A stretch of DNA of 64,000 bases from positions 1 through 64,000 of the forward strand of contig JAFAMD010000068.1 in assembly GCA_019233755.1 (NCBI GenBank), given 5' to 3'. Position numbers and translations under genes: made by a program. This document shows, in pieces, positions 1 to 64,000 of this stretch; the first letter of the stretch is position 1, and each line of letters opens with the position of its first letter. Origin of the DNA: Acidobacteriaceae bacterium (lineage in GTDB: Bacteria > Acidobacteriota > Terriglobia > Bryobacterales > Bryobacteraceae). The notes under the pieces are model-generated. The model was not told the DNA's origin. It saw only the letters and a list, made by a program, of their open reading frames with translations, and searched no databases.

Positions 1-427
1 CGTCACCATGAGCGATTTGCGCGCACTGGTTCCGAACGCCGCGCAAAGCACCATCTTCGAATTGGTGAATGCGCTTGGGAAGCGGGATCGCGCGGCGGCG
101 CTGCGTTCATTGGACATCCTGGTGCGGGAAGGCGAGTATCTGCCGCTGGCACTCACCTTCCTGAGCACCCAGTTCCGGCTGGCCCTGGCGGCGAAAGAGG
201 CGCGAGTCAGTTCATCGCAGCAGGCACAGGCGTTCTTTTCAAAGATCGGCGTACGCATGTGGCGCGATCGCGCCGAACAGGTAATGACCACCGCAAGCGC
301 GTTCTCACGGGAGCATCTCGCAAAGGCCGTTGCGCTCATCTACGAGACTGACAAGAAATTCCGCGACGGCTACCGGGACGACCGGGTGGTGATGGAAACC
401 CTGGTGCTGGCGCTGACGACGAAATAG
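1..427 (+). CDS. holA: DNA polymerase III delta subunit, C-terminal part (5' truncated by window edge)
   Basis: Frame is open to the window start; translation ...FELVNALGKRDRAAALRSLDILVREGEYLPLALTFLSTQFRLAL... resembles the HolA C-terminal domain. Confidence 0.8.
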   Translation, partial: VTMSDLRALVPNAAQSTIFELVNALGKRDRAAALRSLDILVREGEYLPLALTFLSTQFRLALAAKEARVSSSQQAQAFFSKIGVRMWRDRAEQVMTTASAFSREHLAKAVALIYETDKKFRDGYRDDRVVMETLVLALTTK

Positions 428-433
428 CGTGCC

Positions 434-1150
434 TTAATTCGCCTTATTCCGCCGACGCCATTCGAAGAGCACAACGCCGGCCGCTACCGAGACGTTCAAA
501 GACGATACCTCTCCCGACATCGGTATGCGGACGAGCACATCGCAGTGTTTTTGCACACCCTGGTGCAGGCCCTTCCCTTCCCCGCCGAGAACGATCGCAC
601 TAGGGACAGCATAGTCGATCTCGTCGTACATTTCGGTTCCGCGCTCATCAAGCCCGTAAATCCAGAAGCCTTTCTGTTTGAGAGAGTCGAGGGTCTGCGA
701 AACGTTCGTGACGCGGGCCACGGGCAGGTGCTCCAGCGCGCCCGCGGAAGCACGGTCTACGGTCTCGGTCAAAGGCGCGGCGCGGCGCTCGGGCACAACC
801 ACGGCGGAAGCGCCGGCTGCGTGAGCCGTGCGGATGATGGCGCCCAGATTATGTGGATCTTCCACGCCATCGAGGAGGACGAGGAGGCGTGCGTCTTCAA
901 GAACCTCCTCGAGCTCTACATAGCCACGGACCGCACCGAAGGCCGCGACCCCCTGATGGGAGACGCCCTTGCTGGCGCGGTCGAGAGCTTCGCGGGATTC
1001 GAAGCGAACCGGAACCGACTGGGCGCGACAGAGCTCGATAATCTCCTGAATTCGCGGCCCCGACGTTCCTTTCGCAATGAGAACTTTATCCAGCGGCCGA
1101 TGCGCCCGAAGGGCTTCGCGCACCGGGTGAATGCCGAGAGTCAAACGCAC
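434..1150 (-). CDS. rlmB: 23S rRNA (guanosine-2'-O-)-methyltransferase RlmB (SpoU/TrmH family)
   Basis: GIHPVREALRA..., LLDGVEDPHNLGAIIRTAHAAGASAVVVPERRAAPLT, LGGEGKGLHQGVQKHCDVLVRIPMSGEVSSLNVSVAAGVVLFE motifs. Confidence 0.93.
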   Translation of the reverse strand: MRLTLGIHPVREALRAHRPLDKVLIAKGTSGPRIQEIIELCRAQSVPVRFESREALDRASKGVSHQGVAAFGAVRGYVELEEVLEDARLLVLLDGVEDPHNLGAIIRTAHAAGASAVVVPERRAAPLTETVDRASAGALEHLPVARVTNVSQTLDSLKQKGFWIYGLDERGTEMYDEIDYAVPSAIVLGGEGKGLHQGVQKHCDVLVRIPMSGEVSSLNVSVAAGVVLFEWRRRNKAN

Positions 1151-1175
1151 ACTTCGATGCTAGCGTCCCGTGTGA

Positions 1176-3149
1176 TCAGAGCGAGAAAGCGACGACATAA
1201 TCGCCAAGCGGCGCCGCTCCGGGAATGCCATGGCCTCCCGCGCTCACCACGACATACTGCTTGGCATCCGGACCCTGGTAGGTCATGGGAGTGGAGCGGG
1301 CGCTGGTGGGAAGCTCCCCGCGCCAAAGCTGCTTGCCGGTCTTCACGTCGAAAGCGTAGAGAGAAGGGTCGAGCGTTCCGGCGACGAACACGAGCCCGGA
1401 GGCTGTTACGATAGGCCCGCCGAGGGAAACGGATCCCCATTTGGCGGGCAGGCCGGGACCGGTGCCCCCGTTTTCGCCCGCCGGCGAACTCAGAAACTGG
1501 AGGATATATGGGAAATAGCCAAGCGGGACTTCCCATTTCTTCTCGCCGGTCAGCGTGTCAATCGCCAGCAGTGTACCCCATGGCGGAGGCGTGCAAGGCA
1601 CACGTTTCTTAGGGCTGAGGAGAAAGCGGCGCATCATGCCGTACGGCGTTCCGCGTTGTTGGGCGATTTCCCAGTCGCCGTCGATGCTGCGGCCTCGGGA
1701 GCTGCGGACGTTTTCTACCTCGGCACGCGGAATGAGTTTCACTTCCGCCGCAATATGATTGCTGGCCAAAACCAGCAGATGATTTTGCGGATCATGGGCC
1801 ATGCCGCCCCAGTTCATGCCGCCGATGTTACCCGGCATCACTAGCGTGCCCTGGACGGATGGCGGCGTGAAGATGCCGGTGGTACGCAGATGGCTGATTT
1901 CGGCCTGGCACCACTGGCGATCCGCATCATCGATGCCAAAGGCATCCGCCGCAGTCATCGTTTGAGGAGTGATCGGAGCCGGCGTGATCGGAAAAGGCTG
2001 CGTCGGCGAAGCCTGCTCGCCGGGCGTGTCCGAGGCAGGAACGGCGCGCTCTTCGACGCCAAAGATGGGCTTGCCGGTTTCACGGTTCAGCAGAAATAAG
2101 TTGCCGGTTTTGGAACCGATTGCGATGGCCGGGATGGTCACGCCATTGCGCTGCATATCGAACAGCAGCGGCGGGGTTGCGACGTCATAGTCCCACAAGT
2201 CGTGGTGAACGGTCTGGAAATACCAGACCATCCGGCCGGTATCTGCGCGAAGAGCTACGACAGAGTTAGAAAATAGATCGTTGCCGAGCCTTTCGCCGCC
2301 GTAGTAATCGGGACTGGCGCTTCCAGTGGGGACGAAAACCAGATTGCGTGTGGGGTCGGCCGCGATAATCGACCATGCGTTGCCCGCTCCGGTCTTGGCG
2401 GCGCTGCCATTCTTCCATGTATCGGCACCGGTTGTATGGGGATCCTGCGGAATGGGGTCCCACGTCCACTTGGCTTTCCCGGTGATCACATCGTAAGCGC
2501 GAACTTCGCCGCTGGGTTGATCTGTAGCGTTGTTGTCGGCGATGCCTGAGCCGACAACGATGGTAGAGCCGATGACGGCGGGTGGCGACGTCTCTTCGTA
2601 GTCGGCGAAATCGCGGACCGGAATGCGCAGGCCCTGGCGTAGATCGATGATGCCGTTATCCCCAAAATCGCGGCACGGTTTTCCGGTGGCGGCATTCAGC
2701 GCGATCAGGCGGGCGTCAATTGTCGCGATGTAGATGCGGCGCTCGCCGCCTGGCGCCTTCCAGGTAGACACGCCGCGGTTGGCATAATCGCCGAAGCCTG
2801 CGTCTTTGTCGATATGCGGATCGTAAGACCATCGCTCTTTCCCGGTTACAGGATCGAGAGCAATAACCCGGCCAAGCGGCGTACCGAGATAAAGTGTGCC
2901 ATCGACATACAGAGGAGTCGCTTCAAAGGCAGTAGGCTTGCTGCGCTTTGGCTGGTAGGCGTCGCCGGTGCGGTAGGTCCAGGCGATTTTGAGGGTCGAG
3001 ACGTTGGAAGGCGTGATCGCGGTAAGAGGGGAATAGCGCTGTCCTCCGGGATCGTGACCGTAGGTGGGCCAGTCGCCGAGATCAGCGGCAATAAGGGAGA
3101 GGGACACCAAGGTGGCGGCCAGCGTGCGCGGCGTGAGGGGCTTTAGCAC
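1176..3149 (-). CDS. PQQ-dependent dehydrogenase (quinoprotein glucose dehydrogenase-like)
   Basis: WPTYGHDPGGQRYSPLTAIT..., repeated PQQ beta-propeller blades (GRVIALDPVTGKERW; LYAFDVKTGKQLWRGELP). Confidence 0.9.
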   Translation of the reverse strand: MLKPLTPRTLAATLVSLSLIAADLGDWPTYGHDPGGQRYSPLTAITPSNVSTLKIAWTYRTGDAYQPKRSKPTAFEATPLYVDGTLYLGTPLGRVIALDPVTGKERWSYDPHIDKDAGFGDYANRGVSTWKAPGGERRIYIATIDARLIALNAATGKPCRDFGDNGIIDLRQGLRIPVRDFADYEETSPPAVIGSTIVVGSGIADNNATDQPSGEVRAYDVITGKAKWTWDPIPQDPHTTGADTWKNGSAAKTGAGNAWSIIAADPTRNLVFVPTGSASPDYYGGERLGNDLFSNSVVALRADTGRMVWYFQTVHHDLWDYDVATPPLLFDMQRNGVTIPAIAIGSKTGNLFLLNRETGKPIFGVEERAVPASDTPGEQASPTQPFPITPAPITPQTMTAADAFGIDDADRQWCQAEISHLRTTGIFTPPSVQGTLVMPGNIGGMNWGGMAHDPQNHLLVLASNHIAAEVKLIPRAEVENVRSSRGRSIDGDWEIAQQRGTPYGMMRRFLLSPKKRVPCTPPPWGTLLAIDTLTGEKKWEVPLGYFPYILQFLSSPAGENGGTGPGLPAKWGSVSLGGPIVTASGLVFVAGTLDPSLYAFDVKTGKQLWRGELPTSARSTPMTYQGPDAKQYVVVSAGGHGIPGAAPLGDYVVAFSL

Positions 3150-3156
3150 AGTACCG

Positions 3157-4155
3157 CTATTTTAGGCGTCTTTTATTGACGATTGTTTTGCAGCGGCGGT
3201 AAAGCACTGCAAGCTGTGCAGCGTGGCGATAGCCAATCATGGACGACAGCAAGCGTATGCGCCGATCGTACAGAGGCTCCCAGTCCGGCTTGAGTAACCG
3301 GAGGTGCGCGAGGAGGGAATCGAAGCCTGCAGGATCGGCTTCGATCAGATTGTGAAGCAGTCCTTCATAGCCGGAGAGCAGAAACCGCGCGCGTGCTTCA
3401 GATAAAAGTCCCTGCTGCCGCCAGTAATTTTCGGCGAGTTGGTAATTACGGACGCAGCCATTTAGGAAATCGGCGCGCCGACTGCCTGAAAGTGAAGAGT
3501 GTCCGCGCTTGCGATAGTAGAACAGGGGTCGGCCGGCGCGCGCTCGCAGGAACGCTCCGCCTGCCATCGCCAGGCGGAGGCTAAGGTGCACATCTTCGAT
3601 AAGCCAGCAATTCTCGTCGAAGCCGCCGACGTGTTCGAGCCACGCTCTGCGAAAGATCTGGGAGCCCGTGCTGATGAAGTGATCTGTCTCGAGCAGATTG
3701 CCGATTAAATCGGAGTCGAGGTTTGGATCTTTCACCGGAGGGGCAGGCGTCCATTCCCCGTTGAATACATAGTTCTGCCACTCTGAGTAAATAACCGCGG
3801 TGGTACTAGAAGCGTTAGCGGCAAATCGAAGTTGATGTTCGAGCTTCTCAGGCAAAAGCAAGTCGTCTGAGTCCAAAAACTGGATCCACGGCGCCCTCGC
3901 GCGCCGCCACCCGATGTTACGGGCATAGCTTGGACCACCGTTGTGTGCGAGCCGGATGATCTCGAACGGAGAACGCCCGGCAGAGAGGATGTTTTCTGCT
4001 AGACGAAGTCCGTTGTCGACGGAGCCGTTATCGACGAGGATGACTTCGATGCTCTCGGGAGTAAGTGATTGCTGTTGCACGCTTCGCAGCGTGGGCTCAA
4101 GCCATTCTTCCGAGTTATATGCCGGGATTACAACAGATACTTGGCAGTGCGGCAC
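3157..4155 (-). CDS. Glycosyltransferase family 2
   Basis: VSVVIPAYNSEEWLEPTLRSVQQQ... and DSDDLLLPEK GT-A motifs. Confidence 0.92.
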   Translation of the reverse strand: MPHCQVSVVIPAYNSEEWLEPTLRSVQQQSLTPESIEVILVDNGSVDNGLRLAENILSAGRSPFEIIRLAHNGGPSYARNIGWRRARAPWIQFLDSDDLLLPEKLEHQLRFAANASSTTAVIYSEWQNYVFNGEWTPAPPVKDPNLDSDLIGNLLETDHFISTGSQIFRRAWLEHVGGFDENCWLIEDVHLSLRLAMAGGAFLRARAGRPLFYYRKRGHSSLSGSRRADFLNGCVRNYQLAENYWRQQGLLSEARARFLLSGYEGLLHNLIEADPAGFDSLLAHLRLLKPDWEPLYDRRIRLLSSMIGYRHAAQLAVLYRRCKTIVNKRRLK

Positions 4156-4168
4156 ACGTAAGAGGATG

Positions 4169-5461
4169 TCAGCTCACCGGGCACGAAACTGCGGTAGCCG
4201 CGCCGCTGGATTCGGTTACAGTCAGAGACCACGAACAGTCATAGAATAAGTGGCTGTACGCGGCGGCCCTTTGCCTCCCCGTGCCATATACATCAGACGG
4301 TTCTATTTCGAGCTCCGCGCCTTCGTACACACGGTCATACCAGTGATTGGTCGCTTCGTCCGACACTCCGAGATGAAGCGGATAACTGCCTGCGAGCAGA
4401 TTCGGCTCGTGAATTTCAAGGTCGATGTAGCCGTCAAAAGAGAGTTCGGGGATGTCGTAGGCCAGGTCCGACGTGAAGATCGAAAACAGGATGGGGCCAC
4501 CTCTCGAAAAAATCGAAAGAGAGAAGTGAGGGCGAGAAACGCGGTCACGCACCTCGAAGTACATACGAATCGTGAACGGATCTCCTGCCCGAACTAGTTT
4601 GCCGGTAGAACTGATAATTTCGTAGCGGCTGATGACGACCTCACCGGTGCCCTCCCGGCGGCTGCCCTTCAAATCCTGAATCCGACCATCGCCGGAGGGC
4701 GTGAGATACATTTCGATTGCTTCGCGCGCGGGGCCATCGAAAATCAGGCGGCCCTGGTCGAGCAGGATGCCTCGGCTGCAAAGTTTTTCTACGGCAACCA
4801 TGTTATGGCTGACGAACAGCACAGTGCGGCCCTGTTTCGAAACCTCGTCCATCTTGCCCAGACACTTCTTTTGAAAGACGGCGTCGCCGACGGCGAGTAC
4901 CTCATCCACAATCAATATCTCGGGCTCGAGGTGTGCCGCGACGGCGAAAGCGAGCCGCAGATACATGCCGCTCGAATAGTGCTTGACCGGCGTATCGACG
5001 AACTTTTCGACTTCTGCGAATTCTATGATGGCGTCAAGCTTGCGGGCGATCTCGGCCCTCGACATCCCGAGGATCGCTCCGCTCATGAAAATGTTCTCGC
5101 GGCCGGTCAGTTCCGGATGAAAACCGGTCCCGACCTCGAGCAGAGAACCGATGCGCCCGCAGATCTCAATTCGTCCCTTCGTGGGGCTTGTGATCCGCGA
5201 GAGCAGTTTCAACAGTGTGCTCTTCCCTGCACCGTTGCGGCCGATGATACCGACCACCTCACCGTCAGCCAGATCGAAGGACACATCTTTTACCGCCCAA
5301 AAGTACTCATTCGAGACGTCCTGCTCGAGCTTCCCGCCGGCCGCTCTGCCGAACGGCATGAGGCCGGCAAGCTTGTCGCGCAAAGTCTTGTATCCACGGC
5401 GGTGCTGGCCGATCCGATACTGCTTACCGAGATTGTGGACGCGAATTGCCGGGGTACTCAT
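4169..5461 (-). CDS. ABC transporter ATP-binding protein for polysaccharide/O-antigen export (Wzt-like, with C-terminal Wzt_C-type domain)
   Basis: Walker A GRNGAGKSTLL, signature YSSGMYLRLAFAVA, Walker B ILIVDEVLAVGD; C-terminal extension typical of Wzt. Confidence 0.92.
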   Translation of the reverse strand: MSTPAIRVHNLGKQYRIGQHRRGYKTLRDKLAGLMPFGRAAGGKLEQDVSNEYFWAVKDVSFDLADGEVVGIIGRNGAGKSTLLKLLSRITSPTKGRIEICGRIGSLLEVGTGFHPELTGRENIFMSGAILGMSRAEIARKLDAIIEFAEVEKFVDTPVKHYSSGMYLRLAFAVAAHLEPEILIVDEVLAVGDAVFQKKCLGKMDEVSKQGRTVLFVSHNMVAVEKLCSRGILLDQGRLIFDGPAREAIEMYLTPSGDGRIQDLKGSRREGTGEVVISRYEIISSTGKLVRAGDPFTIRMYFEVRDRVSRPHFSLSIFSRGGPILFSIFTSDLAYDIPELSFDGYIDLEIHEPNLLAGSYPLHLGVSDEATNHWYDRVYEGAELEIEPSDVYGTGRQRAAAYSHLFYDCSWSLTVTESSGAATAVSCPVS

Positions 5462-6312
5462 CAGACGATGTCGGCAAAGCGGCTTTCCATCCGCCGGAAG
5501 TAGTAAAGACCTGAGATCAAAGTCAACAAGGCCGCGGCGCTGGATGCGAGCAACATCAATCCCGGAGGATTACCGCGCCCCAGCACACTCCACCGGAATC
5601 CCTCAATCACTCCGACCATCGGGTTGATGCTGTATACCGTTCGCCATGGTTCGTTGAGCATGTGAGCCGAGTAAGCAATGGGAGTGGCAAACATCCAAAA
5701 CTGCACCAGGAACGGGACCACGTAGCGGACGTCGCGATACTCCACGTTCAATGCGGATAGCCAGAGGCCAAATCCGAGCGCTGTAATCAAGGCGAGTAAC
5801 AGGAATGCAGGAAACCAAACCAGGTTCGGGCCAGGATAGAAGCCCTTAAACATCATGAAGACGAGCAGCAGAGCTAGCCCAATGGCGAAATCGACAATTC
5901 CTGAAAGAATCGCCGAGATTGGAATGGCCAGGCGCGGGAAGTAGACTTTTGTGATCAGGTTCGAGTTTCCGACCAGGCTGTTCGATGCGGCGGTGAGTCC
6001 CGCAGCAAAGAACGTCCACGGGATGAGCGCGGCAAGGCTGAATATCGGGTAAGGGATTCCATCCGACGGCATCTTGCCAAGCCGGCCGAAGAACAGGCTG
6101 AAAATCAGCATCGTGAACAGCGGCTGAATTAGCGCCCAAAGAATACCAACGGCGGTCTGCTTGTAGCGAACCTTGATCTCCCGGACCGCCAGAAAGTAGG
6201 TCAGTTCGCGGTAGCCCCAAAGCTCACGCAGGCCAAGATGCATCCATCCGTTCTGCGGCGTAATGATAAGAGCCGGACGGACTGCAGGGATATCGGTTAC
6301 AGCGGTGGCCAT
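5461..6312 (-). CDS. ABC transporter permease for polysaccharide export (Wzm/TagG-like)
   Basis: Abuts the Wzt-like gene; LRELWGYRELTYFLAVREIKVRYKQTAVGILWALIQPLFTMLIFSLFFGRLGKMPSDGIPYPIF. Confidence 0.93.
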   Translation of the reverse strand: MATAVTDIPAVRPALIITPQNGWMHLGLRELWGYRELTYFLAVREIKVRYKQTAVGILWALIQPLFTMLIFSLFFGRLGKMPSDGIPYPIFSLAALIPWTFFAAGLTAASNSLVGNSNLITKVYFPRLAIPISAILSGIVDFAIGLALLLVFMMFKGFYPGPNLVWFPAFLLLALITALGFGLWLSALNVEYRDVRYVVPFLVQFWMFATPIAYSAHMLNEPWRTVYSINPMVGVIEGFRWSVLGRGNPPGLMLLASSAAALLTLISGLYYFRRMESRFADIV

Positions 6313-6522
6313 AAACTTCTAAACACTTGCGTGACAACAGGAGACGATGAAGGAACGATTCGGCGATGCTTTCCTTAGGTATCGTGCTCGTGCGAGCTAC
6401 AACATCTCGCTAAATCAACCCGGCACACGTTGGGCGTAATCCGGTTTCTTAAGGATGGCTGACGATTGCCTACCTGTCAAGAGTACTGGCTGCTGCGGGG
6501 TTAGCGAGTCCGGCAAATCTTC

Positions 6523-6750
6523 TCAGACAATCGGAATCCCGTGTTCCTGGAGGCTCCCTCTCACATCATTGAGAGACAGGCGGGAATAGTCGTATTCGAC
6601 GAAGAGTTCGTCACCGGATGCTGAAACACGAACCGCAAGAAACCCGAACACGGCGTGCACGCGCGCAATGTTTCCCAAGTCTTCCTCCACTAAGGGCCTG
6701 GAAAGCTTGACCTTGGTTTGTACCTTCGTCATCGGGATCAAGAATAGCAT
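6523..6750 (-). CDS. Small conserved-looking protein, possible HMA-like fold lacking CxxC
   Basis: 75-aa ORF directly downstream of trmJ; VKLSRPLVEEDLGNIARVHAVFGFLAVRVSASGDELFVEYDYSRLSLNDVRGSLQEHGIPIV reads as beta-alpha-beta. Confidence 0.55.
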   Translation of the reverse strand: MLFLIPMTKVQTKVKLSRPLVEEDLGNIARVHAVFGFLAVRVSASGDELFVEYDYSRLSLNDVRGSLQEHGIPIV

Positions 6751-7509
6751 CTACCGGGAATCGGTCTGGCTCAACTTCCACAGGATCTGGCGGAAGATGC
6801 CGAGCCACGTTTCCGCGTCGCCCGCAGGAACCCCGAGGCGCCGTACGAGCCGGCGGACTTTCAACTCCGTCGATGCTGCCGTCCGCTCGTTCACGTAGCC
6901 TGAGCGCCCGAGCAATTCAAGCAGCAGCGAGGTGATGCGGTCGCGATCCGCCGCTGAAACAGGATCAGCGGGAGGAAACCGCTCTGCGGCGGCGGCCGAA
7001 CTGCGCCGCAGCTCGTACAGGCAGATTGCCACAGCCTGGCCAAGGTTCATAGAACCATGCTCCTCACGCGTCGGAATACGCAGCAGCCAGTCACAAAAGC
7101 TCATCTGTTCGTTGGTCAATCCGAATTTTTCGGAGCCGAACAACAAAGCGACGCCCGAAGAAGCCAGGCGTTCTTCAATCAGCTCAGCCGCGGGCTCGAG
7201 GCGGTAGAGCGGAAGATGGAGATCGCGGTGCCCCACGGCGGTGGTCCCCGCAACCAGCGTGCAGTCGGCAATCGCATCCTGCACGTTATCGAAAACCTGC
7301 GCGGATTCCAGGATGTAATGCGATCGCACTGCGGAACGCGCCTCCCGAAAGGCAACTTCATAAGGCTTCACCAGGCGCAGATCCAGGAAGCCGAAATTGC
7401 TCATCGCCCGTGCAACGGCGCCGATATTGAGCGGGTTGCGCGGTTCAACGAGAACAATTCGCAGACGACTATTGCTCGAGATAGGTGTATCCCTGCAGCC
7501 CTTCCTCAT
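6751..7509 (-). CDS. trmJ: tRNA/rRNA 2'-O-methyltransferase, TrmJ-like (SpoU family)
   Basis: LRIVLVEPRNPLNIGAVARAMSNFGF... LLFGSEKFGLTNEQMSFCDWLLRIPTREEHGSMNLGQAVAICLYELRR. Start set at the in-frame ATG at 7509; the ORF extends to 7620 in the track. Confidence 0.85.
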   Translation of the reverse strand: MRKGCRDTPISSNSRLRIVLVEPRNPLNIGAVARAMSNFGFLDLRLVKPYEVAFREARSAVRSHYILESAQVFDNVQDAIADCTLVAGTTAVGHRDLHLPLYRLEPAAELIEERLASSGVALLFGSEKFGLTNEQMSFCDWLLRIPTREEHGSMNLGQAVAICLYELRRSSAAAAERFPPADPVSAADRDRITSLLLELLGRSGYVNERTAASTELKVRRLVRRLGVPAGDAETWLGIFRQILWKLSQTDSR

Positions 7510-9373
7510 AGAACTTGAGGAGGCGGCCGGATTCCTCATATCCGATGCGCTGCTCGCGGACGGCGAGTTCCACATCTTTCCGGAACTGGTCAAGGAGCAT
7601 TTGCGAATTGTACTGAACATAGTTCAGAACCTCGCGTACGGTATCGCCCTGCACCACGGTTTCCAGAACAACGTCACCGTTCCCGTCCAGGCTGACGTGC
7701 ACCGCATTGGTGTCGCCGAAGAGATTGTGCAGGTCGCCAAGTATTTCCTGGTAGGCCCCCAACAGGAAGGCGCCGAGGATGTAGCTGCCGTTGTTGAACG
7801 GATGCAGAGCCAGCGTCTTCTTAACGTCACGGCGGTCGATAAACTGGTCCACCTTGCCATCAGAATCGCAGGAGATGTCGCCGAGAACGGCCTTGCGGGT
7901 GGGCGGCTCATCGAGACGATGAATCGGCATAATCGGGAAGAGCTGCTTCACCGCCCAGCTATCGGGCATGCTTTGAAAGAGAGAAAAATTGCAGAAGTAG
8001 GTATCGGACAGCATGCCGTCCAAACCTTCCAACTCTTCAGGGAAGAAATCGAGTTCACTGGCGAGCTTTAAGACCCGGCGGCAAATGGCCCAATAGAAGT
8101 TCTCAGCCAGGCATCGCTGCTGAAGCGAGAGGTATCCGAGGCTGAACAGGTTGAGGGCGGAATCGAGCGCCTGTTGTGCGTCGTGATACCCCTCGAGGAG
8201 GTTTTTCTTGTTGATGGAGTGGTAGGCCTCGAAGAGGTCAACGAGCGGCTGCTCTGCATCCTCGGGGACGCTCGTCGGCAACTCTTCTTCGCCGAAACCG
8301 CTGACGCCCAAGACATTGAAAACAAGCAGGCTGTGGTAAGCCGCGACTGCGCGGCCGCTTTCGGTGATGATCGTCGGGTGCGTAACTTCGGCCTCGTCGC
8401 AAATGCTCTGGATGTGGTATACGACGTCCCGGGCATACTCTTCGAGCGTGTAATTCACGCTCGATTCGAAGTCGGTTTGAGAACCGTCGTAGTCGATGCC
8501 CAGGCCTCCGCCCACGTCCATGTACGTCAGGCCGGTGCCAAGCTTTTTCAGGTCTACATAGATACGGCCAGCTTCAATAACGGCAGCTTTGATCTGGCGG
8601 ATGTTCGTAATCTGGCTGCCGAGGTGGAAGTGGAGAAGCTGAAGGCTCGACTCCAGCCCGCGCTCCTTGAGGAACTCAACCGCCTTGAGCGCCTCGCTGA
8701 CGGTGAGGCCGAATTTCGAACGATAGCCGCCCGAAGACTTCCAACGGCCCGAGCCCCTGCTGGCTAGCTTGACGCGCAGCCCGATGATGGGTTTTACGCC
8801 TACCTGCGCGGCGTGTTTAGCGATCAGCTCGAGTTCGGTAAACTTCTCGACTACGGGAATGATCTGCCGCCCGATCTTCTTAGCGAGCATCACCATTTCG
8901 ATGTACTCGTCATCCTTGAAGCCGTTGCAGATGATCGGAGTTTCGTTGTCGGCAATGGCGAGAACAGCCAATAGTTCCGGTTTCGAACCCGCCTCCAGGC
9001 CGAAACGGTACGCGCGGCCGAAGTTATACACTTCCTCGACGACCTGCCGCTGCTGATTCACTTTGATGGGGTAAACGCAGCAGTATCCGCCCTGATAACC
9101 ATGCTCGCGAATGGAGGTTTCGAAGGCCTGGTTCATCTCGCCGAGCCGGTGCTTGATGATGTCGGCGAAGCGGATCAGGATGGGGAGAGAAATCCCGCGC
9201 CATTGCAGCGTGTCGACCAGTTGCTTCAAGTCGATGCTGCGCGCGGCTTCCTTGGTGGGATGTACGAACAAATGGCCATTCTCCCCAACGGAAAAATAGC
9301 CCTTGCCCCAGCTCGCGACGTCGTAGAGTTCGGCGGCGTCGGTGGTGGTCCAGCGTTCGGCGGGTTCGCGCAC
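7469..9373 (-). CDS. speA: Biosynthetic arginine decarboxylase
   Basis: 634 aa with YPIKVNQQRQVVEEVYNFGRAYRFGLEAGSKPELLAVLA, LHFHLGSQITNIRQIK, YMDVGGGLGIDYDGS. Confidence 0.95.
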   Translation of the reverse strand: MREPAERWTTTDAAELYDVASWGKGYFSVGENGHLFVHPTKEAARSIDLKQLVDTLQWRGISLPILIRFADIIKHRLGEMNQAFETSIREHGYQGGYCCVYPIKVNQQRQVVEEVYNFGRAYRFGLEAGSKPELLAVLAIADNETPIICNGFKDDEYIEMVMLAKKIGRQIIPVVEKFTELELIAKHAAQVGVKPIIGLRVKLASRGSGRWKSSGGYRSKFGLTVSEALKAVEFLKERGLESSLQLLHFHLGSQITNIRQIKAAVIEAGRIYVDLKKLGTGLTYMDVGGGLGIDYDGSQTDFESSVNYTLEEYARDVVYHIQSICDEAEVTHPTIITESGRAVAAYHSLLVFNVLGVSGFGEEELPTSVPEDAEQPLVDLFEAYHSINKKNLLEGYHDAQQALDSALNLFSLGYLSLQQRCLAENFYWAICRRVLKLASELDFFPEELEGLDGMLSDTYFCNFSLFQSMPDSWAVKQLFPIMPIHRLDEPPTRKAVLGDISCDSDGKVDQFIDRRDVKKTLALHPFNNGSYILGAFLLGAYQEILGDLHNLFGDTNAVHVSLDGNGDVVLETVVQGDTVREVLNYVQYNSQMLLDQFRKDVELAVREQRIGYEESGRLLKFYEEGLQGYTYLEQ

Positions 9374-9486
9374 TTGTGCGGCGAGGGGTGTGAGTTTAGT
9401 GCTCAGGGAACTACTCCTTCGGTGGGAATTTCACGTCTGCGAACGTGCGCAAAATGGGACGCTCTAAAACTTAATTAAAGCATGGG

Positions 9487-9830
9487 GAAACCGGATTTTT
9501 CCGCACTTCTTGAAGAGAACCGGCCACCTACCCGCCGCCGGTCCAATGAGACGGGCAGCGGTTTTCAGCCCGAATGCCTTGCGGGCGTCCGCCTCAGCGC
9601 GCGAGGATGTCAGTACGATTACCGGGATCCTGCAAGTGACAGCTTATTTTCGCAGGTTGAGGTCGAGAAAAACCAGGTCAGGACACCACTTCTGAATGGC
9701 GGAAAGCAGGCGCCCGTCGTCGGGGTTGTCTTCAATCAGCTGAAGCAACTCGACACAACCGGAACCGCCGAACGGCAGCTGAACTTCAATCCAAGGCAGG
9801 CAGTTGCCTGTTCCGGTTTTGCATCAATTG
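9487..9830 (-). pseudogene. Decayed receiver domain, possibly the C-terminal remnant of a hybrid histidine kinase
   Basis: Minus-strand reading frame: GTGNCLPWIEVQLPFGGSGCVELLQLIEDNPDDGRLLSAIQKWCPDLVFLDLNLRK*AVTCRIPVIVLTSSRAEADARKAFGLKTAARLIGP. Receiver motifs IEDNPDD, PDLVFLDLNL and IPVIVLTSS.AEAD.RKAF lie in one frame interrupted by a TAA, with apparent internal deletion. Confidence 0.65.
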
Positions 9831-9882
9831 CTAAAGGTTTCCGCCCCTGAAGCCGATAGAGGAGTAAGAACTCGTATTCTCG

Positions 9883-11067
9883 ATGGCTACTCAATCGACG
9901 CCGTATTGTGGGGACTCTTTGCCGCTCGGAGACTGGAATGTGTCCGATTCGGCAGCCGGCAAGCCGGAACGGAGCGCCGGCCAAGCCAAGATTCTGCTTG
10001 TCGAAGCTTCGGCTGCCAACCGGCGAAAGATGCGGAGCGCTCTGGGCGAGTTTGAATACGAGCTGATAGAAGCAGGCACGACCTCGGAGGCGGTTGCAGC
10101 GGTATCTCTAAACGCCGTGGACCTGGTCCTTATTGATCTGCTTGCTCCGGAGATGGGTGCAACCGAGTTCTGCCGCATGCTGAAGAGGGCACCCGCCACG
10201 CAATTCCTGCCGGTGTTCGTGGTGGCCGGTTTCGATGACATCGAAGCCGAAGTACGTGCAATCGAGGCGGGAGCCGATGAATTCCTGATTGCGCCCCTGC
10301 GCCCCAAGGCATTCCGCGCGCGGGTGCAGGCAAGCTTGCGCTACAAGGCAATGATCGATTCGCTGGATGATTCCGAGACGGTGCTGTTTTCGCTGGCGCA
10401 GTCTGTAGAAGAACGGGATCCGACCCTCGGCCAACACTGCCAGAGGCTCTCGCTGATGGCCGCGGCCATGGGAATCGCGCTCAATCTGCCGCCGCAGGAT
10501 ATCGCCACACTGCAGCGCGGCGGATATCTCCACGATATCGGCAAAGTCGCCATCCCCGACAGCGTTCTTTTCAAACCCGGCCCGCTCAACGAAGAAGAGT
10601 GGGCAATCATGAAGAGCCATACGGAGAAAGGTGAGCGGATCTGCAGTCACATGCGCACCTTGACCGATATTCTTCCGATCATCCGTCATCACCATGAGCG
10701 TTGGGACGGCTCCGGATACCCGGACGGTCTGAAGGGAGAAGAAATTCCGCTGCTGGCACGCATCCTGCAGATGGCAGATGTCTACGATGCGCTTACAACG
10801 GCCCGGTGCTACAAACGTGCGCTCCTGCCGGAGGAGGCCATCGAGGTTATGAGCGATGAGGCGAAGAGAGGCTGGCGCGATCCGAATATGGTGGAATTGT
10901 TCATCGATATTCTGCCGATGTTCCGAACGCAGGCGCCGGCCGATTTTTCCCGTCTCTCACTGAACGCGCTTGCCTCCTCGCTCGAGAAGTTCCGCAAGCA
11001 GCCGGCGCGAAGCTCCAGCAGAACATCGCTTTTCGAAAACCAGTTCCAGTTGGCGAACGGGTTGTAG
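9883..11067 (+). CDS. Response regulator with HD-GYP domain (RpfG-like cyclic-di-GMP phosphodiesterase)
   Basis: N-terminal receiver (KILLVEASAANRRKMRSAL...VDLVLIDLLAPEM) plus HDIGKVAIPD...HHERWDGSGYPDGLKGEEIPLLARILQMADVYDALTT. Confidence 0.93.
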   Translation: MATQSTPYCGDSLPLGDWNVSDSAAGKPERSAGQAKILLVEASAANRRKMRSALGEFEYELIEAGTTSEAVAAVSLNAVDLVLIDLLAPEMGATEFCRMLKRAPATQFLPVFVVAGFDDIEAEVRAIEAGADEFLIAPLRPKAFRARVQASLRYKAMIDSLDDSETVLFSLAQSVEERDPTLGQHCQRLSLMAAAMGIALNLPPQDIATLQRGGYLHDIGKVAIPDSVLFKPGPLNEEEWAIMKSHTEKGERICSHMRTLTDILPIIRHHHERWDGSGYPDGLKGEEIPLLARILQMADVYDALTTARCYKRALLPEEAIEVMSDEAKRGWRDPNMVELFIDILPMFRTQAPADFSRLSLNALASSLEKFRKQPARSSSRTSLFENQFQLANGL

Positions 11068-11093
11068 CACTACGTCCGCGGTACGCTGCTTGT

Positions 11094-11858
11094 TTGAATA
11101 GGCCTTGTTTGAATAAGCAAAGAAGCGTTACCCCGCGAAACGCCAGTGAATCCTCTAACCTTAAGATTCTTAATGAAACGATCATTCAGTGCTTTCGCTG
11201 TCCCCGGCTGGTCGCTTACCGCGAGGAGATCGGCCGTATCCGGCGGCGCGCGTATCTTGATCAGGAGTACTGGAGCCGCCCGGTACCGGGCTTTGGCGAC
11301 CCCGCCGCCCGGCTATTAATCATTGGCCTGGCTCCGGGCGCGCACGGGGCGAACCGTACTGGACGCATGTTCACCGGTGACCGCTCGGGTGAATTCCTGT
11401 ATCGCGCGCTATGGGAAGCCGGCTTTGCCAATCAGCCCAATAGTGAGTATGCCAATGACGACCTGCGCTTGACCGATGCCTACATCACGGCTCCCGTCAA
11501 ATGCGTACCGCCTGACAACAAGCCGGCGCGCGAGGAGATTCTGAACTGCCGCCCCTACCTCGTTCGCGAGCTCGAACTCCTCACGAACGTGACGTGCGTG
11601 GTCACGCTGGGCGGCATTGGCCTTAATGCCTATCTGTCGGTGTTGCAGGATGCCAGCCTCATCTCATCGCGGGCGCGCTTCCGCTTTGCCCATGGCGCAC
11701 GATTCCAGACCCATCCGGGCGGGCCGATGGTGCTTGCGTCCTACCATCCCAGCCAGCAGAATACTTCGACCGGGCGCCTGACGGCGGAAATGCTGCGCGA
11801 GATTTTCCTGGAGGCACGCGGCCTGGTCAGACGTGCCGGCGCGGAGACAAAGGAGTGA
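11094..11858 (+). CDS. Type-5 (UdgB-like) uracil-DNA glycosylase
   Basis: CFRCPRLVAYREEIG..., ARLLIIGLAPGAHGANRTGRMFTGDRSGEFLYRALWEAGFANQP, VTLGGIGLNAYL. Confidence 0.88.
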   Translation: MNRPCLNKQRSVTPRNASESSNLKILNETIIQCFRCPRLVAYREEIGRIRRRAYLDQEYWSRPVPGFGDPAARLLIIGLAPGAHGANRTGRMFTGDRSGEFLYRALWEAGFANQPNSEYANDDLRLTDAYITAPVKCVPPDNKPAREEILNCRPYLVRELELLTNVTCVVTLGGIGLNAYLSVLQDASLISSRARFRFAHGARFQTHPGGPMVLASYHPSQQNTSTGRLTAEMLREIFLEARGLVRRAGAETKE

Positions 11859-11859
11859 G

Positions 11860-12336
11860 CTAAACAGGCCGTGGCGGCTGTGGCGGAGGATAGCCCGCGC
11901 CCGAAGCTCCGGCGGATAAATGGGAAGGTGCAGCATACCCAACACCCCGGTTCTGCAGGAGCCGCCGCGTATCGTCATTTAGAAGAACCCACAGGCCGTA
12001 GACGCCTAATGCCGTACCCAGAGGGACGTGAAACAGGTGCAGCGCCGAAACAATGATCATCAGCAGCCAGGACCAGGATTTGTAGTTGAGCAGGCCCCAC
12101 CCGCCAATGATGGATGGGAGCGACAGCACCAGAAAAAACACGCCGATCGCGAACCCGGCTGCCGCCACAATCGGCGCCACCATGGCAGCGGCGTGCGGAT
12201 CGTCGCCGCCGCTGATCGAGGCCGCGATAACACCGCCAATGGTGCTGGTTACAACGAATATGACCAGGCCCAGCAATGCAACCATCGCGCCCATCGCGAT
12301 GTTGAGAACGCCAAGAATCTTGATATGTTCCCGCAT
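11860..12336 (-). CDS. Small multi-pass membrane protein
   Basis: 158 aa with several hydrophobic helices and a proline-rich tail. Confidence 0.7.
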   Translation of the reverse strand: MREHIKILGVLNIAMGAMVALLGLVIFVVTSTIGGVIAASISGGDDPHAAAMVAPIVAAAGFAIGVFFLVLSLPSIIGGWGLLNYKSWSWLLMIIVSALHLFHVPLGTALGVYGLWVLLNDDTRRLLQNRGVGYAAPSHLSAGASGAGYPPPQPPRPV

Positions 12337-12534
12337 CCGCTCCCTCCGCCGGCAGCACTCAGATCCACATGACGATGATTCTATCCACTTTGTTCCTTTT
12401 CAGGGCGTTGTAGCAACAACCGTAGGCCAAACTACTGTTGCAGCAAACGACAAGCGCTCGAATTGTGTAAATAGCAGAAAACACGATACACTGAGGGAAA
12501 GTTCGGGGCAGGCCTTGGGCGCCTGGCCCCCGTT

Positions 12535-14145
12535 TTGCTGCCCATGAACTTATTCGGTCTCCTCTTATTCGTGCAGCCGACGATCGGGTCGCGGATCATG
12601 ACTGGTCTGTTTGACGATACGTTCGCCGGTATATACCAGCTCTCTCCGTTCGACTGGGCACTGCTGATTCCGTACTTTGGCATCCTGTTCATCTTGTCGA
12701 TCTATGGCGTACACCGCTTCGAGACAGTCTGGCGTTACATGAAACATGGCCGGAAACTGCCGCAAACGCCATCCAAACGTTATGACAAGCTGCCGAAGGT
12801 AACCATTCAGCTTCCGCTCTATAACGAACGCTTTGTCGTGGAACGGCTCCTGGAGGAAACCAGCAAGATCGAATACCCTCGCGAGCTCTTGCAGATCCAG
12901 GTGCTCGATGACTCCACGGACGAAACCCATCCCTACACCGAGCGGTTGTGCAATGAATATCGCGCCGCGGGTCTTCCCATTGAATATCGCCACCGTACGA
13001 ACCGTCACGGCTTCAAAGCCGGCGCCCTGCAGGAGGGGCTCGAGACCGCTACGGGTGAATTGATCGCTATTTTCGATGCGGACTTTGTTCCGCCCCGTGA
13101 TTTCCTTGAGAGAACGGTCCACTTCTTCGCCGATCCCGAAGTGGGCGTGGTGCAGACCCGCTGGAGCTATCTGAACAAGGAGTACAGCATCCTTACACAG
13201 GTGGAAGCGATGCTGCTGGACGGTCACTTCGTCCTGGAGCACGGCGCGCGCTGCGGGTCGGGTCTGTTCTTTAATTTCAATGGGACTGCCGGCGTTTTGC
13301 GGCGGAAGATGATCGACGATGCCGGCGGCTGGCAGCACGAGACCCTGACAGAGGATTCCGACCTGAGCTACCGCGCTCAACTGAACGGCTGGCGCTTCGT
13401 CTATATCCCTGGACTCGAGTGCCCCTCCGAACTACCCGTTGAGACGTATGGTTTCCAGGTGCAGCAGGCACGCTGGGCGAAGGGCCTGACGCAGGTGGCA
13501 AAGAAGTTGCTGCCGCGGATTTTCAAGGCGGACCTGCCGCTGCGGGTCAAGGTCGAAGCGTTCATGCATTTGACGCCGAACATCTCTTACCCCCTGATGA
13601 TCGTCGTCTCTATGCTGCTGCTGCCCGTGATGATCGTGCGCTTTTACATGGGCGTGTTCCAGATGTTCCTGATTGACCTGCCGCTGATTATCGCGTCTTT
13701 CTGGTCTATCTCGGCGTTCTATTTGTATGCGCAGCGCGAGCTTTACCCCAAGACCTGGTGGAAGTCGATCGCGTTCATGCCGATGCTTATGGCGGCTGGC
13801 GTGGCCCTGACCGTCAGCAACTCGAAAGGTGTAATGGAGGCCCTGTTCGGAATTCAGTCGGCCTTCGCGCGAACAGCCAAATACGCGGTGGGCACCCAAA
13901 AGGTGAAGATCCAGCCGACGGCATACCGCCGCCGCAGCGGGTGGCTGCCGTACATCGAACTGGCGATCGGTACCTACTTCATTGGAATGATCGATTTCGC
14001 CATTGAAACTTATAACTTCTTCGCCATTCCGTTCCTGCTTCTTTTCGTTTGCGGCTATTACTGGGCCGGCTTCTCCACCTTATACGAGGAATACCGGGGC
14101 AAGCTGGAGTGGCAGCGGGCAAAGAAACTGGCCGAGGCGCAGTAG
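12535..14145 (+). CDS. Processive family-2 glycosyltransferase (cellulose synthase-like); alternative start at 12598
   Basis: IFDADFVPPRDFLERT, TEDSDLSYRAQL, QQARWAKG (DxD, TED, QxxRW) plus C-terminal TM helices. Confidence 0.92.
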   Translation: MLPMNLFGLLLFVQPTIGSRIMTGLFDDTFAGIYQLSPFDWALLIPYFGILFILSIYGVHRFETVWRYMKHGRKLPQTPSKRYDKLPKVTIQLPLYNERFVVERLLEETSKIEYPRELLQIQVLDDSTDETHPYTERLCNEYRAAGLPIEYRHRTNRHGFKAGALQEGLETATGELIAIFDADFVPPRDFLERTVHFFADPEVGVVQTRWSYLNKEYSILTQVEAMLLDGHFVLEHGARCGSGLFFNFNGTAGVLRRKMIDDAGGWQHETLTEDSDLSYRAQLNGWRFVYIPGLECPSELPVETYGFQVQQARWAKGLTQVAKKLLPRIFKADLPLRVKVEAFMHLTPNISYPLMIVVSMLLLPVMIVRFYMGVFQMFLIDLPLIIASFWSISAFYLYAQRELYPKTWWKSIAFMPMLMAAGVALTVSNSKGVMEALFGIQSAFARTAKYAVGTQKVKIQPTAYRRRSGWLPYIELAIGTYFIGMIDFAIETYNFFAIPFLLLFVCGYYWAGFSTLYEEYRGKLEWQRAKKLAEAQ

Positions 14146-14293
14146 CCATCCTTCGCGAATAGCCAAAGGCTGCGCACTTCACGCGTCGACAACTCAAACA
14201 GCGTATTCCGTACCTGCGTAGCCCCAAATACTACAGAACCTAATCCCTTCGTCACCGGCTGCACTTCCCTCATAACTAGCCGAAGAGTGACAC

Positions 14294-15394
14294 ATGAGGC
14301 ATCTCAATACTTGGGCCTTATGTTCACTCAAAGTGACCCTTCCAGCCGGTCTGCTTCTGTTCGCCGCGGGCCCGCCTGCGTCACGCGCCGCCACCATCTA
14401 TTCCGTTCAAAGTCTTGCTGCACTGGGACCGGGTATTGCACAGCCGTCTGCTATCAACAGTTCCGGAACAGCGGTCGGCTATATGACAACGTCAAACGGC
14501 AGCTTGTCCGCGGTGACCTTCGCAAACGGACAAACAACCACTTTGGGTACGGATGCGATTGCTGTTGGCGTGAATGACTCGGGGCTGGTTGTGGGCGCCT
14601 CCTATCGCGGCATCGATCTGAGCGTAGCCGAATGGGCGAACGGAAAACTGACTACTCTCGATATTCCTGGCTACGCCACCAGCGTTAACAATGCGGGACA
14701 GGTTGCAGGCGGGTACATCACGCCGGCGCGCGAGTTACACGCCTTCGTGTGGAACCATGGCGTGCTGAACGATCTGGGTACGTTGGGAGGCGGATGGAGC
14801 TCCGCATATGGTGTGAATTCGTCCGGTCAGGTTACAGGTACCAGCCTGACGAACAGCTTCACCTTTGACGCCTTCTTCGACAATGGGAAAGGCATGTCCG
14901 ACTTGGGCACACTCGGTGGTAGAAACAGCTACGGTATGGCCATTAACAATTCGGGAATGGTGGTGGGAAATTCGCAGACCGGTTCCGGGCAGACCCACGG
15001 CTTCGCCTGGAACGGTTCTGGCATGACGGATTTGGGCACGTTAGGCGGTTCGCAAAGCTACGCCTTTGGCGTGAATAACACGAGTACCATCGTTGGCTCG
15101 TCCTTTATCACCGGCAATCAAGCCGAACACGGTTTCGTGTTTGCGAACGGCGTGATAACCGATCTGAACGCCTTGCTGCCGCTGGACTCGGGATGGGTGA
15201 TCGATGCTGCCTACGCCATCAACAATGCGGGCGACATCCTTGCCGAAGGAACGCTCCACGATCAACTCTACGCCGTGGAACTGGCTCCCGGCGCTCCCGG
15301 GGGCGGCGAAGTAGCGCCCGAACCTTCCACGCTGCTGTTCGCCGGACTAGGCCTGCTCGGACTTGGCGCATGGTCGCGCAGGTTCATTCGATAA
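14294..15394 (+). CDS. Exported HAF-repeat protein with PEP-CTERM sorting signal
   Basis: Repeats LGTLGG.xSxAyGVNxSGqVxGxS; C-terminus APEPSTLLFAGLGLLGLGAWSRRFIR. Confidence 0.9.
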   Translation: MRHLNTWALCSLKVTLPAGLLLFAAGPPASRAATIYSVQSLAALGPGIAQPSAINSSGTAVGYMTTSNGSLSAVTFANGQTTTLGTDAIAVGVNDSGLVVGASYRGIDLSVAEWANGKLTTLDIPGYATSVNNAGQVAGGYITPARELHAFVWNHGVLNDLGTLGGGWSSAYGVNSSGQVTGTSLTNSFTFDAFFDNGKGMSDLGTLGGRNSYGMAINNSGMVVGNSQTGSGQTHGFAWNGSGMTDLGTLGGSQSYAFGVNNTSTIVGSSFITGNQAEHGFVFANGVITDLNALLPLDSGWVIDAAYAINNAGDILAEGTLHDQLYAVELAPGAPGGGEVAPEPSTLLFAGLGLLGLGAWSRRFIR

Positions 15395-15577
15395 TCGTCG
15401 GTGCTGGCTAACCTAATAGGAATTTCTATGAAGTTCGAAAACTATACGATTACCTAGGGCAAGATCGAGCACAGGTACCGCTCTATCTCAATCGATTGAG
15501 CCGTTACGATCGATAACATTCCAGCCGCCGCTGTAGCTGCCAGTTTTCTCAGGACACCATCGCTATATCTTTAAGAC

Positions 15578-16957
15578 GTGGCGATTTCTACCGTTTCCGC
15601 TGAAAACTACTTAAGGGATGCATCCGGTTACTCGGGCGAAGCCGAGCAGGTTTTCGTCCCGGATACGACCGCCGAAGTCCGCGAGCTGGTACAAATCTGC
15701 TCGGCTAAAGGTATCCCGCTCACCATCTCAGGCGCGGGCACCGGCCTAACTGGCGCCCGCGTGCCGCACGGGGGATACATCGTCTCGCTGGAACGCTTTC
15801 GCAAGCTGGAAATCGAAGCGGGGCGCGCCCGCTGCGGAGCGGGAGTACTGCTAAGAGATCTGCAGGCCGCCGCCGGACGGTCGCGGCAGTTCTTCGGCCC
15901 AAATCCGACCGAAGATACCGCGTGCATCGGAGGGATTATCAGCACAAACGCAGGCGGCGCGCGCAGCTTCCATTACGGTTCGGTGCGACGTCATATCCTT
16001 GGTCTCGAAGTAACGTTCATGGACGGCCGGACGGTCTGGTTAAAACGCGGCGACCGCGTCGATTTCCCGATAACTCCTATTCGCCTGCCCGCGACTACCA
16101 AGAACTCTGCCGGCTATTACCTGCAACCGGACCTGGAATGGGTGGACCTGCTTGCCGGGAGCGAGGGAACCCTTGCAATCATCACGGAGGCCGAACTCCG
16201 TCTCCAGCCCGAGCCCGGCGCCATTCTAAGTGGCATCGTCTTCTTTTCGGCTGATGCCAATGCACTTGATGCCATCGAAGCCTGGCGGCCTCTTGACGAG
16301 TTACGGCTGCTCGAGTACATAGACGTAAATTCGCTTCGGCTCCTGCGTCCGCATTATCTCGAGATTCCTGACGCGGCGCAGGCGGCCCTCATGATCGAGC
16401 AGAACCTGCAATCGGAGGAAGACCCGGAGGTAGACGCCTGGACCCGGCGCCTATCGGAACACCGAGCCTTCGAGGAAGAGTCATGGTTCGGCTTCCGGGC
16501 AAGCGATCGCGAACGTTTTCGCACCTTCCGGCATACCTTGGCAGCCATGGTAACTGATATGGCGCGCCGCACCGGTTTCTCAAAATTCAGCACCGACCTT
16601 GCCGTGCCCGTTTCCCGGCATCGCGAACTGCATGCCTACTATAGACAGCGCTGTCAGGAGGTCTTTCCGGGTAAGTTCACTTTATTCGGCCATGCTGGCG
16701 ACGCGAATAATCACGTCAACCTCCTGCCTGCAACACGTCAGGAAGCCAATCGCTGCGAAGAACTTATGTACGAACTGGCGCAGCATGTAGTATCTCTGGA
16801 GGGCACGGTCGCAGCCGAGCACGGCATCGGGAAAACTAAGATTGAGCTACTGAAACTGATGTATTCCAGCGACGAGATCGAAGCAATGAAGGAAGTCAAG
16901 CGGCGGCTGGACCCCCATTGGCTGCTAGGCCGCGGCAATCTCTTCGCGCTCGCGTAA
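15578..16957 (+). CDS. FAD-linked oxidase (GlcD / D-lactate dehydrogenase-like)
   Basis: VPDTTAEVRELVQICSAKGIPLTISGAGTGLTGARVPHGGYIVSL..., FGHAGDANNHVNLLP, EHGIGKTK. GTG start. Confidence 0.92.
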   Translation: MAISTVSAENYLRDASGYSGEAEQVFVPDTTAEVRELVQICSAKGIPLTISGAGTGLTGARVPHGGYIVSLERFRKLEIEAGRARCGAGVLLRDLQAAAGRSRQFFGPNPTEDTACIGGIISTNAGGARSFHYGSVRRHILGLEVTFMDGRTVWLKRGDRVDFPITPIRLPATTKNSAGYYLQPDLEWVDLLAGSEGTLAIITEAELRLQPEPGAILSGIVFFSADANALDAIEAWRPLDELRLLEYIDVNSLRLLRPHYLEIPDAAQAALMIEQNLQSEEDPEVDAWTRRLSEHRAFEEESWFGFRASDRERFRTFRHTLAAMVTDMARRTGFSKFSTDLAVPVSRHRELHAYYRQRCQEVFPGKFTLFGHAGDANNHVNLLPATRQEANRCEELMYELAQHVVSLEGTVAAEHGIGKTKIELLKLMYSSDEIEAMKEVKRRLDPHWLLGRGNLFALA

Positions 16958-16985
16958 CCCAGGTGGCTCCCCATAAATCCAACGT

Positions 16986-17429
16986 ATGCGTGCACTCGTC
17001 CAACGTGTCTCAGAGGCGAACGTTACCGTAGAGGGGCAGGTAACCGGCCAGATAGGCCGCGGCCTGCTGGTCTTCCTCGGCGTTAAGTACGACGACACCC
17101 CCCGTTTTGCAGAGAAACTGGCCGATAAAGTAATTCGCCTCCGCATCTTCCCCGATGATGCCGGAAAAATGAATTGCAGCGTCGCTGAAGTCGGGGGCGA
17201 GCTGCTGGTTGTTTCTCAATTTACCCTTTACGGTGACACCAAAAAGGGAAACAGGCCGTCTTATTCAGAAGCAGCCAACCCGGAAGTCGCACAAAGGCTC
17301 TATGAACACTTTGTCTCGACTTGCCGTGCGAGCGGTCTTCGAGTCTCTACCGGAACTTTTCAGGCGCATATGGAGGTGCGCCTTACCAACGACGGACCGG
17401 TCACAATCTTGTGTTCCATCGAAGCTTAG
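16986..17429 (+). CDS. dtd: D-aminoacyl-tRNA deacylase
   Basis: [33 protein letters not shown]... [26 protein letters not shown]... [20 protein letters not shown]. Confidence 0.96.
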
Positions 17430-17479
17430 TAAATAGTCCTGGGAAATTGAACCTTTGTTGTGTTACTAAGTAGAGGTAT

Positions 17480-17761
17480 ATGGCAAAAACATCTGCGGCA
17501 CCGAGCAGAGAAATTCTAGAAGCGGCTTTGCAGGGACTCGAGTCCCAACGTGAGCGGCTTGACGAGCAAATAGCCGAGGTTCGTGGACTGTTGGGAGGGC
17601 GGGCATCCAGACCTGCTAAAACTCACAGTGCGCCTGCGCCTGCCGCTGCAGCCGCTAGCGAAACCCCACGTAAGAAGCGGGCGTTAAGTCCGGAGGCTCG
17701 GAAGAGGATAGCCGCTGCGCAGAAAAAGCGCTGGGCTGCTTTCCGCAAGAGTCAGGAATAA
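17480..17761 (+). CDS. Small basic protein with KRW motif
   Basis: 93 aa; coiled-coil-like N-terminus and RALSPEARKRIAAAQKKRWAAFRKSQ tail. Confidence 0.75.
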   Translation: MAKTSAAPSREILEAALQGLESQRERLDEQIAEVRGLLGGRASRPAKTHSAPAPAAAAASETPRKKRALSPEARKRIAAAQKKRWAAFRKSQE

Positions 17762-18450
17762 GGGTTCCAGTCGAACCCTTTTACGATCTCGTGTAAATCT
17801 CCGTCCGCGATCAGGCTTCCGTTGCGAAGAAAGATCGCTCGATTGCTTAGCGCGGCAGCAAAATATATGTCGTGCGTTGCAATGATTTTAGGTTGCGACA
17901 ATCCCCGAAGCAGCGTTAGTAGCGCGCGCTGCCCGGGGGGGTCCAGGGACGTAGTAGGTTCATCCAGCAGCAGCAGTCGCGGTTCCATGACGAGCACGCC
18001 GGCCAATGCTACGCGTCTCTTTTCGCCGGCACTGAGATGATGGGGTGGGCGTCGTAACAGCCGTTCCTCGACGCCTACTCGAGTAAGTACGACGCGCGCC
18101 CGCCTCTCGGCTTCCTCCTCGCTCCACCCTAAATTCAGCGGACCAAACATGACGTCTTCCAAAACCGTCGGCATGAACAACTGCTGGTCGGCATCCTGAA
18201 ATACCAGACCTGCCTGGCGCCTGATTTCGGGCAAGTTTCGCTCTGTAACTTCCAGTCCCGCGACACGCACTAGGCCTTCCCCGCGTAGGATTCCATTTAC
18301 GTGAAGCAGGAGCGTTGTCTTTCCGGAGCCGTTCGGTCCGAGAATCGCCAGATTTTCACCCTCCTGCAGCAGAAAAGAGACGTTCGCGAGCGCCTGGTTT
18401 CCATCCGGGTGGCGATAGGTCAGAGTCTGAACCTCCAGGAGCGCTGTCAT
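17752..18450 (-). CDS. cbiO: Energy-coupling ABC transporter ATPase (CbiO/EcfA-like)
   Basis: Walker A GPNGSGKTTLL, LSAGEKRRVALAGVLVMEPRLLLLDEPTTSLDPPGQR; 4-nt overlap with cbiQ from the ATG at 18450. Confidence 0.9.
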   Translation of the reverse strand: MTALLEVQTLTYRHPDGNQALANVSFLLQEGENLAILGPNGSGKTTLLLHVNGILRGEGLVRVAGLEVTERNLPEIRRQAGLVFQDADQQLFMPTVLEDVMFGPLNLGWSEEEAERRARVVLTRVGVEERLLRRPPHHLSAGEKRRVALAGVLVMEPRLLLLDEPTTSLDPPGQRALLTLLRGLSQPKIIATHDIYFAAALSNRAIFLRNGSLIADGDLHEIVKGFDWNPYS

Positions 18451-19151
18451 ATGGAAATGAAATGAACAACCGTGGCGAGCAGTAACCCTGCGCTCAGGAT
18501 CGCTATATCCGACACCCGCAGCGGACGCCACTCGGCGCGCGATAGCGTTCCGCTAAATCCACGTCCGCACATAGCCTGATACACCATCGCTGCTTTCTCA
18601 TACGATCTCGAGAACAGCACGGCAATGATACCGGCCGATGCTTCCAGCGCCCGGCGGCCCGTGCTGCCGCCGCGCGCGGCAAAGGCTGTCTGCATCACTC
18701 GCGCTTCCGCCGCGAGGACAAACAGGTAGCGGTAGATTAGCTGCATTACCTCGACGAGAAAAGCGGGAACCCGGAAGAAACGGGCCGCTGCCACCAGGCG
18801 CGGGAAAGCGGTAGTAGAGATCACGATAGCTACCGTCAGCGCGGAAAGATAGCTCTTGGCGAGGATAGACCATGCCCTTTGCCCATCTCCGCTCAGGAAC
18901 ACGACCAACGAAAAGAAACCGACAAACGGCACAACCAGGAGCGCGCGTCGGAGCACCTGTATGACAGCCAGCCGTGCGGCGGCAGCGATCGCGGCAAGCA
19001 CGCACAGGCAGACCGCTAACTGCACTGCCGATGGCCGCGCGAGCAACGCAATAGACAGAATGAAGGCGATCAGCAGCACTAGCTTGACACGTGCGTCAAG
19101 CTGCTGAATAACTCCGTCCTGAGTGTTCCCTTCCCGAAAGATATAGCGCAA
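18447..19151 (-). CDS. cbiQ: Cobalt/nickel ECF transporter T component (CbiQ-like)
   Basis: LDARVKLVLLIAFILSIALLA..., YRYLFVLAAEARVMQTAFAARG, SYEKAAMVYQAMCGRGFSG. Confidence 0.9.
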   Translation of the reverse strand: MRYIFREGNTQDGVIQQLDARVKLVLLIAFILSIALLARPSAVQLAVCLCVLAAIAAAARLAVIQVLRRALLVVPFVGFFSLVVFLSGDGQRAWSILAKSYLSALTVAIVISTTAFPRLVAAARFFRVPAFLVEVMQLIYRYLFVLAAEARVMQTAFAARGGSTGRRALEASAGIIAVLFSRSYEKAAMVYQAMCGRGFSGTLSRAEWRPLRVSDIAILSAGLLLATVVHFISI

Positions 19152-19165
19152 GCGGGCCCCGGCGT

Positions 19166-20095
19166 TTACAAGTAAGATCGCCGCATGCGGCCCAGCAAGT
19201 GCCCGCCGAGAGCACAGACAACGTAGATAAGAAACAATCCAAGCAGCCCGGCTGCCGCCCGGCTGAACCAGGCGCCGCCCAGGCTGTTGATCTGGTAACC
19301 GCTGATAGGAGAGCGGAATGCCGGATGCTTACCAAAAGGCATTCCGAGCTTGTTTGCTACCTGCTCCAGACCATCCGGCAGAGTGGAGGCTACCAGAACC
19401 CCCGCCGCCGTGAGCACAACCGAAACACCAGCCAGAGCAGCAATTACTTTGCTCCAGGTTGCTCGTCCGGAGCGCACAACCTCCTCCCGCACAGCACTCG
19501 GGTTCAAACGCTCGATGGCCCGCAAGACTGAAACCGTTATGGCTCCTTCGAGGATCGCGTTGACCGCGAACAGTCCCAAAGATGCCTCCAGTAGCGCAAC
19601 CGGCATGCGGATTCCGGACAGCGCCAGCTCCGCCAGCGCCAGGATGCCGCTTGCCAGCACCGAACAGGTGCCTCCCAGAAACACGCCATACCACTTCCAT
19701 CTGGTACGAAACAAAGCAAGCGCGGGAAGGTATCCGCACAGGACCCCCATCAGGGCCATGTTGATAACATTGGCGCCAAGTGCAAGCACGCCGCCGTCCT
19801 GAAAAACGAGGGCCTGTATGACCAGGATCGCTGTGACTACTAATGCACCCGCCCAAGGACCCAACAGACACGCGAGTAACGTTCCGCCCACCAGGTGTCC
19901 GCTGGTGCCCATCCCGACCGGGAAATTAATCATCTGCGCGGCAAAAACGAAGGCGCCCATAACACCCAGTAACGGTAGTCGGTTACTATCGGTCGATTTC
20001 TGCGCCTTGCGCGACACCACCGCCACCGCCGGAACAGCGAGCGCGTCGAGGCTAGCCCATACCGGAGAGGAAAGAAAATTGTCCGGAATGTGCAT
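19166..20095 (-). CDS. cbiM: Cobalt/nickel ECF transporter CbiM fused to PDGLE (CbiN/NikN-like) domain
   Basis: MHIPDNFLSSPVW... MINFPVGMGTSGHLVGGTLLACLLGPWAGALVVTAILVIQALVFQDGGVLALGANVINMALMG; C-terminal STLPDGLEQVANKLG. Confidence 0.9.
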   Translation of the reverse strand: MHIPDNFLSSPVWASLDALAVPAVAVVSRKAQKSTDSNRLPLLGVMGAFVFAAQMINFPVGMGTSGHLVGGTLLACLLGPWAGALVVTAILVIQALVFQDGGVLALGANVINMALMGVLCGYLPALALFRTRWKWYGVFLGGTCSVLASGILALAELALSGIRMPVALLEASLGLFAVNAILEGAITVSVLRAIERLNPSAVREEVVRSGRATWSKVIAALAGVSVVLTAAGVLVASTLPDGLEQVANKLGMPFGKHPAFRSPISGYQINSLGGAWFSRAAAGLLGLFLIYVVCALGGHLLGRMRRSYL

Positions 20096-20162
20096 CGACC
20101 GTTATTCTCTCATCCGGCGGCCAGGAGGCGAAGATCGTGCCGGAAGGCGAAGATGGTAGAGA

Positions 20163-20564
20163 ATGATCCTGGGCATAGGCACCGATCTCGCAGAAGTTCA
20201 CCGTATCCGTGAAAGCATTGATAGGTTCGGCGTACGCTTCCTGGGGCGCATATACACCGAACGCGAACGGATTTATGCTTCCTCAAAAGCGAACGCCGCT
20301 GAACGCTTTGCTGCGCGCTTCGCCGCGAAGGAAGCGGCAATGAAAGCAATTGGCACGGGCTGGAGCCGCGGAGTCCGCTGGGTCGATTTCGAAGTCGTCA
20401 ACGAAAGATCGGGCCGGCCTACACTGCATCTGCACGGCGTGGCCGCTGAAATAGCCGGGAAGATGGGCGTGAATCGAATATCGATTTCACTGACTCACAC
20501 CGTAGACGTCGCGTTCGCGGTCGTAATTCTGGAAGACGGCGGTCGCTCAAACCCTGCTGGTTGA
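20163..20564 (+). CDS. acpS: Holo-[acyl-carrier-protein] synthase
   Basis: MILGIGTDLAEVHRIRESIDRFGVRFLGRIYTERER... AERFAARFAAKEAAMKAIGTGW. Confidence 0.96.
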   Translation: MILGIGTDLAEVHRIRESIDRFGVRFLGRIYTERERIYASSKANAAERFAARFAAKEAAMKAIGTGWSRGVRWVDFEVVNERSGRPTLHLHGVAAEIAGKMGVNRISISLTHTVDVAFAVVILEDGGRSNPAG

Positions 20565-21182
20565 GGCCGGAACAGGCCGCGGCCGCAATTGCGCTTCTTC
20601 CAGCCGTTTGGCTTCCTGGTAGGCGAAGATCATGCGGTGAATCACCGTTATGTTTCCCAACACCGCGATAACCCAAAGCACCGGCGCCATGCGGTCAAAC
20701 ATCGCGCCGATGATCAACAGAACGATGCGCTCTGGCCGTTCCAGAAAACCGACTTTACAACTCGGAATGATGTTCTCCGCCCGGGTTCGCGTATAGCTGA
20801 TCATTACGGAAGCGGTCATCACCACTGCCGTGAGCACCACGTAGGCAGGCCTGTTAATCGTTCCGTAGTAGACCAATAGGCCGACGAGCAGCGCCAGGTC
20901 CGAATACCGGTCGAGCACTGAATCGAAGAACCCGCCGAAGCGCGTCACCTGATTCGTTTCGCGCGCCACCCGGCCGTCCACCATATCGAACAACCCGGCG
21001 AAAATAATCACTCCGCCGGCGGTCCGGAACGAGCCGAATGCCAGGAAGGCCGCGGCGACCATATTGATCACTAGGCCCAGAAAGGTGAGAACGTTCGGGT
21101 TGATACGTGAGAGGGCCAAGCCTCGCACAATCAGCCTGATAATTTTGTTCGCGCCGAGGCCGATTGCACGCGTATACGTCAT
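20547..21182 (-). CDS. CDP-alcohol phosphatidyltransferase family protein
   Basis: GLFDMVDGRVARETNQVTRFGGFFDSVLDRYSD = DGx2ARx8Gx3Dx3D motif. Confidence 0.93.
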   Translation of the reverse strand: MTYTRAIGLGANKIIRLIVRGLALSRINPNVLTFLGLVINMVAAAFLAFGSFRTAGGVIIFAGLFDMVDGRVARETNQVTRFGGFFDSVLDRYSDLALLVGLLVYYGTINRPAYVVLTAVVMTASVMISYTRTRAENIIPSCKVGFLERPERIVLLIIGAMFDRMAPVLWVIAVLGNITVIHRMIFAYQEAKRLEEAQLRPRPVPASTSRV

Positions 21183-21184
21183 AC

Positions 21185-21658
21185 CTACGACACCGCCGCG
21201 TCGTGTATCGTCGTCAGTTTAAGAATTTCCATCTCGCGCACGCCATCGGGAATATTGATTTTGACCGTGTCGCCGACCCTTTTCCCCAGCAGGCCGCGGC
21301 CGATGGGAGAACTGGTGGAAATCTTCCCGTTCGCTACGTCGGCTTCTTCGCTGGTGACCAGGTTGAAGGTGCACTCTTCATCTTTGCTGACGTCGAACAC
21401 CACGACTTGCGACCCCAGGCCCACGCGGTCCCGCGGAATCTTCGAGAAATCGACCAGCGAGAACTCCCGCAGCCTGGCCTGCAACTGCCCGAGCCGGGCA
21501 TTCACATAAGCCTGCCGCTCCTTCGCGGCGTGATACTCCGCATTCTCGCTTAAATCACCGTGCGCGCGTGCTTTGAGGATCTCCTTGGGCAGCTCATTCC
21601 GCAATTCGTATTCGAGCGCCGCAATTTCTTCCTGCAGCTTCTTTTTCAGATCCTCCAT
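21185..21658 (-). CDS. greA: Transcription elongation factor GreA
   Basis: LKKKLQEEIAALEYELRNELPKEILKARAHGDLSENAEYHAAKERQAYVNARLGQLQARL... SPIGRGLLGKRVGDTVKI. Confidence 0.95.
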   Translation of the reverse strand: MEDLKKKLQEEIAALEYELRNELPKEILKARAHGDLSENAEYHAAKERQAYVNARLGQLQARLREFSLVDFSKIPRDRVGLGSQVVVFDVSKDEECTFNLVTSEEADVANGKISTSSPIGRGLLGKRVGDTVKINIPDGVREMEILKLTTIHDAAVS

Positions 21659-21786
21659 GGGCTACAGAATCCATTATATGGAAGCAGCATAGGCATTTAA
21701 CCTAACATTCCGGGTGATACGCGGGACGCTCGACTCGACAGGGCGTAAGTCACACTGTTACAATGATCTAAGAGGAAACGCCCGCC

Positions 21787-22026
21787 ATGGCCAGCAAACC
21801 GGCATTCGCCCAGGGAGCCCAAGTCGAGCACCAGAAATTCGGTCTCGGCACTGTCCTTTCCTGCAACGACGATTACATAGTAATCAAGTTCGACGATCAC
21901 GGCGAGAAGAAATTCGTCACTTCCATCGTTTTGCCGTCTCTAAAAAAGAGCGATCGCCAGCCGCCTGTCGAGAAGCGGCGCGCAACTCGCAAGAAGACCG
22001 CCGCGCCGGCCGCGAGCGGAGATTAA
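21787..22026 (+). CDS. Small stand-alone Tudor-like protein resembling the C-terminal domain of UvrD/PcrA
   Basis: [48 protein letters not shown] matches the V.H.KFG.G.V......I.F...G.K.......L pattern; basic tail. Confidence 0.7.
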
Positions 22027-22057
22027 GAGGTACAGGCAAGATCCTTCGAATGTGCGA

Positions 22058-22731
22058 ATGAAGGTAGGCGTTGTAGTTTTTCCCGGCAGCAACTGCGATC
22101 ACGACGCATGGTACGCGGTTTCACAGAGTCTGCATCAAAAAGCCGAATTTATCTGGCATGAGTCGGCATCGCTCGGGGATGTCGACGCGGTTATCCTCCC
22201 CGGTGGTTTCTCTTATGGCGATTACCTGCGCTGCGGCGCCATCGCCAAATTTTCGCCTGTTATGCAGGCTGTCAGCAAGTTCGCCCGCGAGGGGGGCTTG
22301 GTCGCCGGCATCTGTAACGGCTTTCAGGTCTTAACCGAAGCGGGTCTGCTTCCCGGCGCGCTCGTCCGGAACGAAAATCTGAAGTTCGTCTGCAAACGGG
22401 TGCCGCTCGAAGTCGTCACCACAGATTCATCTTTCAGCCATCAGGCCACGAAGGGCCAGATACTGCGGCTTCCCGTAGCCCACGGCGAAGGCTGCTACAT
22501 CGCCGACGAAAGAACGCTCGATCAACTCGAAGCCGAAGACCGCGTGCTGGTCCGGTATCTCGAGAACCCTAATGGATCCATGCGCAACATCGCCGGCATC
22601 CTTAACGAAAAGCGCAACGTGATGGGGATGATGCCCCACCCGGAGCGCGCGGCCGATCCGCTTCTTGGAAATACGGACGGCCTCACGATTCTGAACTCAC
22701 TTATCCACGCGCAGGTTACCGCCTCGAAATC

Positions 22732-22735
<4 letters not shown>
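22058..22735 (+). CDS. purQ: Phosphoribosylformylglycinamidine synthase subunit PurQ
   Basis: [21 protein letters not shown]... [23 protein letters not shown]... [25 protein letters not shown] track starts at a GTG at 22052. Confidence 0.96.
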
Positions 22736-24979
<2,244 letters not shown>

Positions 24980-24987
<8 letters not shown>

Positions 24988-26422
24988 TTGGGAAGCAGGG
25001 GAAGAAACGCCCTTCGACAAGCTCCATGAGGAGTGCGGCGTCTTTGCGATTTATGGCCACCAGGAAGCCGCGAACTTAGCCTACCTGGGGCTGTTTGCTT
25101 TGCAGCACCGCGGCCAGGAAAGCGCCGGCATTGCCACGGGCGATGGCCGCAAGATTCACAGCATCCGCCAGATGGGTCACGTGGCTGACATTTTCACTCC
25201 TGACGTGCTGAATCAGCTTCCGGGCGACCACGCGATCGGCCACACGCGCTACTCCACCTCGGGCGATACCGTTCTTCGCAATGCCCAGCCGTTATCCGTC
25301 ACCTGTAGTAAAGGCCAGGTCGCGGTCGCGCACAACGGCAATCTCACAAACGCCATCGAACTGCGCCGCGAACTCGAGGAAGACGGCTCTATCTTCCAAT
25401 CCACCAGCGACACGGAGGTGGTGCTGCACCTGGTGGCTCGCTCCCGCGAACGAACGCTGGCCGGTGCACTGCGCGACGCGCTGCTGCAGATTGAAGGCGC
25501 GTTCTCTCTGGTGTTCCTGGCGGAGGACCGCGTTATCGTAGCCCGCGATCCGCACGGTTTTCGCCCGCTGGCCATGGGACAACTCGAAGTGTCCGGCGGC
25601 CCGACCGCCACCGTGTTCGCCTCCGAAACCTGCGCCTTCGATCTGATCGGCGCAACTTACGTCGGCGACGTGAAGCCCGGCGAAATGGTGATCATCGGTC
25701 CGGAGGGCATGACCCGCGAGTTTTACACGACCCCGGACACACCCGCCCACTGCTCCTTCGAACACGTCTATTTCTCGCGTCCGGATTCCATTGTTTTCGG
25801 CAAAACCGTCGCTGAATCGCGCGAAAGAATGGGCCGCCGCCTCGCCCTGGAGCACCCGGTCGAAGCGGACGTAGTCGTACCTGTTCCGGATTCCGGCGTG
25901 TCTGCTGCTATCGGCTACTCGGCCGAATCGGGCATTCCCTATCGCCAGGCGCTGATTCGCAATCATTACGTGGGCCGCACGTTTATCGAACCCTCCCAGG
26001 CGATTCGCGACTTCGGAGTCAAACTCAAGTTGAATCCGGTGCGCCATCTGCTGGAAGGCAAGCGCGTCGTCCTCGTCGACGATTCCATCGTGCGCGGTAC
26101 GACCAGCCGGAAGATTGTCCGCATGGTCCGCAATGCCGGCGCCCGCGAAGTCCACTTGCGTATCTCCTGCCCGCCGACCATCTCGCCCTGTTACTACGGC
26201 GTCGATACGCCTTCGCAAAACGAACTAATCGCAGCCAACCACAGCATCAAGGAAATCGAAGAGTTCGTCGAGGCAGATTCGCTCGCTTATCTTTCGCTCG
26301 ACGGCTTGCGCGATTCCGTTCGCGATCAGGACCGCCATTTCTGCTATGCCTGCTACACCGGCCGCTACCCGACGCTGGTGCAGATCGACGAGATCGTGCT
26401 GGCAAAGACCGGCTGCTGCTAG
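24980..26422 (+). CDS. purF: Amidophosphoribosyltransferase
   Basis: [37 protein letters not shown]... [38 protein letters not shown]. Confidence 0.97.
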
Positions 26423-26438
26423 GCGAAAAGACCGGAAC

Positions 26439-27167
26439 TTACGCGGCCGCGCCGCTTACATCCAGTTCCTCAGCGATCAATTGCCTTAACCGGTCGGTCA
26501 AAGCACTCCGATCCTTCAGGCTCATCTCTTTCGTCTCGATCGGCTTGAGAATGCGCAAGGTCACCTTGCCGGAACGCACAATTCCGCCGCCGTACGGCAA
26601 AATCTCGCGCGTTCCGATCATCACCATCGGCACCACCGGCACACCCGCCCGAATTGCGATATAAGCACCGCCCTCTTTGAACGGCCTGAGCACGCCGTCA
26701 TGCGAGCGCCCGCCTTCGGGAAAGATCAGCAAAGAGATCTTTTTGCGCTGGATCGTTTCCGCCGCCACCTGCATCGTTTTCACCGCGGCGCGAGGATCTT
26801 CGCGCGGTACCGGAATGTGCCCGGCCCTGCTCAGGTGCGTACCTAAGAACGGAATTTGAAACAGGCCGCGTTTTGCCAGAAATCGGAACTGTGCCGAAAT
26901 ATTGGCGAGCGCCACCGGCGTATCCATATAACTCAGATGGTTCGATACGAAAACATAGCTGGCATTCGGGTCAATCTGTTCGAGGCCCTCCACGCGCACG
27001 CGAATACCGCTCACTGCGAGCAGGGTTCGCGCCCACGCGCGCGCCACGCGAATCTGCACTGCGCCGGTCGAGTCGAAAAACGACACGATCAGGCTGATCG
27101 TGCCGAAAAAAATTGTTGCTATAAAGATCGCGGGATCCGCAAACAGCACACCGCGCAGCCATTTCAT
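26439..27167 (-). CDS. plsC: 1-acyl-sn-glycerol-3-phosphate acyltransferase
   Basis: VFVSNHLSYMDTPVALA (HX4D), FPEGGRSHDGVLRPFKEGG. Confidence 0.92.
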   Translation of the reverse strand: MKWLRGVLFADPAIFIATIFFGTISLIVSFFDSTGAVQIRVARAWARTLLAVSGIRVRVEGLEQIDPNASYVFVSNHLSYMDTPVALANISAQFRFLAKRGLFQIPFLGTHLSRAGHIPVPREDPRAAVKTMQVAAETIQRKKISLLIFPEGGRSHDGVLRPFKEGGAYIAIRAGVPVVPMVMIGTREILPYGGGIVRSGKVTLRILKPIETKEMSLKDRSALTDRLRQLIAEELDVSGAAA

Positions 27168-27179
27168 CCAGGCCCCATT

Positions 27180-28457
27180 TTACGAAACCGACTGCTGCTT
27201 GCCCTTGAACAACTTGCGCGCCTCGCCTACCAGAAACAAGGAACCGGTGAAGAACACGATCGCCTCCTTGGGCGCCGTCCGCGCTATCTCAACGGCATCC
27301 GCTACCGTTTTCGCCGTCGCAGCGCAAGGATGGCCGGTGACGCGCAGAATCGCCTCCGGCCGGAGCGTGCGCGGAAAATCAGGGGCGGTTACAATCAGCC
27401 TGTTTGCCAGCGGGAACAGCCTCTCGGTCACTTCCTCAATGGCCTTATCACGCATCGCGCCATAGACAATCCAGACCGGCCGGCCAATGCAGAACTCGCC
27501 GATATACGCCGCCAGCGCAGCCGCACCCGCCGGGTTGTGCGCGCCGTCCAGCACGAAGTCCGGATTACGCGAAACGAATTCCAGGCGTCCCGGCCATCGC
27601 ACATCGCGCAAGCCTGCCTGAATCATGGACGTCGCAATGCCAAGCTTTTCACAGGCAAGAATGGCAGCCTTGGCATTCTCGATCTGGTGCCGCCCGGGCA
27701 GCGAGCACTCGAATTCTACTCCGCCCATCGTAAATTTCGATCCCACGGCCTTCACTTGCACGTCGGAGACGTCGAGGTCCACCGTCCTGTTCACTTCACA
27801 CTCAAGCTCGTGTGCCCGACGCAGGATTACTTCTTCGGCCGCCGGTTCCTGTTTCGAAAGAATCAGCGGCACCCCCGGCTTCAAAATTCCTGCTTTCTCG
27901 GCTGCAATCGATTCGATCGTATTGCCGAGAAACGCTTCGTGATCATACGCCACCGGTGTAATTACCGTCAGCTCCGGCGCGATCACGTTCGTTGCATCCA
28001 GCCGGCCGCCTAATCCCACTTCCATCACGCTGATGTCGCAGGAGTCACGGAACGTTAAAAGCGCCATCGCAGTGACAGTTTCAAAGTAGGAGGGATGGGC
28101 GTCGAGCCGTTCTTCCCGCAGCAGCTTTTCCGCCGCGGCGTGCACTCTCTCGAATGCCTGAACGAATTCGCGCTCGCTGAGCGGGACGCCGTTGATCTGT
28201 ATTCGCTCCGTTGGCTCGATGAGGTGTGGTGACGTGTACAACCCGGTGGCCAGGCCCGCATGCCGCAGTGCGTTCGCAATCATCGCGCAGGTTGATCCTT
28301 TGCCGTTTGTGCCGGCAACATGCACGAATCGCCGGCCCTGCTCCGGATGACCGAGCTCCTCAAGCAGCCTGCGCATCGTCTCCAGGCCGAATTTCGCCCC
28401 GACCTTCAACTCGTTTCCAAGCGCGTAGAGATAGCGGACGGAATCGGGATAGCTCAC
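27180..28457 (-). CDS. folC: Folylpolyglutamate synthase / dihydrofolate synthase
   Basis: FVHVAGTNGKGSTCAMIANALRHAGLATGLYTSPHL..., MEVGLGGRLDATNVI, DGAHNPAGA. Start set at a GTG at 28457; the ORF is open to 28655. Confidence 0.92.
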   Translation of the reverse strand: MSYPDSVRYLYALGNELKVGAKFGLETMRRLLEELGHPEQGRRFVHVAGTNGKGSTCAMIANALRHAGLATGLYTSPHLIEPTERIQINGVPLSEREFVQAFERVHAAAEKLLREERLDAHPSYFETVTAMALLTFRDSCDISVMEVGLGGRLDATNVIAPELTVITPVAYDHEAFLGNTIESIAAEKAGILKPGVPLILSKQEPAAEEVILRRAHELECEVNRTVDLDVSDVQVKAVGSKFTMGGVEFECSLPGRHQIENAKAAILACEKLGIATSMIQAGLRDVRWPGRLEFVSRNPDFVLDGAHNPAGAAALAAYIGEFCIGRPVWIVYGAMRDKAIEEVTERLFPLANRLIVTAPDFPRTLRPEAILRVTGHPCAATAKTVADAVEIARTAPKEAIVFFTGSLFLVGEARKLFKGKQQSVS

Positions 28458-28804
28458 GCTAGCACCTTCCGGCTGTAATCGCCAAAGCAGATTCTTGCCA
28501 GCACGAAGAGCACGACGCAGCCAAACTTCCATGCCGCCGCAAACATGTAGAGAAAAGGAACGAACAATGAAATCACCGTCATATCCACGGTAATCTGGTA
28601 CGCCCACTCCTATCCAACGCATACTGACGATTGCAGCGACGTTGAAAAGAACCACGTCCCACAGACCTAACTCCTTGCGGAGAAGCGTCCTGAGCCATCG
28701 TACCGCGTGATCGTGTTTTGCTATCGGTTACTCGCTCGTAAGAACTCCCTGACGAAGAGCTCTTCATCCGCTGGACATAAGCGCCTCGTACTTAGAATCG
28801 AGGG

Positions 28805-29377
28805 TTGGAAAAAGGAGACCTCAAGATGAAATTCAAACTTGCGATTGCCGCGGGTGCCCTGGCTATCATGAGCACTGCCCTGATTGCGCAAAGCAGCGTT
28901 CCGATGGTAGGCGGAGCGCCCATGTACCCGAGCAGAAACATCGTTCAAAACGCATCAAGCGCTCAAAATCTAAGCACGCTGGTTGCTGCCGTGAAAGCCG
29001 CGGGCCTGGTCGACACGCTGGAAGAACCGGGCCCCTTCACCGTTTTTGCTCCGACGAACTCTGCTTTTGACAAACTTCCTGCCGGTACACTCGATATGCT
29101 GCTCAAATCCGAGAATCAGGACAAGCTCAAGAAAGTCTTGACTTATCACGTAGTATCAGGCAGCGTCACATGGAAGAAGCTCGTCGCCATGATCAAGAAG
29201 GACGGCGGCCAAACACAGATCAAGACAGTTGAAGGCGGAACCATCACGGCCATGATGGATGGCGAAAACGTCGTGCTGAAGGACGAAAAAGGCGGAACCG
29301 CCACGGTAACTCAGGCAGACGTGATGCAGAAGAATGGCGTAGTTCACGTGATTGATGCGGTTCTACTGCCGAACTAA
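28805..29377 (+). CDS. Secreted fasciclin (FAS1) domain protein
   Basis: Signal peptide; LVAAVKAAGLVDTLEEPGPFTVFAPTNSAFDKLPAGTLD... LTYHVVSG... NGVVHVIDAVLLP. Confidence 0.95.
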   Translation: MEKGDLKMKFKLAIAAGALAIMSTALIAQSSVPMVGGAPMYPSRNIVQNASSAQNLSTLVAAVKAAGLVDTLEEPGPFTVFAPTNSAFDKLPAGTLDMLLKSENQDKLKKVLTYHVVSGSVTWKKLVAMIKKDGGQTQIKTVEGGTITAMMDGENVVLKDEKGGTATVTQADVMQKNGVVHVIDAVLLPN

Positions 29378-29401
29378 GTGCTTGCCAGCATTTCCCTCTC
29401 C

Positions 29402-29436
29402 GGCCGGAACTAGCGTGTACGTTCCGGCCTTTTTTA
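29402..29436 (+). terminator. Rho-independent terminator after the fasciclin gene
   Basis: GGCCGGAAC-tagcgtgtac-GTTCCGGCC followed by TTTTTT. Confidence 0.85.
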
Positions 29437-30210
29437 TGGCTGATGCAGCATCGGCTGAATCAGATGAAATACATCACGGGCTACGACCTCATTTCCCTTC
29501 CCGTTCGGGTGAATCCCGTCCGGCTGCATCATGTCCGGGTGCTGGTACACATGGATCAACAAGAAAGGCATGAGCTTCAAGTGATACTTCTCGGCTAGCT
29601 CCGGAAACATCGCCGTAAAGGGCTTCACGTAGTCCGGACCATAATTCGGCGGCAGCGTGATACCCAGCAGCACGACCGGAATGTTCTCCTGCTGCAGCCG
29701 CACAATCAGCTCTTCCAGGTTCCTTTTCGTTGCCTCCACTGGAATTCCACGTAGTCCGTCATTTCCGCCAAACTCCAGCAGCACGAAGGCCGGATGTTCG
29801 GCAATCACGTTGTCGATCCGGGCCAGGCCGTCGGTGCTTGTATCCCCGCTTACGCCCTGGTTGTCCACGCGGTATGCGTAGCCGTTGGCGCTCAATAGGT
29901 CTTGCAAATCTTCGGGATAACTTCGGCCCGCCACTCCAGCCGTCAAACTGTCGCCGAATGTGACAATCACCGGCCGCTGGTCCCGTTCCTGCACCGGCTG
30001 CGCTGCCGGCGCGGGTTCCGGTGTGGAACCCGCCGGCGCTGGCGTGCGTTTCTCTTCTTGTGAGCTGGTCGAAGTCTGTTTACAGGCAGTTAGCAGGAGG
30101 GCCGAGGCCAACCACACTGCAACGATAGAATAGAATCCCCTTCTCGCCACATCTTTAAGATTGACATGCAAGCCCCCGCGTTCCAGACCGGCGTCATAGA
30201 AGTCAACCAA
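29434..30210 (-). CDS. SGNH/GDSL lipoprotein esterase (TesA/arylesterase-like)
   Basis: VTFGDSLTAGVAG, GVSGDTSTDGLARID, LEFGGNDGLRGI, DGIHPNGKGNEVVA; lipobox-like LLLTAC. Confidence 0.9.
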   Translation of the reverse strand: MVDFYDAGLERGGLHVNLKDVARRGFYSIVAVWLASALLLTACKQTSTSSQEEKRTPAPAGSTPEPAPAAQPVQERDQRPVIVTFGDSLTAGVAGRSYPEDLQDLLSANGYAYRVDNQGVSGDTSTDGLARIDNVIAEHPAFVLLEFGGNDGLRGIPVEATKRNLEELIVRLQQENIPVVLLGITLPPNYGPDYVKPFTAMFPELAEKYHLKLMPFLLIHVYQHPDMMQPDGIHPNGKGNEVVARDVFHLIQPMLHQP

Positions 30211-30915
30211 CTATGGAAAGTGATTGAAAACCCTCCAAATCGCGTGGAGATTCTGCGTAACATCACCTTCTCTGTCCCGCGCGGGCAATTCTTGGCTATT
30301 ATGGGCGCATCAGGGAGCGGCAAGAGCACCCTGCTGGGCCTGCTCGCCGGTCTTGATACCGTCACGTCCGGCCGCATCGTTCTGGACAAAACCGATATTA
30401 CGAATCTCAGGGAGGACAATCTTGCCCGTTTGCGAGGCCGCAAGATCGGCTTCGTTTTTCAGTCATATCAACTGGTCCCGACTCTCACTGCCGAGGAGAA
30501 CATTCTTCTTCCGGCCGAGTTGAGCGGCTACCAGGGCGATGCCCGCCGCCGCGCAAAAGATCTCCTGGAACGGGTAGGGCTTACGAACCGCGCCCACCAC
30601 TACCCTATCCAGCTTTCCGGAGGCGAACAGCAGCGTGTCGCCCTGGCCCGCGCGTTCGTCACGCAGCCGCCCATCCTGATGACCGACGAGCCCACCGGCA
30701 ACCTCGATAGCGCTAACGGCCAGCATGTCCTCGATCTCCTGCTGCAGCTCAACCGTGAGGAGGAGACCACGCTCATCCTTGTCACTCATGATCGCCAGCT
30801 CGCGGAGTATGCCGATCGCATTCTTACCTTGCACGACGGCCGCATTCTCCGCGATGAAATGGCCGAACGCCGCGTGTCCGAGCCGGAACTGCCTGAGCCG
30901 CAGGTGGAGGCCTGA
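30166..30915 (+). CDS. ABC transporter ATP-binding protein (LolD/YbbA-like)
   Basis: MGASGSGKSTLLGLLAGLDTVTSGRI, LSGGEQQRVALARAFVTQPPILMTDEPTGNLDS. Confidence 0.94.
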   Translation: MQAPAFQTGVIEVNQLWKVIENPPNRVEILRNITFSVPRGQFLAIMGASGSGKSTLLGLLAGLDTVTSGRIVLDKTDITNLREDNLARLRGRKIGFVFQSYQLVPTLTAEENILLPAELSGYQGDARRRAKDLLERVGLTNRAHHYPIQLSGGEQQRVALARAFVTQPPILMTDEPTGNLDSANGQHVLDLLLQLNREEETTLILVTHDRQLAEYADRILTLHDGRILRDEMAERRVSEPELPEPQVEA

Positions 30916-30918
30916 TCC

Positions 30919-33453
30919 GTGTCCTTCACCACGGCCTCGAAAATCGCCTGGCGGGAGTTGCGCGCCGCGCCCGCGAAGTTTCTGTTTGTCGTGCTTGCAG
31001 TTGCGGTCGGCGTTGCCGCGCTCAGCGGCGTCAAAGGCTTCGGCTATGCCTTCCGCGGCATGCTGCTGCGCAATGCAAAGCAACTGATCGCTGCGGATCT
31101 TCAAGCACAAACTTGGGGCAACATATCACCTGAACAGATCAGCCGGATGCAGCAGTTGGGCTCTCAATATGGCGAGATGACGCGCGTCACCGAAACCATC
31201 TCGATGGCCGGCTCCGGCAAGCTGCGAGTGCCCCAGATGGTCTCGGTCAAGGCCATTGATCCGATCGTCTATCCGTACTATGGAACGCTGAAGATCAACC
31301 CGGACAAACCGCTTTGCGATCTGCTGCGAAACGATTCTTCGGTCGTCGTTACCCCCGAGCTCGAGCTTCGGATGAAGGTTTCACCCGGCGACACGATTCG
31401 CCTCGGCGGTAAGGAGTTCCTGGTCGCGGGAACCATCCTCAGCGAACCTGATCGTCTGGCTTCCGGCTTCGGCCCGGGAATGCGCGTCCTCATGAGCCGC
31501 GCGGGCCTCGACCGAACTGGATTGATCCAGTTCGGCAGCCGGGCGGCTCAGCGATTTCTTTTCAAACTGCGTCCCGGCATCAACCTTGATGCGCTGAAAT
31601 CGGCCATCAAGCACTCTTTCCATCGCGTGTTCATCAGCGATTACCGCGAGGGCAGCCCGGTGGTCGGCAGAGCAGTCGACAGCACCACGACTTTTCTCAG
31701 CCTTGTCAGCCTGATCGCCCTCATCGTCGGTTCGCTGGGCGTCGCGATGGCGATGTACTCACACCTGCAGCAGCGCATGGACACCATCGCCGTGATGAAA
31801 GCCATTGGTGCGCGTGCGAACCAGGTGATGCAGATTTACCTACTCCAGACTCTCTGGCTCGGCATAGCGGGCGGCGTGATCGGGGTCGGGGTTGGGGCTG
31901 CAGTTCAGCGCTCCTTTCCATGGCTCATTCATCGCATTTTTGCCCTTCTGCCGATAGTGCCGTGGGATTGGTCGTTCACTTTGCAAGGCATGAGCCTGGG
32001 CATTCTGGCCACGCTCCTGTTCACGCTTCCGCCTCTCCTCAGCATTCGCAACGTCCGCCCCAGCCTTGTCTTCCGGCGGAACATGAGCGATGCCAGCGCC
32101 GAAAGTCGCAAGCACTGGCAGGACAAGCTGCCGGGTTGGATCGGCGCCGCCTTGATTTTCGGCGGCTTCTACTGTATTGCCGTGTGGTTGAGCCGGTCGT
32201 GGCTCATGGGTTCGTATTTCATCGGCGGCCTCGCAGCCAGTCTCATCGCCCTTGGCATCGTAGCCGCCATGCTGTTGTTCTTCATGCGCTTTCTTGTACG
32301 AACCTGGAACCGGCGCCTGCCGCCTTCTTTCCGCCATGGCTTCGCCAATATCTACCGGCCCGGCAATCAGGCGCGGTCCGTTCTGGTTGCGCTGGGCGTG
32401 GGCGTGATGTTTACCCTTACCACTTATCTGCTCCAGCGAACAGTGCTTCGCCAGGTCGTCAGCGAGGGCCCGGGCCGCGAAGGCAACCTGTTTCTGCTCG
32501 ACGTGCGCGATGCCTCTTCCATCAGCAGGCTGATTGAGTCGCAGCCGGGTGTAACCAGCAAAGTGCAGCTTGTCGGCTACACCGTTTCTCGCATGCTGTC
32601 GAAGAATGGCGTGCCTGTCTCGCAACTGCGGCTCTCGAGGGAGCGCAGAAACGATTTGCAGGCGGTTCGCATCACGACGGCAAAGTCACTTCCAGACGGG
32701 ATCAATCTCGCAAACGGTGCCTGGTGGCCGCCGAATTGTGCCCAGCCTCAGCTTGCCGTGTCCGACGAGGCGCAGCGCGACTACCATCTCCATCTGGGAG
32801 ATCGCGTTGAGTTCCAGGTGGCCGGCCGGGCGTTCACCGCCCCGCTCGTTGCGACCTTTCACCGCGAGCAGCGCGCGCCCGTGCGTTATGACCTCGTTGT
32901 CCCGCAGAAGGCCCTGGAAGGCCTGCCCATTACCTACTATGGGGCAGTGCATGTCAAACCCGCGGACATCCCACGCGTCGAAGAAGCGGTCTTTGAGAAC
33001 TTTCCTACTGTGACGGTGATGAACCTGGCCGACGTTCTGAACCGCATCCAGGAAGCCGTCGACCAGGTGGCGCTGGTCGTCCGTTTCCTAGCCGGCTTTG
33101 CCATTCTGGCGGGAGTGATTATTCTTTCTTCAAGCGTTGCCGGCACGCGCTACCGCCGCATTCGCGAGGTCGCCATTCTGAAGACACTGGGTGCGACGAA
33201 AAGCCGGATTAGCGGCATCTTCTCAATTGAATTCTCGATTCTCGGCGCGATCGCCGGTCTCGTCGGCGCTATTCTCGCGAACGTCTTCACACGCATCGTC
33301 GCAGACCGCTTCATCGACACGAATGTTGATTTCGATTGGCCCTCGCTGGTTGTCGCAATGGTCGGAACCGCGCTCCTCGCTAACCTCGCGGGCTGGCTCG
33401 CCAGTGCCCACATCCTCGATCAGCGCCCCCTTGAAGTCCTGCGCGCCGAATGA
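30919..33453 (+). CDS. FtsX-family ABC transporter permease (YbbP-like)
   Basis: 844 aa; two FtsX modules with multiple TM segments; GTRYRRIREVAILKTLGATKSRI. Confidence 0.92.
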   Translation: MSFTTASKIAWRELRAAPAKFLFVVLAVAVGVAALSGVKGFGYAFRGMLLRNAKQLIAADLQAQTWGNISPEQISRMQQLGSQYGEMTRVTETISMAGSGKLRVPQMVSVKAIDPIVYPYYGTLKINPDKPLCDLLRNDSSVVVTPELELRMKVSPGDTIRLGGKEFLVAGTILSEPDRLASGFGPGMRVLMSRAGLDRTGLIQFGSRAAQRFLFKLRPGINLDALKSAIKHSFHRVFISDYREGSPVVGRAVDSTTTFLSLVSLIALIVGSLGVAMAMYSHLQQRMDTIAVMKAIGARANQVMQIYLLQTLWLGIAGGVIGVGVGAAVQRSFPWLIHRIFALLPIVPWDWSFTLQGMSLGILATLLFTLPPLLSIRNVRPSLVFRRNMSDASAESRKHWQDKLPGWIGAALIFGGFYCIAVWLSRSWLMGSYFIGGLAASLIALGIVAAMLLFFMRFLVRTWNRRLPPSFRHGFANIYRPGNQARSVLVALGVGVMFTLTTYLLQRTVLRQVVSEGPGREGNLFLLDVRDASSISRLIESQPGVTSKVQLVGYTVSRMLSKNGVPVSQLRLSRERRNDLQAVRITTAKSLPDGINLANGAWWPPNCAQPQLAVSDEAQRDYHLHLGDRVEFQVAGRAFTAPLVATFHREQRAPVRYDLVVPQKALEGLPITYYGAVHVKPADIPRVEEAVFENFPTVTVMNLADVLNRIQEAVDQVALVVRFLAGFAILAGVIILSSSVAGTRYRRIREVAILKTLGATKSRISGIFSIEFSILGAIAGLVGAILANVFTRIVADRFIDTNVDFDWPSLVVAMVGTALLANLAGWLASAHILDQRPLEVLRAE

Positions 33454-33588
33454 CCAGTCACAAGTAGGCGCAAAATTCTTTCGTTCCGGATAACTACAAC
33501 AGAGACAACATATTCAGCGATTCAGGAATAAGGTTTCGCGCTTAACGGACGAGTGTCCGCCGCCCCTGCGCGCTTATTTTGAAAGGCG

Positions 33589-33777
33589 ATGAACAAGCGT
33601 GATCTCGCCCGAAGCCTGGCCCGGAAATCGCACCGCTCGCGCGCGAAGGCGGCCGACGACGTCGACAGTCTCGTGCATCGCCTTTTGAAAGATTGGAAAC
33701 GTACGCGCCCCGCGGACGAGTCCAAAGAATCTTCTGCGGCCGATCTGATGCCGCAAAGAGCCAGCAATGAACCGTAG
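33589..33777 (+). CDS. Small HU-like protein (only the N-terminal helices of a bacterial HU/IHF fold)
   Basis: MNKRDLARSLARKSHRSRAKAADDVDSLVHRLLKDWKRTR aligns by eye to HU N-termini (MNK..L...IA......A......D........K); 11-nt overlap with the next gene. Confidence 0.6.
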   Translation: MNKRDLARSLARKSHRSRAKAADDVDSLVHRLLKDWKRTRPADESKESSAADLMPQRASNEP

Positions 33778-34342
33778 CGTCCGGGCAAGAGCGCTGCTTC
33801 AATTGATCGATCGATACCTCCGCGAAGGGGCGTCAATCGAAATCGACGGCCTGGGCAGCTTCAAGCTCGATGATTCGAATCAGGTGATCTTCGAGCCGAA
33901 CGGCCGCATTCCCGTGTTCCTGGCTTATGCGGAGGAGGATCGCGCTGAAGCCCGGCGGCTCTACACCGTCCTGCAGAAAGCCGGCTTCGAGCCCTGGATG
34001 GATCGGGAAAAACTCTTGCCCGGCCAGAACTGGGCGCGCGCGATCGAGCGAGCCATCGACATTTCCGAGTTTTTCATCGGCTGCTTCTCACGCCGCTCGG
34101 CCGCCAAGCGGGGCCATTTTCAGTGCGAGCTCGAATATGCGCTGGGCGTTGCCTCGCGCGTACCGGCCGAAGAGATTTTCTTCGTCCCGGTTCGTCTCGA
34201 CGAATGCAGAGTGCCGCCGCACATCGAGAAAAAAACACAATACGTCGATCTGTTCCCCGATTGGGAATACGGCGTCGGTCAGTTGTTGAAAGCGATGTGG
34301 CACCAGACGCTCGAGCGAGGCCGGAAGGTCACGCTCCGCTAG
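33767..34342 (+). CDS. TIR-domain protein with N-terminal truncated HU-like module
   Basis: N-terminus ALLQLIDRYLREGASIEIDGLGSFKL (HU alpha2-beta-like), then IPVFLAYAEEDRAEARRLYTVLQKAGFEPWMDREKLLPGQNWARAIERAIDISEFFIGCFSRRSAAKRGHFQCELEYAL...IFFVPVRLDECRVPP (TIR). Confidence 0.85.
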   Translation: MNRSVRARALLQLIDRYLREGASIEIDGLGSFKLDDSNQVIFEPNGRIPVFLAYAEEDRAEARRLYTVLQKAGFEPWMDREKLLPGQNWARAIERAIDISEFFIGCFSRRSAAKRGHFQCELEYALGVASRVPAEEIFFVPVRLDECRVPPHIEKKTQYVDLFPDWEYGVGQLLKAMWHQTLERGRKVTLR

Positions 34343-34767
34343 ATTTTTTCCAGCTTCTTTTTCGCTTCGTGCGCCAGCTTAGAGTCGGGATCTATCTGAA
34401 TGACGCGTTGAAAAGCGATTTTCGCCGCGTCTTTGTTCTTCAGCTTCTCTTCGGCTTCGCCCAATTTAAAGAACGCCTCGGCATTGCTGGGATTGAACTT
34501 CGTCGCCCGCTCGTAGCGGGCCACGGCGGCGCGATAGCCGCTAGGGCCGCCTTTGCGCATGTAGAAGTTGCCGACCTTGACGTTGCGCTCGGATTCGAGC
34601 GGGTTCAGCACGAATTTTTCCGGTGCAACAGTATCGTCTTCCTCCGGAGGGTTCCCCTCTTCAGGAGGCGACTGCGGCTGCTGGGCGGGCTTCTGCTGAT
34701 CCTGCGGCAGTAGCGCAGCCGAGAAAAACAGGCCGAGGAGCGATGCAAAAGACACTCTGCGTGTCAC
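34339..34767 (-). CDS. Secreted TPR-repeat protein
   Basis: Signal peptide; YERATKFNPSNAEAFFKLGEAEEKLKNKDAAKIAFQRVIQIDPDSKLAHEAKKKL. Confidence 0.8.
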   Translation of the reverse strand: MTRRVSFASLLGLFFSAALLPQDQQKPAQQPQSPPEEGNPPEEDDTVAPEKFVLNPLESERNVKVGNFYMRKGGPSGYRAAVARYERATKFNPSNAEAFFKLGEAEEKLKNKDAAKIAFQRVIQIDPDSKLAHEAKKKLEKI

Positions 34768-34788
34768 AATTGAATTATAAAAGCTGTC

Positions 34789-36642
34789 GTGAATTTACGC
34801 GAAAAAGTAGCGCAGCTTCCCACCCAGCCGGGCGTTTACCTCTATAAAGACGCACAAGGAAAGATTCTTTACGTCGGTAAGGCGAACAATCTTCGCAGCC
34901 GGGTCAGAAGCTACTTCAATGAAGACCGTCTCGCGGAGGCCAAGACCGGAAGCCTGATTTCGGAAGCACGCGACATCCACTTCATTCAGGTCGACAACAA
35001 CAAAGAGGCGCTGGCGCTCGAAAACAATCTCATTAAGCAGTACAAGCCGCGATTCAACGTACTGCTCCGCGACGACAAAACCTACCCCTACGTAAAGCTC
35101 ACGAACGAAAAGTACCCGCGTGTCTACGTCACCCGGCGCATCCTGAACGACGGCGCCGGCTACTACGGTCCTTATTTTCCCGGAAACCTGGCGCACCGGC
35201 TGGTTCATTTTATTCACCGGCATTTCAAGGTGCCGTCCTGCAAGATTGATCTGAACCGGAAGCACACGCATCCGTGCTTGCAGTATCACATCCATCGGTG
35301 CCTTGGGCCGTGTGCATCCGGGCTGACCACCGACGAAGCATACGCGGACGCTGTTCGCGATGTCCGGCTGTTTCTCGAAGGACGCCACCGCGATCTGGCC
35401 GAAGAACTCGAGGATCGTATGCAGGTTGCCTCCGAGGAGATGCGGTTCGAAGAGGCTGCTAGCCTGCGAAACCTGATCACGACAGTTCGCGAGATGGATC
35501 AGAAACAGAAGATGGCGGCGGTCGAAGGCGAGGACATCGACATCTTTGCGTACCATGCGGAGCCGCCGCTGGTCGCGGTGAACCTGTTCCACCTTCGCAA
35601 AGGGAAGATCGTCGACCGGCGCGAGTTCTTCTGGGAAGATCAGGAGAATTTCGACGTGGCGGAGTTTTTCGAGGCGCTGCTGAAGCAAGTTTATCTCAAC
35701 AGCCAGTACATTCCGGCAACAATTCACGTGCCTGCGGACTTCGAACAGCGCGAAGAGCTGGAAGAATTTTTGTCGGAACTGCGGGGACGAAAAGTGGAGA
35801 TTCTCACTCCGCAGCGCGGAACGAAGAAGGCGCTCCTCGGGCTTGTCGAGATGAACGCGAAGAACAGCTTCGACCAACGCTTCCGCGTAATGAGACCTTC
35901 TTCGAAGGCAATCGGCGAAGCGCTGCAGGATGCACTGAATCTGGCCGAACCGCCGCGCCGTATCGAGTGTTTTGACATCTCGCACATTCAAGGCACCGAC
36001 AAAGTTGCGAGCATGGTCGTCTGGGAAGACGGTCGGATGAAGAAATCGGACTACCGCAAGTTCATTATCCGGACGGTTATCGGCAATGACGATTTCGCTT
36101 CGATGCGCGAGGTGATCCGGCGCCGCTACTCCAAGCTGCAGGAAGAGAAAAAACCATTCCCCGGGCTGGTGCTGGTGGACGGCGGTTTGGGTCAACTGCA
36201 TGCGGCAGCGGAGGTACTCGAAGATCTCGGCATCACCTATCAGCCGCTTGCGTCGATTGCAAAGCGGGAAGAGTGGATCTACGTTTACGGCCAGGAAGAT
36301 GAACCAATCGTGCTCGAAAAGTTCTCGCCGATTCTGCACCTGGTACAGACGATTCGCGATGAGGCGCACCGCTTCGCGGTAACGTTCCATCGCACACGCC
36401 GCAACGCGCAGCGCCTGACATCCGAGCTGCATAATGTGCCCGGCATCGGCCCCAAGTCAGTAGAGAAACTGCTGCGCACGTTCGGCAGCCTGGAGCGGGT
36501 ACGCGCCAGCTCAAAAGAAGAGCTGGCCAAAGTGGTGGGGATGGCGTGCGCGAACCGGCTCGCCGCTTATTTCGCGGCGAACCCCGGATCGCCGCTCGTG
36601 CAGCTCGAAAACGCTTTACAAGCCGGCGAGCAGACCGGCTAA
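34789..36642 (+). CDS. uvrC: Excinuclease ABC subunit C
   Basis: LPTQPGVYLYKDAQGKILYVGKANNLRSRVRSYF (GIY-YIG), FDISHIQGTDKVASMVVWEDG, LHNVPGIGPKSVEKLLRTFGSLERV. GTG start. Confidence 0.97.
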   Translation: MNLREKVAQLPTQPGVYLYKDAQGKILYVGKANNLRSRVRSYFNEDRLAEAKTGSLISEARDIHFIQVDNNKEALALENNLIKQYKPRFNVLLRDDKTYPYVKLTNEKYPRVYVTRRILNDGAGYYGPYFPGNLAHRLVHFIHRHFKVPSCKIDLNRKHTHPCLQYHIHRCLGPCASGLTTDEAYADAVRDVRLFLEGRHRDLAEELEDRMQVASEEMRFEEAASLRNLITTVREMDQKQKMAAVEGEDIDIFAYHAEPPLVAVNLFHLRKGKIVDRREFFWEDQENFDVAEFFEALLKQVYLNSQYIPATIHVPADFEQREELEEFLSELRGRKVEILTPQRGTKKALLGLVEMNAKNSFDQRFRVMRPSSKAIGEALQDALNLAEPPRRIECFDISHIQGTDKVASMVVWEDGRMKKSDYRKFIIRTVIGNDDFASMREVIRRRYSKLQEEKKPFPGLVLVDGGLGQLHAAAEVLEDLGITYQPLASIAKREEWIYVYGQEDEPIVLEKFSPILHLVQTIRDEAHRFAVTFHRTRRNAQRLTSELHNVPGIGPKSVEKLLRTFGSLERVRASSKEELAKVVGMACANRLAAYFAANPGSPLVQLENALQAGEQTG

Positions 36643-37755
36643 GAGCGCCGTGCGATCGGCGATGCGATCGATCAGGACGCTTTCGTTTAGAGCGTGAGCG
36701 CCTTCGCCCACGGCGCCTAATCCATCGAGTGTAGGAACACCGAGCGCCGCGGTGAAGTTGCCGTCGGATCCGCCGCCCGTCGAGCTCTCTTCAAGACGCA
36801 TGCCCATTTCCGCTCCGATCTGTTTCGCTTTCGCGAACAGTCCGGCGATGGCCTTGGTGCGTTCCATCGGCGGGCGATTCAAACCGCCTTCGACGTGGAC
36901 TTTGCAGCGCTTGTCGAACGGGCGCAGCGCACGAAATTTCTTGTCCAGTGTTTCGGCATCCTTCAGCCGGCTGACGCGTACGTCAACAGCGACGCAAGCT
37001 TCCGCTGCGATGACGTTGCGCCGCGTACCGCCGCTAATAATGCCGGGATTCACCGTGGTTCCGCGCTGAAGATTGGTGAACCCGACGATCTTTTCGATCT
37101 GCCGGGCGGCTTCGACAATGGCGCTGGCGCCTTTTGCGAAATCGACTCCCGCGTGCGCAGCTTTGCCTTCAATGGAAATCGTGTAGGCGCCGACTCCCTT
37201 GCGAGCCGTCTTCAATTTCCCTTCCATGCCGGTTCCCGGTTCGAGCACGAGAACATAATCGCTCTGTTTGGCTTCGGCTTCCGTGATGGGCCGCGACGAT
37301 TTGCTGCCGACTTCTTCATCCGACACCACCAGCAGCGAGATCTTCCTGCCTGGCGCGACGTCAAGATCGCGCAGGCAGCGAACCGCATAGAGAAAAAACA
37401 CGATGCCGGCTTTGAGGTCGTAGACGCCCGGTCCCCACAAGCGCCCCTTTTCGTTCCGGAACGGCATTGTCTTCAGCGTGCCGAGCGGCCAGACTGTGTC
37501 CGAGTGGGCAACGCCGAGAATGCGGTTTTGTTTGGGGCGTCTGGGGAGTTTGAAATCGAGCCGGACGTGCTTACCGAAAGCCGCCGCTTTGAATGTCTTG
37601 GCAGCCGCGATATCGCTCGTGGACTCCGTTAGTAAATCAACAAAACGATTGACATCGGCCGGCGAATCGCTCGGCGACTCGCACTCCACGAACCGCCTGA
37701 TCAGATCGATGATTTCTGCTTTCCTGTCAATGGCATAGCGAAGGTAAGGGTGCAT
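36616..37755 (-). CDS. M20-family metallopeptidase (carboxypeptidase G2-like)
   Basis: GVAHSDTVWPLGTL, GPGVYDLKAGIVFFLYAVR, VVSDEEVGSKSS, SSTGGGSDGNFTAALGVPTLDGLGAVGEGAHALNE. Confidence 0.93.
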   Translation of the reverse strand: MHPYLRYAIDRKAEIIDLIRRFVECESPSDSPADVNRFVDLLTESTSDIAAAKTFKAAAFGKHVRLDFKLPRRPKQNRILGVAHSDTVWPLGTLKTMPFRNEKGRLWGPGVYDLKAGIVFFLYAVRCLRDLDVAPGRKISLLVVSDEEVGSKSSRPITEAEAKQSDYVLVLEPGTGMEGKLKTARKGVGAYTISIEGKAAHAGVDFAKGASAIVEAARQIEKIVGFTNLQRGTTVNPGIISGGTRRNVIAAEACVAVDVRVSRLKDAETLDKKFRALRPFDKRCKVHVEGGLNRPPMERTKAIAGLFAKAKQIGAEMGMRLEESSTGGGSDGNFTAALGVPTLDGLGAVGEGAHALNESVLIDRIADRTALLAGLLAGL

Positions 37756-37778
37756 CGGTTGCTATAATCGAGAATCCC

Positions 37779-38267
37779 ATGACATCGATGGACGTTCAAG
37801 AGATCTCCGCCGTCCTACCCCACCGATACCCGTTTTTAATGGTGGACCGAATCGTCGAAATCGGCGAGGACAACATTGTCGGCCTGAAGAACGTCACCGT
37901 GAATGAGCCTCACTTCACCGGCCATTTTCCCGGTTACCCCGTTATGCCGGGCGTTCTGATTATAGAAGCGATGGCGCAGGTTTCAGGCATTCTGGTTGGA
38001 AAGTTGGCCCCACAGACGCGAGGAAAGATCATGTTTCTGGCGTCGGTGGAGAATGCGAAGTTCCGCAGGCCGGTAGTACCGGGCGATCAATTACGCATCG
38101 AAATGAAGATGGTGCGCCTGAAACAGACCGTGGCGAAGCTCGAGGGAGTGGCGAAGGTGGACGGGCAGGTGGTTGCCGAAGCCATGCTGATGTGCACTCT
38201 GACGGACCGGCTGCAGAGCACCGGACAGGTTGCGGCGCCACAAGAGGCACAGCCGCAGCTCGCTTGA
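37779..38267 (+). CDS. fabZ: 3-hydroxyacyl-[acyl-carrier-protein] dehydratase FabZ
   Basis: LPHRYPFLMVDRIVEI... VNEPHFTGHFPGYPVMPGVLIIEAMAQ. Confidence 0.97.
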   Translation: MTSMDVQEISAVLPHRYPFLMVDRIVEIGEDNIVGLKNVTVNEPHFTGHFPGYPVMPGVLIIEAMAQVSGILVGKLAPQTRGKIMFLASVENAKFRRPVVPGDQLRIEMKMVRLKQTVAKLEGVAKVDGQVVAEAMLMCTLTDRLQSTGQVAAPQEAQPQLA

Positions 38268-38291
38268 GCGCTGCGGCGCGTTGCACCACGG

Positions 38292-39068
38292 ATGGCGATT
38301 CACCCTACAGCGGTTATCGATCCCGACGCAGATATTTCCCCAGAAGCTGAGATCGGCCCTTTCTGCATCGTCGGCAGCGGCGTTACGATCGGCCCGCGCA
38401 CGCGCCTGATTGCGCATGTGTATCTCGAAGGCAAACTCACGATCGGGAAAGACAACGTCTTCTACCCGTACTCGACTTGCGGAGTTGCGCCGCAGGACAA
38501 GAAGTACAAAGGCGAGCCTTCGGCGACGCGGATCGGCGACCGCAACACGATACGCGAGTTCGTGACGATTCACCGCGGCACGGAAGGCGGCGGCATGCTG
38601 ACATCAATCGGCGACGGCAATCTGCTGATGGCATACGTGCATATTGCGCATGATGTGACCATCCACAACAACACGATTCTGGCGAACGGGGTTACGTTCG
38701 CGGGACATGTAACGGTGGAAGATTACGCCAACATCGGAGGGCTCTGCGCGATCCACCAGTTCTGCCGGATCGGCAAGCACGCGATGGTGGGCAGCTACAG
38801 CGTCATCAAGCAAAGCGTTCTGCCGTACTCGATTACCGCTTCCGACCACGAGGCGAAAGTTTACAGCGCGAACCGCGTGGGGCTGGAGCGCAAAGGTTTT
38901 TCCGGCGAGGAAATCGAGCCGCTGCAGAACACATTCCGCATTCTGACGCGCGCAGGTCTCAATACGAGCCAGGCGCTGGCCCGTATTGCGGAAGAGGTTC
39001 CGCAGACGGAGGAAGTAAAGGAAGTAGTCGAGTTCATTCGCGCCTCTGAACGCGGCTTTACGAAGTAG
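38292..39068 (+). CDS. lpxA: UDP-N-acetylglucosamine acyltransferase
   Basis: Left-handed beta-helix hexapeptides; IHPTAVIDPDADISPEAEIGPFCIVGSGVTIGPRTRLIAHVYLEGKLTIGKDNVFYPYSTCGVAPQDKKYKGE. Confidence 0.97.
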   Translation: MAIHPTAVIDPDADISPEAEIGPFCIVGSGVTIGPRTRLIAHVYLEGKLTIGKDNVFYPYSTCGVAPQDKKYKGEPSATRIGDRNTIREFVTIHRGTEGGGMLTSIGDGNLLMAYVHIAHDVTIHNNTILANGVTFAGHVTVEDYANIGGLCAIHQFCRIGKHAMVGSYSVIKQSVLPYSITASDHEAKVYSANRVGLERKGFSGEEIEPLQNTFRILTRAGLNTSQALARIAEEVPQTEEVKEVVEFIRASERGFTK

Positions 39069-39069
39069 C

Positions 39070-39897
39070 ATGGCTCAGCGTTATGGAATGATTGCGGGCA
39101 ACGGCCGCTTCCCGCTGCTCGCGCTTGAAACGGCGCGGCACGAGGGGCATGAAGTAGTGGTTGTCGCCATTGAGAACGAAGCGACACCGGAACTGGCGCG
39201 CTTTGCAGCCGCTCTGCACTGGATCAATATCGGCCAGCTCGGCAAGCTCATCGACATCCTGAAGCGTGAACACGTGTCGGAAGTAATGATGACCGGCCAA
39301 GTGAAGCACGTGAGCCTCTTTTCAGGCATTACGCCGGATTGGAAGCTGTTCAAGCTGCTGACGTCCTTGAAAGAGAAGAACACGGCGGCGCTGATCGGCG
39401 GCATCCAGCGCGTGCTGCTGGAAGAAGGCATCGAACTGGTGGACTCGACGCGATTGCTGAAGCCGCTGCTTGCTCCCGAAGGAGTCCTGACGAAGCGTAA
39501 GCCGAATAAAGAAGAGGAAGCCGATATTCGCTACGGGCGGAGAATCGCAGCGGTGCTCGCGTCGGAGGATATCGGGCAGAGTGTAGCGATCAGCGAGAAG
39601 GCATGCGTGGCGGCGGAAGCGATGGAAGGGACCGACGCCATGCTGCGGCGGGCGGCTTCACTGACCAACGGCAAACCCTTACGGCTGGTGAAGGCCTCGC
39701 ATGGGCGGGCGCATTTGTTGTTCGATGTACCGGTGGCTGGGCTTTCGACCATCGATACGATGGTCGAAACCCAAACCACAGTCATGGCGGTGGATGCGGG
39801 GCGAACCCTGCTGCTGGATAAAGAAGAGATGTTGAAGCGGGCAAATGATGCCGGGATCGCGATCATCGCGTATCCGCCGCTGGAAGAGACAGCATGA
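39070..39897 (+). CDS. lpxI: UDP-2,3-diacylglucosamine pyrophosphatase LpxI
   Basis: YGMIAGNGRFPLLALETARHEGHEVVVVAI... GQVKHVSLFSGITPDWKL... VDAGRTLLLDKEEMLKRANDAGIAIIA. Confidence 0.92.
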   Translation: MAQRYGMIAGNGRFPLLALETARHEGHEVVVVAIENEATPELARFAAALHWINIGQLGKLIDILKREHVSEVMMTGQVKHVSLFSGITPDWKLFKLLTSLKEKNTAALIGGIQRVLLEEGIELVDSTRLLKPLLAPEGVLTKRKPNKEEEADIRYGRRIAAVLASEDIGQSVAISEKACVAAEAMEGTDAMLRRAASLTNGKPLRLVKASHGRAHLLFDVPVAGLSTIDTMVETQTTVMAVDAGRTLLLDKEEMLKRANDAGIAIIAYPPLEETA

Positions 39898-40952
39898 GCG
39901 ACGAGAAGATTCGGGTCGCGGTGATTGGGGCGGGCTCGTTCGGGCGTAACCACGTTCGGATCCTGAGCCACATGGCCGGCGTGGAACTGGCGGCGATCGT
40001 CGATAGCGACCACGAGCGCGCCCGGAAACTGGCACAAGAGCACGGATCGCAGGCTTACGCCGCCGTAGAGCAGATGCCGGCTGCGATTCAGGCTGCGGTG
40101 GTAGCCACGCCGACGGTGACCCACGAAGCGATTGCCGAACGGCTGCTCGAAACCGGAGTAGACGTGCTGGTGGAGAAGCCGATTGCGGCGACCTCGGCAT
40201 CCGGGGAACGGCTGGCGGAACTGGCGGCGGCTAAAGGCCGGATCCTGCAAGCGGGGCACCTCGAACGTTTCAACCCGGCGGTAATGGCACTCGAAAAGGC
40301 GCTCACGATTCCGCTCTTTTTTGAAGTACACCGGCTGAGCGTCTTCACTCCGCGCAGCCTGGACGTGGACGTGATCCTGGACCTCATGATTCACGACCTG
40401 GACATTGTCTTAAGCTTTACCCGCGAATTACCAAACGAAGTCCGGGCGGCGGGGATCTCGGTGCTGTCGCCGAAAGTGGACATCGCTAACGTGCGGCTTG
40501 CGTTTCCGAGCGGGTGCATTGCGAACCTGACGGCGAGCCGGGTGTCGACAGAGCGCGTGCGCAAGCTGCGCCTGTTTCAGCCGGGCGAGTACATTTCAAT
40601 TGATTACCAGCGGCAGGAAGCGGTGCGGCTGGCGGTTTTGCGAAACGAACTTCCCCCCGAACAGCCTCCGCCTGGGTTCGTTCCTTCAAAAACGAGTGAC
40701 AAGAGCGGAAATGGGTTCGCTTTTTCAAATCCGGGTATCGCGGTGGCGCAGTTGGCCGTGGAACACGGCGAGCCGCTGCAGCTCGAGCTGGCTTCGTTTA
40801 TTCAATGTGTGCGGGAGCGCATGCAACCCCGGGTGGACGGCTACCAGGCGGCGAACGCTTTGCGCGTTGCGGAGTCTGTAGTTGCTAAAATGAAGGAACA
40901 CGGCGATTTAGTTACAGAAACGGTCCGCCGGCGAGGCGAAAAAACAGCGTAG
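39894..40952 (+). CDS. Gfo/Idh/MocA-family oxidoreductase
   Basis: IRVAVIGAGSFGRNHVRILSHMAGVELAAIVDSD..., VLVEKPIA, QAGHLERFNPAV. Confidence 0.93.
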   Translation: MSDEKIRVAVIGAGSFGRNHVRILSHMAGVELAAIVDSDHERARKLAQEHGSQAYAAVEQMPAAIQAAVVATPTVTHEAIAERLLETGVDVLVEKPIAATSASGERLAELAAAKGRILQAGHLERFNPAVMALEKALTIPLFFEVHRLSVFTPRSLDVDVILDLMIHDLDIVLSFTRELPNEVRAAGISVLSPKVDIANVRLAFPSGCIANLTASRVSTERVRKLRLFQPGEYISIDYQRQEAVRLAVLRNELPPEQPPPGFVPSKTSDKSGNGFAFSNPGIAVAQLAVEHGEPLQLELASFIQCVRERMQPRVDGYQAANALRVAESVVAKMKEHGDLVTETVRRRGEKTA

Positions 40953-41000
40953 CCCGGGCAACCTTCACCTTCCTCAGAACGTCGTTACAACCACTGCAGT

Positions 41001-42086
41001 ATGGCCAATGCTCTGTTTACTTTGGGCGAAGCGCTGGAGATTTGCCCCAAAGCACAGGGCGAGCGGTTGCTGCCACCGTCTTCCTACCCGCTAAACCTTT
41101 TATTAGAGTGGCCTAAGAGGACCAAACCGCAATGGGCGGTGATCGTCGGCGCCTCCCTAGCGATACACATCCTGGTGTTTTCGATAGCGGTGAAACTCCC
41201 CAGCCTGGCGGAGCAAAGAGAACCGGAACAGACGGTGATTGTGCACCGGATACCGCTGTACCTGCCACCGGACGTAATGACGCAGCGCGAGCCCAACCGG
41301 AACAAGATCTCGAAGCAGATCGATCTGGCGGATCTGATGGCGGCGAAGGAGTCGCAGGCGCATAAGGCGAGGCCAAAGCCGAGTGTGAAGCATTTCGAGA
41401 TTCCGAAGACCGCACCGCAGGTGGCTAAGGCGAATCCGCAGATTCTGCCCGAGGCGCCCAAGGTAGCAGTGAACCAGCCACCGGCGCCGCTTCCCCAGGG
41501 GTCGCCGACGGGCCTCACGGCGCCGCCGCCTCCTGCGCCGGCGGCTGCGCCCAGTCCGTTCCAGGACATCGGGACAGATGCGCCGCCGAATCCGCATCCG
41601 ACGCTGCATCCTCCGAAGGTCGATTTGGATGCTGCAATGAACGGGGTAACACCGGCGGGCAACAGCCAGCAGCTCTCGCTCAGTGACGATTCCGCTGGGC
41701 AGCCGAGGGCGGGCGCACCGGGGGTACCCGGGCAGGCAGCCGCACAGCATTCGGCCATTGAGCTGAAAAGCGACCCGCAAGGCGCCGACTTCAAGCCTTA
41801 TTTGCGGCAGATTCTCGCGATTGTGCGGGCGAACTGGAAACGCGTGATACCGGAAAGCGTGCGCCTTGGGCAACTGCACGGACGCACGGTGGTTGAGTTC
41901 GCAATCAACCGCGACGGGAGCTTGCCGAAGATTGTGATCGCCGAGTATTCCGGGTCAGACGCATTGGACCGCGCGGCCGCGGCTGGATTGACGATGTCGA
42001 ACCCGCTGCCTCCGCTGCCGGCTGATTTCAAAGGTAGCCAGGTGCGCCTGGCATTTACTTTCGCCTACAACATGCCATCGCAATGA
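41001..42086 (+). CDS. TonB-family energy transducer
   Basis: Single N-terminal TM, long Pro-rich linker, C-terminal GRTVVEFAINRDGSLPKIVIAEYSGSDALDRAAAAGLTMSNPLPPLP. Confidence 0.88.
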   Translation: MANALFTLGEALEICPKAQGERLLPPSSYPLNLLLEWPKRTKPQWAVIVGASLAIHILVFSIAVKLPSLAEQREPEQTVIVHRIPLYLPPDVMTQREPNRNKISKQIDLADLMAAKESQAHKARPKPSVKHFEIPKTAPQVAKANPQILPEAPKVAVNQPPAPLPQGSPTGLTAPPPPAPAAAPSPFQDIGTDAPPNPHPTLHPPKVDLDAAMNGVTPAGNSQQLSLSDDSAGQPRAGAPGVPGQAAAQHSAIELKSDPQGADFKPYLRQILAIVRANWKRVIPESVRLGQLHGRTVVEFAINRDGSLPKIVIAEYSGSDALDRAAAAGLTMSNPLPPLPADFKGSQVRLAFTFAYNMPSQ

Positions 42087-42283
42087 GCGATCCGGACCAG
42101 AGTTCGAAGTCTGAGGCACAGCGGAGCATGATCGGCCTGTGTACCGCCCTGATTCTCTACGCGGTGCTGATTGGGGTATCGTTTGCGGCCCTCAAGGGGA
42201 CTGGACTGGTACTCGCGCTGCTCATTGTAGGCGCGCTGGCAGCGAAATCGATTGTCCACTACCTGCGCAACCGGATCGAATAA
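42083..42283 (+). CDS. Small two-TM membrane protein
   Basis: 66 aa, 4-nt overlap with the tonB-like gene; two hydrophobic segments. Confidence 0.65.
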   Translation: MSDPDQSSKSEAQRSMIGLCTALILYAVLIGVSFAALKGTGLVLALLIVGALAAKSIVHYLRNRIE

Positions 42284-42440
42284 GGGAAGTGCCTGCGGAT
42301 ACTGGCTCAAAAGCACCAGCGGCGGTGCTTTGCAGCCAAAGGCGAGTTTCAATAAGTCTTTTCTTTGCAAAAAGAAAGCTTGGCTCTAACATGGCGAAAC
42401 GCGTGCTAGGAAAACACCGTCGGAGAGTGCAGAGGAAGTC

Positions 42441-43736
42441 ATGCGAAGTATTAATAAGTCTCTTTATCGGGCGGCTCGCTATTCGTTAGTTGGACTTTTA
42501 GCCGCATCGACGCTCGTGTTGGCGCAGGATACGGTCGCACCGCAGGCGCCGGCGGACCAGCCGTCTACAAATTCGACCGGCTGGAAACGCGCCGATGCGC
42601 AGAGCCAGCAGGAAGCGGCGCAAGCACAGAACGATGCGGGTCAACTGGCGGACCAGGGCGGGTATCCGCAGGTTTCCGCTCCGGCCTCCTCGCAAGATTC
42701 GTCACCAAGCTATGCTCCACAACAGCAACAGCCGTATGCGCCGCCCGGATATGGACAGCAGCCGTACGGGCAGCAGCCAAGCAGCCAGGGCGGATACGCG
42801 GCGCCGACGGGGCAACAGAACCCGTACGGACAGAATCCGGCGCCCCAAACACCTCCTCCCCCGCCGATTCCAGCAAGATTGACCATTCAGGCCGGGACAT
42901 ATGTGACGGTGCGCCTAAATCAGGCGCTTTCGTCAGATCATAATCAGCCAGGCGATGCATTCACCGGGACGCTGGCTGACCCCTTGGTGGTCAACGGAGT
43001 AGTGGTTGCGGAACCCGGCCAAACCGTGGGCGGACGCGTAGCGATCGCGGAGCATTCGCGCGTGGGCGGCACGGCGCGGCTGGGATTGCAACTTACTAAT
43101 CTCACGCTGGTGGACGGACAGGTCGTCCCGCTTACCACGCAGTTCATCAGCCGAGCTGGCGGCACGACACCCGCGGGGACAGAAGTTGGAGCAGTGGCCG
43201 CGACCACCGGACTGGGCGCGGCGATCGGCGCAGCAGCAGGCTGGGGGACGGGTGCAGCAATCGGCGCGGGCGCAGGTGCGGCAGCGGGTTTAATCGGCGT
43301 AATGCTGACGCACAATCATGCGAGCGTAGTTTATCCGGAGCAGGTGCTGACGTTCAGGCTGGAGCAGCCTGTGACGATTTCGACAGCGAATGCTCCGCAG
43401 GCGTTCCGCTATGTGCAGCCGGGTGAATATAACCAGGCGAATTACAGTCCTCCACAGGGAGGAAACGGCCCGGGAGCCTATGGTCCGAGCTATCCAGCAG
43501 GGCCGCCGCCGGCCTATTACGGCGCTCCGTATCCGTATTATGCATATAGTTATGGCTACCCGTACTACTGGGGCCCGAGCTTTGCGTTTTATTATGGGCC
43601 GGGCTACTGGTGGGGTGGACGCTACCACGGCGGCTACTATTACGGGCACCCGTATTATTATTCACGGGCATATTATGGCGGGCATTATGCCGGTCCTCAC
43701 GGCGCTGTGGTCGTGCACGGCAGCACGCACCGATAA
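42441..43736 (+). CDS. Exported protein with glycine-zipper segment and Tyr/Gly/Pro-rich C-terminus
   Basis: AATTGLGAAIGAAAGWGTGAAIGAGAGAAAGLIGVML; YYGAPYPYYAYSYGYPYYWGPSFAFYYGPGYWWGGRYHGGYYYGHPYYY. Confidence 0.8.
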   Translation: MRSINKSLYRAARYSLVGLLAASTLVLAQDTVAPQAPADQPSTNSTGWKRADAQSQQEAAQAQNDAGQLADQGGYPQVSAPASSQDSSPSYAPQQQQPYAPPGYGQQPYGQQPSSQGGYAAPTGQQNPYGQNPAPQTPPPPPIPARLTIQAGTYVTVRLNQALSSDHNQPGDAFTGTLADPLVVNGVVVAEPGQTVGGRVAIAEHSRVGGTARLGLQLTNLTLVDGQVVPLTTQFISRAGGTTPAGTEVGAVAATTGLGAAIGAAAGWGTGAAIGAGAGAAAGLIGVMLTHNHASVVYPEQVLTFRLEQPVTISTANAPQAFRYVQPGEYNQANYSPPQGGNGPGAYGPSYPAGPPPAYYGAPYPYYAYSYGYPYYWGPSFAFYYGPGYWWGGRYHGGYYYGHPYYYSRAYYGGHYAGPHGAVVVHGSTHR

Positions 43737-43762
43737 GGGTTAGGGCAGCGGTACTTTTTCAC

Positions 43763-43797
43763 GCCGGGAGATGCAAGTCTCCCGGCTCTTTTTGTTT
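43763..43797 (+). terminator. Rho-independent terminator
   Basis: GCCGGGAGA-tgcaag-TCTCCCGGC followed by TCTTTTTGTTT. Confidence 0.9.
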
Positions 43798-43839
43798 GTG
43801 CGTATAATTCAGCACCGCTTATGCGCGGAGAGAGGCAAC

Positions 43840-44613
43840 GTGCTGAATACATCCCAGAGCGTCGCAATCGTGGTCGCAATCGTGGCTGCATCGGCAGGAT
43901 TTCTCTGGCTGCTGCACCGCATCTGGCCAAGTGAGCAACGGCGGCAGCATAACGACCTGATCGGGTGGCAGGTAACCGTCATCGGCACTACGTATGCGGT
44001 AATTGTCGCTTTCATGCTCTATGCCGTCTGGACAAACTTCGAAGCGGCGAATGTGTACGCCGAGGCCGAGGCCAATTCCCTCATCAACGTGGTCCGCGCA
44101 GCGCAAGGGCTGCCGGCAGCACAAAAGCGAACGATCGAAGAGCTCGCACGCGAGTATGTAGACAACATGCTTACGCAGGAATGGCCGGCGATGAACAGTG
44201 TCCGCTTCAGCCCCACGTCTTTTCGCATCGTGCAGGATCTGTGGGCAGCAGCGACGAACGCGGAAACGCATAATACATCGGAACAGACGAGTCTCGATCA
44301 CACTCTTACTGAACTCTCTGACATGAGTAACCACCGCCGGTTGCGGCAGCTACAGGCCACTTCAGGACTGCCGGGAATTTTGTGGGCGGTACTGGTGGTG
44401 GGTGCAATCGTCACTATCGTTTCGGCATGTCTGTTCGGCAGCAACGATTTTAAGCTTCACCAGATTCAGGTGTTTATGCTCTCCCTTATCCTTTCGCTGG
44501 CGCTGGTCGCCATTGCCGACATAGACCGGCCCTTTCAAGGCTCCGTGCACGTAGATCCCTCGGGATTTGAGCGCGCACGATCAACCCTGATCAATATGAA
44601 CGGCGGACGGTGA
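43840..44613 (+). CDS. DUF4239-type membrane protein
   Basis: LIGWQVTVIGTTYAVIVAFMLYAVWTNFEAANVYAEAEANSLINVVRAAQGLP. GTG start at 43840 preferred because the track start (43771) lies inside the upstream terminator. Confidence 0.8.
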   Translation: MLNTSQSVAIVVAIVAASAGFLWLLHRIWPSEQRRQHNDLIGWQVTVIGTTYAVIVAFMLYAVWTNFEAANVYAEAEANSLINVVRAAQGLPAAQKRTIEELAREYVDNMLTQEWPAMNSVRFSPTSFRIVQDLWAAATNAETHNTSEQTSLDHTLTELSDMSNHRRLRQLQATSGLPGILWAVLVVGAIVTIVSACLFGSNDFKLHQIQVFMLSLILSLALVAIADIDRPFQGSVHVDPSGFERARSTLINMNGGR

Positions 44614-44660
44614 GTTCGGGTCTTCGGGCTTCGACTGAGGTGGAGAACCCGGGACGATTG

Positions 44661-45572
44661 CTACCGGGGGAAGGAGCCGGACGGCATTTTCGGCAGTGCC
44701 TGAAGCAGCAGTCCCAGATCGCGCTTCATCAGAGACAGCTTCGCGCGTAAATCCTGCAGCATTGCTCCGCGGTCTTCCAGATCATCAATGGTGAGTTTAT
44801 AGTTATCGGAAGGTCTGCTGGTAACATGTTCGATCTTGACCTTGCCCGAAGGTGTGTCCGGCGAGTCGATTCGTTTCACCTGCACCCAGGTACGGATCAA
44901 CCTTTCCTGTCGCGTGATTTTGTCCGGATCTGTGGGCGCCACAGAGGTTATGAACTCCCAGACAGCAGGCGGATACTCACTATTAGTGTCGGCCGGGCGA
45001 TTGAACAGCTTCGCCAACATCTTGGATGGAAATGTAAACTGCCGCTCTTTTCCCTTCTGCTCCTTCAGACCAATCGCAGATAGCGTAGAGGTAACGGTGC
45101 CGGAGACAATACCGGTCGCATTCCCTGCCCTGGCCAAGTTGGTTGAAAGCTGCAAGGCTGAGCTGACTATTCCCAGCGTGCCTCCTATTGCGAGGCTCGA
45201 CAGATTCAGCATATTTATGGCGCGGTCCCGCTTATCAGCCAGATAGCCGCGCAGTTCTCCTGCTTGCGCGATTTCGTTATCAATCTGGGCAATGGTAGCA
45301 TCGACCTGCAGCGAACTGCTCAAGACATCTTCAACGATTTCCTGGCGGAGGGATAGAACCTCCCACGGATTTATTGAGGCAGGTGTAAGCAACGTGATTT
45401 CCTGCAACCGCTGAAGCAGCGGAAGGATCCCCGTCGCGCTAGCGACTTCTTCAGCGCTAGGCGGCAACTCGCTGGAATTTGCAAGTTGAGGAGACCGCTG
45501 TGCCGCGGTTGAATGTTGAAACGACAATCCAACGAGCAATGCGACCGCGGTGTAGCGAAAGATTGGACGCAT
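44661..45572 (-). CDS. Hypothetical exported protein
   Basis: 303 aa, signal peptide, helical and Gly-rich middle segment. Confidence 0.65.
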   Translation of the reverse strand: MRPIFRYTAVALLVGLSFQHSTAAQRSPQLANSSELPPSAEEVASATGILPLLQRLQEITLLTPASINPWEVLSLRQEIVEDVLSSSLQVDATIAQIDNEIAQAGELRGYLADKRDRAINMLNLSSLAIGGTLGIVSSALQLSTNLARAGNATGIVSGTVTSTLSAIGLKEQKGKERQFTFPSKMLAKLFNRPADTNSEYPPAVWEFITSVAPTDPDKITRQERLIRTWVQVKRIDSPDTPSGKVKIEHVTSRPSDNYKLTIDDLEDRGAMLQDLRAKLSLMKRDLGLLLQALPKMPSGSFPR

Positions 45573-45759
45573 ATTAATAGTTAAATGGCTGAAGCCTTAG
45601 TGGTCGCAGGACGTTGCGTGGAAGGGCGTGAGTACTAGAACCCAGCGGATAGTACCAAAAAACCAGCAGCCCTTGCATGTCTAGCCTTGTACCCATACAA
45701 TTGCCGCTGCACGGACCCGCCGGAAGCACTTTTCGCGGAAATCTGATGCGGGAGAAATC

Positions 45760-46530
45760 ATGAACAATCGAGCACGTTGGTCTTTGGGTTTCTTGTCGCT
45801 TGCGCTGGCAGTGGGCGTACCGTTGCGGGCGCAGAGCGGGGACCAGGGTAAGGCGCCGGTCTATACTTACCTCGCGGAATGGGCCGTACCGCGCGCCCAG
45901 TGGGCAGACATGGTAAAGCTCGATGAGCAGGACCGGGCGCTGATGGACAAATTGGTTGCCGATGGCACTCTCACTAGCTACGGAGCCTTTACAAACCTCA
46001 TCCACCAGGAGGGTGAAGCGACGCATGGCACCTGGTTCACCGCCACGTCCGAAGGCAACCTACTGAAGGCGCTCGAGGCGGTTTATGCACAGCCAGGGAG
46101 CACAACGGCACCGGTCCAGGGCGCTTCGAAGCACTGGGATTACGTGTTGGTCAGCCGGACATACAATCAACGGCCCGGAAAGTACGAAGGCGGCTATCTC
46201 GCTGGCGATCAGTGGTTCGTAAAGCCGGGGTCAATGCGCGCCTATAACGATCTGCTGAAGGCTGCACTTGTGCCCGTTTGTGAGAAGCTGCTGGCGGATG
46301 GCGTGGTGACGGCATACGGGGTCGATACCGAAGACTTCCACACCGAAAAACCGGGCCGCGTTACTTTCTACTACACGACGGCCGACGCATCAGCCTTCGA
46401 TAAGGCGAGCAAAGCGTTCGATGATGCGTTCGAGAAAAATCCGGCGCTCGTCAGCGCATTTCAGTCGATGGTCGATCGAGAAGGCCACCGTGATTTCCTG
46501 AACCGTTTACGCTACATGAGCAACAAGTAG
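45760..46530 (+). CDS. Hypothetical exported protein with internally duplicated domain
   Basis: Signal peptide; two related halves (KLVADGTLTSYGAFTNLIHQEG...TWFTATSEGNLLKALEAV / KLLADGVVTAYGVDTEDFHTEKPGRVTFYYTTADASAFDKASKAF). Confidence 0.75.
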   Translation: MNNRARWSLGFLSLALAVGVPLRAQSGDQGKAPVYTYLAEWAVPRAQWADMVKLDEQDRALMDKLVADGTLTSYGAFTNLIHQEGEATHGTWFTATSEGNLLKALEAVYAQPGSTTAPVQGASKHWDYVLVSRTYNQRPGKYEGGYLAGDQWFVKPGSMRAYNDLLKAALVPVCEKLLADGVVTAYGVDTEDFHTEKPGRVTFYYTTADASAFDKASKAFDDAFEKNPALVSAFQSMVDREGHRDFLNRLRYMSNK

Positions 46531-46569
46531 TCAGGCAGAGATCGCTTCTCGTAGACGACAAGGCCCGCG

Positions 46570-49218
46570 CTATCTTGCATCGGCCGCAGTTGCGTTTAAC
46601 GTGATCTCCAAGGGTGGTACATAGGCCGGCTTGACATAGCGATTGACCAGAAAACGTTCGCCATCCTTACTTACGTCGTAGGAGAACAGATCCGTATTCG
46701 AAATCGGGGCCCGGCTATGCACTTGAAACAGGGGCTGGGGCGTGCCTGAGGAGAAGGTATCGCCGGCGCTGATCGGGCTTGACATGAGCATCTCTTTTTC
46801 GCCGATAAAGAACAGCTCCTTGCCATCCGCTCTCCAGCGGGGTTCCGTCCCGCCGCCCTGCGAGATCTGCCATTTTCCAGCCGCGCTCGGAAATGAGGTG
46901 ACATAGATTTCCGATTGACCCGACTCAGTCGACGAGTACGCCACCCATTTGCCATCGGGCGAGATCTGCGGGTTAAGCTGATTGCCTGCTCCGCTCAAAA
47001 AAGGAATGAGCTTGTGCTCACCGACGCTGATCAGAACTAAATCGGCGCTTCTGCCTACCCGCTCCAGCATGCACACGATGTACTTGCCGTCCGGGGACCA
47101 GGACGCGGGGATCAAATCGTCCTGCAGGCGGACACGAGCGATTACGCTGGCGGGTTCGAGCCCGCTGGCAGGTTTCACCATTACGGTCGTGAAATCCGCC
47201 ACAACACGGAATGCGATGTATTTTCCGTCCGGGGACCAGATTGGAGTGGTCGCCTCTCCCTGCTCGAAACTGAAATGAGCAGCGGTATTCCGCACGAGAT
47301 CACTCGTCCAGATATCGGAGGTGCCACCACTCGCCAAACTCCACATGTCATAGGCGACCGCCCTTCCATCCGGCGCGATGGCCGGGTTGGAGAGTGAGCC
47401 ACTACTCCCGGCGGCCCCGAGTTCTTTGCCGGTTCGGTCATACCACGTCAAAGCGGATTGAGTGCCGCCAGCGTGAGCGTTCAGGATCAACGTGCCGCTC
47501 TCGGAAACGCTGAAGGCAGACCAATAGACAGTCGCCTCATAACCGGCTGAACGCGCAATCAGATGGGGTTCGCCGCTGACCTTGCCGGATCTGTAATCGA
47601 AATTCTGGCTCACGAGCTGATTATTCAAGTTGATATAGAAGAGGGTTCCTGGTGCGGCAAATCCAACGTTGGAACGATCGGACACAATGAATCGTTTTTC
47701 CTGCTTATCCAGAGAACTGAGAAAGGTGCCGCCTCTGGTCGGGTCGCCATAGCCCCAGAAAAGAAAATGATCACCGTCCGGCAGGAAGAGCGGCCATCTG
47801 TGCGATGCTTCTGCCGGCGCCATTATCTTTTGCGTCAGTGGCGCTACTCCCGTACCATCCGCGTTGATTCGCCATAGCGGCCCGCTGGCATCAGGCGAGT
47901 AAATGATGACGTTTTTTCGTCCCCAGCTACCGCCGCGAGGCGCAGCCACAGAGGCCAGGATGTGCTGCTCTATTCCATCAGCGCTCGCTTTGATCAACTT
48001 GCCGTGGGCAAAATAAGCAACGTGGCTGTCGTCCGGGGACCAAAAGGGATACGAGGCACCATCCGAGCCAGGTACTTCCATTTGCGTGTCACTGCCAATG
48101 CCGCGAATGAATAAGACCGGCACGCCTGTGACTTCATCGGGCGATACGAAGGCCATAAACCGCCCATCCGGTGCAATTGCGAAATTGGTTACCTCATTGC
48201 GCAGCGGAATCGCAAAGTGCATGGGGCGGAGGTACGGCCGTTTACCGTTGACGCGATAGGCGACAAGCGCAGCCACCGCTAATAACGCTGTGCAAACCAC
48301 TGCCCACCAATACCGGGCCATCCGCGTCCTGCCCGGAACGGCTGCCGGCTGAGCACTCGAGTCTGAGCCGGAGAGCGCCGAGAGAGCAAACGCCAAGTCA
48401 CGCGTGGACTGGAAACGATCAGCAGGATTCTTTTCCAGGCAATGGCGCACGATGCGCTCCAACCCGGGCGAAATCCGCGAAACCGGACCTTCGATATCGG
48501 CCGGCTCGGCATTCAGAATGGCGTTCATGGTTTCAATGGACGATTCGCCCGGGAATGCTCGTTTGCCGACGAGCATTTCGTACAGCACGGAACCGAAGCT
48601 GAATATGTCGGAGCGATGATCGGCGGTCATTCCGCGCACCTGCTCCGGCGACATGTATGCCGCGGTTCCCAACACCACGCCCGGATCAGTGGCCGACCGC
48701 GTCACTGTTGCGGCACGCGCATCTGAGAACTCTGCGCTGCGGGCTTGCTTTGCGATGCCAAAATCGAGAATCTTTACAACGCCGTCGCGCGTAAGCAAAA
48801 TGTTTTCCGGTTTTAGATCCCGGTGCACGATGCCGCGCTCGTGCGCTGCCGATAGACCGCGCGCAATTTGGGTTGCGTATTCAATCGCCTTGCGGGAGCC
48901 TATCGGACCTTCCTTCAGGCGCTGCGCGAGAGTCTCGCCTTCCAGCAGCTCCGATACGATGTACTGCATTCCGGAGCTTTCACCGATATCGAAGACGGCA
49001 AGGATGTTTGGATGGTTCAGCGCTGCCAGCGCGCGAGCTTCCTTTTCAAAGCGCCGAAGCTTGTTCGCATCACTGCCAAGATACTGTGGCAGCACCTTCA
49101 ATGCTATGTCGCGCTCCAGGCGGGAATCCCGGGCGCGGTATACTTCGCCCATTCCGCCTGCGCCGATGGACGCGATTACCTCGTACGGGCCGAGTTGATC
49201 TCCAGCCGCAAGCGCCAT
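46570..49218 (-). CDS. Ser/Thr protein kinase with C-terminal TolB/PD40-type beta-propeller
   Basis: LGPYEVIASIGAGGMGEVYRARDSRLERDIALKVL, HRDLKPENILLTRDGVVKILDFGIAK, YMSPEQVRG; repeated SPDGKxIxF blades. Confidence 0.95.
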   Translation of the reverse strand: MALAAGDQLGPYEVIASIGAGGMGEVYRARDSRLERDIALKVLPQYLGSDANKLRRFEKEARALAALNHPNILAVFDIGESSGMQYIVSELLEGETLAQRLKEGPIGSRKAIEYATQIARGLSAAHERGIVHRDLKPENILLTRDGVVKILDFGIAKQARSAEFSDARAATVTRSATDPGVVLGTAAYMSPEQVRGMTADHRSDIFSFGSVLYEMLVGKRAFPGESSIETMNAILNAEPADIEGPVSRISPGLERIVRHCLEKNPADRFQSTRDLAFALSALSGSDSSAQPAAVPGRTRMARYWWAVVCTALLAVAALVAYRVNGKRPYLRPMHFAIPLRNEVTNFAIAPDGRFMAFVSPDEVTGVPVLFIRGIGSDTQMEVPGSDGASYPFWSPDDSHVAYFAHGKLIKASADGIEQHILASVAAPRGGSWGRKNVIIYSPDASGPLWRINADGTGVAPLTQKIMAPAEASHRWPLFLPDGDHFLFWGYGDPTRGGTFLSSLDKQEKRFIVSDRSNVGFAAPGTLFYINLNNQLVSQNFDYRSGKVSGEPHLIARSAGYEATVYWSAFSVSESGTLILNAHAGGTQSALTWYDRTGKELGAAGSSGSLSNPAIAPDGRAVAYDMWSLASGGTSDIWTSDLVRNTAAHFSFEQGEATTPIWSPDGKYIAFRVVADFTTVMVKPASGLEPASVIARVRLQDDLIPASWSPDGKYIVCMLERVGRSADLVLISVGEHKLIPFLSGAGNQLNPQISPDGKWVAYSSTESGQSEIYVTSFPSAAGKWQISQGGGTEPRWRADGKELFFIGEKEMLMSSPISAGDTFSSGTPQPLFQVHSRAPISNTDLFSYDVSKDGERFLVNRYVKPAYVPPLEITLNATAADAR

Positions 49219-49335
49219 CTTCCCCGTTCAGATGATTTTATCGTCACACCAAAGGCTTGAGTGACGGTACCGCCGGAAGGGGGCGGCCTGGCGGCGACTC
49301 CTTTAGGCAGCAAGTTTAGACAACGATTTTAGACA

Positions 49336-49372
49336 ACAAGCCCCGCGCTACCGGGAATAGCGCGGGGCTTGT
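49336..49372 (-). terminator. Strong hairpin, terminator-like, downstream of the 26-aa ORF
   Basis: Perfect 15-bp stem ACAAGCCCCGCGCTA-ccgggaa-TAGCGCGGGGCTTGT; only a weak U-run (TGTCTAAAA) on the minus strand. Confidence 0.6.
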
Positions 49373-49388
49373 GTCAGCGGCATGTTTC

Positions 49389-49469
49389 CTAATGCATGTG
49401 ATTAAAGAGGAACCAGAGCAGAATAATGCCCCCTGGCACCCCCAGGATCCATGCGAATAGATATTTCAT
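49389..49469 (-). CDS. Small 26-aa single-TM protein (not in the ORF track)
   Basis: MKYLFAWILGVPGGIILLWFLFNHMH* with GGAGG 6 nt upstream of the ATG. Confidence 0.7.
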   Translation of the reverse strand: MKYLFAWILGVPGGIILLWFLFNHMH

Positions 49470-49502
49470 TGTTTACCTCCGAGGGAAGAAGACGCTTCCA
49501 GG

Positions 49503-50075
49503 CTAAAGCGTGGTCGCCCGTCGGCTCATTGGTTTATCGGTCGTGGCGTAGTCCGCTGAGGCTTCCCCGGTAGAGGACACATCCTCCGCCCCGGTGCGCT
49601 TCAGCAGGTCTTTTGCCTTTGTCACCCAATCGCTGTTGTCGCAGTGAACCGAGAGGAGTATGCCGCCTTCTTTGATTCTGCCTTCGTATCGTTTGGCCTC
49701 GAATTCAGGAATACCCATACCGACCAGGGCGCCAATAACTCCGCCCACGACACCACCCGAGCCTACACCGGCCAAGGTGGCCATGATGGGACCCGCAGCG
49801 ATAAAGGGACCGACGCCCGGAATCGCCAGGGCTCCAATGCCGACCAGTAAGCCAAGAGTTCCGCCAACGACGCCGCCGGCCACTGCACCGGTCGTGGTGC
49901 CTTCAGGCGCCTTGGTATGTTTCTCGTGCGCGAAATCCTTCGTACCGGTGTTATCCTGCATCAGTACCGAAAGATCTTCCGTGCGGAAGCCGGATGCCAT
50001 CAACTGGTCAACCGCATTCTCCGCATCTGGACGCGTCCGGTAAATGCCGTAAACGGCCGTATTCTTTCCTGCCAT
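49503..50075 (-). CDS. General-stress-protein 17M-like protein with glycine-zipper segment
   Basis: AVYGIYRTRPDAENAVDQLMASGFRTEDLSVLMQDN...; VAGGVVGGTLGLLVGIGALAIPGVGPFIAAGPIMATLAGVGSGGVVGGVIGALVGMGIPEFEAKRYEGRIKEGGILLSVH. Confidence 0.85.
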   Translation of the reverse strand: MAGKNTAVYGIYRTRPDAENAVDQLMASGFRTEDLSVLMQDNTGTKDFAHEKHTKAPEGTTTGAVAGGVVGGTLGLLVGIGALAIPGVGPFIAAGPIMATLAGVGSGGVVGGVIGALVGMGIPEFEAKRYEGRIKEGGILLSVHCDNSDWVTKAKDLLKRTGAEDVSSTGEASADYATTDKPMSRRATTL

Positions 50076-50108
50076 GATTCTCCTTCTTGTAAGTTGTTTT
50101 TTTTGGGT

Positions 50109-50528
50109 TTACTTCTGGTCGCCCTTGACGGTCAGATCGTCTATGACATTTCCGTCTCCGGCGTACTTCTGCGCATGTTCTTCGATGGCGCGTTTTTCCT
50201 CTTCCGAATGCACCGGGCCTTTGAGCGTGACCTTTCCGTGATCCGCGATGATTTTGACGTTGTGGCCATACGTAGACAAAGATTTGTCTTTTACTACGTC
50301 ATGGCGAATGTGGGATGCCATTTCGCGATCGGAGAGGTTGTTCTTTGCCTGATCTGCGGTTGGTTCGGATTGATTCCTGTCTTGCTTATTTACTTTGGTA
50401 TTATCAGGCGCCGCGCTCTGACCGGCTTGCTGAGCTTGAATGGGTGCCGTGCACAAAGCGCCTGCTATGAACAGGCTGCATAGCGCGGAGCCAATGCTTT
50501 GCTTGGTCATTCGCCTCCTTTCGTGCAC
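50109..50528 (-). CDS. Exported BON-domain protein
   Basis: Signal peptide; IRHDVVKDKSLSTYGHNVKIIADHGKVTLKGPVHSEEEKRAIEEHAQKYAGDGNVIDDLTV. Confidence 0.9.
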   Translation of the reverse strand: MHERRRMTKQSIGSALCSLFIAGALCTAPIQAQQAGQSAAPDNTKVNKQDRNQSEPTADQAKNNLSDREMASHIRHDVVKDKSLSTYGHNVKIIADHGKVTLKGPVHSEEEKRAIEEHAQKYAGDGNVIDDLTVKGDQK

Positions 50529-50789
50529 TTAAAGAGCAAGGAGCGGGCCAATGACGAGTCTGGCGAAGCATGATGTTTGCGGCGGGAGCGTATAGCATTG
50601 AGGCCTAAATGTTTTCCGAAAAACAGAGGACGGATAAGCGGCAATGGGAGCGGCAACAGGGAAATATTTTCAGGCGTAATATTTTCACGCAGCCCGGCAG
50701 TTTCTCCGTGGATGCCCGAACCATTCACAGGGTGAAATACATGGATCAGATTGCAACCTTCCTTCGTATTGCCGTTGAGGTAAGGAAGT

Positions 50790-51629
50790 GTGAGGATTCT
50801 TCTTCTCGCGATTCTTCTTATTGACGCGGGCAGTTTGCCGGCAGATGAACAGACATCCAAAATATCTGCTGACGAGATCATGAAGAAGGTCGCGGAGAAC
50901 CAGGACCGCGAACAAAAGGAGCGAGCCAGCTTCGTCTACGAAGAGAACATCCGGGTGACGACTCGCCATACCAACGGAAAGCTGGCCCGCGAAGAACGAA
51001 CGGGCTTTCTGGTCACGCCCACTCCGAAAGGAACAGAAAAAAAGCGCGTGTCAATTACGGGTAGCTACTGGTATAAGGGCCGCTACGTCGACTTCAGCGG
51101 CGAACCCGTTCCTCAGGCCGAGAGCCTGGATGGGCAACTAGCCTCCAGCTTCCGCGACGATCTGACGAACGACAATTCGAAGGACGGGCTCGGCAAGGAT
51201 CTTTTTCCGTTGACGACTGAGGGGCAGAAGGACCTGAAGTTCGAACTCGCAGGAGAGCAGACCGTTGCCGGCCGCAAGGCATACCGGATCCGGTTTGCAC
51301 CCGAAGACAAGGGAGATCTCACCTGGGCCGGTGAAGCTCTCATTGACGAAGAAGAGTTTCAGCCCGTCTCTGTCTATACCCGCTTGTCGCGCCGGCTGCC
51401 ATTGTTCGTCCGCAGCGTTCTCGGCACGGATCTTCCCGGGTTTGGTTTCAACACGCAATACTCTCGGGTGGACAAGGACATCTGGTTTCCGGTCAGCTTC
51501 GGCACCGAGTTTCGCCTGCATGCGATTTTCTTTATCAACCGCACGATCACGGTTTCGATGGAAAACAAGAACTTCAAGCGGGGCAGCGCGGAGAGCCATA
51601 TCCGCTACGAGGACGAGAGCCCGAAGTAA
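50790..51629 (+). CDS. Hypothetical exported protein (outer-membrane lipoprotein-sorting-like)
   Basis: 279 aa; AGRKAYRIRFAPEDKGDLTWAGEALIDEEEFQPVSVYTRL; signal-like N-terminus. Confidence 0.7.
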   Translation: MRILLLAILLIDAGSLPADEQTSKISADEIMKKVAENQDREQKERASFVYEENIRVTTRHTNGKLAREERTGFLVTPTPKGTEKKRVSITGSYWYKGRYVDFSGEPVPQAESLDGQLASSFRDDLTNDNSKDGLGKDLFPLTTEGQKDLKFELAGEQTVAGRKAYRIRFAPEDKGDLTWAGEALIDEEEFQPVSVYTRLSRRLPLFVRSVLGTDLPGFGFNTQYSRVDKDIWFPVSFGTEFRLHAIFFINRTITVSMENKNFKRGSAESHIRYEDESPK

Positions 51630-51704
51630 CCCGCGTGCCGCAGCATAACGAACGATGGACGCCCGGTGATATGATTCAGCGGTTCTGACGGACTGCTTTC
51701 AGGA

Positions 51705-51772
51705 ATGATGAGCATGCAGTGGAACCGCCGGCGGTTTCTTCGTTCAAGCGCCAGTGGGCCGATGGTTCTGGG
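51705..51772 (+). pseudogene. Orphan Tat signal-peptide fragment of a truncated gene
   Basis: MMSMQWNRRRFLRSSASGPMVLG (twin-arginine RRRFL) runs straight into a 14-bp tandem repeat with no recognisable mature domain. Confidence 0.5.
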
Positions 51773-51923
51773 ATCAGCAGTCAGGCATCAGCAGTCAGGG
51801 ATCAGCAGTCAGGCATCAGCAGTCAGGCATCAGCGGTCAGGCATCAGCGGTCAGCCATCAGCGGTCAGCCATCAGCAGTCAGGCATCAGCAGTCAGGCAT
51901 CAGCAGTCAGGCATCAGCTGGGG
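51773..51923 (+). repeat. 14-bp tandem repeat, 10 full copies plus a partial copy
   Basis: Consensus ATCAGCRGTCAGSC; copies start at 51773, 51787, 51801, 51815, 51829, 51843, 51857, 51871, 51885, 51899. Confidence 0.95.
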
Positions 51924-52211
51924 TCGCGCTGTTGGGCGTGTTCTGGGCAAAGAGAAACTGTCCGACAAACAGTTTCGGGAGAGCTTTTGTCAATCATTCT
52001 TCTTCCACCCAGGTCAGGCCACTTGGCCAAAAAGTGTTACCGATGCGCGTGGATTATCCTGATACCTATCCGCCCGGTCGGTACTGAGCAACCGACCGCC
52101 CCTTGGGGAGGTCGCTAACGCCAGATAGCTGAACGCTGAGGGCCGGAAGCACCGACAGGGGACGGCCAAGCTGTACCTCAATCACACGGGTGCACGTCCC
52201 AAAAACGGACA

Positions 52212-52883
52212 ATGGCGAACAGATTCAGGCGGTCCGGCGGTTCAAGTCTGCCTATTTACGATGCGAACTTATGGAGGGCAGCATGCGTCTTGGACTTTGA
52301 TACGTGGACTGGAATGGCCGACAGCGACATCCTGCAAACGATCTCAGCCTCGAATGATTCGACCGTGGCCGTGGAGGTGTTTAAGACGGGGTTACTGCGT
52401 AAACGCAGGAATATCCTGTTTTTCGAACGTTTCAGCGGGGAACTCTGTTATTCACCGGAGCGCCCGGAAAGCTCGCATGTGGCGCTCTCTATTGACGCCA
52501 AATCAGTGGTGTGCCGCGATAAATGGCTCAAACCGAAGAAGCAGCGGCGCATCGCCGATTATGCGCGGAACATCGCCCTTGCGGCGGACAAGCATCCGGA
52601 AATCCGATTTTCATCGACGCGGATGGCTGCCAAGCCTCTCCGTGGGTTCGTGGCCGAATGTGAGTTGAGCCTTCGGGGCGTAACGCGCCCGGCTGCAGTG
52701 AATGTCGTTTTCAGTCCGATGAGCCACGGCCGTTTGCAAATTGATGCGGATACGCAGATCCGCCTCACGGATTTCGGAATCGAGCTGCCCACGTCGCTAT
52801 TCGGGCTTATCGGGACAAAGAACGAGGCGATGGTTCATCTATTGCTATGGGCTACGGTGCCGGCCCTGAAACAGACAAGTTAA
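52212..52883 (+). CDS. YceI-like domain protein without obvious signal peptide
   Basis: STVAVEVFKTGLLRKRRNILFFERFSGELCYSPERPESSHVALSIDAKSVVC... ARNIALAADKHPEIRFSSTRM... LQIDADTQIRLTDFGIELP. The real start may be internal. Confidence 0.75.
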   Translation: MANRFRRSGGSSLPIYDANLWRAACVLDFDTWTGMADSDILQTISASNDSTVAVEVFKTGLLRKRRNILFFERFSGELCYSPERPESSHVALSIDAKSVVCRDKWLKPKKQRRIADYARNIALAADKHPEIRFSSTRMAAKPLRGFVAECELSLRGVTRPAAVNVVFSPMSHGRLQIDADTQIRLTDFGIELPTSLFGLIGTKNEAMVHLLLWATVPALKQTS

Positions 52884-53012
52884 TTTGTAAAATTTTATAG
52901 AATTCTCTCGTTTTAGACGTGCACCTGACGCCCTTCCGAGTGGCAGAGAACTCCGGGAAAAAGTAATATCCACTAGGCATCGTCACTGCCAGATAACACT
53001 TCAAGGGGCGTT

Positions 53013-54842
53013 ATGAGACACGTATTCGCGCGGAATGGCGTACTTATTTCGGCCGTTTTCTTCCTGTTCACCGCTGGCCCGGCACGGTCAGCGGAAAGGC
53101 TCGTACCCGTGGCTCCGGCAACCGCGGACCGAGCGGTCGAATTCGATGTTTATCTGCCGCTGCAGCACGCCGACGAACTCGATCAACTGCTGGAGGCCCA
53201 GCACACGGCTGGCTCGCCCAGCTATCATCAATGGCTCACGCCGCAGCAGTTCCGCAGCCGCTTCGGACCCAAGCCCGATGACATCGCCAAGGTAACGCAG
53301 GCATTGGAGGCCGCGGGATTTACCGTAAGCGTGCCTCACAGCCACGGAGTTCACGTGGTAGGAACGGTGGACGCGGTACAAGGTATGTTCGGCGTTCGCC
53401 TATGGACCGGCAGGACGGCCAGCGGTCTCGAGAAACTCATTGCTACCGAACCAATGGCTCTTCCGACTGCTCTCAGCGAGGCCGGGGCGCAGATTGTAGC
53501 GTTCTCGCCCGAGATTCGTTATCACGTTCACTCTCACGTTATAGGCGAGGTTCCGGATAATCGCAATTCACCGCACGGCGGTTACTGGTTCACCGATTTG
53601 AAGCAGGCTTACGACTTCCCTTCGTACCAATCGCTCAATGGGAAGGGGCGAACTATTGCGATAGTCATTGCTTCGGATTTCAAGGACAGCGATATTAATG
53701 CGTATTTCGCGCATGAGAAGCTTTTCCCCCCCAAAGCCCCCAGAGTGCTTCGCCGGCCCGTCCTGGGCGGGGCACCATTCGACCCGAACAGCAGCAACTC
53801 GATTGAGTGTGAGCTCGATATCCAGCAATCCGGCGGCATGGCGCCGGGCGCTACGATTATCGATTACAACGTTCCGGACTTATCGGACGCCGGGGTTTTG
53901 GCCGGCTACGTATCGGTCCTCGAAGACAACAGAGCTGACATCGTTAATTCTTCATTTGGGATCTTTGAAGCGAATTTTATAGCTGCCTACAACGGCGGGG
54001 TCGATATGACCGGCATTCTGAGAGTCTATGAAGAGGTGTTCAAACAAGGCAATTCGCAAGGGATCACTTTCGTAGCGAGCTCCGGCGATTTCGGGGGATT
54101 GAATGCTCCGTCGGTGAGTTACTTTACGACTCCGCCGAGAACTCCACCAGTGATTGCAGGCATTTTGGAAGCCGGCATTAATCATCCGGCATCGAGTCCT
54201 TACGTGACGGCAGTGGGCGGTACCAACCTTATCACGACCTTCAATCGTCCAAGTCTGGAGTCGAAATACGTCAGCGAAAATGCGTTTGGCGACCCCCTGA
54301 TCCCGTTCGATCCTTACGGCACTGGCAACCTGGCCTCTGGCGGCTTCTGGGGATCCGGCGGCGGGGAAAGCATCATCTTTGCAAAACCCGGATATCAACA
54401 ACTGGTCAGCACCGGTTCGAACGCCCGCACGATCCCCGATATTTCCCTTCAGATGGGCGGCTGTCCGGGGGGAATTGCGAAACTGCCGTGCGGACCGGAT
54501 CGCAGCTTCGTCATCTCGGTATTCAACGGGAAACGGATCGGGTTGATCGGCACGAGTGCTTCGTCTCCAGAGTTCGCTGGATTACTGGCGGTCAAAGAGG
54601 AACAACTCGGAGGCCGAAGGGTCGGGAACGAGAATTTCGACATATACGCGCTGTCGGCTTTACAGCGGATCTTTCCGTTCCTGGAGTTCTACCACCAGGA
54701 CATACCGGGCTTCAACGGATTGTTCCACACACACCACGGATACAACCTGGTGCTCGGCAACGGTACGCCGTTGGGCCGAAACTTCGCTTTCGCGCCGAAC
54801 GATCCACCCGCGGGCGATCCGCAGACGCCGTCGAACCCCTGA
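53013..54842 (+). CDS. S53-family peptidase (pro-kumamolisin/sedolisin)
   Basis: Signal peptide, pro-domain (HTAGSPSYHQWLTPQQFRSRFGPKPDDIAKV), SIECELDIQQSGGMAPGATI, GTSASSPEFAGLLA. Confidence 0.93.
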   Translation: MRHVFARNGVLISAVFFLFTAGPARSAERLVPVAPATADRAVEFDVYLPLQHADELDQLLEAQHTAGSPSYHQWLTPQQFRSRFGPKPDDIAKVTQALEAAGFTVSVPHSHGVHVVGTVDAVQGMFGVRLWTGRTASGLEKLIATEPMALPTALSEAGAQIVAFSPEIRYHVHSHVIGEVPDNRNSPHGGYWFTDLKQAYDFPSYQSLNGKGRTIAIVIASDFKDSDINAYFAHEKLFPPKAPRVLRRPVLGGAPFDPNSSNSIECELDIQQSGGMAPGATIIDYNVPDLSDAGVLAGYVSVLEDNRADIVNSSFGIFEANFIAAYNGGVDMTGILRVYEEVFKQGNSQGITFVASSGDFGGLNAPSVSYFTTPPRTPPVIAGILEAGINHPASSPYVTAVGGTNLITTFNRPSLESKYVSENAFGDPLIPFDPYGTGNLASGGFWGSGGGESIIFAKPGYQQLVSTGSNARTIPDISLQMGGCPGGIAKLPCGPDRSFVISVFNGKRIGLIGTSASSPEFAGLLAVKEEQLGGRRVGNENFDIYALSALQRIFPFLEFYHQDIPGFNGLFHTHHGYNLVLGNGTPLGRNFAFAPNDPPAGDPQTPSNP

Positions 54843-54853
54843 TAGGGGGTAAG

Positions 54854-55429
54854 TCAGACAGATACGCTTCTCGCTCCAGCCACCGGCATGAGGCGGCCGG
54901 TGGCTACGTCGAAGATGTAGCCGTACAACCGAATGGACTTCGGAACGAGCGGGTGGTTACGAATGCGCTCCACGTCTTCCCGAACGCTCTTGGCCTGGTC
55001 GGCAATGGTAAGCCAATCAATCTCGCTGGCAGCCGTCGAGCCCGGACCGGCACCGGTATCTTTCCATTTGCCGTTTTCGAAAGACGCGGTTTCCAGACTG
55101 TTGCCGAGAAGTTCCACCATGATGTCGTTGGTGAACAACTCCATGCCGCAGTTAGTGTGGTGAATAACGAACCATTCCTTAGTACCGAGCAGCTTGTAAG
55201 AGATGACAAGGGAGCGAATGGCATCATCGCTCGCCCGTCCCCCGGCGTTTCGAATGACGTGGGCGTCTCCTTCCGCCAAGCCGGCAAATTTCGCCGGATC
55301 GAGACGCGCGTCCATGCACGTCAGAATGGCGAATTGCCGCCTGGGAGGCATGGCAAGTTTCGCCTTTTCAGCAAACGTGGCCGAGTAGGATTCATTTGCC
55401 GCCAGCACCTCATCGAGAACCTGGGACAT
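54854..55429 (-). CDS. Beta-carbonic anhydrase
   Basis: [96 protein letters not shown]. The ORF-track extension to 55771 is read-through of a repeat. Confidence 0.9.
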
Positions 55430-55513
55430 TTCATTCTCCTTTTTCCGGTTGTCCGGGAACTTATTAGACAGAAATCCTGAGAAAAAGGTTTGCTGGTCGG
55501 GACCGGCTATTGA

Positions 55514-55711
55514 GGAACTCGCGCAATACGGGCGCGGTACCAAGCGCCCCGCCCCAAGGCTTAGCGAGTTCCTTTGCTGTCTGGCGGCGCGCATCCGCGC
55601 CCTTTGCGCTTCCAAGGAACTCGCGCAAAACGGGCGCGGTACCAAGCGCCCCGCCCAAGGCTTAGCGAGTTCCTTTGTTGTCTGGCGGCGCGCATCCGCG
55701 CCCTTTGCGCT
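55514..55711. repeat. Two near-identical ~97-bp direct repeats, each with several internal inverted repeats
   Basis: Copies start at 55514 and 55616 (GGAACTCGCGCAAWACGGGCGCGGTACCAAGCGCCCCGCC...GCTTAGCGAGTTCCTTTGYTGTCTGGCGGCGCGCATCCGCGCCCTTTGCGCT). Confidence 0.95.
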
Positions 55712-56153
55712 ACTCTTTCTCGTAGAACGTAACGTCGTGAACGTGGCGCCCTTGAGCGTCGGTGCCGTCAAATACGTATTTCATGGTCTTGCCGTCCTTC
55801 ATGATGACACCATGGCCCGTATAGCTCTCCTTACCGATTTTCCACTTGTGCTCCACCATATTGCCCTTCTCCGTAGAAGTAACCGAGGCTTCCTGCAGGC
55901 CGTCAATCGGCACCTCCGCGCCGTTTGAGGGCGCGTAGGACCAGTGAGCGGTCTTGCCATCGGCCGATTCTTCGTCAACCGTGACTTTGCCCTCTGCGAT
56001 CGTTACCGTTTGGCTCTTAGGCGGCGGCCCAGGGCTGAACGTCGACTTCGCAACATTTACTTTCCACGTGCCGATCCACGGACTCGTTGCAGTGGACTGG
56101 CACAGCAGAACGCCTGCCGCAAGCAGGCCGAAGATTACAGCAACGGATTTCAT
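55710..56153 (-). CDS. Hypothetical exported protein
   Basis: [62 protein letters not shown]...; signal peptide at the internal Met (56153). Confidence 0.8.
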
Positions 56154-56318
56154 TCTTTGTCTCCTTCTGAAAAGGGCCGGAGGGAATGATATCAGCTTTT
56201 GGAGGTTACACGGAGTGGCGCTTGCTAGCGGCCCTGAGGAGTGAACAGAGTAGCGGGTGCATAACCTTCGCAAAAATGCCTTCTTGTCAGCGGAATAACG
56301 GCAGCGGTAAATAGAAGC

Positions 56319-56951
56319 ATGAAAATAGGCGTTATCGGATCAGGCAATGTGGGCGGCACGTTAGGCAGCCGCTGGGCGCAGGCGGGGCATACCGTGGTTT
56401 TCAGTTCACGGGATCCGGCGTCTGAAGAGATGAAGAAGCTGCTAGCGCGCGCGGGCGGAGGCGCGAGGGCTGCTTCGGTTGCCGAGACGGCAGCAGCAAG
56501 CGACGTACTGCTGCTCGCGACACCGTGGCCGGCGAATAAAGAAGCGCTCGCAAGCGCCGGAAATATGGGCGGGAAAGTGCTGATCGACGCCACAAACCCT
56601 CTGCTACCGGACCTTTCGGGCCTGGCGGTCGGGATGAACACATCCGGAGCGGAACAGGTTGCGGCATGGGCACCGGGTGCCAAGGTCGTGAAGGCGTTCC
56701 ACACTGTAGGGTTCAACATTATGGCGAATCCGGTGTTCGGCTCCGAGCGGGCGGTGCTCGCGTACTGCGGCAATGACGCCCCGGCGAAGGAGACGGTGAA
56801 GCAACTGGCGACGGAGCTTGGGTTTGAACCGATAGATGTCGGGCCGCTAACGCAGGCGCGCTTGCTGGAGCCGTTTGCGCTGCTCTGGATTTCGATGGCG
56901 TTGGCTCAAGGTTTCGGCCGGGACTTCGCGTTCAAGCTGCTTCGGAGGTAG
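56319..56951 (+). CDS. NADPH-dependent F420 reductase-like NAD(P)-binding oxidoreductase
   Basis: MKIGVIGSGNVGGTLGSRWAQAGHTVVFSSRDP... VVKAFHTVGFNIMANPVFG. Confidence 0.9.
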   Translation: MKIGVIGSGNVGGTLGSRWAQAGHTVVFSSRDPASEEMKKLLARAGGGARAASVAETAAASDVLLLATPWPANKEALASAGNMGGKVLIDATNPLLPDLSGLAVGMNTSGAEQVAAWAPGAKVVKAFHTVGFNIMANPVFGSERAVLAYCGNDAPAKETVKQLATELGFEPIDVGPLTQARLLEPFALLWISMALAQGFGRDFAFKLLRR

Positions 56952-57078
56952 GCGCCTCGACAACTGGTACCAACAGTTCCAAAGTAATGTAACCGCTTCC
57001 GGTGAAATCGAATCTAGTAACAGGACCGTGGGGGTCTCGCAATCCCACAGCTTGCTTTCTGTACTGAAAGAGGTCTCC

Positions 57079-58185
57079 ATGTTGATCGAGCACTCTCTCC
57101 GTTCCGGGGCGAGACTGGCCAGCCTGGTCGCGATCGCCTTTACCGCGCAACTTCTTATGGCCGATGAGTACGGCCAAATAAACCTGGTTTCCGATGTGCC
57201 CGGGATGGCTGCCCATACGGACCCTAATCTCAAGAATCCGTGGGGAGTATCATTTGCCCCCGCGTCGCCGTTCTGGGTTTCGAATCAAGTAACGGGAACG
57301 TCGACGCTGTACACGGGCACCGGGACCAAGGTTCCTTTGACAGTCTCTATTCCGCTGGGCAATCCAACCGGGCAGGTTTTCAACTCCACAAAGGGATTCA
57401 AGCTGTCAGACGGGAGTAAGGCGCTCTTCATCTTCGATACGTTAAGCGGCACTATCGACGGATGGAACGGGGGCGCCGGGACGACCGCTTTGCAGGTCGT
57501 GTCAAAGCCGGGTGCCCTCTTTACGGGCCTTGCTCTGGCTGCGGACCGGTTATATGCAGCGGATGCCACCGGACATATTCGGGTATACAACTCCAGTTTT
57601 CACCCCGTAACGCTGTCGGGTGGCTTCAAGGACCCTAATGCCATAGCAGGCTTTGTGCCGTTCAACATCGAGGCGATTCACGGGGACCTGTACGTCACGT
57701 ATGCGGAACTGACATCGCACGGCACCGGCCTTCCCGGCGGCTACGTCGACGTTTTCCATACCAATGGAGATTTCGTGAGGCGGGTCGCCACCGGAGGGCC
57801 GCTCTATGCGCCCTGGGGAATGACGGTGGCTCCGGCCGGTTTCGGCAGTTTCGGGAAAGACTTGCTGGTGGGCAACTTCGGAAACGGAGAAATTCTGGCT
57901 TACGATCCGACGACGGGAGCGTTTCTCGGAACGCTGAACGATGAACACGGCCATCCGATTGTGAATGATTTTCTGTGGACGCTCGCGTTCCGGACGGGCG
58001 GCTCAGGTGTCAATACGAACGCGCTCTATTTCACGGCCGGTATCAACAACCAGAAAGACGGCGTGTTTGGTTCGATCATACCGACCCCTGAGCCAGGAGC
58101 GTTCCTTCTGGTGGCGGCCGGCCTAGCGGGCCTGGCGTTGCTGAAGCGGCGCAAGCGGCGGGCACTCGAACAACATCCGGATTGA
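57079..58185 (+). CDS. TIGR03118-type exported protein with PEP-CTERM signal
   Basis: QINLVSDVPGMAAHTDPNLKNPWGVSFAPASPFWVSNQVTGTSTLY...; C-terminus TPEPGAFLLVAAGLAGLALLKRRKRR. Confidence 0.88.
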   Translation: MLIEHSLRSGARLASLVAIAFTAQLLMADEYGQINLVSDVPGMAAHTDPNLKNPWGVSFAPASPFWVSNQVTGTSTLYTGTGTKVPLTVSIPLGNPTGQVFNSTKGFKLSDGSKALFIFDTLSGTIDGWNGGAGTTALQVVSKPGALFTGLALAADRLYAADATGHIRVYNSSFHPVTLSGGFKDPNAIAGFVPFNIEAIHGDLYVTYAELTSHGTGLPGGYVDVFHTNGDFVRRVATGGPLYAPWGMTVAPAGFGSFGKDLLVGNFGNGEILAYDPTTGAFLGTLNDEHGHPIVNDFLWTLAFRTGGSGVNTNALYFTAGINNQKDGVFGSIIPTPEPGAFLLVAAGLAGLALLKRRKRRALEQHPD

Positions 58186-58227
58186 CAACCGTTCAAAGAA
58201 GGAAGATTCTTCCGGTAGGAGTCGCTT

Positions 58228-59388
58228 ATGTGGCGGACGCGTGTCTTGTGTCTGTTGGCGCTGTGCTTTCTAGCCTGCGCCTATGCAAGCGGTCAAGCAG
58301 TGATTGCTGCACATTCGGGGGTAGTGAACTTCTCTGAAGGCGCGGTACTTCTGGATGATCAGCCGTTAAACCAGAGTGTCGCAACCTTTCCGAGCATCAA
58401 AGAAGGGTCAACGTTACGGACGGAGGAAGGCCGCGCGGAGGTTTTACTGACTCCGGGCGTGTTTCTCCGCCTCGATAAGAACAGCGCAATCCGAATGGTA
58501 TCGAACGAGCTATCGAACACGAAGGTAGAGTTCCAGCGCGGCGCCGCCATTCTCGATTCGACAGACGGAAACTCCGGGAACTCCGTTGTGCTGTTATACA
58601 AGGCTTACCAGTTGCGATTTCCGAAGCCGGGCGTGTACCGGCTGGATTCTTCGCCGGGAGTTCTCGAAACGTACAGCGGCGAAGCCGAAATAGCGGGCGG
58701 CGGCGAGGCAGCGAAAAAAATCGACGATTCCCACCAATTCTTTTTCGATATCGGGATGGAAACGAATAAATACGGCGAAGCCACGGCTGATGCCTTTTCC
58801 GAGTGGGCAAGAGCGCGCAGTGAAACGATTACGGCGGCCAATCGGGCAGAGCAGAGCGCAAGCGACCCGGGCGACCTGAACAGCAATGATCCTTTGAACG
58901 GAATCGGGGCCGGCCTTCCGCTTGGCTCGCCGGGCTACGGTTCACTCGGTAGCGGTTCGATCGGCTACGGCTCATCCGGTTATGGTTCAGTGGGCTATGG
59001 TTCGCTGGGCTATGGCTCACCGGCTTATGGTCCGCTCGGCTGGCCGGTAACGATAGGCGGCGTTTACGGTTTTTATGGCTTGTACGGGTGGCCGTACATG
59101 GGTTCGTTTGGGTACCCTATTGCTGTGGTTTACGGATACCCGAGCCTCTACGGCCGCAGTTGGAACAATAGATATGGGAATCATCGCTCCGCGTATCCGG
59201 TTGTTCCGACGGGCAGTACGGTTTTGCACACAAGCACGCTTCCGCCCGTTCTGGTAGGCCCCCACACGACGACGCCGCTGATCGGTCACCCGGCAACAAT
59301 GCCGCATACGACTGTCGGCATCCCTCGATCACCCGTGACAGCTCACCCGATGGGTGTGCCACACGGCTTTGGCGGGCATCCCAGATAG
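58228..59388 (+). CDS. FecR-like exported protein with Gly/Tyr/Ser repeat segment
   Basis: Signal peptide; EGSTLRTEEGRAEVLLTPGVFLRLDKNSAIRMVSNELSNTKVEFQRGAAIL; GSIGYGSSGYGSVGYGSLGYGSPAYG. Confidence 0.8.
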   Translation: MWRTRVLCLLALCFLACAYASGQAVIAAHSGVVNFSEGAVLLDDQPLNQSVATFPSIKEGSTLRTEEGRAEVLLTPGVFLRLDKNSAIRMVSNELSNTKVEFQRGAAILDSTDGNSGNSVVLLYKAYQLRFPKPGVYRLDSSPGVLETYSGEAEIAGGGEAAKKIDDSHQFFFDIGMETNKYGEATADAFSEWARARSETITAANRAEQSASDPGDLNSNDPLNGIGAGLPLGSPGYGSLGSGSIGYGSSGYGSVGYGSLGYGSPAYGPLGWPVTIGGVYGFYGLYGWPYMGSFGYPIAVVYGYPSLYGRSWNNRYGNHRSAYPVVPTGSTVLHTSTLPPVLVGPHTTTPLIGHPATMPHTTVGIPRSPVTAHPMGVPHGFGGHPR

Positions 59389-59415
59389 GGCCGCCCGTAG
59401 CAACTTCGCACGCTG

Positions 59416-60396
59416 TCAATCGGCCGGGGCGTAATAGCCGAGGCGCCAACGCGCTTTTAACTGTGGCAGCCCCTGCGGCGGTTTCAGCTTAACTTCTACA
59501 CGCCGGTATTTGCCATCTTTGTTGTGATTTGAAGGCGCGTAAGCGAGAACGTACTGGTTGCGGAGTTCAATACCGATTCGGCTTGCGATGGCGGGCAAAT
59601 CCCTGTCCGTCTTTACCGCAAATGCGCGGCCACCTGTTTGTTCGGAGATTTGGGACAGCAGTTTGGGTCCGGACATTTCAGCGGCGGTCAGGCCCAATAA
59701 CGGAAACGGCTCAAACACGCCCATTGAATAGACCTGCACATCGGCCTCGCGCACCAACTGATTGATCTCCGGCGCGGTATAGCGGCTGTTATTGTCGCCG
59801 CCATCGGAAATAATCAAAAGCGCCTTGCGCGGATTTTTCGCTTTTTTCATCTCGCGCAGTCCGGTAGAGACGGCATCGAGCAACGCAGTCAGCCCCTGGG
59901 ATTCGGCGCTCGCCAGCTTGTCCTGGATCATCCGGGGGTCAGTCGAGAACCCGGAAAGCAGTTCGGCACGATCGCTGAACTCGATGAGGAACACTTCGTC
60001 CTGCTTGTTCATAGTCCTCAGAAATTGGGCTACGGCCTTACGTGAAGTTTCGAGCTTCGACCCCATGCTGCCGCTGGTATCGACGAGCAAACCAACCGAA
60101 AGCGGCGCATCCTCACCGGCGAACTGCGTGACCTTCTGTTCTATTCCATCCTCGGAAAGCGTGAAATCGTCCTTCTCGAGACCGAGAACAAACCGATTGG
60201 ATGAGTCAGTAACGGTGACCGGTATAACTACCAGCGTTGTATCCACACGCAGGTTGAGACCGGAGGGGCCTGGCGGCGTCTCGCCGCTGGGAGCAGCGTC
60301 GCGTGATGAATCGCGGGGCTCCTGCGCCGCCGCACCGGCCAGCAGCGCAAAAAATACCAGGAGAATCAAATATGCACCGGGGACTCGCGGCCGCAT
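59416..60396 (-). CDS. VWFA-domain protein (TIGR03436-like acidobacterial family)
   Basis: VVIPVTVTDSSNRFVLGLEKDDFTLSEDGIEQKVTQFAGEDAPLSVGLLVDTSGSMGSKL (MIDAS DTSGS). Confidence 0.92.
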   Translation of the reverse strand: MRPRVPGAYLILLVFFALLAGAAAQEPRDSSRDAAPSGETPPGPSGLNLRVDTTLVVIPVTVTDSSNRFVLGLEKDDFTLSEDGIEQKVTQFAGEDAPLSVGLLVDTSGSMGSKLETSRKAVAQFLRTMNKQDEVFLIEFSDRAELLSGFSTDPRMIQDKLASAESQGLTALLDAVSTGLREMKKAKNPRKALLIISDGGDNNSRYTAPEINQLVREADVQVYSMGVFEPFPLLGLTAAEMSGPKLLSQISEQTGGRAFAVKTDRDLPAIASRIGIELRNQYVLAYAPSNHNKDGKYRRVEVKLKPPQGLPQLKARWRLGYYAPAD

Positions 60397-60454
60397 GAAA
60401 ATGATTTTCCCGCTTCTCGGCGGGCAATGGGAGAGACGCCTATTTCGTCGTAAA

Positions 60455-61657
60455 ATGAACCTCGCCGGCAGCGGAGTTATCTTGGCGGCAAGACTCGGCT
60501 TCCTCTTCGTATCGCTACTTGTGCTGGTTAAAGGACAAGCACTTCTTGCACCGGAGGAGGCGCGCGAACTAAATCATGCAATCGACGCCGGACTCAGAGG
60601 AGACCGGCTCGGCTGTAATATTCAGCCCGAACCTGTATCCCTCAGTTTTTCGTTCCGGTTTGAAGCCGGTTACACAGTTACTTGTCCGGTTAGAGTCTTC
60701 GACGGCAAAGAGGGCCAAGTCTATTCGTTCGTGCGCGTCACTCCAGAGAACGGTGAGTCGGTCGTGCTGGGCGAGAGATTCGGCATTCCGGCTATACCAC
60801 CGGATCCAAGCGGTGACTTCAAAAAGGTCAGGGCGGAGATCGAGTTCAGTGGCGCGTTTGCGATTGGGGAGGGCCAGTATTCGGTAGAAGTAATTGTCGC
60901 CGATCATCGCAAGCGACTGGTTCGCAAGCAATGGCGCATTCATGCGAGCCGGCACCGTTCCGAGCAATCAGTGCAAATAGCGATGGAGCCCGCAAGCGTG
61001 GCGCCGCTGCTGACCCAGCCATGGGACGGAGGTGTCGAAAGACCCGGAACCGGGCGGCGCGTCACGATTATCGTGGATGCAGCACCAATCAACCCGCGCG
61101 CGCTGAAACTGCATGCGTGGGACCGCGCTCTATTGCTTGATTGCGTATCGTCTCTGCTGGCACACACAGATTTCAGATCCGTTCGGCTTATCGCGATCAA
61201 TCTGGATCAGCAGCGAGAAATCTTCCGTGAAGACAACCTCGACAGAAAAGGCTGGTCAGACCTGGGACATCGCCTGCGCGACCTGGAGCTCGGTACCGTT
61301 TCCTACAAGGTGGTGGAAGACCAGCAAGGATGGTCCAACCTGCTGATTCGCCTCTTGAGACAAGAAGCGGCTTCGCGCGAGCCGTCGGATGCCGTTATTT
61401 TTGTTGGCCCAACCTCGCGAATTACATCCCGACTGCCAGCCGAGCTGCTGCCAAAGGAAGGGAAAGGGGAATTCTTCTACATCGAGTACTATCCGGCCTG
61501 GCTTAACGGCGGCGAATTTCCAGATGCGCTGGCTCACATTACGCGGGCGCTTGGCGGCGAAGTGCTGAAGATCCACTCGCCCGGCGAACTGGCGCAAGCT
61601 ATCCAGAAAATCCAAAAGCGACTGGCGCCGCAAGATACCGGCCCGGCACCCCACTGA
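60455..61657 (+). CDS. Hypothetical exported protein divergent from the VWA gene
   Basis: Signal-like N-terminus at 60455 (MNLAGSGVILAARLGFLFVSLLVLVKG...); the ORF-track start at 59792 is antisense to the VWA gene. Confidence 0.7.
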   Translation: MNLAGSGVILAARLGFLFVSLLVLVKGQALLAPEEARELNHAIDAGLRGDRLGCNIQPEPVSLSFSFRFEAGYTVTCPVRVFDGKEGQVYSFVRVTPENGESVVLGERFGIPAIPPDPSGDFKKVRAEIEFSGAFAIGEGQYSVEVIVADHRKRLVRKQWRIHASRHRSEQSVQIAMEPASVAPLLTQPWDGGVERPGTGRRVTIIVDAAPINPRALKLHAWDRALLLDCVSSLLAHTDFRSVRLIAINLDQQREIFREDNLDRKGWSDLGHRLRDLELGTVSYKVVEDQQGWSNLLIRLLRQEAASREPSDAVIFVGPTSRITSRLPAELLPKEGKGEFFYIEYYPAWLNGGEFPDALAHITRALGGEVLKIHSPGELAQAIQKIQKRLAPQDTGPAPH

Positions 61658-61753
61658 GTGGCATGGACATGCTACCGAGCGTTAGCGCTCCGGGAACGTG
61701 CGCGCTACAGAGGAGCACCTGTAAAGTAGATTGGAGATCGAAAAGGAGAGACG

Positions 61754-62149
61754 ATGGTCACTTTGGCAGATGCAAGACGCATCATTGCAGCAGCAGAAAA
61801 GAAGGCGCAAGAGATCGGCCAACCGTCGAACATTGCGGTAGTCGATCAGGGCGGGAACCTGGTGGCGCACGTGCGGATGGACAACGCATGGTTTGGAAGC
61901 GTGGACATTTCAATCAATAAGGCCTGGACATCACGGGCGTTCGATATCGCGACCAAAGACCTGGCGCGGCATAGCCAATCCGGCGAGCAATTCTTCGGCA
62001 TCCATACTTCGAATCACGGGCGCGTGATGATTTTTGCCGGCGGCATACCGCTGAAGCGCGATGGCAAGGTAGTGGGCGCCATCGGCGTCAGCGGCGGCTC
62101 CGGAGAGCAGGACCAGGCCGTGGCGGAAGCGGGCGCGGAAGCGTTCTAG
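61754..62149 (+). CDS. GlcG/HbpS-family (DUF336) heme-binding-like protein
   Basis: TLADARRIIAAAEKKAQEIGQPSNIAVVDQGGNLVAHVRMDNAWFGSVDISINKAWTSRAF... GGIPLKRDGKVVGAIGVSGGSGEQDQAVAEAG. Confidence 0.93.
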   Translation: MVTLADARRIIAAAEKKAQEIGQPSNIAVVDQGGNLVAHVRMDNAWFGSVDISINKAWTSRAFDIATKDLARHSQSGEQFFGIHTSNHGRVMIFAGGIPLKRDGKVVGAIGVSGGSGEQDQAVAEAGAEAF

Positions 62150-64000
62150 AAATCGAACTGCAGACGAACGTTGGCACTGCGGGGCGGGCCGATCGCAGTG
62201 CCGGAAAACAGTCCGGCGAAGTTGATGACGTTGAGCTTATCGGTAAGGTTTGAAACTTCGCCCTGCAGCCGAAGCGCCGATTTTTCACGCTTCCAGAGAT
62301 CGGCGCCGGCTGCGATGTCGAGAGAGAAATTCGGGCGGACGCGGCCGGCGCTGAAGTTCACGCGGCTAATGATTTGCGGACCGTATTGCGCGATCAGGCT
62401 GGGAATATCGACGTTCCCGTTGATCTCTACGGGAAGGCCGCTACCGTATTCGGCGGACACCGCGGCCCATACGCGCGGCGTGATCTGGTAACGCGCACGC
62501 GCGCGGGCAAAGTTTCGCTCATCCTGTGATATCGGGAAGCTGCTGGTAACGGCGAGCACACCTTCGGAATCCTCGCCGAGGAAAAGTCCACCCGCGACAG
62601 GAAGCTGTGCGATGCCCAGCAAGTTTGAATAGCTGAGGAATCCTGAGAGATTGTGCCACTGCGGAAGATCAAGCTTGACGTCGACGCCATGAACCTGAGC
62701 ACTGGCGAAAGCAATGGGGAAGCTGATGCCGGTGTTCAGGAAGACGTCGTCGTCAGCGTAGTTGACGAAGGTCCGGCGGTATAAAGTTGCCTCCAGGCGG
62801 GCTTTGTTCGCGATGTTCTGCGTGAAACCGGCTTCGATGTAATTGCCGGTTGAAGGGGGCACGGGGATGCGGAGAACTTCCGGACTCAGGCTGTCCACCT
62901 CAGGAGAACTGGCGAGCAGAAGGTTTTCGATGGCAGGGGTTTGAAAGACGCGGTCATAAGAGAAGCGGAAGACGGTGTCGGTCTTCTTCACGTAGTACGC
63001 CACGCCCAGACGCGGGCTGAACGCGTGATCGTGCACAAGGAAAGAATAATGATCCCAGCGCAGGCCGGCGCTCACGGTGAAGTTGTTGAAGCGGAGGTTG
63101 TCCTGAGCCCATAGGGACTGTTCACGATCGATAGCGTGATCGTAAAAGTTGAAAGTGGGCGGCGTGCCGGGGTCGAAGTAAGAGGGATCGGTGATCTGGT
63201 ATTGGAGCGCTTCGGTGACGGGCGCGTAGACTGCGTCTCCGCCGAAGTTCAGATCATGCCGGCCATAGTGTGCGGAGAGGCTGGTATTCAGATAACTGCG
63301 CCGGAAGCCACGCTGCTGCGCGGCAATGATGGGAGTAGACAGGGCATTCGACCAGAGATTGGCCGACAAGTCCTCCACTACCAAGCGAACATTAAGCAGC
63401 AGCCTGGCTGAGAACGCGTGCGAATAGCTGGCCTGGCCGAGATCCTCCGGCGCGTTCCGGTTCTGTAGCTGCCCGGCAACCTGCTGAAGATTTTCATTCG
63501 GAACCTCGAACGACGCCTGGCGGCGGCTGAAGCCGATGTGGAGACGATCCGCGGAACTTAATTCCCAATCATAGGCGCCGTTGATGCCGTCTGAGGTGCC
63601 GGTGTTGGTGTAGTTGCCGAGAACGGGAGGATCGAGGTAATGGCCGGTGTGATTTCCCAGTGCGCTGATAGTAAGCGCGCTATTGGACCATCCGTAAGAA
63701 ATAGACGCCAAGCCCTCCACCGTGTTGAAACTGCCGCCCCCGAATTCGGCGGAGCCATGAAGACCCTGGCGCAGGTCCTGTGTAGTGGTTACTTCTACAA
63801 TGCCCCCCAATTTGCGGCCGAACTCGGCGGGAATGTTGCCGGTGAGAACATTCAGCTCAGACACTTCACTGGTTTCAAGACCGGGGGCGAAACCGGGAGA
63901 GCGGTTCTCGTCCATCGGAATGCCGTCGACTACAAATAGCGTCTGGTATTCGGAGCCGCGCGGGTGCAAAACACCATTGGCTTCAAAGATCCAGCCCGGC
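62146..64000 (-). CDS. TonB-dependent receptor (N-terminus outside window)
   Basis: VVDGIPMDENRSPGFAPGLETSEVSELNVLTGNIPAEFGRKLGGIVEVTT plug motif; long beta-barrel; terminal aromatic Phe (RLQFDF). Confidence 0.9.
   Translation of the reverse strand, partial: PGWIFEANGVLHPRGSEYQTLFVVDGIPMDENRSPGFAPGLETSEVSELNVLTGNIPAEFGRKLGGIVEVTTTQDLRQGLHGSAEFGGGSFNTVEGLASISYGWSNSALTISALGNHTGHYLDPPVLGNYTNTGTSDGINGAYDWELSSADRLHIGFSRRQASFEVPNENLQQVAGQLQNRNAPEDLGQASYSHAFSARLLLNVRLVVEDLSANLWSNALSTPIIAAQQRGFRRSYLNTSLSAHYGRHDLNFGGDAVYAPVTEALQYQITDPSYFDPGTPPTFNFYDHAIDREQSLWAQDNLRFNNFTVSAGLRWDHYSFLVHDHAFSPRLGVAYYVKKTDTVFRFSYDRVFQTPAIENLLLASSPEVDSLSPEVLRIPVPPSTGNYIEAGFTQNIANKARLEATLYRRTFVNYADDDVFLNTGISFPIAFASAQVHGVDVKLDLPQWHNLSGFLSYSNLLGIAQLPVAGGLFLGEDSEGVLAVTSSFPISQDERNFARARARYQITPRVWAAVSAEYGSGLPVEINGNVDIPSLIAQYGPQIISRVNFSAGRVRPNFSLDIAAGADLWKREKSALRLQGEVSNLTDKLNVINFAGLFSGTAIGPPRSANVRLQFDF

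What the first reader, a model, noticed from the sequence alone, without database searches (positions are those of the whole stretch)
33589..34342. Two-gene HU-like / HU-TIR locus: candidate NAD-targeting effector coupled to a nucleoid-type module
ORF1 (62 aa) reads like only the N-terminal helices of HU (MNKRDLARSLARKSHRSRAKAADDVDSLVHRLLKDWKR). ORF2 overlaps it by 11 nt. It starts with a second HU-like helix plus the beta segment (ALLQLIDRYLREGASIEIDGLGSFKL), lacks the DNA-binding arms, and passes directly into a TIR domain (VFLAYAEEDRAEARRLY; BB-loop DREKLLPGQNW; RGHFQCELEYAL with Glu121 as candidate catalytic residue). Established knowledge: bacterial TIR domains often are NAD+-consuming immune effectors, and HU binds DNA as a dimer. 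Inference: ORF1 may pair with or restrain the truncated HU module of ORF2, giving a DNA-state- or phage-sensing TIR system unlike the standard Thoeris layout.
Basis: partly seen in the sequence, partly recalled or inferred. Interest (0 to 1): 0.85.

Follow-up and report, generated by a model that had tools for sequence, protein, structure and literature searches.

The report
Conserved HU-like plus HU-TIR gene pair
Two short, overlapping genes, one encoding a stripped-down relative of the DNA-packaging protein HU and the other a second HU remnant joined to a probable NAD-destroying TIR domain, are kept together in about four of five sampled genomes of one soil-bacterium family (probably Bryobacteraceae), which suggests a long-lived two-part molecular switch for which I found no earlier description.

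Summary
ORF1 (33589-33777) and ORF2 (33767-34342) are real overlapping genes. ORF1 alone matches HU only weakly (E 0.21), but its family profile hits solved HU proteins at 8.8e-9. ORF2 is a short HU-like module (armless, CCDC81-like) plus a TIR_2 domain with a candidate catalytic glutamate, E121, invariant in 56/56 sequences and aligned with residue E77 of SPARTA TIR-APAZ proteins, a known catalytic position.

New here: the pair is a family-wide module. Full-length HU-TIR orthologues occur, one per genome, in about 82 of 101 sampled genomes of the family (probably Bryobacteraceae); one more copy lies outside it. ORF1 lies directly upstream in all 71 loci read, never fused, often overlapping by 4 nt. 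Nearly half of the loci sit beside uvrC, and one genome without the pair shows a decaying remnant there. The two proteins diverge in step, beyond background relatedness. No relative was found in phages or viral contigs; plasmids gave TIR-only matches.

Best reading: a two-component TIR switch in which ORF1 and the ORF2 N-terminus form an HU-type heterodimer controlling a NADase. Enzyme activity, complex, trigger and any defence role are untested. DNA or phage sensing is unsupported: both modules lack HU's DNA-binding arms.

The parts
33589..33777 (+). ORF1: small basic HU-like protein (helix 1 + helix 2 of HU; low-complexity tail in place of the beta hairpin in this genus)
   Evidence: present next to ORF2 in 71/71 loci; family median pI 10.8
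33767..33910 (+). ORF2 N-terminal armless HU-like module (HU helix 2, strands 1-3; G28 and G30 of 'DGLG' invariant in the 30-row alignment)
   Evidence: PF18175 in 23/30 members, best 1.5e-5; homologous to ORF1 by hhalign, probability 95.8; AF2 H3-19, E24-26, E30-34, E40-44
33911..34342 (+). ORF2 TIR domain and C-terminal helix, then stop; candidate catalytic E121 at 34127-34129
   Evidence: TIR_2 5.9e-26; E121 56/56; aligned with SPARTA TIR-APAZ residue 77; Foldseek TIR hits to 9.5e-8
33767..33777 (+). 11-nt overlap of the end of ORF1 and the start of ORF2; in relatives most often a 4-nt start/stop overlap
34339..34767 (-). Convergent TPR-repeat protein gene between ORF2 and uvrC; a neighbour, not thought to be part of the unit
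   Evidence: same gene cluster in 17 of 41 loci, window included
34789..36642 (+). uvrC; a neighbour that marks the shared chromosomal site
   Evidence: same strand downstream in 19 of 41 loci, 17 of them within about 2 kb; UvrC coordinates in 30 genomes agree

Best explanation
ORF1 and ORF2 form a two-component TIR switch kept mainly by vertical descent in this family. ORF1 (HU helices 1-2, often with the hairpin) and the ORF2 N-terminus (HU helix 2 plus strands) assemble through an HU dimer-type interface into an armless HU heterodimer that holds the ORF2 TIR domain in a controlled state. On an unknown signal (stress or infection) the complex rearranges, TIR domains pair, and E121-dependent cleavage or cyclisation of NAD+ follows, limiting or killing the cell. 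Shown: the two genes, the homologies, family-wide co-conservation, co-divergence and the conserved candidate catalytic Glu. Inferred: heterodimer, control of the TIR, NADase activity, trigger and outcome.
For: ORF1 next to ORF2 in 71/71 loci with tight or overlapping junctions. ORF1 divergence tracks ORF2 (Mantel 0.63, p=0.001), also after removing UvrC divergence (0.61, p=5e-4). Among 17 family genomes without ORF2, five gave a weak ORF1-profile hit: four read out as full-length HU proteins, the fifth is an ORF1-like remnant in G420. Profile and fold evidence for HU in ORF1 and for a CCDC81-like HU in ORF2; the two modules are homologous to each other. Candidate catalytic Glu invariant and aligned with SPARTA TIR-APAZ residue 77, the catalytic mutant position in a SPARTA study, a system in which TIR assembly is needed for NADase function (PMC10474274).
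Against: No enzyme assay, no complex prediction, no toxicity data. The W of the WxxxE motif reported for most bacterial TIR NADases (PMC11374754) is not conserved here (position 117 varies; F118 is invariant instead), although the SPARTA TIR aligned here lacks it too. In the window's genus ORF1 has lost the HU hairpin, so only a helical HU-type contact is possible there. Single copy in about 81% of the family is unusual for a suicidal effector. ORF2's AF2 model is only moderate (mean pLDDT 71, 4-row alignment).
Confidence: 0.45

Rival explanations
1. Housekeeping NAD-signalling module: the HU pair is a stable scaffold and the TIR makes a low-level NAD-derived signal (or removes NAD caps from RNA) in normal physiology, not immunity.
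For: About 82/101 family genomes, one copy each; often at the same uvrC-linked site; ORF2 divergence correlates with UvrC (0.31, p=0.002); no relative in phages or viral contigs, TIR-only matches on plasmids. NAD-RNA decapping by TIR proteins is described (PMC10937652, abstract).
Against: Absent from about 17-19% of family genomes, including nearly complete ones, with a decaying copy in one, so it is dispensable; bacterial TIR enzymes with known roles are mostly in defence (own knowledge and abstracts).
Confidence: 0.25
2. Toxin-antitoxin-like pair: ORF1 directly blocks ORF2, and loss or degradation of ORF1 releases a toxic TIR.
For: Small basic upstream partner in overlapping or closely spaced frames in all 71 loci; pairwise co-divergence; ORF1 remnant found only next to a broken ORF2.
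Against: Stable chromosomal site, no sign of spread on mobile elements; many TIRs need activation by assembly and are not toxic alone (own knowledge).
Confidence: 0.15
3. DNA-state or phage-DNA sensor: the HU modules bind DNA and switch the TIR on.
For: ORF1 is basic (median pI 10.8, median net charge +7) and homologous to HU.
Against: HU binds DNA with long arms between strands 2 and 3; both modules lack them. ORF2's closest Pfam HU type is CCDC81-like, proposed to act in protein-protein contacts (own knowledge). No phage link.
Confidence: 0.1
4. The TIR is a non-enzymatic adaptor that recruits other TIR proteins of the genome.
For: Family genomes carry further TIR proteins fused to kinase, FGE-sulfatase-like and NTPase-like regions.
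Against: E121 and other active-site-region residues (D58, W77, D79, W89, F118) are invariant in 56/56 sequences.
Confidence: 0.05

Closest known systems
SPARTA (short Argonaute + TIR-APAZ)
   Same: Two-gene TIR system; best PDB relatives of ORF2's TIR; catalytic E77 position aligns with E121
   Different: No Argonaute, no APAZ domain; the partner is a 62-aa HU-like protein; no guide-binding part
Thoeris (ThsB TIR + ThsA)
   Same: Small TIR protein encoded next to a partner gene
   Different: No ThsA-like effector next to it; only a weak ThsB match (PADLOC 0.0033); no HU modules in Thoeris
CCDC81-like bacterial HU proteins (PF18175) and HU-HIG (PF18291)
   Same: HU modules without long arms; both ORF families match PF18175
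   Different: Here the two HU modules are on separate proteins and the second is fused to a TIR; the window's ORF2 is below Pfam's cut-off and its ORF1 does not match PF18175 alone
Canonical HU / IHF
   Same: ORF1 helices 1-2 match HU; pairing as in IHF is a model
   Different: No DNA-binding arms, no last helix
Other bacterial TIR_2 proteins (fused to kinase, FGE-sulfatase-like or NTPase-like regions)
   Same: Same TIR subfamily, 33-41% identical
   Different: No HU module, no ORF1 partner seen; TIR-only relatives occur in other lineages including plasmids

Membership tests
TIR domain (PF13676 TIR_2) | Profile match above curated cut-off | tested here: met
   91.8 bits against cut-off 28, full profile 1-122; 30/30 relatives match
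Bacterial TIR NADases | Conserved glutamate in helix C at the catalytic position | tested here: met
   E121 56/56, aligned with SPARTA residue 77
Bacterial TIR NADases | W of the WxxxE motif named for most bacterial TIRs (PMC11374754) | tested here: not met
   Position 117 variable; invariant F118
Bacterial TIR NADases | NAD+ cleavage | not testable with these tools
   Needs an enzyme assay
HU/IHF superfamily (ORF1) | Helix 1-helix 2 core | tested here: met
   the window member alone is below Pfam's cut-off
HU/IHF DNA-binding proteins | Long DNA-binding beta arms and C-terminal helix | tested here: not met
   Absent in the ORF1 and ORF2 families
CCDC81-like HU (PF18175) | Profile match above curated cut-off by the window protein | tested here: not met
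   ORF2 21.1 bits against 35; relatives reach 4.8e-9 for ORF1 and 1.5e-5 for ORF2, their bit scores were not printed
Thoeris | ThsA partner gene | tested here: not met
   Neighbours are ABC ATPase and permease, TPR protein, uvrC
SPARTA | APAZ domain and short Argonaute partner | tested here: not met
   ORF2 ends after the TIR; the partner is HU-like
Anti-phage defence system | Protects against phage | not testable with these tools
   Needs phage challenge

The most novel reading that the evidence does not exclude
A previously undescribed two-component TIR NADase system in which a split, armless HU-type heterodimer is the control device, kept by vertical descent in one bacterial family as a stable cell-fate switch.
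Probability: 0.35. Interest if true: 0.8.

Novelty: new variant of a known kind. Interest (0 to 1): 0.62.

Why it matters
TIR enzymes in bacteria are known mainly as patchy anti-phage effectors controlled by Argonaute, SAVED, STING or phage-protein sensors. A TIR controlled by split HU-type modules and kept in most members of a family would add a new control principle and suggest that a TIR can become a stable part of bacterial physiology. It is also a small, clonable two-gene set with a clear point mutant (E121A) for testing.

Tried and rejected
Chance similarity: rejected by profile searches and conservation. Frameshift of one HU-TIR gene: rejected; ORF1 and ORF2 carry two separate, homologous HU modules and are never fused in 71 loci. 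In-frame stops flagged by the genome search in seven family orthologues: in the four read out (G180, G217, G236, G169) the frame is open from the HU module to the end, so the flagged stop lies before the start; the other three were not checked. Mobile or phage origin: no hit in phages or viral contigs, TIR-only matches on plasmids. Known defence family: PADLOC gave only TIR-part matches. A further conserved partner gene: only the TPR gene and uvrC recur often, at part of the loci. Remnants beside uvrC in 16 genomes without the pair: found in one only. Literature: no report joining HU and TIR found in an open-licence library; most subscription papers are not covered.

Full report
WHAT IS THERE. 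ORF1 (33589-33777) and ORF2 (33767-34342) are read on the + strand and overlap by 11 nt. Upstream lie an ABC-transporter ATPase and its FtsX-type permease; downstream a convergent TPR-repeat gene and uvrC. ORF2 residues 50-174 are a TIR_2 domain (5.9e-26); residues 14-46 match CCDC81-like HU weakly (2.8e-4); ORF1 alone matches HU at only 0.21. PADLOC shows matches to the TIR part only.

RELATIVES. Among 100 related genomes most members of the window's family carry one ORF2 orthologue of 44-72% identity that includes the HU-like N-terminus. Public titles of three of them say Bryobacteraceae, Bryobacterales and Acidobacteriaceae, so the family is probably Bryobacteraceae (inference). In a class-wide sample 84 of 101 family genomes match at E<=1e-25; two of these (G101, a kinase-TIR; and G350, a fragment) are not full orthologues, leaving about 82. 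Outside the family one genome of the class (G099) has the full form with ORF1; contamination of that assembly was not excluded. In 396 genomes drawn from the phylum, matches outside the family start at profile position 36 or later and so are TIR only.

ORF1 IS A REAL PARTNER. An ORF1 homologue lies immediately upstream of ORF2 in all 71 genomes read (30; 26 further; 15 further), above shuffled controls wherever these were computed. The junction is most often a 4-nt start/stop overlap, which suggests translational coupling (inference). No fusion was seen. Typical ORF1 reads M-K-K-x-E-L-A ... A-A-D-x-L-D-R-x-V ... L-R-x-G ... L-P-G-L-G-x-F: HU helix 1, helix 2 and hairpin. The window's genus keeps the helices but has replaced the hairpin with a low-complexity tail. 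Of 17 family genomes lacking ORF2, five gave a weak ORF1-profile hit; four read out as full-length HU proteins and one, in G420, as an ORF1-like remnant. Eight genomes with ORF2 run as controls all gave the expected hit, though two divergent ones scored low (25-31 bits), so sensitivity is not perfect.

HU NATURE. 25 of 30 ORF1 members match PF00216 and 19 match PF18175. The ORF1 profile finds HU of known structure at 8.8e-9, aligned over residues 1-58. 23 of 30 ORF2 members match PF18175. ORF1 and ORF2-N align with each other by hhalign at 95.8% probability over helix 2 and the strands. AF2 gave ORF1 as two helices that superpose on HU at 1.1 A over 38 residues, Foldseek probability 0.99 but E 0.39. 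Both modules lack the DNA-binding arms.

TIR. Across 56 unique sequences F51, Y54, E57, D58, W77, D79, G86, W89, F118, E121, P133, P141, R143, C147, P150 and P164 are invariant. E121 aligns with residue 77 of SPARTA TIR-APAZ chains; E77A is the catalytic mutant in a SPARTA study (PMC10474274; equivalence across SPARTA proteins is inferred from numbering). The Trp of the WxxxE motif named for most bacterial TIR NADases (PMC11374754) is absent. The ORF2 model's best PDB matches are SPARTA TIR-APAZ. The closest other TIRs in family genomes are parts of kinase, FGE-sulfatase-like and NTPase-like proteins (partner regions named by eye).

DESCENT. uvrC follows ORF2 on the same strand in 19 of 41 loci, 17 of them within about 2 kb, and the TPR gene in 17; UvrC coordinates in 30 genomes agree. 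ORF2 distances correlate with UvrC distances (Spearman 0.31, permutation p 0.002), ORF1 with ORF2 0.63 (p 0.001), and ORF1 with ORF2 given UvrC 0.61 (p 5e-4). In G420 an ORF1 remnant and scattered TIR fragments lie within 1 kb before uvrC: an apparent ancestral copy in decay. Fifteen other genomes without the pair show no detectable remnant beside uvrC. No viral or phage relative was found in the collections searched; plasmids hold TIR-only similarity. This points to vertical descent with repeated loss; one protein marker is a modest yardstick.

MECHANISM. I favour an armless HU-type heterodimer controlling an E121-dependent NADase. The gene pair, homologies, co-conservation and co-divergence are shown; pairing, enzyme activity, trigger and outcome are inferred. 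I cannot decide between a defence or suicide role and a housekeeping signalling role: high prevalence and a stable site favour the latter, dispensability and general TIR biology the former.

CAVEATS. The text library holds open-licence papers only; a 2017 survey of HU superfamily clades that I recall was not found there, so an earlier mention of HU-TIR cannot be excluded. Most genomes are draft assemblies, so absence counts are approximate.

Noticed in passing
L178 and L187 (G420:C187, about 9600-10500): A genome without an intact pair carries an ORF1-like remnant and broken TIR fragments just before uvrC, an apparent decaying copy at the shared site.
   Followed up: partly
window:33700-33777 and the ORF1 genes of L004-L013: In the window's genus ORF1 has lost the HU hairpin (LPGLG) and carries a low-complexity tail instead.
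   Followed up: partly
L103 (G099:C71:3618-4178): A lone full HU-TIR with ORF1 in a genome of another family of the class; gene transfer and assembly contamination were not separated.
   Followed up: no
window:34339-34767: Small TPR-repeat protein gene converging on ORF2 with a 4-nt overlap; the same gene cluster recurs near ORF2 in 16 of the 40 other loci compared.
   Followed up: partly
L106-L118: Genomes of the family and class hold several other TIR_2 proteins with kinase, FGE-sulfatase-like, phosphoesterase-like and NTPase-like partner regions.
   Followed up: partly
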